Below, piece after piece: positions 1 through 35,702 of a DNA stretch of 35,702 nt. Made by a program: the position numbers and the translations under genes. The DNA comes from a virus. Below the pieces are notes generated by a model. That model was not told the DNA's origin. It ran no database searches and worked only from the letters and a program-made list of their open reading frames with translations. The stretch lies in the IMG/VR virus record IMGVR_UViG_3300030012_001951, positions 1 to 35,702 of that record; one strand, 5' to 3'. Every line of letters starts with the position of its first letter. The first letter of the stretch is position 1.

Positions 1-690
1 TCAGCCAGTGTATGCAACCGTAAATTCGTAATGTATGTTTGAGCCGTTTGTTCGTTTTGTTGCAGCTGTAATTTTATATGATACGCCGGGAGCTGAATAA
101 GCAGCACCACTAGCATCAAGTATACCAAGAAGTCGTAACCTACCTTTAACACCACTAACAACTGTCGCGTTTACAATAGCATCCATAGCACCTGAGTGAT
201 CTATGCCGGTACCAGCATTGCCATATCTTGAAACAGTAATCTTTGTTGTATCTTTAGGATTACCAGTTGGGTTATTTACTCTAAACTTTCCATCACCCGG
301 ATAGTCACTAGCACCTTGAGCAGAGCTATCATGATCAAACCCATACAGCGGATCTGTATCTGTAGCACCACCTCCACCTTCTCTATTATTAACCCACATG
401 ACATGTTCTCTATTTGTGCTAAACAGAGTTGTATAAGATGTTGTTGTATTAAATGTAGTTGTAGTACCTGTAGTTCTGTTAGTACTTACCGATGCGGTTG
501 TAGTTGTATTAAACGTTGTTGTGGTGGTTCGGTTAGTGCTTGTACTTCTAGTAGTGTTAAATGTAGTTGATCTACTAGTGGTTCTATTTGTACTTATAGT
601 TGTAGTTCTACTAGTACTAAACGTGGTAGTTGTTTGTGTTGGTCTATCTGTACCTAAAGTTGTGTTAAATGTTGTAGTAGTATTAGGCAT
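1..690 (-). CDS. Thr-rich repeat fibre protein with globular C-terminal domain
   Basis: A 229-aa protein, complete (TGA stop at 3..1). Residues 1-94 are low-complexity repeats of Thr, Ser, Asn and Arg with phrases such as TTTTFNTT and STNRTT, like the 1127-aa protein at 1768-5151. A short GGGG linker (about residue 103) leads into a non-repetitive domain (about 130-229) with the pattern GDGKFRVNNP...KITVSRYGNAG...YEFTVAYTG. That layout is seen at the C-termini of marine phage tail-fibre or baseplate proteins. Its start lies inside the last codons of the methyltransferase gene (8-nt overlap), so the two are probably translated together. Likely a virion fibre that contacts the host. The role is inferred from composition and neighbours. 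Confidence 0.7.
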   Translation of the reverse strand: MPNTTTTFNTTLGTDRPTQTTTTFSTSRTTTISTNRTTSRSTTFNTTRSTSTNRTTTTTFNTTTTASVSTNRTTGTTTTFNTTTSYTTLFSTNREHVMWVNNREGGGGATDTDPLYGFDHDSSAQGASDYPGDGKFRVNNPTGNPKDTTKITVSRYGNAGTGIDHSGAMDAIVNATVVSGVKGRLRLLGILDASGAAYSAPGVSYKITAATKRTNGSNIHYEFTVAYTG

Positions 691-1732
691 TGTCTACACC
701 TCCTTTCCCAATAAGTATGCCGTTAATAAAGTAATTATAGTTAACGTCTATCTTACATATATCATATACAGTCTCTGAATCATCAAAGTCTATTTGAGTT
801 ATCTCTATTTCGTTACCGGCAACACCGTATAGCTTATCACCAACAAGTAATTGGTTTACATTAAAATCACGCCACATATTATTTCTTTTTGCTATTATAG
901 GTTGATTACCACTTGCTTTAAAATCAGAGTTAATTGTGTATATACCTTTTGCTCCCATAAATAAAACAGTCTTTTCATCTCTTTGTTTTTCTGATCTATT
1001 ACCTGAAACATCTGATGATAGTATAGTCTTGTATTTTCCAACCTGCCATAAAGGAACAGACTCGCTACCGTTAGTATGTATTGTAGCATCTTGCTTTACA
1101 ACACCATAACCAGTCGGTGGTATCTGTGCCGTATATACTGGTATGTGATATACACTTTTATTATAGTATTTATTTGCAGGTGGATTTATATTTACATCAT
1201 GAAAAACAATATGTTCATCTGGCCAGTAAAATTTCATTTGAGCATCTGTTTTATTACCGATCCAGTTCCACCAAGATATTTTACTACCTTGCTTTGCTTT
1301 TTGTTTCACAAAGTATGGAAACCTTGTGTGTAAGTCTGCATCAGCGTATGTGTCCATTAGTATAACATCGTACCTACCAGTTTCTTTAATTAAGCTTAGC
1401 CACTTGTCATTTACAGCTCTTACCGTTGGGTTATTAGCGGCAAACTCAGCTAGCTTTGGTTGTATTTGCGGATGTATTTCTGCTATTGTATGCGATGCAG
1501 GCTTTCTAGCTTGTACAGCCGCGGCTAGTATACCCATGCCAAAACCACACTCTAAAACATGATCACCTTCGTTAACACACACCTCTGCCATCTTTTCCAT
1601 AATAGGCTGTTCCCAACCCATCATAACCTCCCATGTTTCTTGTTCAGAAGGATTAAACCATTTGATGTCTCCGTTAGCTTCAAATGTAAGCTCAGCATCC
1701 TTATAGTTTTTCTCCAGTTGTTTGTTTGCCAT
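683..1732 (-). CDS. GAMT/RMT2-like SAM methyltransferase fused to a degenerate Hint-like domain
   Basis: A 349-aa protein. Residues about 50-135 carry a class I methyltransferase core: VLECGFGMGILAAAVQ (SAM-binding Gly motif), HTIAEIHP (acidic residue after strand 2) and YDVILMDTYAD (motif equivalent to the D-TYP loop). This arrangement is closest to guanidinoacetate methyltransferase and the yeast arginine methyltransferase Rmt2. From about residue 215 the sequence looks like a Hint (intein/hedgehog) domain: TIHTNGSESVPLWQVGKY, then ASGNQPIIAKRN, LLVGDKLYG and finally YDICKIDVNYNYFINGILI. The catalytic Cys at the start, the block-B His and the terminal HN are not present, so self-splicing looks unlikely. 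It sits between two Thr/Asn/Arg-repeat fibre genes. The methyltransferase call is firm; substrate and role of the Hint part are unknown. Confidence 0.7.
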   Translation of the reverse strand: MANKQLEKNYKDAELTFEANGDIKWFNPSEQETWEVMMGWEQPIMEKMAEVCVNEGDHVLECGFGMGILAAAVQARKPASHTIAEIHPQIQPKLAEFAANNPTVRAVNDKWLSLIKETGRYDVILMDTYADADLHTRFPYFVKQKAKQGSKISWWNWIGNKTDAQMKFYWPDEHIVFHDVNINPPANKYYNKSVYHIPVYTAQIPPTGYGVVKQDATIHTNGSESVPLWQVGKYKTILSSDVSGNRSEKQRDEKTVLFMGAKGIYTINSDFKASGNQPIIAKRNNMWRDFNVNQLLVGDKLYGVAGNEIEITQIDFDDSETVYDICKIDVNYNYFINGILIGKGGVDNA

Positions 1733-1767
1733 ATTTTTTATTATTACATATTTTAGTTACTATTAAC

Positions 1768-4700
1768 CTACTGTCCACCGCCTGGTCCTCCACGGCCGCC
1801 GCCACCGCCACCGCCGCCACCTGATGTAAATGTTGACCTTGATGTATTAAATGTAGTTATAAATGCCGTAAATGTAAACGTCGCTGTACTAGTATTAAAA
1901 GTGGTAGTAGTTGATGTATTAAACACAGTTGTATAAATTGTAGTTCTAGAAGTGTTAAACGTTGTTGTAGTATTAAATGTAGTTGTAGTTGTTCTATTAG
2001 TAGATGTTGCAAAAGCAGTAAGAGTATTATACGTGGTTGTAGTGGTTGTACTTCTAGTTGTAGCTGTACTTTTGCTTGTTACTCTACCAGTTAACCATAC
2101 CATTAGTGTTGACTGTTGATATTCAGTGCTTGTGCTTCTACTTGTAGCTGTGTTTCTGTTAGTACTAACAACAGTTGTAGTGCTAAATACTGTTGTAGTA
2201 CTTGTATTAAACACAGTTATGGTATTTCTACTTGTAGATGTATTTCTATTAGTAGATCGTATGTGCGAACTATATTGCGTGTTAAATGTAGTTGTAGTTG
2301 ATCTATTAGTACTTGTAGCAAATGTAGTGGTAAACGTAGTAGTAGTACTTCTATTAGTAGATCTTATATGTGAAGAATATTGAGTCGTAGTATTTCTATT
2401 AGTAGACGTACTCCTTGATTCAGTAGTATTTTTATTTGTAGACGTACTTCTTGACTCAGTTGTATTTCTATTTGTAGATGTCGCTCTGTTTGTAGATCGT
2501 ATATGTGATGAGTACGTGGTTACAAAAGTTGTAGTTGTTTCAAACGTTGTAGTAGTTGTGAATACTGTCGTTGTGTTACGGTTAGTAGTTCTTGATGTGT
2601 TAAACGTGGTAGTTCTACTAGTGTTAAATGTTGTAGTTGTGCTTGTGTTAAATACTGTAGTTGTATTTCTATTCGTTGATCTACTAGTATTAAACGTAGT
2701 TGTAAACGTCGTGGTTGTAGTACGGTTAGTAGTTCTGCTAGTATTAAACGTTGTAGTTCTTGACGTGTTAAATGTGGTGGTTGTACTCGTGTTAAACGTA
2801 GTTGTGGTTGACCTACTAGTTTGCGTGGTTGTACTAGTATTAAAAGTTGTAGTAGTGTTTCTATTAGTAGACGTAGAGAACGTAGTCGTAAATGTAGTTG
2901 TAGTAGTACGATTAGTAGATTTACTCGTGTTAAACGTAGTTGTTCTAGATGTATTGAACGTAGTGGTAGTACTTGTATTAAATGTAGTAGTTGTTGCTCT
3001 GTTAGTGGTTCTACTAGTAGGAAAAGTTGTTGTGAACACAGTATTCGTAGTTCTGTTTGTACTTATAGTTGTAGTTCTTGATGTTTCAAACGTAGTTGTT
3101 CTACTTGTTTCAAATGTTGTTGTAAATGTCGTGGTAGTTGTTCTATTAGTAGAGCGCGACGTGCTAGTAGTAAATACGGTATTAGTAGTTCTATTGGTAC
3201 TATATGTAGTGGTTGTATTAAATACAGTCGTAGTTGATCTGTTAGTACTTATAGTCGTGCTTGTGCTTGTATTGAATACAGTTGTAGTTGATCTACTTGT
3301 ATTGGTACTAAAAACAGTAGTAGTAGATGTATTAAATGTAGTGGTAGTATTTGTAGAAGTATTAAATGTAGTTGTAGTTGCTCTATTAGTAGAGTATGTA
3401 GTTGTGGTATTAAACGTAGTTGTAGTAGACGTGTTAAAAGTAGTAGTAGTATTAGTGCTAGTATTAAACGTTGTAGTTGTAGCTCTATTAGTACTAAATG
3501 TTGTAGTTGTATTAAACGTAGTGGTAGTAGAGGTGTTAAACGTGGTGGTTGTAGACCTGTTAGTAGAATACGTTGTGGTAGTATTAAACACTGTGGTGGT
3601 AGAGGTATTAAACGTAGTTGTTGTACTTGTACTTGTATTGAAAGTTGTAGTAGTATTTCTATTTGTACTATACGTGGTGGTTGTACCAAATGTGGTAGTA
3701 GTGCTTGTATTAAACACTGTTGTAGTAGACTTACTTGTTTCGTATGTAGTAGTTGTAGCCCTGTTGGTAGATATAGTAGTAGTTCTACTTGTAGCTGTAG
3801 ATGTACTGGTATTAAAAGTAGTTGTGGTAGCTCTGTTAGTACTTATAGTTGTTGTTCTACTAGTTTGAGTTGTTGTTGAAGTATTAAATGTAGTTGTTGT
3901 GTTTGTACTTGTGTTAAATGTAGTTGTAGTATTCCTATTAGTACTTATAGTCGTAGTTCTACTAGTTTGCGTGTTAGTACTAGTATTAAATACGGTATTA
4001 GTTGACCTATTAGTTGATACTACCGTGTTAGTACTTCTATTAGTTGATATAGTTGTAGTTCTACTTGTAGATGTTGATTTACTAGTTTCATATGTTGTTG
4101 TTGTAGCTCTATTAGTACTTATTGTAGTTGTTCTGCTAGTGGCTGTAGAGGTAGATGTATTAAAAGTTGTAGTTGTATCTATATTAGTAGATACTACCGT
4201 ATTAGTAGCTCTATTAGTTTCAAATGTAGTTGTAAATACTGTTATTGTGTTAGTACTAGTGTTAAATACTGTTACGGTGTTTGTAGATGTATTAAATACT
4301 GTGTTTGTTGCTCTATTAGTACTAACAACTGTACTTGTTGACTTTTGTGTAACCGTACTGGTGTTAAACACGGTGTTTGTAGTGGTTGATGTGTTAAACG
4401 TTGTTGTAGTGCTTACTGATGTGTTAAACGTAGTTGTCGTAGCTATATTAGTAGTTATCGTAGTCGTAAATACAGTCGTAGTACTTGTAGATGTGTTAAA
4501 TGTTGTTGTGGTATCTATATTAGTGCTGTACTCAGTAGATGTTGATCTATTAGTTGAGTATACAGTGTTAGTAGTTCTATTAGTAGAATATGTAGTAGTA
4601 GTATTTCTATTAGTAGATACCACAGTGCTTGTTGTCTTCTGTGTTACAGTAGACGTATTAAAAACAGTATTAGTAGTTCTAGTTGTTTCAAATATCGTTG

Positions 4701-5151
4701 TTCTACTAGTTTCATACGCTGTTTCAAAAACAGTATTAGTAGTTCTATTAGTAGAAAAAGTAGTAGTAAAGTTTGTTATTGTGTTTGTAGATGTATTAAA
4801 TGTAGTAGTAGTAGATGTACTAGTATTGAAGGTTGTAGTAGTAGCTGTGCTAGTATTGAAAGTTGTGGTAGTATCTATATTAGTTGAGTATACAGTATTA
4901 GTTGCTCTATTAGTACTAACTACTGTATTAGTTGATCTGTTAGTAGAAAATGTAGTATTGAAAGTTGTCGTCGTAGATGTCGACGTATTATAGGTTGTTG
5001 TTGTTGTTGTAGATGTATTAAATGTGGTGGTTGTACTTGTAGATGTGTTAAATGTGGTTGTTGTAGAATACGCCGTCTGCGTCGTACGGTTAGTAGACGT
5101 ACTCTTCGAAGTCGAAGTACTTCTCTTAAATATTCTAAATAAATCCCACAT
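1768..5151 (-). CDS. Giant Thr/Ser/Asn-rich decapeptide-repeat fibre protein
   Basis: A 1127-aa protein made almost only of Thr, Ser, Asn, Arg, Phe, Tyr and Val. The first half shows a clear ten-residue period, for example TTTTFNTSTS and TNTVVSTNRA, with one aromatic or Val per unit; later parts are less regular and include SSHIRSTNR inserts. The N-terminus (MWDLFRIFKR) is different and could be the anchoring end. The C-terminus is SGGGGGGGGGRGGPGGGQ. Repeat copies use different synonymous codons, so the protein pattern is maintained by selection and not only by recent duplication. Alternating Thr and aromatic residues suggest a beta-rich fibre shaft with a Gly-rich tip. Its neighbours (fibre at 5160, fibre at 1) support a virion role. 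No family recognised. Confidence 0.65.
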   Translation of the reverse strand: MWDLFRIFKRSTSTSKSTSTNRTTQTAYSTTTTFNTSTSTTTTFNTSTTTTTTYNTSTSTTTTFNTTFSTNRSTNTVVSTNRATNTVYSTNIDTTTTFNTSTATTTTFNTSTSTTTTFNTSTNTITNFTTTFSTNRTTNTVFETAYETSRTTIFETTRTTNTVFNTSTVTQKTTSTVVSTNRNTTTTYSTNRTTNTVYSTNRSTSTEYSTNIDTTTTFNTSTSTTTVFTTTITTNIATTTTFNTSVSTTTTFNTSTTTNTVFNTSTVTQKSTSTVVSTNRATNTVFNTSTNTVTVFNTSTNTITVFTTTFETNRATNTVVSTNIDTTTTFNTSTSTATSRTTTISTNRATTTTYETSKSTSTSRTTTISTNRSTNTVVSTNRSTNTVFNTSTNTQTSRTTTISTNRNTTTTFNTSTNTTTTFNTSTTTQTSRTTTISTNRATTTTFNTSTSTATSRTTTISTNRATTTTYETSKSTTTVFNTSTTTTFGTTTTYSTNRNTTTTFNTSTSTTTTFNTSTTTVFNTTTTYSTNRSTTTTFNTSTTTTFNTTTTFSTNRATTTTFNTSTNTTTTFNTSTTTTFNTTTTYSTNRATTTTFNTSTNTTTTFNTSTTTVFSTNTSRSTTTVFNTSTSTTISTNRSTTTVFNTTTTYSTNRTTNTVFTTSTSRSTNRTTTTTFTTTFETSRTTTFETSRTTTISTNRTTNTVFTTTFPTSRTTNRATTTTFNTSTTTTFNTSRTTTFNTSKSTNRTTTTTFTTTFSTSTNRNTTTTFNTSTTTQTSRSTTTTFNTSTTTTFNTSRTTTFNTSRTTNRTTTTTFTTTFNTSRSTNRNTTTVFNTSTTTTFNTSRTTTFNTSRTTNRNTTTVFTTTTTFETTTTFVTTYSSHIRSTNRATSTNRNTTESRSTSTNKNTTESRSTSTNRNTTTQYSSHIRSTNRSTTTTFTTTFATSTNRSTTTTFNTQYSSHIRSTNRNTSTSRNTITVFNTSTTTVFSTTTVVSTNRNTATSRSTSTEYQQSTLMVWLTGRVTSKSTATTRSTTTTTTYNTLTAFATSTNRTTTTTFNTTTTFNTSRTTIYTTVFNTSTTTTFNTSTATFTFTAFITTFNTSRSTFTSGGGGGGGGGRGGPGGGQ
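1768..5151. repeat. 30-bp-period degenerate coding repeat array
   Basis: On the plus strand the array reads as endless variations on gtagttgtattaaacgta. The roughly 30-bp period matches the ten-residue protein repeat. Third codon positions vary freely among copies while the amino acids stay in a tiny set. Such an array could expand or contract by recombination, and a related shorter array lies at about 409-690. Confidence 0.8.
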
Positions 5152-5159
5152 ATACTACG

Positions 5160-5798
5160 TTATGAAAAATCACCCACATAATTGACTAATGCTTGAGTTG
5201 ATGATATCACAACGTATGATATTACTGACGTATCGCTTGCGCTTGTAGTAAAGTTTACTAATGCACCCGCTGGTGTTAGCATGTTACTTGGTAAAGCTGC
5301 CATACTAAATGACCCTACACTTGAAGGGTTTTTAAGTATTATAACACCAGACTGTCCAACGTTTTCACTAGCTATTGTCATAACTAATGAGCTTGATTCA
5401 TTTGTTAAATTAACTACAAAGTTATCGTTTGCTGTTAAATCTATCGTTGATACACCACTACTAGGTGTTACTGTTGTTATTGTTCTTCTTAAATTTTGAG
5501 TTATCTTTACACTACCTGTTACATCAAAATCACTACTTACTGTTCCTGAACCTGTCAGAGCTAATGTGCTACCATCAAATGTTAAATTAGCCTCTCCGCT
5601 TAAACTGTCGGAGTCAGTTGCTGTTATTATCCTATTATCAGCGCCATTAGCAATATCTACATTACTATAGTTACTCTGGACAAACTCACCCATTTGACCT
5701 AATGTAAAGTTTTTAGTTGATCCAGATACATCTGTACCTATCAACTTATCACCATCTGTTAATGTTGTATCCGTTGCTATTCTACTGATTCTAGGCAT
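5160..5798 (-). CDS. Probable tail or head fibre protein
   Basis: A 212-aa protein when started at the ATG at 5798, four bases after the holin stop; an upstream in-frame ATG at 5852 would overlap the holin gene by 50 nt and is less likely. It begins MPRISRIATDTTLTDGDKLIGTD, typical of phage fibre N-termini that attach to the virion, followed by GSTLALTGSGTVSSDFDVTGSVKIT, a segment common in trimeric fibre shafts. The C-terminal 100 residues are Ser/Thr/Val-rich with a beta pattern and end YVGDFS. It lies just upstream (in transcription order) of the Thr-repeat protein. Virion fibre role inferred from these phrases; the receptor is unknown. Confidence 0.65.
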   Translation of the reverse strand: MPRISRIATDTTLTDGDKLIGTDVSGSTKNFTLGQMGEFVQSNYSNVDIANGADNRIITATDSDSLSGEANLTFDGSTLALTGSGTVSSDFDVTGSVKITQNLRRTITTVTPSSGVSTIDLTANDNFVVNLTNESSSLVMTIASENVGQSGVIILKNPSSVGSFSMAALPSNMLTPAGALVNFTTSASDTSVISYVVISSTQALVNYVGDFS

Positions 5799-5802
5799 AC
5801 TA

Positions 5803-6201
5803 CTATTTTTTATTAAACTTTTCGAAACTTCGTCCGCCGAAATAGGCCCCAATCACAGTTATCAACACTAACTGAAGTAGGTCTGTCCACTTCTGCTCGA
5901 CGTTAAAATTAACTGATCCACTATCCACAAATACCATAAGGACAGTCGATACAATAAGGAAAACTAGCACAAGGGGTCTTACCGATCTTGTTAGCCAGTT
6001 GCCATGTTCTAAATCTGCTTTCCATCTTTCTGTTACGTTTTTTTGCATTTCAGCCTCAGCATCAATTAAGATTTTTGTCATCTCTTTTTGAAATGCCTGC
6101 TTTTCTGCGCCTGTTGTTATAAACTTGTCAGCAACGCTAGCTATTTTATCTATAAAGCTACCAGCTGCGCCGCCAAATAATTTTCCTAATATCTTACTCA
6201 T
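5803..6201 (-). CDS. Holin of the GTA 3TM type
   Basis: A 132-aa protein (MSKILGKLFGG...). The N-terminal half is an amphipathic, Ala-rich region ending in a charged helix; then NWLTRSVRPLVLVFLIVSTVLMVFV and LLQLVLITVIGAYFGGRSFEKF form two strong membrane segments, and a weaker hydrophobic one lies near the N-terminus. The NWLTRSxRP phrase before the first strong segment is characteristic of the gene-transfer-agent 3TM holin family. It would form lesions in the inner membrane to release the endolysin. The ATG at 6201 overlaps the previous stop as TAATG, which is favoured over the ATG at 6216. Confidence 0.75.
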   Translation of the reverse strand: MSKILGKLFGGAAGSFIDKIASVADKFITTGAEKQAFQKEMTKILIDAEAEMQKNVTERWKADLEHGNWLTRSVRPLVLVFLIVSTVLMVFVDSGSVNFNVEQKWTDLLQLVLITVIGAYFGGRSFEKFNKK

Positions 6202-6563
6202 TATCCTTTTGTCCAATATCCGTATTCAACAGTAGCTGAACCAGAGCTTGACTTTACTTTTAAACCTATTGATCCTTTTAGAGGAAAGAAACAAAACTCA
6301 CCAGGCTGTAAATCTGAAAATACCTGCGTGCCAGCTACTGTTTCTAATATTAATATAGCAGAAGAATCTGCGTTTTTAATATAAACATAATTTATTGTAG
6401 CTACGCTATTTGATATTAAAGTTGTTCCTGAAGTATCTACTGAAATTCTTGTTGAGTCTACATTTGGAACCGCGGTAGTTAATGAATCAGTTACTGTTAA
6501 TGATAACGCGTCAGATGTAGTATCAGCACTTGTTAATGTTAATGTTGGTGTTAATGTTGCCAT
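6201..6563 (-). CDS. Small beta-rich virion protein (hypothetical)
   Basis: A 120-aa protein, Thr/Ser-rich at the N-terminus (MATLTPTLTLTSADTTSDALSL), then alternating hydrophobic residues and a C-terminus GSATVEYGYWTKG. No catalytic motif. Composition and position between the holin and other structural-type genes suggest a fibre accessory or capsid-decoration protein. It is translationally coupled to the holin by TAATG. Function not known. Confidence 0.55.
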   Translation of the reverse strand: MATLTPTLTLTSADTTSDALSLTVTDSLTTAVPNVDSTRISVDTSGTTLISNSVATINYVYIKNADSSAILILETVAGTQVFSDLQPGEFCFFPLKGSIGLKVKSSSGSATVEYGYWTKG

Positions 6564-6565
6564 AA

Positions 6566-6928
6566 TTATCTGTATTTTTTACTATTTGTTTTATATGCTT
6601 CTTTTTCCCATGGTAAAGACTTATTACGTGTGTCGATATATCTCATAGGTATAACGTGTTGTCTACCATGCTCTTTATCTTTCCAATAATAATTATTATC
6701 ATCAAACCAGAGCTTACCGCTATTTATTTGTTTTACATGAACTTTTTCATGTTTAATAGCCTCTTTCTGTTCTTTATCTGATGCCTTTCTATTTATCCAT
6801 ATTGTTTTGTCTTGATCTGTATAACCAAGAACTTGTTTTGGTAATGTTGCATAACGTATTAGCTGACCTTCCTTAGAACTAGGATGGTGATCTAATACCT
6901 CATTTTTACTTTTCATTTTAAATGCCAT
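6566..6928 (-). CDS. Small HExxH protein, putative Zn metallopeptidase
   Basis: A 120-aa protein with HEKVHVKQ at about residues 79-86, an HExxH zinc motif, followed 27 residues later by PWEKEAYK, whose Glu could be the third ligand as in small gluzincin-type peptidases of phages. The N-terminus is basic. It overlaps the gene behind it by one base. It could be a structural-protein processing or cell-wall-associated protease. The motif is seen; activity is inferred. Confidence 0.5.
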   Translation of the reverse strand: MAFKMKSKNEVLDHHPSSKEGQLIRYATLPKQVLGYTDQDKTIWINRKASDKEQKEAIKHEKVHVKQINSGKLWFDDNNYYWKDKEHGRQHVIPMRYIDTRNKSLPWEKEAYKTNSKKYR

Positions 6929-7368
6929 TACCTATCTTTATCTTTTATCATATCATCTATAGCCTTATTAAATACTTTATCTGTATATGATTTGTTATTA
7001 TAGAATACATTTCTGTCTGATATTGGTAAATCTTCTTCACCAAGTAATATTCTATATATTCTGCTTATTATTTGTGAGCATTTAAATGATGTCTTAAAAA
7101 TGCTGTATTTAATTGTAGTTCTGTTTCTATGTCTCCATACCTCTATCCATCCTGCTTTACGTAAACGCTCCCAGCGTTGTTTGTCCCAAGAATATGTGTA
7201 TGTTCCGTTTATAAAGTCGTCACGTGTAAATCTTCCTTTACAGTCCAAATAAATTAATAGCTCTAAATCCGCGTCTTTTAAATCATAAGTTTTACAGGCC
7301 CATTTTCTAACGAGCCTGTAATACTTAAGGATTTTCATCTCACGCAAATCACTTGCGTCAATTCTCAT
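6928..7368 (-). CDS. Winged-helix-like hypothetical protein
   Basis: A 146-aa basic protein. Residues about 17-100 (YYRLVRKWACKTYDLKDADL, FTRDDFINGTYTYSWDKQRW, LRKAGWIEVWRHRNRTTIKYSI) have the helix-helix-helix-wing pattern of MarR-like winged helices. The C-terminal part is helical and charged (KVFNKAIDDMIKDKDR). It is located in the late block between two structural-type genes, so it may bind DNA in late regulation or packaging. Not recognised as a named family. Confidence 0.5.
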   Translation of the reverse strand: MRIDASDLREMKILKYYRLVRKWACKTYDLKDADLELLIYLDCKGRFTRDDFINGTYTYSWDKQRWERLRKAGWIEVWRHRNRTTIKYSIFKTSFKCSQIISRIYRILLGEEDLPISDRNVFYNNKSYTDKVFNKAIDDMIKDKDR

Positions 7369-7371
7369 CTA

Positions 7372-7701
7372 TTATGTATCTAATGTAATAGCACACGCAG
7401 AGATGTTACTATCAACGTAAACAGAGTTTACATCATCAGCAACAACTACAAATGGATCACCATTTGGATGTGCGTTTATAGCAGACACGATACTTGAAAA
7501 TACAGTTTTTTCTGTATCAGCAGTAACTGTTAAAGCTACAGTATCAGCAGAAGCACCGTCAGTACCACCACTACCAATAGAAGATTTAAATTTTAAATTA
7601 ACAGCACCATCAGAAGCACAAGTTATAGCTAGTAGATTTTCTACTGGGTAACAAGCTGCATCATCAGCTGCGTCAATAAATACTAAAAATTTATTCATCA
7701 T
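7372..7701 (-). CDS. Small structural-type hypothetical protein
   Basis: A 109-aa protein, acidic and low in Lys/Arg, starting MMNKFLVFIDAADDAACYPVENLLAI and with a beta-rich middle rich in Ser, Gly, Ala and Thr. Proteins of this style are frequent next to capsid and fibre genes in marine phages and often serve as decoration proteins. The second Met (7698) is an equally good start. Function not known. A 58-nt gap to groES (7702-7759) shows no recognisable element. Confidence 0.5.
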   Translation of the reverse strand: MMNKFLVFIDAADDAACYPVENLLAITCASDGAVNLKFKSSIGSGGTDGASADTVALTVTADTEKTVFSSIVSAINAHPNGDPFVVVADDVNSVYVDSNISACAITLDT

Positions 7702-7759
7702 TATTGATTTTAAATGTTAAACATGTACAGTATATAGTTTTAAGTTTAGAGTTTATGGT

Positions 7760-8017
7760 TTAGTCTATTAACACCACATCACCAACTTTGATGACATAGT
7801 ATAATATGTCTTTATGTTGTATGCTGTGTCCAGCGTGTTTATCATAATACACAATATCACCCTCACTTACGCCTTCAACGAGGTTACCTATACTAATAAC
7901 CTCAGCCTTTATATACCTATTGTCACTGTCTACACTATCCATGATATCCAGACCAGCGATCTTTTTAGGTTGTTCCTTTATGTTTTTAACTACTATGTAA
8001 TAACTAACGGCTTTCAT
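7760..8017 (-). CDS. groES: Phage co-chaperonin GroES
   Basis: An 85-aa Cpn10 (bacterial GroES is about 95 aa). The fold signature is visible: an N-terminal strand (VSYYIVVKNI), a mobile loop around residues 18-30 (KKIAGLDIMDSVDS) whose hydrophobic triplet would dock into GroEL, AEVISIGNLVEG, EGDIVYYDKHAG and the C-terminal strand VIKVGDVVLID. Its start lies inside the last 14 nt of groEL, so the two are co-translated. The order groEL-groES is the reverse of the usual bacterial operon. It probably forms the lid for the phage GroEL next door, and might also work with host GroEL. Confidence 0.85.
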   Translation of the reverse strand: MKAVSYYIVVKNIKEQPKKIAGLDIMDSVDSDNRYIKAEVISIGNLVEGVSEGDIVYYDKHAGHSIQHKDILYYVIKVGDVVLID

Positions 8018-9578
8018 TTGGATTAATTCTAATATTACTTACAATACAATCAGCCGACGTTATAGTAGTCGCAACACTCACCGCGTTTTTTAATGCGGTC
8101 TTTGTAACTAAGACGGGGTCTACGATTCCAGCTTTGATCATTTCAACACTGTTACCCGAGATAACATCAAACCCAACGCCTGTGTTGGTTGGCGTTTCGT
8201 AGTTTTCAATACCAGCATTACTCATTATAGTTGTGAAAGGTGCTTTAATTGACTTCGCTAGTATTTTCTCCCCAATATTGTTACTTTTTTCAAGTTCTTG
8301 TGCAGCGTTTAGCAGCGCTATACCACCACCTGCAACTATACCTTCACGTAAAGCTGCTTTAGTAGCGTAAATAGCATCTTCAACTCTGTCCTTCTTTTCT
8401 TTTAATTCAACCTTTGACACAGCACCTACGCGTATCATACCAACTGAACCACTTAACATGCTCAGTCTTTGTTGTAAATGCTTCTTTAAGAACTGATCTT
8501 TCTCCTTTTCAATGAGCTTTTCAACGTCTGCTATTCTTTTTTGCACTACTTTTGTGTTTTTATCTACAGTTAACACGGTTTTTTCGTTATCTGTTACACT
8601 TTTTAGCGCAGAACCAAGTACATCTGGCTGTATTAGGTCTAAATCGTCGCCTAATTCTTCATTTATTACCTTTGCACCAGTTAAAATTGATAAATCTTCA
8701 AGTGTTCCTTGCCTTGTAGACATAAAACCAGGTAAATCTATGATATTTACGTCTATATTACCCTTAATTTTGTTCATTAAGAGCGCGGATTTTGCTTTTT
8801 CATCAATTTGTGCTATAATTAACAGTGACTTTCTTTGTTGAATCACATATTCTAGCACGTTTTGTATTTTTCTAAGGTTAGGTATGTTACAATTTACAAT
8901 TAAAATAGCAGGATTATCAAGTTCTGCTACACCTTTGTCCTTATTTGTAGTAAAATGTGGCGATGTTAGGCCAGCTTCAAACTGTACGCCATCAACTACT
9001 TCAGAAAAAGTCTTTTCAGATTCAGACTCTTCCATCATTACAACACCGTTTTTACCTACTTCTTTGTAAGCTTGTGATATAATTTTTCCAAGCTGCTTAT
9101 CGTTGTTGCAACTAATGCTGCTAACGTGTTCCAAAAGATCGCCTTCAACCTCAACACTTTGTTCTTCAAGATATTTATTAACTTTTTCCAAGCCTGTATA
9201 AACACCGTCTTTAATTTCACGTATAGAGCTATTAGATAATTCTTCATTTATATTTTTTAATAAAGCTTCGGTTAAAACTATTGATGTTGTTGTACCATCA
9301 CCTGCTTCTGCTACAGTTTTTGCCGACGCTTGTTTTACTAATCTTGCACCTATATTCTCAACGGGATCAAGCAAGACAACCGATTCTGCTACGGTTACAC
9401 CGTCTTTTGTGATCACCGGAGAGCCCAGGGCGTCTTCGTATATTACACACATACCTGAGGCACCCAGGGTGGACTTGACCGCCGCGGCCAGTTTGTCCAC
9501 ACCTGATAATACCTTTGATCTGGCTTCATTGCCAAAATTAAGATCTTTAACGATCTCACTAGGGTTATTATATTCCAT
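8004..9578 (-). CDS. groEL: Phage chaperonin GroEL
   Basis: A 524-aa Cpn60. ATP-site motifs are present: TKDGVTVAE (about 57-65), AGDGTTTS (about 92-99) and, near residue 400, RVEDAIYATKAALREGIVAGGG with the catalytic Asp. The apical region contains FTTNKDKGVAELDNPAILIV and a helix with QQRKSLLIIAQI. The protein lacks the GGM-rich tail of cellular GroEL and ends NPNESR. It should form a folding chamber for phage virion proteins, as T4 does with gp31 plus host GroEL. Sited in the late block and overlapping groES. The leader is A/T-rich without a Shine-Dalgarno sequence. Identity is very secure. Confidence 0.95.
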   Translation of the reverse strand: MEYNNPSEIVKDLNFGNEARSKVLSGVDKLAAAVKSTLGASGMCVIYEDALGSPVITKDGVTVAESVVLLDPVENIGARLVKQASAKTVAEAGDGTTTSIVLTEALLKNINEELSNSSIREIKDGVYTGLEKVNKYLEEQSVEVEGDLLEHVSSISCNNDKQLGKIISQAYKEVGKNGVVMMEESESEKTFSEVVDGVQFEAGLTSPHFTTNKDKGVAELDNPAILIVNCNIPNLRKIQNVLEYVIQQRKSLLIIAQIDEKAKSALLMNKIKGNIDVNIIDLPGFMSTRQGTLEDLSILTGAKVINEELGDDLDLIQPDVLGSALKSVTDNEKTVLTVDKNTKVVQKRIADVEKLIEKEKDQFLKKHLQQRLSMLSGSVGMIRVGAVSKVELKEKKDRVEDAIYATKAALREGIVAGGGIALLNAAQELEKSNNIGEKILAKSIKAPFTTIMSNAGIENYETPTNTGVGFDVISGNSVEMIKAGIVDPVLVTKTALKNAVSVATTITSADCIVSNIRINPNESR

Positions 9579-9595
9579 TAAATTAAATTTATTTG

Positions 9596-9910
9596 TTATT
9601 TAAATGTTTTTACAACTTTAGGACCTTTTACAAAGTCTAACTTTTTGTTGTAATGCTCAACGCTACCATCAATAGCAGCTTCAGCGCTTTCTATTGTTTC
9701 ACGTCTAGTGACATCGTACCATGTTTCTTCTTTTTCAATATCACGGTACTCGGTCTGATAGTATCCATTAGGTAATTGAACTATCCTCCAGTTTTTCTTG
9801 TCTGAAAGATGTTTCCATAGTTCAATGGTTTCCTCCTCAGAGTTTGTCATTTGTTTATATTGTGGTTGACCATTCCACGTTTTTGTGGTCTTGTAATAAA
9901 AATACGTCAT
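9596..9910 (-). CDS. Hypothetical protein
   Basis: A 104-aa, soluble, Trp/Tyr-rich and charged protein (MTYFYYKTTKTWNGQPQYKQ...DFVKGPKVVKTFK). No motif or membrane segment recognised. It lies 17 nt before groEL in the same direction and could be co-transcribed with the chaperonin pair. Function unknown. Confidence 0.5.
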   Translation of the reverse strand: MTYFYYKTTKTWNGQPQYKQMTNSEEETIELWKHLSDKKNWRIVQLPNGYYQTEYRDIEKEETWYDVTRRETIESAEAAIDGSVEHYNKKLDFVKGPKVVKTFK

Positions 9911-9952
9911 AGTATTCGGTTTTATTGGTTAAACATAGTGTATCGCTACACT

Positions 9953-10069
9953 TTATTTCTTTTTTCTAAGGTTTTTTAACATGCGATCAATTTTAATCGC
10001 TTGACCTCTGTGTAAAGCAGATGCTTTTTTTAATTCGCTTGATATTTTTCTTAATTTTTTAGCATCCAT
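9953..10069 (-). CDS. 38-aa basic microprotein
   Basis: MDAKKLRKISSELKKASALH... ending KNLRKKK. Highly basic and probably one or two helices. Its ATG overlaps the stop of the Lys-rich gene as TAATG, the coupling used throughout this block, which is the main support for it being real. Function unknown. Confidence 0.6.
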   Translation of the reverse strand: MDAKKLRKISSELKKASALHRGQAIKIDRMLKNLRKKK

Positions 10070-10260
10070 TACTTTTTCTTCTTCTTCATCATCATAGCTT
10101 TTTTCTTAGCCATCATGGTTTTCTTTTTAGCCATAGAAGGTTTTTTAGCTATTTTAGGCTTTTTAGCCATCATAGTTTTTTTCTTAGCCATTTTAGGTTT
10201 AGCTTTAAGCTTAGGCTTCTTGAGCATAGGCTTTTTCATTTTAGCTTTCTTTTTCATCAT
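10069..10260 (-). CDS. Lys/Met/Ala-rich 63-aa protein, possible DNA-binding virion protein
   Basis: More than half of the residues are Lys, with recurring units MAKKKTMM and AKKPKIAKKPSM. There are no acidic residues at all. The AKKP-type repeat resembles histone H1-like tails and phage DNA-compacting peptides. It is followed by the 38-aa basic microprotein (TAATG overlap). A role in binding packaged DNA is inferred from composition only. Confidence 0.6.
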   Translation of the reverse strand: MMKKKAKMKKPMLKKPKLKAKPKMAKKKTMMAKKPKIAKKPSMAKKKTMMAKKKAMMMKKKKK

Positions 10261-10284
10261 TGTTTTATAATTTATTAGTTAAAG

Positions 10285-10680
10285 TTATTTTTTATTAGGA
10301 TTACCTCTACCACCATCTTTTTTACTAGCCCATACGGCTTTTCTTTGTGCGTCTGAAACATACTTTGCAGGTTTGTTCAGTCCCTTTTTTTGTTTATCTG
10401 CCATAGCAGGCTTACCACCTCTAATTAAATCAGCTATAGACTTTCCGATGCCTACTAAACCAGCTAAAGGACCTACTGCGTTAGCTATATTACCAAATGT
10501 AGACATAGAGCCGTCGTCTTTACTAAAGATACCTTTTAAAAATTTAGGTTTAAGTGCTGATTGCTCACCCATACCCATTTGTGGTTTACCTCTATTTATT
10601 ATTTCGTATTTTTTAATTTCCCACTGATCTAACTTACCGTTCTTGTTAATATCCTTAGGTGTGTATTTTTTTGCTGCCAT
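10285..10680 (-). CDS. 131-aa protein with EF-hand-like loop and hydrophobic segment
   Basis: The N-terminus has DINKNGKLDQWE (residues about 10-21), which fits the 12-residue EF-hand/dockerin calcium loop (D-x-N-x-N-G-x-L-D-x-x-E). A Gly/Ala-rich hydrophobic stretch (FGNIANAVGPLAGLVGIGKS) follows at about 62-81, and the C-terminus is basic (AVWASKKDGGRGNPNKK). Its ATG overlaps the stop of the gene before it (TAATG). Likely a minor virion or membrane-active protein; calcium binding is a prediction from the loop alone. Confidence 0.55.
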   Translation of the reverse strand: MAAKKYTPKDINKNGKLDQWEIKKYEIINRGKPQMGMGEQSALKPKFLKGIFSKDDGSMSTFGNIANAVGPLAGLVGIGKSIADLIRGGKPAMADKQKKGLNKPAKYVSDAQRKAVWASKKDGGRGNPNKK

Positions 10681-11075
10681 TATTGTTTTAATTTATACTT
10701 TAAAAATTCTTGTTTGTTTACCGCGACGTTTTTACTACCAAAACCTACTTTTCTTACGTTTTTGCCGCCTCCTGGTTTAAACATCATGTCGTTAGTCACT
10801 AATTCATTAAACTTACTTGCACGACTTACTATAGTATCGCTTGGTTGAACATTAGCTCGATACAATTCGTCTGCTGGAATATTAGGATACTCTTGCAAAA
10901 CGCTTTTGTTTTGTTTTTTGTACGCTTTAAAGTCTAGCTCTCCTGCTATTCTATCACCCGCTTCTTGCGTAGCTTCTTTTACTTTGTCGATGCCTTTTCT
11001 GACTAAACCTTTTAATCCAGAACCTCGCTTGTTTTGTTGCGGTAAATTTACATAGTTAAGTGGTGCGTTTCTCAT
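10680..11075 (-). CDS. Hypothetical protein, first gene of the leftward block
   Basis: A 131-aa basic protein (MRNAPLNYVNLPQQNKRGSG...NKQEFLKYKLKQ) with an amphipathic helix at about 25-45 (VRKGIDKVKEATQEAGDRIA) and no known motif. It is the promoter-proximal gene of the minus-strand transcript that runs to position 1; the control region at 11076-11338 lies immediately upstream. Function unknown. Confidence 0.55.
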   Translation of the reverse strand: MRNAPLNYVNLPQQNKRGSGLKGLVRKGIDKVKEATQEAGDRIAGELDFKAYKKQNKSVLQEYPNIPADELYRANVQPSDTIVSRASKFNELVTNDMMFKPGGGKNVRKVGFGSKNVAVNKQEFLKYKLKQ

Positions 11076-11114
11076 ATTAGAAATAATTACAGGTTTCTAC
11101 TCTTATTTAAGTAA

Positions 11115-11160
11115 GGTGACAATAGCCCCTTATTATTAGACTATATAAGGCTAATGTCAC
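11115..11160 (+). promoter_or_regulatory. Conserved inverted repeat, copy A
   Basis: Left arm GGTGACAATAGCCC and right arm AGGCTAATGTCAC. The arms pair as GTGACA/TGTCAC, a one-base mismatch, then TAGCC/GGCTA, with a further short A/T stem inside. A second copy with nearly identical arms but a different loop is at 16701-16747. Conserved arms with an unconserved loop suggest a protein operator or RNA hairpin. Confidence 0.6.
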
Positions 11161-11202
11161 TATAAAAAAGTTGTAAGAAAATTAGAAGTAGAGTATTGCA
11201 CT

Positions 11203-11217
11203 ATGACATAATGTCAT
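11203..11217. promoter_or_regulatory. Perfect palindrome, operator-like
   Basis: ATGACAT-A-ATGTCAT, 7-bp arms around one base, flanked by further A/T. The TGACA half-site is the same as in the hairpin arms at 11115-11160 and in the tandem pair at 11234-11249. Typical size and symmetry for a dimeric repressor site. Confidence 0.5.
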
Positions 11218-11233
11218 ACATACAAAAATAAAA

Positions 11234-11249
11234 ATGACAATATGACAAT
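11234..11249. repeat. Tandem ATGACAAT direct repeat
   Basis: Two perfect adjacent copies of the octamer ATGACAAT. It shares the TGACA core with the palindrome 17 nt to the left, so it may belong to the same operator array. Confidence 0.5.
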
Positions 11250-11266
11250 GGGCCCCACCATTTTTT
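11247..11266 (+). terminator. Weak hairpin with T-run
   Basis: AATGG and CCATT arms (5 bp) around GCCCCA, followed by further T residues. Could end short rightward transcripts or be part of the operator region. The stem is short, so this is a tentative call. Confidence 0.25.
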
Positions 11267-11290
11267 ATAAATTACATATGTATTTTTTCA

Positions 11291-11320
11291 TACAATGTAT
11301 ATACGATGCGATATAGATAA
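11291..11320 (+). promoter_or_regulatory. Bipartite promoter-like element, copy 1
   Basis: TACAATGTATATACGAT, seven bases, then AGATAA. Six copies with the same 7-base gap occur between here and 15214. This one is 18 bases before the ATG of the 44-aa gene at 11339 and is followed by CATTACTAAATAAA, also found after copy 2. Confidence 0.6.
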
Positions 11321-11338
11321 CATTACTAAATAAATAAA

Positions 11339-11473
11339 ATGATAAAGTTACTAAAATTTTCCACATATTTTTTATTAGATAGTAAGGCGAAGCGCGGTAT
11401 ACTTTACTCTACTATTTTTACAATAAAACATTTATACTACTTTTACAATCTAAATACGATTAATAAAAGATAA
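11339..11473 (+). CDS. 44-aa microprotein
   Basis: MIKLLKFSTYFLLDSKAKRG... with a hydrophobic N-terminus and basic C-terminus (NLNTINKR). It is too short to be convincing alone, but bipartite element copy 1 lies directly upstream and copy 2 overlaps its 3' end, the same arrangement as for the established genes further right. Function unknown. Confidence 0.4.
   Translation: MIKLLKFSTYFLLDSKAKRGILYSTIFTIKHLYYFYNLNTINKR
11444..11473 (+). promoter_or_regulatory. Bipartite promoter-like element, copy 2
   Basis: TACAATCTAAATACGAT, seven bases, AGATAA, then CATTACTAAATAAC. It overlaps the 3' end of the 44-aa gene and precedes the gene at 11511 by 37 bases. Confidence 0.65.
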
Positions 11474-11510
11474 CATTACTAAATAACTTAAACAATTAAA
11501 TATATACACT

Positions 11511-11738
11511 ATGAATAATATCACTTCTAAAAGATTTGTAGTAAGAAAAAGTCTTCTTAATACAAACACAAACATAACTTTTACTAACAAAGATGGTCAC
11601 GAAATCACTTACAATCACGATAGAGTTTTCGAGATAATGAAAGATAACTTAACTAAGTTACCATGTTGGTTAAAGTACAAGAGTTACACTGCTACTAATA
11701 ATATTCCATTAGTACTTAGAGGTAAGCAACTACAATAG
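11511..11738 (+). CDS. Small early hypothetical protein
   Basis: A 75-aa protein (MNNITSKRFVVRKSLLNTNT...IPLVLRGKQLQ), basic, with a beta-strand-rich beginning and a DRVFEIMKDNLTKLP helix. No known motif. Located after bipartite element copy 2 at the start of the early block, so probably an immediate-early product. Function unknown. Confidence 0.6.
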   Translation: MNNITSKRFVVRKSLLNTNTNITFTNKDGHEITYNHDRVFEIMKDNLTKLPCWLKYKSYTATNNIPLVLRGKQLQ

Positions 11739-11771
11739 TAGTTGTTTACATAACTCTTTAAACTTATAACT

Positions 11772-11906
11772 ATGTATAAAACTACAATTAAAAACTTAGA
11801 AAATCTTTTTCCTTATGATCCTAAAGTGGATGATAGAGAAAAATATAACGAAACTGTACTAGATTTTTTATATGAAGAACTAGTAAGTCAACTACATAAA
11901 AACTAA
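11772..11906 (+). CDS. 44-aa acidic microprotein
   Basis: MYKTTIKNLENLFPYDPKVD... ending YEELVSQLHKN. Acidic and helical in its second half. An A/T-rich leader and tight packing to the next small gene support it. Function unknown. Confidence 0.45.
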   Translation: MYKTTIKNLENLFPYDPKVDDREKYNETVLDFLYEELVSQLHKN

Positions 11907-11909
11907 AAC

Positions 11910-11987
11910 ATGAAAGAAACTATAGAAAATATACTATTTTTAATACTATTAACTTTAACACTATGGATATCACTAATAATAATATAA
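11910..11987 (+). CDS. 25-aa membrane micropeptide
   Basis: MKETIENILFLILLTLTLWI plus SLIII: one transmembrane helix and little else. It starts 4 bases after the previous stop and overlaps the next gene by 25 bases. Very short, so it may be a chance reading frame; a phage membrane micropeptide is possible. Confidence 0.3.
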   Translation: MKETIENILFLILLTLTLWISLIII

Positions 11988-12076
11988 TTGACGGTATGGT
12001 ATACTTATCTGAAATAGACAAGTGGGTACCAATAGAAGAATATAAAGAATATATACAATGGAAAAAGAACGTATAA
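11963..12076 (+). CDS. 37-aa microprotein
   Basis: MDITNNNIIDGMVYLSEIDK... ending EYIQWKKNV. Contains an acidic/aromatic stretch WVPIEEYKEY. Overlaps the next gene by 19 bases, in keeping with the packing of this block. Function unknown. Confidence 0.4.
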   Translation: MDITNNNIIDGMVYLSEIDKWVPIEEYKEYIQWKKNV

Positions 12077-12159
12077 CTATACTCACAAGCGAGCAAATAC
12101 AAATGATTATCGACGAGTGGGATAATAGATACAATGTAAATACGAACACTAACAGATAA
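12058..12159 (+). CDS. 33-aa microprotein
   Basis: MEKERITILTSEQIQMIIDE... ending NVNTNTNR. Charged and probably helical. Its last codons contain bipartite element copy 3 (12130-12158), as also seen for the genes ending at 12966 and 13573. Function unknown. Confidence 0.4.
   Translation: MEKERITILTSEQIQMIIDEWDNRYNVNTNTNR
12130..12159 (+). promoter_or_regulatory. Bipartite promoter-like element, copy 3
   Basis: TACAATGTAAATACGAA, seven bases, AGATAAT. The ATG of the following gene (12167) comes six bases after GATAAT. The upstream part lies inside the preceding gene. Confidence 0.7.
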
Positions 12160-12166
12160 TAATAAT

Positions 12167-12334
12167 ATGAATATACAATATAACGCTTACCAAAATATTA
12201 AGCTTGGTAAGAACACTACAGAAAAAGATTTATACGAGTTATTCGGCGACGCTGTCGCTGTATATGACGAGAACGGCAAAGAAATAAAAGATTACTTTAA
12301 AATTAAATACAGAAATGGCTGGAACAATAGATAA
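12167..12334 (+). CDS. 55-aa early hypothetical protein
   Basis: MNIQYNAYQNIKLGKNTTEK... then LYELFGDAVAVYDENGKEIK and a basic aromatic end (KYRNGWNNR). Well-formed globular composition. It follows bipartite element copy 3 and overlaps the next gene by 20 bases. Proteins with the LYELFGDAVAVYDE phrase seem familiar from small early marine phage proteins, but no function is known to me. Confidence 0.55.
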   Translation: MNIQYNAYQNIKLGKNTTEKDLYELFGDAVAVYDENGKEIKDYFKIKYRNGWNNR

Positions 12335-12758
12335 ATACGAACAAGAACAGCAAGCATTACAAGATGCTTTTGCTAGAAATATGTTACTACGCTATGATAT
12401 ACGCGAAGTAACTACGCGAAGACAAGCACTAAATGGCACTCGAGCTTTCGAGTTTCCTGTTAGTTGCTTCAGTAAACAAATGAGAGCTTATAATGGCGAT
12501 GATAGATTACCTAAAACTAAACTGCGTATGGCGGTTTATAAGTCAGGTATGGTAAGAAAAATTAATGGTGCGTGGTGTCCTTACCCTGTAAATAAAAGAT
12601 ATAGCAGGCTACATAAGTACACAGTAATGCGTAGCGATGGCAAGAAAAGCTGGATGGAAAGCAGACAATATATGCAAATGGCGTACGAAAAACATCTAAG
12701 TATGATGGTGAGTCTCAACTATATGTTAAACTATTACTTAAAAAATTATGCTAAGTAA
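12315..12758 (+). CDS. Hypothetical early protein
   Basis: A 147-aa basic protein (MAGTIDKYEQEQQALQDAFA...LNYYLKNYAK) rich in Arg, Met and Tyr, helical at both ends. No recognised motif. It overlaps the genes on either side by 20 and 11 bases. Function unknown. Confidence 0.6.
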   Translation: MAGTIDKYEQEQQALQDAFARNMLLRYDIREVTTRRQALNGTRAFEFPVSCFSKQMRAYNGDDRLPKTKLRMAVYKSGMVRKINGAWCPYPVNKRYSRLHKYTVMRSDGKKSWMESRQYMQMAYEKHLSMMVSLNYMLNYYLKNYAK

Positions 12759-12966
12759 ACTAAGTATACAAGAATTTGAAAGAATAGCAGATCAAACTGC
12801 AGAAGAAATAATAAAAGATATAAACAGACAGTGCGACTGGGCACTTGATGGTTATGAAATTAAGAAAGACTACATGCAACTTCATAATACACTAATGAAG
12901 GCTGTGACTAAAAGAGTCGCAATTAAAATGGGTGTAGCAACATTAACAAACAAAATTACAACGTAA
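12748..12966 (+). CDS. Hypothetical helical early protein
   Basis: A 72-aa protein (MLSKLSIQEFERIADQTAEE...ATLTNKITT), mostly alpha-helical and charged. Its 3' end overlaps bipartite element copy 4. Function unknown. Confidence 0.55.
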   Translation: MLSKLSIQEFERIADQTAEEIIKDINRQCDWALDGYEIKKDYMQLHNTLMKAVTKRVAIKMGVATLTNKITT

Positions 12967-12986
12967 ATACGATAACTATAAGATAA
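12957..12986 (+). promoter_or_regulatory. Bipartite promoter-like element, copy 4
   Basis: TACAACGTAAATACGAT, seven bases, AGATAAT, then seven bases to the ATG at 12994. It straddles the stop codon of the preceding gene. Confidence 0.7.
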
Positions 12987-12993
12987 TATATAT

Positions 12994-13209
12994 ATGATAT
13001 GTAAATGTAAAAATATTATCCCTCAAGCGCGTGTTAACTTAGGTTATAAGACGTGTGTAGACTGTTCAACCACACAACCTTATGGTTGTATTGCATTAAC
13101 CTACCACAAAACCGGTAACACTATCCAAATTATGCCGAAGGAACAAGCGAGACGCATTCGTAAGTTAACCGAGCGCAGAGGTTACGGCACTATGTTAAGA
13201 AACATATAG
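12994..13209 (+). CDS. Small zinc-ribbon-like protein
   Basis: A 71-aa protein with CKCKNIIPQARVNLGYKTCV and DCSTTQPYGC: paired Cys at residues 3/5 and 21/24, plus Cys31, in a zinc-ribbon-like layout. The C-terminal half is basic (KEQARRIRKLTERRGYG), suiting nucleic acid binding. Led by bipartite element copy 4. Could be a small DksA/TraR-like or anti-host regulator, but it lacks the coiled coil and the call is only zinc-ribbon-like. Confidence 0.55.
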   Translation: MICKCKNIIPQARVNLGYKTCVDCSTTQPYGCIALTYHKTGNTIQIMPKEQARRIRKLTERRGYGTMLRNI

Positions 13210-13221
13210 TTGTATATATAA

Positions 13222-13258
13222 GCGTTATTACTTATCCTAGGAGATTCACTGATAACGC
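13222..13258. repeat. Inverted repeat before the tRNA-like RNA
   Basis: GCGTTAT (13222-13228) and ATAACGC (13252-13258) are perfect 7-bp arms. The interior contains the 8-bp palindrome TCCTAGGA (13235-13242). It abuts the tRNA-like sequence at 13260 and might be a leader hairpin, a processing signal or a recombination site. Confidence 0.45.
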
Positions 13259-13259
13259 A

Positions 13260-13361
13260 GGCCAGGTATGGGTGGTTCGGTTCTTCGGAACGTAGCACAA
13301 TACAGGAAACACGGTAGATCTCGTGTTGAAAACAATGAAGGTTCGATTCCTTCACTGGCCA
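13260..13361 (+). tRNA. tRNA-like RNA with unusual 5' half
   Basis: The 3' half is typical: T-arm GAAGG-TTCGATT-CCTTC (13337-13353) and acceptor strand ACTGGCC plus discriminator A. The 5' strand GGCCAGG (13260-13266) pairs with it over 6 bp, followed by TA as in positions 8-9. Inside are AACACG/CGTGTT arms (13308-13327) with an 8-base loop GTAGATCT and a very stable GTTC-TTCG-GAAC hairpin (13280-13291). At about 102 nt it is longer than a normal tRNA and the D-arm is not clear; CCA is not encoded. Options: divergent or long tRNA, tRNA decoy, or attP copy of a host tRNA end. Confidence 0.45.
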
Positions 13362-13372
13362 CTATGCCAAAC

Positions 13373-13573
13373 ATGAGTTATTGCAGATTTGAAAATACAA
13401 GTAAAGCTATGAGCGACTGCTTGGACGCCATTATGGACGGCGATTATGATGATCTAACAACCTACGAAAGACAAGGTTTGATAGATATTTTAGCCTACTG
13501 TGACGATATACTTCATCACAGAGAGGAAATTGAAGACAGGTTAAATGTTTTACAATCTAAATACGATTACTAA
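13373..13573 (+). CDS. Conserved small phage protein (MSYCRFENT family)
   Basis: A 66-aa acidic protein starting MSYCRFENTSKAMSDCLDAI, a beginning that I have seen often in small marine phage early proteins of unknown function. A longer in-frame reading back to 13268 would translate the tRNA-like T-arm (NEGSIPSLAT), so the ATG at 13373 (or 13364) is chosen. The 3' end contains bipartite element copy 5. Function unknown. Confidence 0.6.
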   Translation: MSYCRFENTSKAMSDCLDAIMDGDYDDLTTYERQGLIDILAYCDDILHHREEIEDRLNVLQSKYDY

Positions 13574-13580
13574 TAGATAA
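13551..13580 (+). promoter_or_regulatory. Bipartite promoter-like element, copy 5
   Basis: TACAATCTAAATACGAT, seven bases, AGATAAT, then six bases to the ATG at 13588. The first part is inside the end of the preceding gene. Confidence 0.7.
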
Positions 13581-13587
13581 TATTAAT

Positions 13588-13806
13588 ATGAATTTATACC
13601 AAAAACTAAAACCAGAAATTAAGTCAAAGTTACAAAGTAACAGTGACAAGTACGCTGTAAGTGTTAGCGGTGTTATTGACAGACTAAAGTCTACACAATA
13701 CTACAACGAGCTAACTATCGGCGATATTAAGCAGATCAGAGCCTTCGGTGATGTATCATCTACTGATATACTCTGGCCTGAAACTATGTTCAACACTAAA
13801 TACTAA
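13588..13806 (+). CDS. Hypothetical early protein
   Basis: A 72-aa protein (MNLYQKLKPEIKSKLQSNSD...DILWPETMFNTKY), mixed alpha/beta, no motif. Directly behind bipartite element copy 5. A degenerate element-like stretch (CAACACTAAATACTAA) covers its 3' end. Function unknown. Confidence 0.55.
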   Translation: MNLYQKLKPEIKSKLQSNSDKYAVSVSGVIDRLKSTQYYNELTIGDIKQIRAFGDVSSTDILWPETMFNTKY

Positions 13807-13809
13807 TGA

Positions 13810-13959
13810 ATGAAAGCTTTATTACACGAGCAAGCTATGATCGAAAAACTCTGCGCGCACTATGGCGAGCAAGAAGTCGAACGATTAATAGCCGAAGCAA
13901 AGACAGATACGTTAATAGAATTATATAACGATATACCTAATGACACAAGCAGAGTTTAA
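13810..13959 (+). CDS. 49-aa acidic microprotein
   Basis: MKALLHEQAMIEKLCAHYGE... then VERLIAEAKTDTLIELYNDI; two amphipathic helices. Overlaps the next gene by 20 bases. An overlapping alternative reading from 13806 gives an Arg-rich, poorly structured peptide and was not preferred. Function unknown. Confidence 0.5.
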   Translation: MKALLHEQAMIEKLCAHYGEQEVERLIAEAKTDTLIELYNDIPNDTSRV

Positions 13960-14248
13960 CAAACTAAATAAAGCTATTGATTTAATGGCTAAGAATATAA
14001 TGGGTGATAAAGGCCCTGAGTATACACTAATGAATGATGATGTGTTAAATAATTTTAAAAGCACAGCTAACAGACTGAATACCAGCGCGTTAAAGGTATG
14101 GGCTACATACTTTGATAAGCAAGTAAATAGTGTATTTGCGCATGTTAATCATGCTAATGTAAAGAAAGCAGAGTCTATTGATAGTAGGTTTGCTGATATT
14201 ATTAACTATGCAAAGCTTGGCTTAGCATTATTTAAAGATGAAAGATGA
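13940..14248 (+). CDS. Nmad1/DUF1599-like nucleotide-modification-associated protein
   Basis: A 102-aa all-helical protein. The pattern KGPEYTLMNDDVLNNFKSTA, then VWATYFDKQVNSVF and ESIDSRFADIINYAKLGLAL, fits the nucleotide modification associated domain 1 (DUF1599): KGxEY..D.L.NF, a WxxYxxKx helix and a final SIxxRxxDxINY helix. The family is found in phages with modified bases and near thymidylate-synthase-type enzymes; one such enzyme is encoded at 21593. Its biochemical role is not settled. Assignment rests on pattern memory, so it is moderate. Confidence 0.5.
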   Translation: MTQAEFNKLNKAIDLMAKNIMGDKGPEYTLMNDDVLNNFKSTANRLNTSALKVWATYFDKQVNSVFAHVNHANVKKAESIDSRFADIINYAKLGLALFKDER

Positions 14249-14403
14249 GAACAGATCACTTGAAAAAACTATTAGAAGTTATTAAAGATGATATGAAAAG
14301 AAGATGTGAACAATCTTTCTATGAAGAACACAGAGATAAATGGGGTGACTACCACAGTGATATACACGAGATGATTAAAGATATCAAGCACGGCCTAAAA
14401 TGA
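14245..14403 (+). CDS. 52-aa hypothetical protein
   Basis: MRTDHLKKLLEVIKDDMKRR... ending HEMIKDIKHGLK; helical, charged, His/Asp-rich. Joined to the genes on both sides by ATGA overlaps, strong support for a real gene. Function unknown. Confidence 0.6.
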   Translation: MRTDHLKKLLEVIKDDMKRRCEQSFYEEHRDKWGDYHSDIHEMIKDIKHGLK

Positions 14404-14696
14404 AGGTAGATGCTAGAGGTAATTTAATCAAGCAAAATCAATACAAGAAAAAGAAATATAAGTATCGATTTACTTGTGATGACGAACACGTAGTCGGCCA
14501 CACTGACGATCCACGTAGAACATTAGAGTCTATATGGAAAGTTTATTGGGACTGCAAAAAAGATATATGCGTAGACCTTGGCACAAAAAACAAAAGTAAA
14601 GAGCTGTGCGTAACACAAGGCAAAGAAACAGTATATACTTATTGCAATGAATATATAACAGTACACAAATTTAAACAATTATTAGATGAGCACTAG
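14400..14696 (+). CDS. Hypothetical early protein
   Basis: A 98-aa basic protein (MKVDARGNLIKQNQYKKKKY...VHKFKQLLDEH) with four Cys scattered in beta-rich sequence. ATGA overlap upstream and an 11-base overlap downstream. Function unknown. Confidence 0.55.
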   Translation: MKVDARGNLIKQNQYKKKKYKYRFTCDDEHVVGHTDDPRRTLESIWKVYWDCKKDICVDLGTKNKSKELCVTQGKETVYTYCNEYITVHKFKQLLDEH

Positions 14697-15183
14697 AAAT
14701 ATGACAATGGTAATCGATAGAGATTACGCAAGCAACCACGAACTAGGTTTTGCACAAAACCCTGGGTTGCTAACTGAACACAGCTATGTTAACATGTACT
14801 TGCATCACGATGGTTATCCTGAGTGGCAAGGTGTACAAATAGCTAACTGGTTACTAGCTAACCAAAAAATTAACGATGGCACTAAGCTTGCAGCTAAACT
14901 TGTACACGATATGTACTATGACAGTTGCTACTTATATGAAGGCCCAGAAGTTATAGATCATAACTATACATACGTAATATGGACAGGTAATAACAAAGAT
15001 ATGTGGGTAAGCTGCTATGATCAATATAGAACAGCAAATGTATTTGTACTTACACCTGACAAAATACTCGCGAAGTACAGCAACCAGAAGTATGACTACA
15101 CCGACTGGGTTACGCAAACTAGATCACAACAAGAAAAACAGTATGTAGCAAAAGATCTACTACACCCGTCAGGTTATGATTAG
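14686..15183 (+). CDS. Hypothetical early protein
   Basis: A 165-aa protein rich in Tyr, Asn and Trp (MSTRNMTMVIDRDYASNHEL...LLHPSGYD). The central phrase YEGPEVIDHNYTYVIWTG suggests a compact beta fold. No catalytic motif recognised. A member of the early operon. Function unknown. Confidence 0.55.
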   Translation: MSTRNMTMVIDRDYASNHELGFAQNPGLLTEHSYVNMYLHHDGYPEWQGVQIANWLLANQKINDGTKLAAKLVHDMYYDSCYLYEGPEVIDHNYTYVIWTGNNKDMWVSCYDQYRTANVFVLTPDKILAKYSNQKYDYTDWVTQTRSQQEKQYVAKDLLHPSGYD

Positions 15184-15184
15184 A

Positions 15185-15214
15185 CACAATGTAAATACGA
15201 TATATGAAAGATAA
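15185..15214 (+). promoter_or_regulatory. Bipartite promoter-like element, copy 6
   Basis: CACAATGTAAATACGAT, seven bases, AGATAA(T). Here the ATG of the next gene (15204) lies within the seven-base gap, unlike copies 3-5. If AGATAAT is a -10 box, the true start may be a later Met of that gene. Confidence 0.6.
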
Positions 15215-15410
15215 TACTGATGAATTTGATTTAAGACTTGACATATCTGATATGATGTGGGAAGTTGACAGATTAAAAGATATAGAACAAGCATACGTAG
15301 ATGCAGAAGAATACGAAAAAGCTGCTATAATATTAGAAAGGCAGAAGCGATTAATACGATTAATTAGTAACAAAGAAAAAAAACTAAAACAATATGACGA
15401 CACACTTTAA
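15204..15410 (+). CDS. Small helical protein with UVR-like motif
   Basis: A 68-aa protein. YVDAEEYEKAAIILERQKRL (about 31-50) resembles the UvrB/UvrC interaction (UVR) motif, which is a helical hairpin. Alternative starts are the tandem Met at residues 17-18 (15252/15255). Overlaps the DNA ligase gene by 17 bases. Could bind a host repair or Clp-type partner; this is speculative. Confidence 0.5.
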   Translation: MKDNTDEFDLRLDISDMMWEVDRLKDIEQAYVDAEEYEKAAIILERQKRLIRLISNKEKKLKQYDDTL

Positions 15411-16260
15411 ACCTATGCTCGCACATAAGTTCGATAACAAGCGAGTTGACTGGTCCAAGCCAGTATTTATACAACCTAAACTAGATGGCATCAGATGTAT
15501 CATGACTGCTGATGGCTGTTACTCTCGTAACGGTAAAAAGTTCATGAATGTACAACACTTATACACTAAAGCTATAAAAGATTTATTCAAAGCAAATCCG
15601 TTGCTTGTAATCGATGGCGAGCTGTATAATCACGATCTAAGAGATAATTTCGAAAAGATAGTATCTCTTGTCAGAAAACAAAAACCAAAGCCAGAGGACA
15701 GGAAAGAGGCACGTAAGCTCATACAATATCATGTATATGATTTTGTTATGGCATACAAAGGCAAGCTAGACTTAATAGAGTCTGACATGAACAGATATGA
15801 AAAGCGTATGCATCAACTAGTATGCAGCGATATGTATGGCAAACACATCAGATATGTACCATCAAGAGGTGTACATAGCCTTGATAAAGCCAAAGAAATA
15901 CATAACGACTTCTTAGAAAAAGGCTACGAAGGCTCAATACTAAGGCTAGATGGCCCATACAAATGCGGTAGATCATATGATCTTATGAAGTTCAAAGACT
16001 TCAGCGATACCGAAGCTACAATTGTAAGCTGGGTCGAAGGCAAAGGCAAAAGACGTGGCACAATCGGTAAGTTCATTGCTGTTGACAGTGATGGTATCAG
16101 GTTCGGTATGCCAGTTATGGACAAATTCGAATACTTACAAAAGAATTTTAAGAAAATGCAAAGTTATGTAGGTAAAATTGCTACCTTTACATACTTTGAA
16201 AGAACAAAAGCTGGTAGTTACAGGCATCCTTTATTTAAAGCTTTGCGTAATTACGAGTAA
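15394..16260 (+). CDS. ATP-dependent DNA ligase
   Basis: A 288-aa enzyme of minimal (T7-like) size. Motif I is FIQPKLDGIRC with nucleophile Lys29; motif III-IIIa region LVIDGELYNHD; motif IV EGSILRLDGPYKCGRS; motif V YDLMKFKDF. The C-terminal OB domain (ATIVSWVEGKGKRRGTIGKF, FTYFERTKAGSYRHPLFKAL) is present. It seals nicks during phage DNA replication and recombination. It needs no NAD, unlike the host replicative ligase. Part of the early operon. Confidence 0.9.
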   Translation: MTTHFKPMLAHKFDNKRVDWSKPVFIQPKLDGIRCIMTADGCYSRNGKKFMNVQHLYTKAIKDLFKANPLLVIDGELYNHDLRDNFEKIVSLVRKQKPKPEDRKEARKLIQYHVYDFVMAYKGKLDLIESDMNRYEKRMHQLVCSDMYGKHIRYVPSRGVHSLDKAKEIHNDFLEKGYEGSILRLDGPYKCGRSYDLMKFKDFSDTEATIVSWVEGKGKRRGTIGKFIAVDSDGIRFGMPVMDKFEYLQKNFKKMQSYVGKIATFTYFERTKAGSYRHPLFKALRNYE

Positions 16261-16282
16261 TTTTTAACTAAATAACTATTAT

Positions 16283-16690
16283 ATGTTGAAGTTATTATTT
16301 ATATTTACAAGCCTATTGTCATATGACAGTAGCAAGTTAAGCGAAGACGAAAGCCAAAGAGTTTTCGTCACAGCTACAATTTATCACGCTGTTGAAGGAC
16401 AAACTGACAGTACACCACATATCACAGCTTCAGGCTATGAGATCAATATGAAAGATCCATTATCCGATAGGATAATAGCCGTAAGTTGGGATCTTGAGTG
16501 GCAATACGGATTTAAGATGGGTACCATGGTACACGTACAAGGTACTGATTACTTAGATGGTATATGGTTTGTTAGAGACCGCATGAATAAACGTTGGAGT
16601 AAACGTATAGATTTTCTTGTACCTCAATCAATTGAAGGTGGTAAATGGGAAAACGTAATACTTACTCACAAAAAATCATTTTACAAATGA
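16283..16690 (+). CDS. Secreted 3D/DPBB-domain protein
   Basis: A 135-aa protein with a likely signal peptide (MLKLLFIFTSLLSYDSSKLS). The mature part has VFVTATIYHAVEGQTDSTPH, ITASG, a G-T-MVHVQG strand and WFVRDRMNKRWSKRIDFLVP. The D-x-M-N-x-R......IDxL ending is typical of the 3D (double-psi barrel) domain found in MltA/RlpA-like cell-wall proteins. It may act in the periplasm on, or bind to, peptidoglycan. Odd for a protein encoded between DNA ligase and a regulator. Confidence 0.6.
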   Translation: MLKLLFIFTSLLSYDSSKLSEDESQRVFVTATIYHAVEGQTDSTPHITASGYEINMKDPLSDRIIAVSWDLEWQYGFKMGTMVHVQGTDYLDGIWFVRDRMNKRWSKRIDFLVPQSIEGGKWENVILTHKKSFYK

Positions 16691-16700
16691 TTTAATATAG

Positions 16701-16747
16701 GGTGACAAAAGCCCTATATAATACTAATAATAACAGGCTAATGTCAC
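16701..16747 (+). promoter_or_regulatory. Conserved inverted repeat, copy B, over the HTH gene start
   Basis: Left arm GGTGACAAAAGCCC, right arm AGGCTAATGTCAC. The right arm contains the ATG at 16741. Copy A (11115-11160) has the same arms. As RNA the hairpin would hide the start codon; as DNA it could be an autoregulatory operator. Confidence 0.6.
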
Positions 16748-17361
16748 ACAGAAATTTAGAGTATCTACATCGTAATAGAATAATATACAGAGGTTATCCT
16801 GAAAATGACGAGCCTACCGATATATATTGGTGGGGTAGTTATTATGAGGATGGTACTTATGAATGTTATGAGCTGTTTAGAAGTACAGCTAAGATTACTA
16901 CGTTTAGATCTTTAAAGTGGCATTTGTCCGTGTTATGGTGGTTAAATCCTAATATTGATAGAAAAAAGTTTAAAAATTTGTCACAATTTATTTGTGATAA
17001 GTCAAATGGATTTATTACCTTTACAATACCAAGTAAAACCCTTGATCACTTAATTGATAGTTTTGCTAAAACTAAGAAGCCTCCTAAAAATAAATTGAGG
17101 AAGATTATATTTAAGCCAAACTTATTAATAGATGTATCTGAAAAACTAAAAATAGTTGGGTCGTTAATTGGCAGGGGAAGAATATCAAGAACTGATATTT
17201 ATGAGTGGATGTTGAATATTAACAGCTTGGGACAAAAGATAACTATAGCTAAACTAGCTAATTGTTTGAAATGTTCTTCAAGAACTATTCATAGACATAT
17301 GAGTGATGAATTAAAAAATGAGAAAGAACAATTAAACAATATGTTAGATGAGAAAGTATAA
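16741..17361 (+). CDS. HTH regulatory protein, putative
   Basis: A 206-aa protein from the ATG at 16741 (MSHRNLEYLHRNRIIYRGYP). A GTG at 16702 would add 13 residues encoded by the inverted repeat, so ATG is preferred. The C-terminal part contains ITIAKLANCLKCSSRTIHRH (about 165-184), a good helix-turn-helix, followed by MSDELKNEKEQLNNMLDEKV. The N-terminal part is Trp/Tyr-rich. It overlaps the sigma gene by 14 bases. Likely a DNA-binding regulator or replication initiator-like protein, possibly acting on the inverted repeats at 11115 and 16701. Confidence 0.55.
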   Translation: MSHRNLEYLHRNRIIYRGYPENDEPTDIYWWGSYYEDGTYECYELFRSTAKITTFRSLKWHLSVLWWLNPNIDRKKFKNLSQFICDKSNGFITFTIPSKTLDHLIDSFAKTKKPPKNKLRKIIFKPNLLIDVSEKLKIVGSLIGRGRISRTDIYEWMLNINSLGQKITIAKLANCLKCSSRTIHRHMSDELKNEKEQLNNMLDEKV

Positions 17362-18109
17362 CGTTGAGAACTATGTCAGGTATAAAACTGATATAGCAAA
17401 CGTCTTAACAAAAGACTTGTATGAATCAGAAGATTATAAGAGCATGTCTCGTGATCAACTGATTATAAAATTTCTACCGTTAGTAGAAAATATAGCTAAA
17501 AAGTTTTCAACAGCGCAACCAGCGTCAGGCGTACTAGATATATTAGATCTGATACAGTTTGGTAATATAGGTTTAATAAATGCTGTTGATAAAATAGTAC
17601 ATGAAAAACTAGATGAATCAAAGGATAAGAATAATACATTGAAATCATTTTTATCTAAACGTATCAAAGGTAACATAAGACGTTCCATTGATATAAATAA
17701 AGGTGGTTTACGTATACCTGAGCATAAGCTCGCAGAGATGAGGAATCAAACTGCTGACCGAAATGCTGTAAGTAAATTCTTTGACTCATTGTTTTTAAGT
17801 ATTGAAGAGATATCTGAGAATAATAACCAGGTCTTTGATATACCAGATAAACAACCTGAATATAATGAGGAAATGTTTAATATCTATTTAAAGTCTTTAT
17901 TGCAAAGATATTTAAATAGAAAAGAGTACGAAGTACTGCGATTAAGCTATGGCTTAGACTGTCCAAAACATAGTGCTAAAGAAATAGCACAGACACTACA
18001 GATTAAAGGCCAGAGTGCTTATGTAAGAGTTTCGCAGCTTAAAAAACAAGCTGTTGAAAGATTAAAACAGAGTGTTAAACACTCAGAAATTTTAGATTAT
18101 ATACCATGA
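17348..18109 (+). CDS. Phage sigma-70-family factor
   Basis: A 253-aa protein. Region 2: LIIKFLPLVENIAKKFSTAQ, DILDLIQFGNIGLINAVDKI and LKSFLSKRIKGNIRRSI, the core-binding and -10-recognition segment. A region 3-like stretch follows (GGLRIPEHKL). Region 4: YEVLRLSYGLDCPKHSAKEI and SAYVRVSQLKKQAVERLKQS, the -35-binding HTH. Region 1.1 is absent. It would direct host RNA polymerase to phage promoters; the bipartite element of the early block is one candidate target. Overlaps both neighbours (ATGA with the Erf gene). Confidence 0.85.
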   Translation: MRKYNVENYVRYKTDIANVLTKDLYESEDYKSMSRDQLIIKFLPLVENIAKKFSTAQPASGVLDILDLIQFGNIGLINAVDKIVHEKLDESKDKNNTLKSFLSKRIKGNIRRSIDINKGGLRIPEHKLAEMRNQTADRNAVSKFFDSLFLSIEEISENNNQVFDIPDKQPEYNEEMFNIYLKSLLQRYLNRKEYEVLRLSYGLDCPKHSAKEIAQTLQIKGQSAYVRVSQLKKQAVERLKQSVKHSEILDYIP

Positions 18110-18642
18110 ATTTAAACCAAAAACTAAAAGACATACAGGTACAGTTTAAAGCTAAAAAAACAAGGTTCAATAGCTTTGGTAAGTATTATTTCAGATCAGC
18201 TGAAGATATACTTGAAGCTATAAAACCTCATTTAACTAAGCATAATGTATCTGTTATAGTTAACGAAGATTTTGTTGTAGGCGAGTTTGGTCCTATAATA
18301 AAAACCACTGCCACAATTACTGACGGTACTGATTCAATAAGTGCTGCCGCGGTTGTTGGTGTAGACCTTGCTCAAAAGGGTATGCAAGTGCCGCAGCAAT
18401 TTGGTAGTGCAAGCTCGTATGGTAAAAAGTACGCGCTTGGTAATTTATTCTTAATTGATGATACACAGGATAGTGATGCAACTAACAGTCACGGTAAAAC
18501 ATCTGATAAAGCTTTCTTAAAAGCTGGAACAGACTCGTTTAATAAAGCTGTTGACTATGTTAAGGCAGGCGGGAAAGTTGACGCAATTAAGAAGAAGTAC
18601 TCTATGTCAAGTGATGTAGAGTCACAACTTAAATCTATTTAA
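18106..18642 (+). CDS. erf: ERF-family ssDNA annealing protein
   Basis: A 178-aa protein. LNQKLKDIQVQFKAKKTRFN, FGKYYFRSAEDILEAIKPHL, and the core PQQFGSASSYGKKYALGNLF with LIDDTQDSDA are hallmarks of the Erf/Sak recombinase family. It anneals complementary single strands during phage recombination and replication. It is coupled to the sigma gene by ATGA and sits directly before a RecE-like exonuclease, the usual two-component pair. Confidence 0.9.
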   Translation: MNLNQKLKDIQVQFKAKKTRFNSFGKYYFRSAEDILEAIKPHLTKHNVSVIVNEDFVVGEFGPIIKTTATITDGTDSISAAAVVGVDLAQKGMQVPQQFGSASSYGKKYALGNLFLIDDTQDSDATNSHGKTSDKAFLKAGTDSFNKAVDYVKAGGKVDAIKKKYSMSSDVESQLKSI

Positions 18643-18643
18643 G

Positions 18644-19384
18644 ATGAATAAACAGGCGATTGAAAAGCTTCGTAATGACGAGCTTTACTATGGAGATTAT
18701 GGAAAGAAGTTCCTAAGTAATAGTGACATCAGCACGTTGTTTAACAATCCGCTAGCACTTGGACAACCAAGTACTGAAACTTCTGCTTTTTTAGTAGGTA
18801 AGTATTTTCATACTGCAATACTTGAACCTGACAAATTAAAAAGCTTTAAGGTTATAAAGTCTACGACTCGTAACACTAAAGTATATAAAGAGATGTCAGG
18901 CGGCGAGCTATGCCTACTAGAAAAAGAAGTTGATATGATCGAAGCTATGACTGCAAAGATCATGGACAATGAAGTATGTAAAAACTTAATACTAGGTTCA
19001 GATGGTAGCAATAACGTGAAGTATGAAGAACCAGGTATTGTCGAATTGTACGGCAATAAATGGAAGGGCAAGGCTGATATTGTTAATCATGATGAAAAGA
19101 TTATAGTTGATTTAAAAACAACAGCTGATATAAATAAATTTACGTCTAGTGCATATCGTTATAATTACGATTCACAAGCGTACATATATCAAAAGCTATT
19201 TGGATATGACTTTATGTTCATAGTAATCGATAAGAACACACATCAAATAGGAATATTTGACTGTTCAGATGAATTCTTACAGCGTGGGGATTTGAAGGTA
19301 GAGAAGGCTAGTGGAATTTATGACTTATTTTTTAAGACTCAGGACTTTGATCCTAAGCAATATTTTATAACCAAAACACTTTAA
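18644..19384 (+). CDS. PD-(D/E)XK exonuclease, RecE/Exo VIII-like
   Basis: A 246-aa protein. Catalytic signature GNKWKGKADIV...KIIVDLKTTADINKF (Asp, Asp-x-Lys) at about 140-170, followed by RYNYDSQAYIYQKLFGYDFM, the QxxxY-type helix of RecB/YqaJ nucleases. The N-terminus has SNSDISTLFNNP, common in Exo VIII-like phage proteins (NSxIsxl). It would resect double-strand ends to give single strands for the Erf protein encoded just upstream. Confidence 0.85.
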   Translation: MNKQAIEKLRNDELYYGDYGKKFLSNSDISTLFNNPLALGQPSTETSAFLVGKYFHTAILEPDKLKSFKVIKSTTRNTKVYKEMSGGELCLLEKEVDMIEAMTAKIMDNEVCKNLILGSDGSNNVKYEEPGIVELYGNKWKGKADIVNHDEKIIVDLKTTADINKFTSSAYRYNYDSQAYIYQKLFGYDFMFIVIDKNTHQIGIFDCSDEFLQRGDLKVEKASGIYDLFFKTQDFDPKQYFITKTL

Positions 19385-19393
19385 TTTAATATT

Positions 19394-19561
19394 ATGGCTA
19401 GAACAAAAACTAGAACATGCGATGTAACAGGCATGAGAACAAGCGTAAATAATTTTTACACAAACCAAAGCCACGTGAAAGCCGTGGATAATTTAAGAAG
19501 ACTAACTGGCGCTACAAAGAGCCAAATGTCTAGGATGTTTAACCAAATAGCTACATACTAA
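19394..19561 (+). CDS. 55-aa basic protein
   Basis: MARTKTRTCDVTGMRTSVNN... ending GATKSQMSRMFNQIATY. Basic with a helical C-terminal half (VKAVDNLRRLTGATKSQMSR) that could bind nucleic acid. It is located between the exonuclease and SSB-like genes with a 1-base gap to the latter. Function unknown. Confidence 0.55.
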   Translation: MARTKTRTCDVTGMRTSVNNFYTNQSHVKAVDNLRRLTGATKSQMSRMFNQIATY

Positions 19562-19562
19562 T

Positions 19563-19874
19563 ATGGCTGGAATAATTAAAACAAGCATTAACTTAACTGC
19601 TATTCCTAAGGACAAAATTATTACAGGTAAGAAAGGTAAGTATTTACCTATCTCTATCAGTATTAATGATGAGCCTGATCAGTTTGGTAACAACGGTCCT
19701 GTGATCGTTGACCAGACTAAGGAAGAGAGAGAAGCCAAAGCTGCTAAGACTTACTTAGGTAATTGCAAGGTAGTTTGGACTAACGGTGCTTTTCCTGAGC
19801 CGGTACCAGCACAAGGTGCTGCACAACCTGCTCCACAACCCGTTGCAGATAAACATGATGATATACCATTTTAA
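19563..19874 (+). CDS. Single-stranded DNA-binding-like protein
   Basis: A 103-aa protein with a beta-rich N-terminal part (IIKTSINLTAIPKDKIITGK, YLPISISIN), a Pro/Ala/Gln-rich linker (PVPAQGAAQPAPQPVA) and the tail DKHDDIPF. A flexible linker ending in an acidic DDIPF tail is the hallmark of bacterial-type SSB. It lies between recombination genes and the primase-helicase. The OB fold itself is not obvious from sequence, so this rests on the tail and context. Confidence 0.65.
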   Translation: MAGIIKTSINLTAIPKDKIITGKKGKYLPISISINDEPDQFGNNGPVIVDQTKEEREAKAAKTYLGNCKVVWTNGAFPEPVPAQGAAQPAPQPVADKHDDIPF

Positions 19875-19877
19875 TAT

Positions 19878-21593
19878 ATGAAAGTAAACGAGACAGAGAT
19901 TAACGGATTTAATATTGATAACTTTAATCAATATAGCCTTGACGTAGGTAAACCACAGGGTATATGTCCTTTATGTTCTCACGATCGCAAGCCCAAGAAT
20001 AGAAAGCTTAAATGTGCTAGCTATGATTGGGAGCGTGGTCTCGGTACTTGTCATAACTGCAATGAAACATTTCAACTACACACATATGAACGTAAAGGAA
20101 GTGCTGCCAAAGAATATGTAAAACCGGAGTTTGAGCATACTACTAACAAACCTCCGGGTAGTAAAATGTTGAGGTGGTTTGAATCAAGAGGAATATCTCA
20201 GGGTACACTTGATGCACTTGATGTATCTGAAGGCCCTGAGTATATGCCTCAAACTAATCAAACTGAAAATACTATTAAGTTTAATTACCACATGGGTGGT
20301 GAGCTCATTAATGTTAAATACCGTGACGGTAGAAAAAATTTCAAACTATACAAAGGAGCTGAAAAGATATTTTATAACGTAGATAGTATTGTAGGGTATG
20401 ATTGGTGTGTTATAACTGAGGGTGAGATAGACGCATTATCTTTACGTGAAGCTGGTGTTAAACCAGTTGTGTCAGTACCTAACGGTGCTACACTCAGTAG
20501 CAATAACTTAGATTATTTAGATAATTGTATAGATTACTTTGAGGATAAACAAAAAGTAATACTAGCAATTGATAACGACGAAGCAGGTCAAGCGTTACAA
20601 CAAGAGCTTATACGTAGGCTCGGCGCTGAAGTCTGTCACGTTGTAGATCTGAAAGACTGTAAAGATGCTAACGAATATCTCGTTAAATATGGTAAGGAAG
20701 ATCTTGCTAACATAGTAGCTATCGCACAACCTGTACCGCTTGAAGGTGTTTCAACTTTGAAAGACTTTGAAGAGGAACTGAAAGACTTTGTTAAACATGG
20801 TTTTAAACCTGGATATCAAATAGGTTTAGATAACTTTGATAGAGTATTCAGTACATATACAGGTCAATTTATTACTGTAACAGGTATACCTTCGTCAGGT
20901 AAGTCTGACTTTGTAGACCAAATGGTTGTTGGATATAACCAAAAGTACAGCTGGAAAACAGCTTACGCTTCCCCGGAAAACCAACCTACCTTTTTACATG
21001 CACATAAATTAATGCGTAAGTTCTGGCAAGATCTACCATTACCCTCTGATATCGATAATCAAACTTGGAAGCACGTGTCGTCACATGTTAATGACAACTT
21101 CTTTTTTATCGATATGGACAAGTATGACCTCAAGTCAGTACTTAGAAAAGGTGCTGAGCTTGTTAAACGTAAAGGTATTAAGTGCTTAGTTATTGACCCG
21201 TTTAATAAAGTTAGAAATACTGATAGTAAGTCTGATGATGTTAATAAGTATACATTAGACTATCTAACTGAGATAGAGGTCTTTGCTAAGAAATATGACG
21301 TATTAGTTATTATAGTAGCGCATCCTACTAAAATGTATAGAACACAAGAAGGCAAGATTGAAGAGCCAACTATGTATAATATAAAAGGTGGTGGTGAATG
21401 GTATGATGCAAGTTATCACGGCTTGCTTGTACATAGAGACTATGAAGCTAAGAATACAAAAGTAAAAGTATTAAAAGTTAAATTCCAAAACTTAGGTGAG
21501 AACGGTGCTGAAGCATTTTTTAAATGGGAGCCAAAGTCTGGCTGTTATGTACCTGACGAAAAACCAGTTGAGGAAGAATTACCATGGAACTAA
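19878..21593 (+). CDS. Bifunctional DNA primase-helicase (T7 gp4-like)
   Basis: A 571-aa protein. An N-terminal zinc-binding domain (CPLCSHDRK, CASYDWERGLGTCHNC, about 30-62), TOPRIM primase core (VITEGEIDALSLREAG and VILAIDNDEAGQAL), then a RecA/DnaB-type helicase with Walker A VTGIPSSGKSDFVD and Walker B IKCLVIDPFNKV. The order Zn-TOPRIM-DnaB is that of T7 gp4. The end is EEELPWN. It unwinds DNA and makes primers at the replication fork. Close to the SSB-like gene and joined to the next gene by TAATG. Confidence 0.92.
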   Translation: MKVNETEINGFNIDNFNQYSLDVGKPQGICPLCSHDRKPKNRKLKCASYDWERGLGTCHNCNETFQLHTYERKGSAAKEYVKPEFEHTTNKPPGSKMLRWFESRGISQGTLDALDVSEGPEYMPQTNQTENTIKFNYHMGGELINVKYRDGRKNFKLYKGAEKIFYNVDSIVGYDWCVITEGEIDALSLREAGVKPVVSVPNGATLSSNNLDYLDNCIDYFEDKQKVILAIDNDEAGQALQQELIRRLGAEVCHVVDLKDCKDANEYLVKYGKEDLANIVAIAQPVPLEGVSTLKDFEEELKDFVKHGFKPGYQIGLDNFDRVFSTYTGQFITVTGIPSSGKSDFVDQMVVGYNQKYSWKTAYASPENQPTFLHAHKLMRKFWQDLPLPSDIDNQTWKHVSSHVNDNFFFIDMDKYDLKSVLRKGAELVKRKGIKCLVIDPFNKVRNTDSKSDDVNKYTLDYLTEIEVFAKKYDVLVIIVAHPTKMYRTQEGKIEEPTMYNIKGGGEWYDASYHGLLVHRDYEAKNTKVKVLKVKFQNLGENGAEAFFKWEPKSGCYVPDEKPVEEELPWN

Positions 21594-22231
21594 TGAAGAG
21601 ATTTTATAATGCAAATCATGCGTTTAATTACTATCATGATTTAATAATCAGAGAAGGTATAGATTTTGCTAATACAAAAGCTATATTTAACTGTGGGTTT
21701 TATATAGAAAATCCATTAGATAACCACATAACAAATGAAGAACGTGGTTGGAAACATGAGTATGCCGAAGCCGAATGGCAATGGTATTTATCTGGTAATC
21801 GTAACATAGAAAAGCTTGGCGATATATATGGCAAGATACCTCCTATATGGGAGCGTATGGCTGATCACAACGGCAATGTTAATTCTAATTACGGTTGGCA
21901 ATGGCTGCGTAACGATCAGTATGAATATATCATTGATAAACTTAAGTTTGATCTTGATACTAGACATGCTGCAATAAGTATTTATGATTGTAAAGAAAAC
22001 TTAGATTACGAGAACGATACACCTTGTACGTACGCAGTGCAATTTACAATAATAGATGACAAACTATGTATGTCTGTGTACATGCGATCTAATGATCTCT
22101 GGTATGGCTTTTGTAACGATCAATACTGTTTTAGTATGTTGCAAGAGAAAGTTGCTAAGGATGTAAATAAAGAGATCGGGTGGTATTACCATCATGCGCA
22201 TAACATGCATTTATATAATGATAAGATATGA
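21593..22231 (+). CDS. Thymidylate synthase-family enzyme, probable dCMP (hydroxy)methylase
   Basis: A 212-aa protein with the ThyA fold signature: AEAEWQWYLSGN, NSNYGWQW, DTRHAAISIYD, the catalytic-Cys segment NDTPCTYAVQFTI, then MSVYMRSNDLWYGFCNDQYC and MHLYNDK. In ThyA the Asn of GLPFN reads the uracil; aligned without gaps from the RSxD Asp, that position here is Asp (YGFCND). T4 dCMP hydroxymethylase also has Asp there. The enzyme therefore probably acts on dCMP, making 5-hydroxymethyl or methyl dCMP. The ATG at 21593 gives a TAATG overlap with the primase gene; 21584 is an alternative. Shorter than ThyA (264 aa). Confidence 0.75.
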   Translation: MKRFYNANHAFNYYHDLIIREGIDFANTKAIFNCGFYIENPLDNHITNEERGWKHEYAEAEWQWYLSGNRNIEKLGDIYGKIPPIWERMADHNGNVNSNYGWQWLRNDQYEYIIDKLKFDLDTRHAAISIYDCKENLDYENDTPCTYAVQFTIIDDKLCMSVYMRSNDLWYGFCNDQYCFSMLQEKVAKDVNKEIGWYYHHAHNMHLYNDKI

Positions 22232-22998
22232 CATACTATATTTATCACATACCAGGTAAAAAGATTGGTGTGACGTGTGATCTTAATAACCGGGTCACTG
22301 TACAACAAGGCTACAAACCTGATGAGTATGAGATACTAGAAAGCTCTGATGATGTAGATTATATATCAGATAGAGAAATTGAATTACAAAAAGAATATGG
22401 TTACAAAGTAGACCATAGACTGTATAAAACTTTAAACCCCAAAACCAAAATGAAAATAAACGTAACAGAACAAACTACAACGTTTCCAGTGCCTGTAGAT
22501 AAACTCAAAGGTAGATTATTTGATGTTATCGGTATGGAGTGGGAAACAGATCACGGTCGATTTAAAATAGACAGTGACACAATACAATGGATAATGAAGA
22601 ACGTAAAGACATCCATGTATAATCCTAATAGGTCTTACATATATAACAAAGCGTTTTCAGTGTTTATTAATAAACCTGTTGTTAAATGCTCTAAAAAACC
22701 TCTCAAGATGTTTGAGAACATAAGAACATGGGCAGATGAAAGAGGTATATATGCCAAAGGCGATTCAAAAACACAATTAATTAAGTTACAAGAAGAGATG
22801 GGTGAGTTAGCTAAAGCTACACTAGAAAAAGATCAACCAGAAGTAATTGATGCTATTGGTGATATGGTTGTAGTCTTAACCAACTTAGCGCATTTAAACG
22901 GTGTACACATTGAAACGTGTATAGCAGAAGCATACAATGTTATTGCAAAGAGAAAAGGTAAAATGGTTAACGGTACATTTGTAAAAGATGAAGGTTAA
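22228..22998 (+). CDS. GIY-YIG-like N-terminus fused to MazG-like pyrophosphohydrolase
   Basis: A 256-aa protein. Residues 1-70 resemble a GIY-YIG nuclease fold: YYIYHIPGKKIGVTCDLNNR, then a QQGYKPDEYEIL strand and SDREIELQKEYG with its Glu. Residues about 160-256 are MazG-like: LIKLQEEMGELAKATLEKDQ followed by EVIDAIGDMVVVL, giving the EExxE...D..xD metal site. MazG-type enzymes hydrolyse (d)NTPs or ppGpp. Next to the ThyA-family gene it could supply dCMP from dCTP. ATGA overlap with that gene. The nuclease part looks divergent. Confidence 0.7.
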   Translation: MTYYIYHIPGKKIGVTCDLNNRVTVQQGYKPDEYEILESSDDVDYISDREIELQKEYGYKVDHRLYKTLNPKTKMKINVTEQTTTFPVPVDKLKGRLFDVIGMEWETDHGRFKIDSDTIQWIMKNVKTSMYNPNRSYIYNKAFSVFINKPVVKCSKKPLKMFENIRTWADERGIYAKGDSKTQLIKLQEEMGELAKATLEKDQPEVIDAIGDMVVVLTNLAHLNGVHIETCIAEAYNVIAKRKGKMVNGTFVKDEG

Positions 22999-23236
22999 AA
23001 CTACAGATAAAATAGTTCTTGACGTCATCAAGAAGATGGATGAAAGAAGTTTGGTTGGTCAAAAGAAGTATGGCCAAACAATGACCGATGAGGTTGAGCA
23101 AGGCATGAAAGATCTTAATGATTTTTTAGATGATACTCAAGAAGAGATAATGGATGCGTTGTTATATATACAAGCGGCTAAAAAATGTTTAGGCGATAAG
23201 ATAATATACAGTTATCCAGATGAGGAGGAAAATTAG
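22988..23236 (+). CDS. Small MazG-like all-alpha NTP pyrophosphohydrolase
   Basis: An 82-aa protein with RSLVGQKKYGQTM and DTQEEIMDALLYIQAAKKCL. The EExxDAxxY helix is the half-site of all-alpha NTP pyrophosphatases (MazG/dUTPase-2 type) and the KYG-T phrase is common in phage members. It might work with the MazG domain encoded just upstream, which it overlaps by 11 bases. Substrate unknown; dNTP is likely by context. Confidence 0.55.
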   Translation: MKVKTTDKIVLDVIKKMDERSLVGQKKYGQTMTDEVEQGMKDLNDFLDDTQEEIMDALLYIQAAKKCLGDKIIYSYPDEEEN

Positions 23237-23663
23237 AAGAAAAAAACGAGGTCCTGTTGTCAGTAAAAAAGTTACTGTCGATGGGATTAAGTTTGCTAGT
23301 GGACTTGAGGCTTACATGTATAAAGCGTTAAAGAAAGCTAAGATAAAAGCTCAATATGAGAAACGATCGTTTGAATTACAACCGTCATTTGAATTTAATA
23401 ATTCGTCTTACGAAAGACAATCAAACGGCAAGGGTGATATGATAAATAGAGGAAATAAAAAGGTTTTAGCTATAAGTTATACACCAGATTTTGAAGGCAC
23501 AAATTTTATTATTGAATGTAAGGGTAGAGCTAATGAATCATTTCCAATACGTTGGAAGTTATTTAAAAAAGTTATAGCTGATAAGTATCCTAAGTTTAGG
23601 TTGTTTAAACCTCAAAAACAAGATGAGTGCGATGAAGTAGTTAAATTAATAAAACATGGCTAG
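23220..23663 (+). CDS. T7 endonuclease I-like resolvase
   Basis: A 147-aa basic protein. VTVDGIKFASGLEAYMYKAL with a Glu in the first helix, SYTPDFEG...FIIECKGRANESFPIRWKLF: the D-(x)-ECKG core and following RWKLFKK helix match the phage endonuclease I family. It cleaves Holliday and branched DNA before packaging and degrades host DNA. A GAGGAGG stretch at 23221 just after the first ATG is one of the few SD-like sequences in the window and might serve a later start. Overlaps genes on both sides. Confidence 0.75.
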   Translation: MRRKIRRKKRGPVVSKKVTVDGIKFASGLEAYMYKALKKAKIKAQYEKRSFELQPSFEFNNSSYERQSNGKGDMINRGNKKVLAISYTPDFEGTNFIIECKGRANESFPIRWKLFKKVIADKYPKFRLFKPQKQDECDEVVKLIKHG

Positions 23664-23796
23664 AAAGTTAAACTTACAAGCATATAGATTTAAACCTAAA
23701 AAGAGAAGACCTGGTGTACACTCTAAAAATAGGAATACAAATCAAAAGCAAGGTAAATATTATTCTGGCCCTAAATACAGAGGACAAGGAAGATGA
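23656..23796 (+). CDS. 46-aa basic conserved phage microprotein
   Basis: MARKLNLQAYRFKPKKRRPG... ending GPKYRGQGR. Very basic. I recall similar MARKLN...KKRRPGVHSK proteins next to endonuclease and nrd genes of cyanophages. It overlaps the endonuclease gene by 8 bases and the next gene by ATGA. Function unknown. Confidence 0.65.
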   Translation: MARKLNLQAYRFKPKKRRPGVHSKNRNTNQKQGKYYSGPKYRGQGR

Positions 23797-23942
23797 AATT
23801 AATAAGATGGGAATTAAGCTTTGGTGTTTATCCAGGGTTTTTAGCAGGATACAGACAGTACATTAATAACGATGAATTAAAAGTTGATCACGTATTGTAT
23901 GTGTTTTTATTTGATATTTGTTTATCTTTATATTACGAATAA
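23793..23942 (+). CDS. 49-aa hydrophobic microprotein
   Basis: MKLIRWELSFGVYPGFLAGY... ending FDICLSLYYE. Aromatic and hydrophobic, possibly peripheral membrane. Linked by ATGA to the previous gene and 2 bases before nrdB. Function unknown. Confidence 0.55.
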   Translation: MKLIRWELSFGVYPGFLAGYRQYINNDELKVDHVLYVFLFDICLSLYYE

Positions 23943-23944
23943 TT

Positions 23945-24904
23945 ATGGGACTATTTGATAAAAGAATTGCATATAAACCTTTTGAGTATCCAGAATACTA
24001 CACAGAAGGTTGGTTACCACAAGCTCAAGCGTTTTGGTTACACACAGAAATACCTATGTCAGGTGATGTTAAAGACTGGAACGAAAAACTTACAGAAGAA
24101 GAAAAGCATTTAGTTGGTAATATATTATTAGGGTTTGCTCAGACTGAGTGTGCAGTATCAGATTATTGGACACAAAAAGTTGTTGGCTGGTTTCCGAAAC
24201 ATGAGATACAGCAGATGGCTATGATGTTTGGTTCGCAAGAAACAATACACGCTGTAGCATACTCCTATTTAAACGAAACGTTAGGGTTAGAAAACTTCGA
24301 AGCGTTTTTACATGAACCTGCCACAGCGGAAAGGTTCGATAACTTAGTTAGTTATGATGGTACAGATCCAGTAGAGATCGGTAAATCTTTAGCAGTGTTT
24401 AGTGCGTTTGCTGAAGGTGTTAGTTTATACTCTGCGTTTGCGGTGCTATATAGCTTTCAACTAAGAAACTTGTTAAAAGGTATTGGCCAACAAATGAAGT
24501 GGTCAGTACGTGATGAGTCGCTACATAGTAAGATGGGTTGCAAGTTGTTTAATCACATGTGCAAAGAAAAACCTATGTTACGCAAAGCTTGTAAGCCACA
24601 CGTAGAAGATGCAGCTATGACAATGCTAGAATTAGAAGAAAAATATATAGACAAGATGTTTGAGAAGGGTGATCTGGAAAACTTAACAGCTTATGATTTA
24701 AAACAATTTATAAGAAGAAGAACAAATGAGAAACTTAAAGAGCTCGGATATAAAGAACTCTTCGACTACGACAAAGAAGCCGCGAAAAACTTGGATTGGT
24801 TTTATCATCTTACTGGCGGGCATACTCATACCGACTTTTTTGCTATTAGGCCAACAGACTACAGCAAAGCGAACGAAGGCGAAGATTTCGAGGATATTTG
24901 GTAG
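23945..24904 (+). CDS. nrdB: Ribonucleotide reductase class I, beta subunit
   Basis: A 319-aa protein from MGLFDKRIAY (ATG at 23945; an upstream in-frame start at 23918 would overlap the previous gene and add FIFILRII). Iron ligands and radical Tyr are visible in QETIHAVAYSYL (Glu, His, then Tyr at the E. coli Y122 spacing), and WSVRDESLHSKMG carries the second Glu and His. It generates the tyrosyl radical used by the alpha subunit to make deoxynucleotides for phage DNA. Directly followed by nrdA, 7 bases apart. Confidence 0.93.
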   Translation: MGLFDKRIAYKPFEYPEYYTEGWLPQAQAFWLHTEIPMSGDVKDWNEKLTEEEKHLVGNILLGFAQTECAVSDYWTQKVVGWFPKHEIQQMAMMFGSQETIHAVAYSYLNETLGLENFEAFLHEPATAERFDNLVSYDGTDPVEIGKSLAVFSAFAEGVSLYSAFAVLYSFQLRNLLKGIGQQMKWSVRDESLHSKMGCKLFNHMCKEKPMLRKACKPHVEDAAMTMLELEEKYIDKMFEKGDLENLTAYDLKQFIRRRTNEKLKELGYKELFDYDKEAAKNLDWFYHLTGGHTHTDFFAIRPTDYSKANEGEDFEDIW

Positions 24905-24911
24905 GTGATAT

Positions 24912-26633
24912 ATGTGGAGTAATAGATGGATAAAGGGTCAGGACTACCCAGAGTGGGCAGACGCTGACGTGTATAAAAAAACAATAACTGGTGGTTATCT
25001 CTTTAATGGAGAGACACCTAAAGATGCATATAGACGTGTAGCTAAAACAGCTGCAATGCGACTTAAAAAACCTGATCTTGAAGATAAATTCTTTGAGTAT
25101 ATATGGAACGGTTGGTTATGTTTAGCATCGCCAGTATTATCAAACCTAGGCACAGAGAGAGGTTTACCGATCTCTTGCTTTGGTATTGATGTTGCTGATA
25201 GTATACAAGATATAGGTAAGAAAAACTTAGAGATGATGCTATTAGCTAAGCATGGTGGTGGCGTAGGTATAGGTATAAATCAGATCAGGCCAGCTGGTGC
25301 TGAGATTACAATGAACGGTACATCAGATGGTGTTGTACCTTTCTGTAAGATATATGATTCAACTATACTAGCTACTAACCAAGGTGCTGTACGAAGAGGT
25401 GCTGCATCAGTTAATTTAAATATAGAACATAAAGACTGGGAAGACTGGTTAGAAATAAGAGAGCCAAAGGGTGATGTTAATAGACAATCACTTAACTTAC
25501 ATCAATGTACTATCATTGGTGATAAGTTTATGAGGAAGCTTGCTGCTGGTGATAAAGTTGCAAGAAGAAAGTGGGGTAAGCTATTACAAAAACGTAAAGC
25601 AACTGGTGAGCCTTATATAATGTTCAAGGGCAACGTTAATAAACAAAACCCTAGCATGTATAAAGATAATGCTTTGAAAGTGTTTATGACAAACATATGT
25701 TCAGAGATAGTGTTGCACACAGATGAGAACCATAGTTTTGTATGTTGTTTATCTAGTTTAAATCTAGCTAAATACCATGAGTGGAAAGATACAAACTTAA
25801 TATACGATAGTATATGGTTTTTAGATGGTGTATTAGAAGAGTTTATACAAAAAGCTAAGAACAGAAGAGGCTTTGAGAACGCTGTAAGGTTTGCTGAAAA
25901 AAGCAGAGCTTTAGGGTTAGGTGTATTAGGTTGGCATACTTATTTACAACAACATGGCTTTCCGTTTGAGGGATTATTAGCACAGTATGAAACAAGAAGG
26001 ATTTTTAGTCAGATTAAAATTGAAAGTGAAAGGGCTAGCATGGCGCTTGCAGAGACGTATGGTGAGCCGCTATGGTGCGTGGGTACCGGATTCCGTAATA
26101 CTCACCTTCGTGCTATTGCACCTACCGTTTCTAACTCAAAGCTTGCTGGCAATATTAGCCCAGGAATCGAGCCGTGGGCTGCTAATGTATTTACGGATCA
26201 GAGTGCGAAGGGCACGTTTATCCGTAAAAATCCTACTTTGGTCGAAGAATTAAAGAAACATAATCTTAATACTGATAAGATATGGGATCAGATATTAGCT
26301 GATGGTGGATCTGTGCAAGGTATAAAAGCTTTGGACAAGATAACTGTAGGTGAACATGATGTACCTATTAAAGAAGTTTATAAAACTTTTAAAGAGATAA
26401 ATCAATTAGAGCTAGTCAATCAAGCTGGTATACGCCAGCAGTATATTGATCAAGCTGTTAGTTTGAATTTAGCATTTCCTTCTGAAGTAGATCCTAAGTG
26501 GTTAAATAAGATACACTTAGAGGCTTGGAAGAGAGGAATTAAAACATTATATTATATGAGAACCGAGTCTGTACTTAGAGGCGATATAGCCAAACAAGCA
26601 ATGGACCCTAACTGTTTAAGCTGTGATGGATAA
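24912..26633 (+). CDS. nrdA: Ribonucleotide reductase class I, alpha subunit
   Basis: A 573-aa protein, shorter than E. coli NrdA (761) because the N-terminal ATP-cone (allosteric activity site) is missing. Seen: PISCFGIDV (first redox Cys), the finger-loop region KHGGGVGIGINQIRPAG, NICSEIVL (N-x-C-x-E active site), FVCCLSSLNL (second redox Cys), YYMRTES near the C-terminus (radical-transfer Tyr) and a CLSC tail for re-reduction. Lack of the cone suggests no dATP shut-off, useful to a phage. An AGGTGA just before the ATG is SD-like. Overlaps the oxygenase gene by 11 bases. Confidence 0.93.
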   Translation: MWSNRWIKGQDYPEWADADVYKKTITGGYLFNGETPKDAYRRVAKTAAMRLKKPDLEDKFFEYIWNGWLCLASPVLSNLGTERGLPISCFGIDVADSIQDIGKKNLEMMLLAKHGGGVGIGINQIRPAGAEITMNGTSDGVVPFCKIYDSTILATNQGAVRRGAASVNLNIEHKDWEDWLEIREPKGDVNRQSLNLHQCTIIGDKFMRKLAAGDKVARRKWGKLLQKRKATGEPYIMFKGNVNKQNPSMYKDNALKVFMTNICSEIVLHTDENHSFVCCLSSLNLAKYHEWKDTNLIYDSIWFLDGVLEEFIQKAKNRRGFENAVRFAEKSRALGLGVLGWHTYLQQHGFPFEGLLAQYETRRIFSQIKIESERASMALAETYGEPLWCVGTGFRNTHLRAIAPTVSNSKLAGNISPGIEPWAANVFTDQSAKGTFIRKNPTLVEELKKHNLNTDKIWDQILADGGSVQGIKALDKITVGEHDVPIKEVYKTFKEINQLELVNQAGIRQQYIDQAVSLNLAFPSEVDPKWLNKIHLEAWKRGIKTLYYMRTESVLRGDIAKQAMDPNCLSCDG

Positions 26634-27405
26634 TTTATTAAAAGAACTACTAGATCCTGTTGACCCTAAAGTATTTTTTAAACAATACTGGGGTAAAAAG
26701 CATTTAGTATTAAGAAGAAACAAACTTAAAAATCTGTTTAACTGGAACGACTTTGAACAGTATATGAACGAGTTTCCTAAAATACCTAACCTACAAATAA
26801 TAGGTTGGGATGATAAGCATGAAAAGTGGTGTCTTGATAAAGTTAAAAAAGGTAAATTAAAACTACCTATGTTAACTAAAACACAAGTATATAATGCTTG
26901 GAGAGCAGGTAAATCAGTTGTTATACCGTTTGCTGAATATAGAAAAGAAATACTTACTAATGTTTGTAAAACATTTGAAAAGTATTTTGCAAAAGGTACA
27001 GTTAATGTATACGCATCACCTGGTAAAGGATCTAAAAGTTTTCCAGCTCATGCTGATAATACAGAGAACTTTTTGTTTCACACTGAAGGTAGAGTTAAAT
27101 GGAGAATATTTAAAGAGTTTGCACCTGATAAACCAAAAGAAATACTTGAAGAGTTTATATTAGAAGCAGGCGATTTACTATACATACCACAGTTTCAGTA
27201 TCATGAGGTAATACCTGTTGGTGCTAGAATACTATGTAGTATACATTTTGCAAACAAACCTAAACAATCGTTAAAGAATTTTAAAATATCTAAAAATTCT
27301 AAACGAGAGCCTTGGTACAAATGGCAACCAGAAAAGTATGATGCTAATGGTTATTTAAATACCGAGGACTTTCCATATAAGTGGAGAGATACTAGAAAGT
27401 GGTAA
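26623..27405 (+). CDS. JmjC/cupin_4-type Fe(II)/2-oxoglutarate oxygenase
   Basis: A 260-aa protein. DPVDPKVFFKQYWGKKHLVL is the typical start of cupin_4 (YcfD/RoxA-like) oxygenases. Metal ligands fit HxD...H: FPAHADNTENF (His143, Asp145) and FQYHEVIP (His194). The double-stranded beta helix includes FHTEGRVKWRIF and ILEAGDLLYIPQ. Bacterial relatives hydroxylate ribosomal proteins. Here it follows nrdA (11-base overlap) and heads the surface-sugar cassette, so the target could be a ribosomal protein or a cassette product. Second Met (26626) is an alternative start. Confidence 0.8.
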   Translation: MMDNLLKELLDPVDPKVFFKQYWGKKHLVLRRNKLKNLFNWNDFEQYMNEFPKIPNLQIIGWDDKHEKWCLDKVKKGKLKLPMLTKTQVYNAWRAGKSVVIPFAEYRKEILTNVCKTFEKYFAKGTVNVYASPGKGSKSFPAHADNTENFLFHTEGRVKWRIFKEFAPDKPKEILEEFILEAGDLLYIPQFQYHEVIPVGARILCSIHFANKPKQSLKNFKISKNSKREPWYKWQPEKYDANGYLNTEDFPYKWRDTRKW

Positions 27406-27406
27406 T

Positions 27407-28348
27407 ATGAAACACGAAGAAAGAAAACAGCATCAAACGCATGATGCAGATACTTTTCTTGAATATAGAAAAAAACAAGAACAAGTACATTTAAACAGAA
27501 TAAAAGGTAGTGCTAACCCGTTAGATGCTATACTTACAATTGAACTTAATACAACTGAGTTGTGTAATAGAAAATGTGTATTCTGTCCGCGTCATGATTC
27601 AAGTGTGTATCCTAACAGAAATTTAAATATGTCTGTTGATACAGCAGATAAAATAGCAAAACACTTAGCTGATGCTAATTACACAGGTAGAATATCTTTT
27701 AGTGGATACAGTGAAGGCTTGTTAAATAAAAGCTTTGCTGATATAGTTTTTACTTTTAGAAAACATTTAAAAGATAATCTACTAGAGTGTAATACAAATG
27801 GTGATATGCTAAAGCGTAAACCACAATTGATATTAGATATTTATAACGCTGGCTTATCTATGTTTTATATAAACTTATATGATGGACCAGAGCAAGCAGG
27901 TACATTTGTAAAACTTATGGATGAAGCTGGTGTATCTAAATCAAAATATAGTTTACGTGCACATTATAATTTAAAAGACTACGGTTTAAAGCTTAACAAT
28001 AGAAGTGGTGTCATAGACTGGATAGGTTTTGAAGACCACGATATTGAAGCGTTAAAAGGTAAACCGTGTCATTACCCATTTTATAAAATGTTTGTTGACT
28101 GGAACGGTGATGTGTTGTTCTGTTCAAACGACTGGGGTAAAGAAAGAAAGATAGGTAACATAGCTAAACAAACGCTAAAACAAGTTTGGATGGCTGATGA
28201 TATGAAAGAGATAAGACAAAGATTAAAGCATGGTGATAGATCACAGAGCCCATGTAATAAATGCTCTGTTAAAGGTGATTTATTTGGTAAGCCTAGCTTT
28301 GATCTTATAAATAAACATTATGAAAGTAGCGATAACAGGAACGACTAG
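27407..28348 (+). CDS. Radical SAM/SPASM protein
   Basis: A 313-aa protein. CNRKCVFC (Cys53, 57, 60) binds the 4Fe-4S cluster for SAM cleavage; ISFSGYSEGL is the following Gly-rich strand. The C-terminal SPASM region has CHYPFYKMFVDWNGDVLFCS, NDWGKERKIGNI and SPCNKCSVKG, which should bind auxiliary clusters. Such enzymes modify peptides or sugars (for example dehydrogenation, epimerisation). It overlaps the SDR gene by 29 bases, so its substrate is likely part of the same pathway. Substrate unknown. Confidence 0.85.
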   Translation: MKHEERKQHQTHDADTFLEYRKKQEQVHLNRIKGSANPLDAILTIELNTTELCNRKCVFCPRHDSSVYPNRNLNMSVDTADKIAKHLADANYTGRISFSGYSEGLLNKSFADIVFTFRKHLKDNLLECNTNGDMLKRKPQLILDIYNAGLSMFYINLYDGPEQAGTFVKLMDEAGVSKSKYSLRAHYNLKDYGLKLNNRSGVIDWIGFEDHDIEALKGKPCHYPFYKMFVDWNGDVLFCSNDWGKERKIGNIAKQTLKQVWMADDMKEIRQRLKHGDRSQSPCNKCSVKGDLFGKPSFDLINKHYESSDNRND

Positions 28349-28898
28349 AGGATTAGGTAATGTAATAAAAGAAAAGATAAACGCTGTAGGTTTGAACAGA
28401 CCTGCTTACGACATAAGCACTGAAGATGGTATACAAAACATAATACAGTACTTAATTAAAAATGATGTGAGAGTGTTTATTAATAATGCTTATGACGGCT
28501 TTGCTCAAACAAAGTTATTACAAGCAGTATATGACATCTGGAAAGATGATAATGAAAAGATAATTATAAATATAAATAGTAGAGCTAAATATAGAAACTT
28601 ATCAAAAGGCTATATGTATTCAGCTTCTAAATCATCGTTATCACATTTGTCTGACACATTAAAGTTTACAACAAACAAACAATGTAAGATAATGGATATT
28701 AACTTTGGTTTATTAGAGTCTGATTTACCTAGCGTATCATATGATGATGCCGCTGAATATATAGTGTGGATGTTAAATGCACCACAAGATATAGAGATAA
28801 GTGAAATATCTATATGCAATACTAAACCTTATATTGAAGTACAGAAACTAAAACAAATAAAATTAAATGAAAGCAGGAAAAATATGGGGCAAGACTGA
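28320..28898 (+). CDS. Short-chain dehydrogenase/reductase
   Basis: A 192-aa protein. MKVAITGTTRGLGN is the TGxxxGxG nucleotide-binding start, VFINNAYDG the NNAG-like motif, and YMYSASKSSL the YxxxK catalytic pair with ININSRA supplying the Ser. At 192 aa it is short for an SDR (about 250), missing much of the C-terminal substrate region. It would oxidise or reduce a sugar or similar intermediate. Overlaps both neighbours (29 and 32 bases). Confidence 0.75.
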   Translation: MKVAITGTTRGLGNVIKEKINAVGLNRPAYDISTEDGIQNIIQYLIKNDVRVFINNAYDGFAQTKLLQAVYDIWKDDNEKIIININSRAKYRNLSKGYMYSASKSSLSHLSDTLKFTTNKQCKIMDINFGLLESDLPSVSYDDAAEYIVWMLNAPQDIEISEISICNTKPYIEVQKLKQIKLNESRKNMGQD

Positions 28899-29211
28899 AA
28901 AGATCCATGCTAATGGAGTTTTTGAGTTTCACCGAATACAATTTAATAAAGGATTTAAATGTTCAGAGCATGAGCATGAATTTAAATGGAACGGATTTTA
29001 TGTAGAATCTGGTAAGATGCTAGTAAGAGTTTGGCAAGACGATCAAGACTTATTAGACGAAACAATACTTGAAGCAGGTGACTTTACTATGGTTAAACCT
29101 GGTAAGTATCATCAGTTTGAAGGGCTAGAAGACGGTGTAGCGTTTGAGTTATACTGGGCTGAGTTTAACCATGATGATATAAAAAGAAGAACATCAGGCA
29201 AGAGAGCATGA
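28867..29211 (+). CDS. Cupin-domain protein
   Basis: A 114-aa single cupin. CSEHEHEFKWNGFYVESGKM gives the HxH...(E) motif 1 and TMVKPGKYHQFEGLEDG motif 2 with His. Small cupins in sugar cassettes can be epimerases, isomerases or sensors. It is tied to the KdsB gene by ATGA. Activity not predictable from sequence alone. Confidence 0.7.
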   Translation: MKAGKIWGKTEKIHANGVFEFHRIQFNKGFKCSEHEHEFKWNGFYVESGKMLVRVWQDDQDLLDETILEAGDFTMVKPGKYHQFEGLEDGVAFELYWAEFNHDDIKRRTSGKRA

Positions 29212-29840
29212 AAGATATAGTGTTTGTAATACCAGCTAGACTAGAGAGTACTAGACTAAAGCACAAAATGCTTATAGAGTTTGATGGTGAACCTCTAATA
29301 CGTATAGTATTTGATAAGGTTCGTATGATGGGTTATGATACGTTTGTTGTAACTGATAGTCCTAAAATAGCAGAGATTATACCAGAACGAAACGTTGTTA
29401 TGACTACTGAAGCTGAGAACGGTACAGCTAGAATAAGACAGTTAGGTGATTTTTTAGATGAGTATCAAAATGTAATAAACATACAAGGTGATATGATAGA
29501 TATATCATACGATACTGTAAAGCCGTTTATAGACAGAAGCAAAGAAAGTTATTTTGTATATACTGGTTACACAAAAGGTTACGAGCCAAATGGTGTTAAG
29601 GTAATACATCAGGACGGCAAAGCAATGTGGTTTACAAGATCTGATATAGGTTATGGTGATAGACATATTGGCATATATATGTATAAGCCTTATGCGTTAT
29701 CATGCTATGATTTATTGACTAATGCTTATCCACAAGAAAACTTAGAACAAAACAGATATTTAGGTTTATACGAAATAAAGGTTTGTGAGGTTAGCTATGA
29801 TGGTAGAGAAATAAATACAATTGAAGATGTTAATAGATAA
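29208..29840 (+). CDS. kdsB: CMP-Kdo synthetase-like cytidylyltransferase
   Basis: A 210-aa protein, about 40 residues shorter than bacterial KdsB. VIPARLESTRLKHKML is the CTP-binding start (IPARxxSxRLPxKxL), NIQGDMIDI matches NVQGDEP, and EQNRYLGLYEIKVCEV matches EQLRALExGxxIxV. It converts Kdo (or a close nonulosonate-type acid) and CTP to the CMP-sugar. In E. coli the product feeds the Kdo transferase WaaA; here it could feed the GT29-type transferase at 31205. The shortening may trim the dimer or sugar-binding loops. Confidence 0.8.
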   Translation: MKDIVFVIPARLESTRLKHKMLIEFDGEPLIRIVFDKVRMMGYDTFVVTDSPKIAEIIPERNVVMTTEAENGTARIRQLGDFLDEYQNVINIQGDMIDISYDTVKPFIDRSKESYFVYTGYTKGYEPNGVKVIHQDGKAMWFTRSDIGYGDRHIGIYMYKPYALSCYDLLTNAYPQENLEQNRYLGLYEIKVCEVSYDGREINTIEDVNR

Positions 29841-30585
29841 ATTTATAATATCAGGACCATGTGTTATAGAAAGTGAATACACATGTATGAAGATAGCAGA
29901 GAAAGTAAAAGAACTTACAGCTAAATATGGTTTTGATTATATATTTAAAGCTTCATTTGACAAGGCAAACAGAACTTCTGTAGACTCATATAGAGGACCA
30001 GGCTTACAAGAAGGCTTAGAGATATTAGCTAAAGTAAAAGAAACGTTTGATGTTAAGATAACAACAGACATACACGAACCAGTGCAAGCTATACAAGTAA
30101 AAGATGTTGTTGATGTTATACAAATACCTGCTTTTTTGTGTAGACAAACAGATCTTTTATTAGCCGCTGGTAGAACTGGTAGAACAGTTAATATAAAGAA
30201 AGCACAGTTTATGAGTGGTGACAACATGGAGCATCCAATTAAAAAAGTGCAAAACACAGGTAATAATAATATAATGGTAACTGAACGTGGAACTATGTTT
30301 GGCTTAGGTAACTTAGTCGTAGATTTCAGGCAGATACTAGATATGAAAAAATTTAACGTACCTATAGTTATGGACGTTACACACTCAACTCAAAAGCCTA
30401 GTGCTCTTGGCAATAAAAGCGGTGGTGATAGAAAATATGCACCATATATTGCTAAGCTAGCACAAGCAGTTGATGTTGATGGTTACTTCTTTGAGGTACA
30501 TCCAGACCCAGACAAAGCTTTAAGCGATGGTCCAAACATGGTACGATTAGATAACTTTGAAACAATTTTAAAATTTATAGCATGA
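29827..30585 (+). CDS. kdsA: Kdo-8-phosphate synthase
   Basis: A 252-aa protein from ATG 29827 (a TTG at 29821 is in frame). Diagnostic phrases: SGPCVIES, FKASFDKANRTS, TDIHEP, QIPAFLCRQTDLL, VNIKKAQFMS, MDVTHSTQKP, FFEVHPDPDKALSDGPNM. It condenses PEP with arabinose-5-phosphate. The Cys in GPCVIES (residue 12) marks the metal-dependent class, in contrast to E. coli KdsA, which has Asn. Overlaps kdsB by 14 bases. KdsC and KdsD are not in the window and would come from the host or elsewhere. Confidence 0.92.
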   Translation: MLIDKFIISGPCVIESEYTCMKIAEKVKELTAKYGFDYIFKASFDKANRTSVDSYRGPGLQEGLEILAKVKETFDVKITTDIHEPVQAIQVKDVVDVIQIPAFLCRQTDLLLAAGRTGRTVNIKKAQFMSGDNMEHPIKKVQNTGNNNIMVTERGTMFGLGNLVVDFRQILDMKKFNVPIVMDVTHSTQKPSALGNKSGGDRKYAPYIAKLAQAVDVDGYFFEVHPDPDKALSDGPNMVRLDNFETILKFIA

Positions 30586-31232
30586 GAATATTTATAGGAA
30601 GTGATTCACGTCATCCACAAGCTACTAAAGTAGTTAGAAAGTCTATATTAGACAACGGTGATCATGAGGTTATGTCTCTAGTAAAAGCACAATTAATTAA
30701 ACGTGGTATTTACGGTAGAGAAGATGTACCTAACGAATCAACAGAATTTTCTTTCACAAGATTTTACACGCCTTTATGTAACAACTGGAACGGTATAGCT
30801 ATGTTCTGTGACAATGATTTTGTATGGAAGTGCGATCCTGAAGAGGTTGTACAGTACTTAGGAGACAAAACAATTGCAGTTGTAAAACATGATCTTGATA
30901 ATGTTAAAGGAACAAAGATGGATGGTGTTAAAAACAAGATGTATCCAAAGAAATGTTGGAGTTCATTAATAGTTTTTAACTGTGAAAAATTAAAAGATAT
31001 ATTAACTAAAGAATATTTAGACAATGCTACACCACAACAATTACATCAGTTTGAGTGGATAGATGAGAGTGAGATAGCTGAGATACCAGTTGAGTATAAT
31101 CACTTAGTAGGTTATTATGAGAAACATGATAACATAAAAGCAATACATTATACTAACGGCGGTCCTTGGTTTGACAAATACAAAGATGGAGAGTTATCAG
31201 AAGAGTGGTGGAACGTATACAACAGCTTGTAA
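30582..31232 (+). CDS. DxD glycosyltransferase (GT8-like)
   Basis: A 216-aa protein. IFIGSDSRHPQATKVVRKSI looks like the start of a nucleotide-sugar transferase, FTRFYTPLCNNWNGIAMFCD then NDF: the CDND stretch fits the metal-binding DxD motif; IHYTNGGPWFDKY resembles the end of GT8-type enzymes (H-x-x-G-x-x-x-P). It likely adds a hexose to a surface glycan. ATGA overlap with kdsA; 28-base overlap with the next gene. Confidence 0.7.
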   Translation: MRIFIGSDSRHPQATKVVRKSILDNGDHEVMSLVKAQLIKRGIYGREDVPNESTEFSFTRFYTPLCNNWNGIAMFCDNDFVWKCDPEEVVQYLGDKTIAVVKHDLDNVKGTKMDGVKNKMYPKKCWSSLIVFNCEKLKDILTKEYLDNATPQQLHQFEWIDESEIAEIPVEYNHLVGYYEKHDNIKAIHYTNGGPWFDKYKDGELSEEWWNVYNSL

Positions 31233-31999
31233 AAAACAAATCAGTAATACTTGTTGGTAACTCTGTAGAGTTAATGCACTATGATCATGGCAAGTTTATA
31301 GACAGTCATGATATTGTTGTGCGCTTTGGTAGAGCCGTTGATACAGTAGCTGATGATAAAACAAAGCAACTAGGTAGTAAAACAAACATATGGGTTACTG
31401 GTCAGTTTAGAGCGCCTGTTTGGATAAGGCGTAATCAAGAATTTACAAAGGGTAAATTTAAAGACGTTGAAATATTACTTAATAGATGTCGTGGTAATTT
31501 TTTACTCAAAGACTGGATACTAGAAGATCACTTACCAAAGGGTATGCCTTATACTCAGATGTGGACAGACGCAGAACTAGAATCGTTATGGAACGGTTTT
31601 GGTAATTCATTATACAGCTTAAAACTCAGGCCTTCAGCTGGGTTTCTAACAATACTATATTTTATTAGGGAAATTAAAACTCAAAAGAACTTGAGTATTA
31701 TTGGCTTTGATTTCTTTCACAAGAGTGTAAAGAAAGATACATACATGGCTAAGAACGTAAAGGATGGTAATGGTGAGTGTGATCCTCATAGTTGGCATTT
31801 ACCTTTATATACTACGAAACACTCGGCACATGATCGTGTATTAGAAAATCAATATGTTAGTAAACTAGAGCGTGATGGTTTGCTTAAGTGGCATGTATTA
31901 AGCGACATGAAAAGAAATAAAGTTAAATATACTGGCTGGATGAAGGGCCAAAAGATAATAAGAAGTATTGCTAAGAAGACAGCGGTATCAAAAATCTAG
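31205..31999 (+). CDS. GT29 (sialyltransferase-fold) glycosyltransferase
   Basis: A 264-aa protein with all three landmark motifs of the GT29 family. Sialylmotif L: SVILVGNSVELM (13-24) and FIDSHDIVVRFGRA (31-44). Sialylmotif S: LRPSAGFLTILYF (141-153) and LSIIGFDFF (163-171). Motif VS: HDRVLE, that is His209-x4-Glu214. GT29 enzymes use CMP-activated acids. With a CMP-Kdo synthetase two genes upstream, Kdo is a plausible donor; Kdo-using members are known in plants. The GTG start (31205) overlaps the previous gene. The gene's end overlaps a convergent microgene. Confidence 0.8.
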   Translation: MVERIQQLVKNKSVILVGNSVELMHYDHGKFIDSHDIVVRFGRAVDTVADDKTKQLGSKTNIWVTGQFRAPVWIRRNQEFTKGKFKDVEILLNRCRGNFLLKDWILEDHLPKGMPYTQMWTDAELESLWNGFGNSLYSLKLRPSAGFLTILYFIREIKTQKNLSIIGFDFFHKSVKKDTYMAKNVKDGNGECDPHSWHLPLYTTKHSAHDRVLENQYVSKLERDGLLKWHVLSDMKRNKVKYTGWMKGQKIIRSIAKKTAVSKI

Positions 32000-32108
32000 C
32001 TATAACCTCAGCTATAACTTCTATAATTAATACTATAATAATCGGTAGTATATATTCCCACCAATCATATTTACCATTTTCGTTTAAATCAAAAAAGTTA
32101 AATTTCAT
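31971..32108 (-). CDS. 45-aa EF-hand-like membrane microprotein
   Basis: MKFNFFDLNENGKYDWWEYI... then LPIIIVLIIEVIAEVIA, one transmembrane helix. DLNENGKYDWWE fits the EF-hand/dockerin loop, as in the 131-aa protein at 10285. Its ATG overlaps the stop of the gene before it (ATGA), strong support. Its end overlaps the GT29 gene tail-to-tail by 29 bases, leaving no room for a terminator. Possibly a small holin or membrane protein. Confidence 0.6.
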   Translation of the reverse strand: MKFNFFDLNENGKYDWWEYILPIIIVLIIEVIAEVIARFLIPLSS

Positions 32109-32359
32109 TTTGCGCCGCAAGGCTTGCCATTGGCTATGTTAACCCAGTTTTCTTTTTGGAACCAGTCACGTAATGTAGCGCCTTTTTTTCTAGCTCCTTT
32201 TACATTTGACTTACTAGATCTTTTATATTTACCTTGAGCTGCTGCAGATCTCTTGGCATTAATTACTTTTTGCCTTTCTGCTTTACTCATACTCTTATAT
32301 TTTGCGTATGGTAAACAAACTTTTCTTGTTCCACCGCCTTTGATTTTACTTTTTGCCAT
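32105..32359 (-). CDS. Small cationic Cys-containing virion-associated protein
   Basis: An 84-aa protein (MAKSKIKGGGTRKVCLPYAK...NWVNIANGKPCGAK), strongly basic, two Cys. Similar KGGGTRKVCLP...WVN...GKPCG proteins are, to my knowledge, common as small structural-cluster proteins in marine phages. Overlaps the next gene by 14 bases. Function unknown; DNA or RNA binding is plausible. Confidence 0.65.
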   Translation of the reverse strand: MAKSKIKGGGTRKVCLPYAKYKSMSKAERQKVINAKRSAAAQGKYKRSSKSNVKGARKKGATLRDWFQKENWVNIANGKPCGAK

Positions 32360-32636
32360 GCTTTCTTCTTACTTTGTTTTTACATGATTTAGCTATTGCT
32401 GCTTGCCTTGGTTTTTTACCAAACCTAGATCTTTGTTCCATAACAGTTAGTATCTGTATCTTACGAGCAAAAGGCTTGTTGACATTCATAACCTTACTAC
32501 ACGTAGCTCTAGCATCTGCTTCAGTAGCATATTTAATCTTAACTGTATCTTTAGGATTTTCGTCTGTGTATAATCTACGACCAGAACCTTTAGGCTTTTT
32601 GCCTGTACCTTTTACCGGATCTTTACTTTTTGGCAT
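32346..32636 (-). CDS. Small cationic protein
   Basis: A 96-aa protein from MPKSKDPVKGTGKKPKGSGR (ATG 32636; the longer reading from 32681 overlaps the preceding gene by 59 bases and is less likely). Has YATEADARATCSKVMNVNKP and a basic tail KSCKNKVRRKHGKK. Lys/Arg-rich with two Cys. Overlaps neighbours by 14 bases on each side. Function unknown. Confidence 0.6.
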   Translation of the reverse strand: MPKSKDPVKGTGKKPKGSGRRLYTDENPKDTVKIKYATEADARATCSKVMNVNKPFARKIQILTVMEQRSRFGKKPRQAAIAKSCKNKVRRKHGKK

Positions 32637-32796
32637 GACCACAATTTTGCATGTTAATAAACCAGTTAGCAAGCTGCACATCTCTTTTAGTTGCGTCTTG
32701 CCTTCTCTTTAATTTCTTTACCTTAGAGCATGTAACATCACCACCGTATAGTTTATTTATACGCGCTTTTAGTACACCTCTATAAGCTTTAGCCAC
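32623..32796 (-). CDS. 57-aa cationic protein (GTG start)
   Basis: GTG start, then AKAYRGVLKARINKLYGGDV, TCSKVKKLKRRQDATKRDVQ and a tail ending NCGHAKK. Basic with two Cys. Overlaps the preceding gene by 8 bases and the following one by 14, in line with its neighbours. Function unknown. Confidence 0.6.
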   Translation of the reverse strand: MAKAYRGVLKARINKLYGGDVTCSKVKKLKRRQDATKRDVQLANWFINMQNCGHAKK

Positions 32797-33055
32797 TGTA
32801 GTTGTCTCTTCTCTTTTTCTTTAGCATCATAGGTTTATCACCTGGACACATTGTCATAGGTGCGTTACCTATCATATCGCCCATCATATTAGGTTTTTTA
32901 TTTTTACCAGCTTTAGATAATGCTATTGCTGTTCCAGCTGCTAAAAGCGCTGCTCCAACACCTTTTATAGCTTTTTTAAATTTACCTCTACCTCTTCTAC
33001 AAGCTCCTCTAGGCGGTTTTTTTCTCTTTGGTACATTAATTCTAACTTCTGCCAT
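32789..33055 (-). CDS. Small cationic protein with hydrophobic segment
   Basis: An 88-aa protein: basic N-terminus (NVPKRKKPPRGACRRGRGKF), Ala-rich hydrophobic helix AIKGVGAALLAAGTAIALSK (about 29-48), Met-rich middle (NMMGDMIGNAPMTMCPGD) and basic end. Could be membrane-active or bind DNA. Overlaps the phosphatase gene by 14 bases. Function unknown. Confidence 0.6.
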   Translation of the reverse strand: MAEVRINVPKRKKPPRGACRRGRGKFKKAIKGVGAALLAAGTAIALSKAGKNKKPNMMGDMIGNAPMTMCPGDKPMMLKKKRRDNYSG

Positions 33056-33614
33056 CTTGTTTATTGTTTAGTTTATTTTTAACATGAGTATACATTGCGT
33101 TGCCTATTTCTTCACCAAACGTAGAGTCAGACTTGTAATGTGCTTTAGCTACGTTTCGGCTATATGAAATATCTTTACCTGCTTGTATAAAATCTTTTGC
33201 TGCATTAGGATGCTTATCAGCTAATAGTTTACCTATCATAACGCCTTGTGCTGAGTGACCTGATGGATATGAAGGCGTCTTCATACTGTTAAGCTCGTAT
33301 GGTTTTAAATCAATGTCTATTTCTTCTGCTATTCTTTTTGGCCTTGGTCTTTTATAAAACATCTTAAGTTCCATTATAGGCTTTGAGCTTTGTTCTATTA
33401 ACTCTTTAACTAGCTTTTTGTCATGTGATACATTATTTTTTTTAGCAACACTATTAAATGTACCTTCTATATCATCTTTATCGTCAACGAATTTTTTATT
33501 CATTGGTATTTTAGCTATCTCTTTTACCTCGTTATAAGTTCCAAGTGATTTATTACCAGGTGGTTTTTTACGTTTAAACCTATCAACATCAAAATCTTTA
33601 AATAAACCTTTCAT
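33042..33614 (-). CDS. Soluble PAP2-family phosphatase
   Basis: A 190-aa protein with the full three-part PAP2/class A acid phosphatase signature: KMFYKRPRP (K-x6-RP), SYPSGHSAQ (PSGH) and SRNVAKAHYKSD (SR-x5-H-x3-D). There are no membrane helices, so it resembles soluble class A acid phosphatases, but no signal peptide is visible. The ATG at 33614 overlaps the stop of the gene before it as ATGA; the alternative start at 33626 does not. It may dephosphorylate phospholipids, polyprenyl phosphates or nucleotides during infection. Confidence 0.85.
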   Translation of the reverse strand: MKGLFKDFDVDRFKRKKPPGNKSLGTYNEVKEIAKIPMNKKFVDDKDDIEGTFNSVAKKNNVSHDKKLVKELIEQSSKPIMELKMFYKRPRPKRIAEEIDIDLKPYELNSMKTPSYPSGHSAQGVMIGKLLADKHPNAAKDFIQAGKDISYSRNVAKAHYKSDSTFGEEIGNAMYTHVKNKLNNKQDGRS

Positions 33615-33718
33615 CTCTTTACACAATTAGGTACACGCCTGCCGCCCTTCTTTTTGAAGCCTACTTGTTTATAGCCTTTCCAGCACTTAGGTTTTTTCTT
33701 GTAGTTAGCTTTTATCAC
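33611..33718 (-). CDS. 35-aa cationic microprotein (GTG start)
   Basis: GTG start read as Met, then IKANYKKKPKCWKGYKQVGF, KKKGGRRVPNCVKR. The phrase KCWKGYKQVG(F/M)KKKGGRRVPNC recurs, to my knowledge, at the ends of small virion or capsid-cluster proteins of cyanophages. GTGA overlap upstream and ATGA overlap downstream. Function unknown. Confidence 0.6.
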   Translation of the reverse strand: MIKANYKKKPKCWKGYKQVGFKKKGGRRVPNCVKR

Positions 33719-33864
33719 TTCTTCTTTTTTTTGCCACTACCACCGTAGTTACCTGGACCACCAGCCTTAGTACATCTTACACCCCACCCTGAAGCATACG
33801 CACTAGGCCATACTTTAAATTTACGTTTCGCTGCGGCTTTACACGCCGGACTAATTTTACCCAT
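33715..33864 (-). CDS. 49-aa cationic microprotein
   Basis: MGKISPACKAAAKRKFKVWP... then SAYASGWGVRCTKAGGPGNY and a KKKKK end. Basic, two Cys. The KISPACKAAAKRKF..PSAYA phrase is familiar from small marine phage structural-cluster proteins. It has a 2-base gap from the previous gene and a GTGA overlap with the next. Function unknown. Confidence 0.65.
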   Translation of the reverse strand: MGKISPACKAAAKRKFKVWPSAYASGWGVRCTKAGGPGNYGGSGKKKKK

Positions 33865-33866
33865 AA

Positions 33867-34025
33867 TTACTTGTTTTTATAAGGAAACAACATATTCAAA
33901 GCTTCACGTCTACCTTCGCATCCGCAAGGTATATTTAAACCATTTGATACTCTGTCTACTACAGACTTAATACCAGTCTTGGTTGTGAACTTATGTATAC
34001 TATCTCCTAGTCCTCTTGATTTCAT
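33867..34025 (-). CDS. 52-aa microprotein with CxC
   Basis: MKSRGLGDSIHKFTTKTGIK... then IPCGCEGRREALNMLFPYKN. The GLGDxI...TGI...GCxCxxRR..LN.LFPY pattern occurs in other phage microproteins and could bind a metal through CGC. Three bases separate it from the previous stop. Function unknown. Confidence 0.65.
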   Translation of the reverse strand: MKSRGLGDSIHKFTTKTGIKSVVDRVSNGLNIPCGCEGRREALNMLFPYKNK

Positions 34026-34028
34026 ATC

Positions 34029-34280
34029 TTAACATTTCCACCTACGTCTTGCAGCAAGACCTCTTTTACTTTTCCATCCTTTTGATCTAGCGCAAAATGA
34101 CTTTCTACGCTTAGCTGCTTTGCTGCCGGGTTTTACTTTACCCGTTACGGCTGTCTTTAATTTACTACCAGGGTTTTTCTTTCTATATTCTCTAACACCC
34201 TTAGCAGTCATGCCTGCTCCTTCTTTTACAGTTCTAAAATTTCTTCCTTTACCTTTTGTTGTTTTTCTTATTCTTGGCAT
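34029..34280 (-). CDS. DUF6321-like cationic protein
   Basis: An 83-aa protein from MPRIRKTTKGKGRNFRTVKE (ATG 34280, 1 base after the lipoprotein stop; the longer reading from 34310 overlaps the lipoprotein gene). GAGMTAKGVREYRKKNPGSK, LKTAVTGKVKPGSKAAKRRK and SFCARSKGWKSK follow the DUF6321 pattern of phage and algal-virus proteins. Very basic (no net structure predicted). Function unknown, probably nucleic-acid-associated. Confidence 0.65.
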   Translation of the reverse strand: MPRIRKTTKGKGRNFRTVKEGAGMTAKGVREYRKKNPGSKLKTAVTGKVKPGSKAAKRRKSFCARSKGWKSKRGLAARRRWKC

Positions 34281-34281
34281 G

Positions 34282-34752
34282 TTAATTGTTTTTACCTCTT
34301 GAACTACCACCGCCAGATGTAACAGGGTTGCTAGCTATTGGTGCATCACCACCACCTGTTGTTTGACTACCTACAGATATAGGCGGGTTATTGTTTATAT
34401 TAGGGTTTGGCGTAATGTAACCGTATGTTCCCTTAGGGTTACCATGGTATCTCCACCTGCTATCATAATATCTATGATCGTATTGACGATCGTAATGTGG
34501 AACATAAAATCTATTATCTTGCCATCTTACAAAATCATAACCTACTACATTGTATATTTTAGTTGGTTGTATTTGATCTATTCTAATTTTAACAGTATCA
34601 CCCATTTCAGTTAACGCTAGTACATGTGTAACCATAACTCTGTTGTTATTATATAACATAGGTGTACAACTTGATAACACGCCTATAAGTAATATACTAA
34701 TAAGTATTGCTAACGTAATAAGTCTACCAAGGTCTCTTTGTTTATCTGTCAT
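34282..34752 (-). CDS. Lipoprotein, possible outer-membrane spanin or fibre-like lipoprotein
   Basis: A 156-aa protein. MTDKQRDLGRLITLAILISI then LLIGVLSSC: a signal peptide with lipobox LSSC. The mature part has a beta stretch (VTHVLALTEMGDTVKIRI), Tyr/His/Arg-rich YDRQYDHRYYDSRW and a Pro/Asn/Gly-rich tail (NPNINNNPPISVGSQ...SGGGSSRGKNN). The ATG at 34752 gives ATGA with the gene before it; a TTG at 34758 is possible. Its place in the lysis cluster suggests an o-spanin-like role, though it is long for one. Confidence 0.6.
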   Translation of the reverse strand: MTDKQRDLGRLITLAILISILLIGVLSSCTPMLYNNNRVMVTHVLALTEMGDTVKIRIDQIQPTKIYNVVGYDFVRWQDNRFYVPHYDRQYDHRYYDSRWRYHGNPKGTYGYITPNPNINNNPPISVGSQTTGGGDAPIASNPVTSGGGSSRGKNN

Positions 34753-34868
34753 GTCCAAAGGTTAAAAATGTAATGTAATACTAAAATCATAATAAGCCAA
34801 GTGACCTGTAGAAAGAATATTATTCCAATCACTTTATCATCAGGCTTTAAGTCTTTCCAGTTTATCAA
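34749..34868 (-). CDS. 39-aa membrane microprotein (TTG start)
   Basis: TTG start, then INWKDLKPDDKVIGIIFFLQ and VTWLIMILVLHYIFNLWT, one or two membrane helices. Linked by TTGA to the endolysin stop and by ATGA to the lipoprotein start, so the reading is well supported. Could be a small pinholin-type or accessory lysis protein. Confidence 0.6.
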   Translation of the reverse strand: MINWKDLKPDDKVIGIIFFLQVTWLIMILVLHYIFNLWT

Positions 34869-35326
34869 CCTGCGTAGTTTGCGTACTGAGTTCTACCATC
34901 GTGCTTATATGCTACTAAGCATCTGTTTCTATTTTTATCAGGGCTAACATAGCTTACGTGTACCCAGTTTGGGTTTTTGCTATCGCCAAACTCCCAGATC
35001 ATTTGATCAAACTGTAAATTTTTTCTTATATAGTTAAACATCTCGGCGTTAGTTTTATGACCATAAGTATCATCTATGTCAACAGCTTGCCCGTGACAAT
35101 GTTGTGACTTGTTACTTCCGCCGATAGCTTTGTTTAACTCTGGTCCACGATAAAATGAATTTATCTTGATAGGACCACCTACCCACTCTCTAAGTGGCTC
35201 AAACACTTTTTCAGCTAACAACTTCATGTTGTCAAGATGTTCTTCAGTTGGTTTGTTTTCTAAACCTAATCTTAATGCTGTAATGCTATACGTACCTTCA
35301 CGCATGCTAACGTGTTTGCTAATCAT
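34865..35326 (-). CDS. Endolysin, peptidase M15 family
   Basis: A 153-aa protein. KINSFYRGPELNKAIGGSNK, SQHCHGQAVDIDD (S-x-H-x-x-G-x-A-x-D zinc motif), and WVHVSY (third ligand His with the usual W-x-H-V-S) define the M15_3 peptidase family. It cleaves the peptide stem or cross-link in peptidoglycan (L-alanoyl-D-glutamate or D-Ala-D-Ala type). No signal peptide, so the holin at 5803 would release it. Neighbours: spanin-like gene upstream and TM microprotein downstream. Confidence 0.9.
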   Translation of the reverse strand: MISKHVSMREGTYSITALRLGLENKPTEEHLDNMKLLAEKVFEPLREWVGGPIKINSFYRGPELNKAIGGSNKSQHCHGQAVDIDDTYGHKTNAEMFNYIRKNLQFDQMIWEFGDSKNPNWVHVSYVSPDKNRNRCLVAYKHDGRTQYANYAG

Positions 35327-35330
35327 TTAA

Positions 35331-35624
35331 TTATCTTTTATATACTTTGTTTTCAATATCTTTAACCTTGTCCTCTAGGTTTTCTATTTCTTTTTCAAGA
35401 TATTCAACCTTTTGCTTAAGTAATAAGCCGTCAGAGGTTTGTTTCATCTCGTATACAGGTAATTCCTTAGCAAGCTCTATTTCTTGTTTTAGGCTTTGAT
35501 ACCCCATAGAACCACTAATAATAAAACCTACAACGATAGCTATACTCTTAATGTCGAGTTTTATATCTGGCTTTTTATCGCCATCTATATCAATTCCTAC
35601 TTGTTTGTTTAATATTTCTGCCAT
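35331..35624 (-). CDS. TM plus coiled-coil protein, possible inner-membrane spanin
   Basis: A 97-aa protein. KSIAIVVGFIISGSMGYQSL (about 26-45) is a membrane helix; LLLKQKVEYLEKEIENLEDK (about 67-86) continues as a coiled coil to the C-terminus. The N-terminal GIDIDGDKKPDIKLD is Asp-rich. One TM followed by a charged coiled coil is the layout of inner-membrane spanins (Rz). It sits 4 bases before the endolysin gene. Rz function is inferred. Confidence 0.6.
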   Translation of the reverse strand: MAEILNKQVGIDIDGDKKPDIKLDIKSIAIVVGFIISGSMGYQSLKQEIELAKELPVYEMKQTSDGLLLKQKVEYLEKEIENLEDKVKDIENKVYKR

Positions 35625-35702
35625 GATTTAGTTGTTGTGTTTTTGTACTGCCATAATTTATTATTACTTGTTTTCGGTATTGTTTACCTGTTTTTTCTAC
35701 CT
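35625..35702 (-). other. Unassigned window edge
   Basis: The last 78 bases hold no gene that can be supported. An ATG-started 8-codon frame (MAVQKHNN) and an open frame running off the edge are present; the next gene presumably lies beyond the window. Confidence 0.4.

Follow-up and report, generated by a model that had tools for sequence, protein, structure and literature searches.

A conserved bipartite element, a candidate promoter class, ahead of the early genes of an uncultured phage lineage

The small genes that open the early arm of one uncultured, marine Bacteroidetes-type phage lineage are preceded by a conserved bipartite element, which appears to represent a dedicated promoter class of that lineage and is apparently undescribed; our literature search of open papers found no description of the motif, although this does not prove it unpublished. 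Its conservation, spacing, position and orientation, an initiator signal at +1, the coincidence of +1 with start codons and the co-occurrence with a phage sigma gene were all established from sequence. That the element is a promoter with +1 at the predicted place is very probable whichever factor reads it, and the fuller explanation, in which the host core enzyme and a phage-encoded FliA-like sigma factor would read it, is on balance the one we favour. Little is known about promoters in Bacteroidetes phages, whose host phylum has an aberrant primary promoter. The element predicts, to the nucleotide, the transcription starts of first genes and of leaderless ones across dozens of uncultured phages, and with one sigma gene named as its likely reader, takeover of host transcription becomes directly testable. 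A tight promoter, seemingly silent in the host, is also on offer.

Copies in the window and the +1 signal

The window covers an entire IMG/VR virus record (35,702 bp, 66% A+T). A scan allowing up to three mismatches found exactly six copies of the element, all on the + strand, where 100 dinucleotide-preserving shuffles gave an expectation of zero. This bears out the preliminary description, which had listed six copies with a constant gap at these positions, and the rest of the record yielded no additional one. A seventh copy with a right block was absent from the window in both a left-block-only and a whole-pattern scan. The same scans gave no right block at 12300 and 13788, where degenerate relatives had been suspected, and these sites are not members of the family; a match at 12332-12341 (TAAATACGAA) is solitary and its right block is missing. 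The copies are as follows, with +1 of each assigned by a rule derived from 451 sites (see below).

11291..11328, + strand: predicted class-I promoter copy 1; left block at -37 to -22, GATAAC at -12 to -7; predicted +1 at A 11328
11444..11481, + strand: predicted class-I promoter copy 2 (pattern match); predicted +1 at A 11481, 30-nt leader to gene 11511
12130..12167, + strand: predicted class-I promoter copy 3 (pattern match); predicted +1 at A of ATG 12167, leaderless
12957..12994, + strand: predicted class-I promoter copy 4; predicted +1 at A of ATG 12994, leaderless; product starts MICKCKNI
13551..13588, + strand: predicted class-I promoter copy 5 (pattern match); predicted +1 at A of ATG 13588, leaderless
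15185..15222, + strand: predicted class-I promoter copy 6 (pattern match); predicted +1 at G 15222
Sub-blocks of the element: TACAA, TAAATACGA and GATAAT

The spacing between the blocks is constant over hundreds of copies, but the gap is 9 nt (offsets 16-24) rather than the seven bases originally described, and two bases that had been placed within the blocks, the 17th 'T' and the first A of AGATAA, are biases only and not fixed. The right block extends as GATAATAT, followed by an initiator with T at -1 and a purine at +1. Copies 1 and 2 carry GATAAC and have the flank ATTACTAAATAA in common. For copy 6 the predicted +1 (15222) falls past the start codon that had been listed (15204), and the gene would have to start further down, for example at ATG 15252, in which case its leader would also be 30 nt.

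For the analysis of the +1 signal, sites were picked by the left block alone (n = 451), and the right block and downstream bases were then read. GATAA(T/C) was located at offset 25 from the start of the left block in 431 of the 451 sites, and the base 12 nt past its G was a purine in 99.3% of those sites. Where the +1 base did not belong to an ATG, A and G were about equally frequent, and the preceding base was mostly T. The leader past +1 is A-rich and, in the leadered class, almost G-free for some 12 nt. ORF starts peaked on the predicted +1 base (107 of 549 assigned, with 1 and 3 at the adjacent positions), were rare upstream of it, and formed a second, broad group about 30-37 nt from the G of GATAAT. 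A -10 hexamer begins 12 nt ahead of +1, which would put the left block at -37 to -22 and GATAAT at -12 to -7. A -10 hexamer whose first base stands 12 nt before a purine +1 is the arrangement of a sigma70-type promoter, and these signals strongly support both a canonical -10 role for GATAAT, with +1 12 nt from its G, and the prediction that window copies 3-5 yield leaderless mRNAs. Both ideas had been raised in the preliminary description; the purine and start-codon signals now predict +1 to the nucleotide.

In the layout that we propose, a promoter for a bacterial-type (multi-subunit) RNA polymerase would consist of TACAAWSTAAATACGA (-37 to -22), 9 variable bp, GATAAT (-12 to -7), A at -6, T at -1 and a purine at +1. 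Each genome carries about 5-10 copies, and almost all of them point into the small genes at the start of the early arm. In about one copy in five the start codon stands exactly on the predicted +1, which would produce a leaderless mRNA, and most of the others have A-rich leaders of roughly 10-30 nt. This leaderless share is notable, since 87% of the predicted transcripts of Flavobacterium johnsoniae have leaders longer than 10 nt (PMC6847099). The genes behind the element would be transcribed early, a label that we infer from gene order.

Distribution in the lineage and gene order

The preliminary description had proposed looking for the element in related phages, and it is present in dozens of IMG/VR contigs. 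Exact scans of viral contigs returned 5 and 27 stretches with the element, and the same uncultured lineage accounts for many dozens of IMG/VR contigs that bear it. Contigs found through their sigma or primase gene nearly all had copies where enough upstream DNA exists, and the copies lay on the early-gene strand in all of the primase- and sigma-selected loci; terminase-selected contigs, which are mostly short, were left out of the analysis. A 39-column matrix scored 131 sites above 8 bits across 22 contigs, of which 126 exceeded 25 bits; reversed sequence gave no hit. When repeats were sought de novo, the element was the most repeated 31-mer of the early arm in the window and in two further genomes (G423 and G001); the most repeated early-arm 31-mer of elemoA, phi38:1 and ctfjg026 was not the element.

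Gene order in the lineage is constant. It begins at a divergent junction with the structural arm, followed by copies 1 and 2 and, usually, a conserved 75-aa gene (11511), and it continues with more copies among small genes, ligase, an HTH-like protein, sigma, ERF, a PDDEXK protein and primase. Three genes of this region are referred to below.

11511..11738, + strand: conserved first early gene, 75 aa (tblastn map); closely follows a class-I copy in almost every motif-bearing contig examined
16741..17361, + strand: protein with a weak C-terminal HTH (HTH_11, E 0.003, under cut-off), a conserved neighbour and rival candidate regulator
17348..18109, + strand: phage sigma70-family factor, candidate reader (TIGR02937, Pfam, phrog_351, 1rp3, Foldseek)

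Relative to sigma, most copies fall between -10 and -2 kb; a smaller set is found at +2 kb, and past +5 kb there is none. Some phages have an extra reverse copy back to back with copy 1. One contig of 79.5 kb (G421) has sigma close to either end and is apparently a complete genome of about 73.5 kb. Sigma-less motif-bearing contigs that are long and were mapped in full end before the ligase-sigma region, with their copies pointing at the contig end. Cultured relatives, identified by terminase and portal, are the Flavobacterium elemo phages, Cellulophaga phi38:1 and ctfjg026, and they likewise have a divergent two-arm layout; neither the element nor the sigma gene was found in those tested (elemo phages, phi38:1 and ctfjg026). 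From these relatives the hosts are presumed to be Flavobacteriia. The early arm of ctfjg026 (MW202828, L307) contains a palindromic iteron, ATCGGTGTCGTTAACGACACC, repeated at least five times, which is probably an operator.

The candidate reader and alternative explanations

The protein encoded at 17348-18109 contains regions 2 and 4 of the sigma70 family: it scored above cut-off for TIGR02937 and just under cut-off for the Pfam region 2 and region 4 families, and it matched phrog_351. Among solved structures FliA (1rp3) is its closest relative, and an invariant SF..KRI.G stretch of the phage protein aligns with the matching region of FliA. A predicted model (mean pLDDT 76.7, pTM 0.45) matched sigma factors in Foldseek, with low whole-chain TM-scores. 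The motif and the FliA-like sigma gene co-occur in one lineage and both are absent from the cultured relatives tested. This co-occurrence, together with the long sigma-less contigs ending before the sigma position, makes sigma the best candidate reader. The preliminary description had named it as one possibility besides another factor; on co-occurrence and FliA kinship it is plausible and favoured rather than proven, and covariation does not single it out. In Mantel tests with 56 phages, motif-distance correlations were 0.33 for sigma, 0.35 for primase, 0.37 for the PDDEXK protein, 0.28 for ERF and 0.29 for the HTH-like protein, and partial tests did not single out sigma. The co-occurrence of motif and sigma could reflect a single evolutionary event.

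Promoters recognized by FliA (sigma-28) have the consensus TAAAGTTT-n11-GCCGATAA, with GATAA in the -10 (PMC2859248). The element shares this GATAA, consistent with FliA being the nearest solved relative of the phage sigma. In contrast, its TACAAWSTAAATACGA is unlike the FliA -35 sequence TAAAGTTT with its n11 spacer, its TAAA stands 18, not 22, bp before GATAA, and no GCC precedes GATAA. T4 middle promoters consist of a MotA box and a -10; they resemble the element in that a -10 box is accompanied by a phage-specific element replacing the -35 box, and differ from it in that the upstream block here is 16 bp long and lies at -37 to -22.

If the host core enzyme with the phage sigma reads the element, sigma would act back on the DNA preceding its own gene. 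Since almost every copy precedes the sigma gene and none is found past +5 kb, the sigma regulon would consist mostly of this upstream region, which would leave the first synthesis of sigma unexplained; a host-type promoter for the sigma operon was looked for and none was found. This gap, the clustering of copies at the very start of the early arm, and a left block that exceeds the usual -35 box in length, as though it bound a second protein, would suit a different arrangement, in which the same promoter is immediate-early and host RNA polymerase reads it after being redirected by some other phage or virion factor (for example the HTH protein at 16741-17361, whose gene adjoins sigma, or an injected protein), with sigma serving later genes. 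We consider this a possible but less probable explanation. No candidate factor has a specific link to the motif, the correlation of the HTH-like protein in the Mantel tests is no better than that of other genes, and this protein has a candidate operator of its own, a GTGACA inverted repeat. The HTH-like gene, whose start was re-assigned from GTG 16702, overlaps the start of the sigma gene. The repeat, GTGACAnnAGCC-N22-24-GGCTAnTGTCAC, occurs in the window at 11116-11160 (divergent junction) and at 16702-16747 (start of the HTH-like gene), where ATG 16741 lies inside its right arm. Relatives have both copies as well, and the one at the junction gives a good RNA fold (z -4.0); GTGACAnnAGCC/GGCTAnTGTCAC is possibly an operator or a translational switch. 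A search for a late-arm promoter by k-mer enrichment yielded only start-codon artefacts and this repeat.

Readings that change the nature of the element itself fare poorly. The T7 promoter sequence is AATACGACTCACTATAG, and AATACGA-N8-AG of the element matches it at seven bases with identical spacing. A T7-type promoter of a single-subunit RNA polymerase is nonetheless highly improbable, because the bases between are free (columns 16-24 are variable) whereas T7-type enzymes read -9 to -2, the purine signal lies 12 nt beyond T7's +1, and the large ORFs examined of one apparently complete genome included no polymerase family; PF00940 had no match in 15 contigs, which weighs little since the control also gave none. 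A virion RNA polymerase was sought within the giant late proteins and rejected; a DVDGD motif seen in one of them is not conserved in its homologs. Phage AR9 likewise has many identical early promoters at a fixed distance to the start (AAATATATATTAT-6N-G), but these are read by a virion RNA polymerase and give mRNA leaders of 26-491 nt (PMC5312081), whereas our analysis turned up no such polymerase, and many predicted starts coincide with the ATG. The Bacteroidetes primary promoter, with TAHHTTTG as its -7 box (PMC6847099), is that of the presumed host group, and the element resembles it in A at -11 and in A-rich leaders. Flavobacteriia as presumed hosts would accord with a variant of this promoter (sigma-ABfr), which is nevertheless very unlikely: TAHHTTTG is absent at -12 to -5 and the box is at background level at the junction, the element has G instead of T at -12, lacks TTTG at -8 to -5, and carries a strong -37 to -22 block in place of a weak -33 box. 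Furthermore, across 396 genomes belonging to the same order as a motif-bearing Flavobacteriales MAG, the element did not outnumber the reversed control (the exceptions being a single exact copy on a chromosome and a contig that has six), and a general host regulon was dropped on the same grounds. The TAAATA core of the left block had been likened to T4-type late promoters. With this block at about -30 to -25, all purine and start-codon signals 12 nt past GATAAT and none at the distance expected from TAAATA, GATAAT left unexplained, and copies standing before early, not structural, genes, a T4-type late promoter with TAAATA as its -10 box is barely conceivable. Finally, a protein-binding operator, a recombination site or an mRNA element could explain high conservation across 16 bp, and local duplication may add to within-phage similarity, but strict orientation, the +1 purine and start-codon alignment make any of these a very poor fit, and the otherwise variable distance to the start codon is unlike that of a ribosome-binding element.

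Copies elsewhere and other features

Exact matches in GTDB genomes comprised ten stretches, several on phage-looking contigs in MAGs and others as single copies in long Bacteroidetes contigs. Strong single copies are present on Bacteroidetes chromosomal contigs at L127:323, L129:180(-), L130:4274, L125:3776, L128:5810(-) and L124:4719. The last of these lies 3 bp after tRNA-Asp on a contig with host genes, and its downstream gene would be leaderless; the chromosomal copies also include one before a TerB-domain gene near parAB. Host genes with such copies are perhaps wired to infection. A Prochlorococcus single-cell assembly includes a 64-kb phage-like contig with a strong lone copy (L126:3131(-), or G010:C9:11131(-)) ahead of a 132-aa gene; no relative of this phage sigma was found there beyond weak matches on other contigs. 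On a phage-like contig in MAG G381 most copies have a shifted variant, TAAACACGA. It is conceivable, though we doubt it, that the FliA-like phage sigma and the 16-bp upstream element make up an infection-only transcription programme in Bacteroidetes hosts with many leaderless early mRNAs, which would also switch on a few host chromosomal genes and at least one unrelated phage-like contig only during infection.

Three further features were observed. A tRNA-like sequence at window 13260-13362 (+), with acceptor GGCCAG/CTGGCC, T arm GAAGGTTCGATTCCTTC and an odd middle, was missed by ARAGORN and at Rfam gathering cut-offs. A 2920-aa late protein (L393; G421 34948-43710) contains the crAss-phage muzzle domain PF25731, and the lineage thus shares virion parts with crAss-like phages. 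In the late arm of the window, 1768-5151 (-) encodes a 1127-aa protein of short S/T/N/F-rich repeats (TTTTFNTST...).
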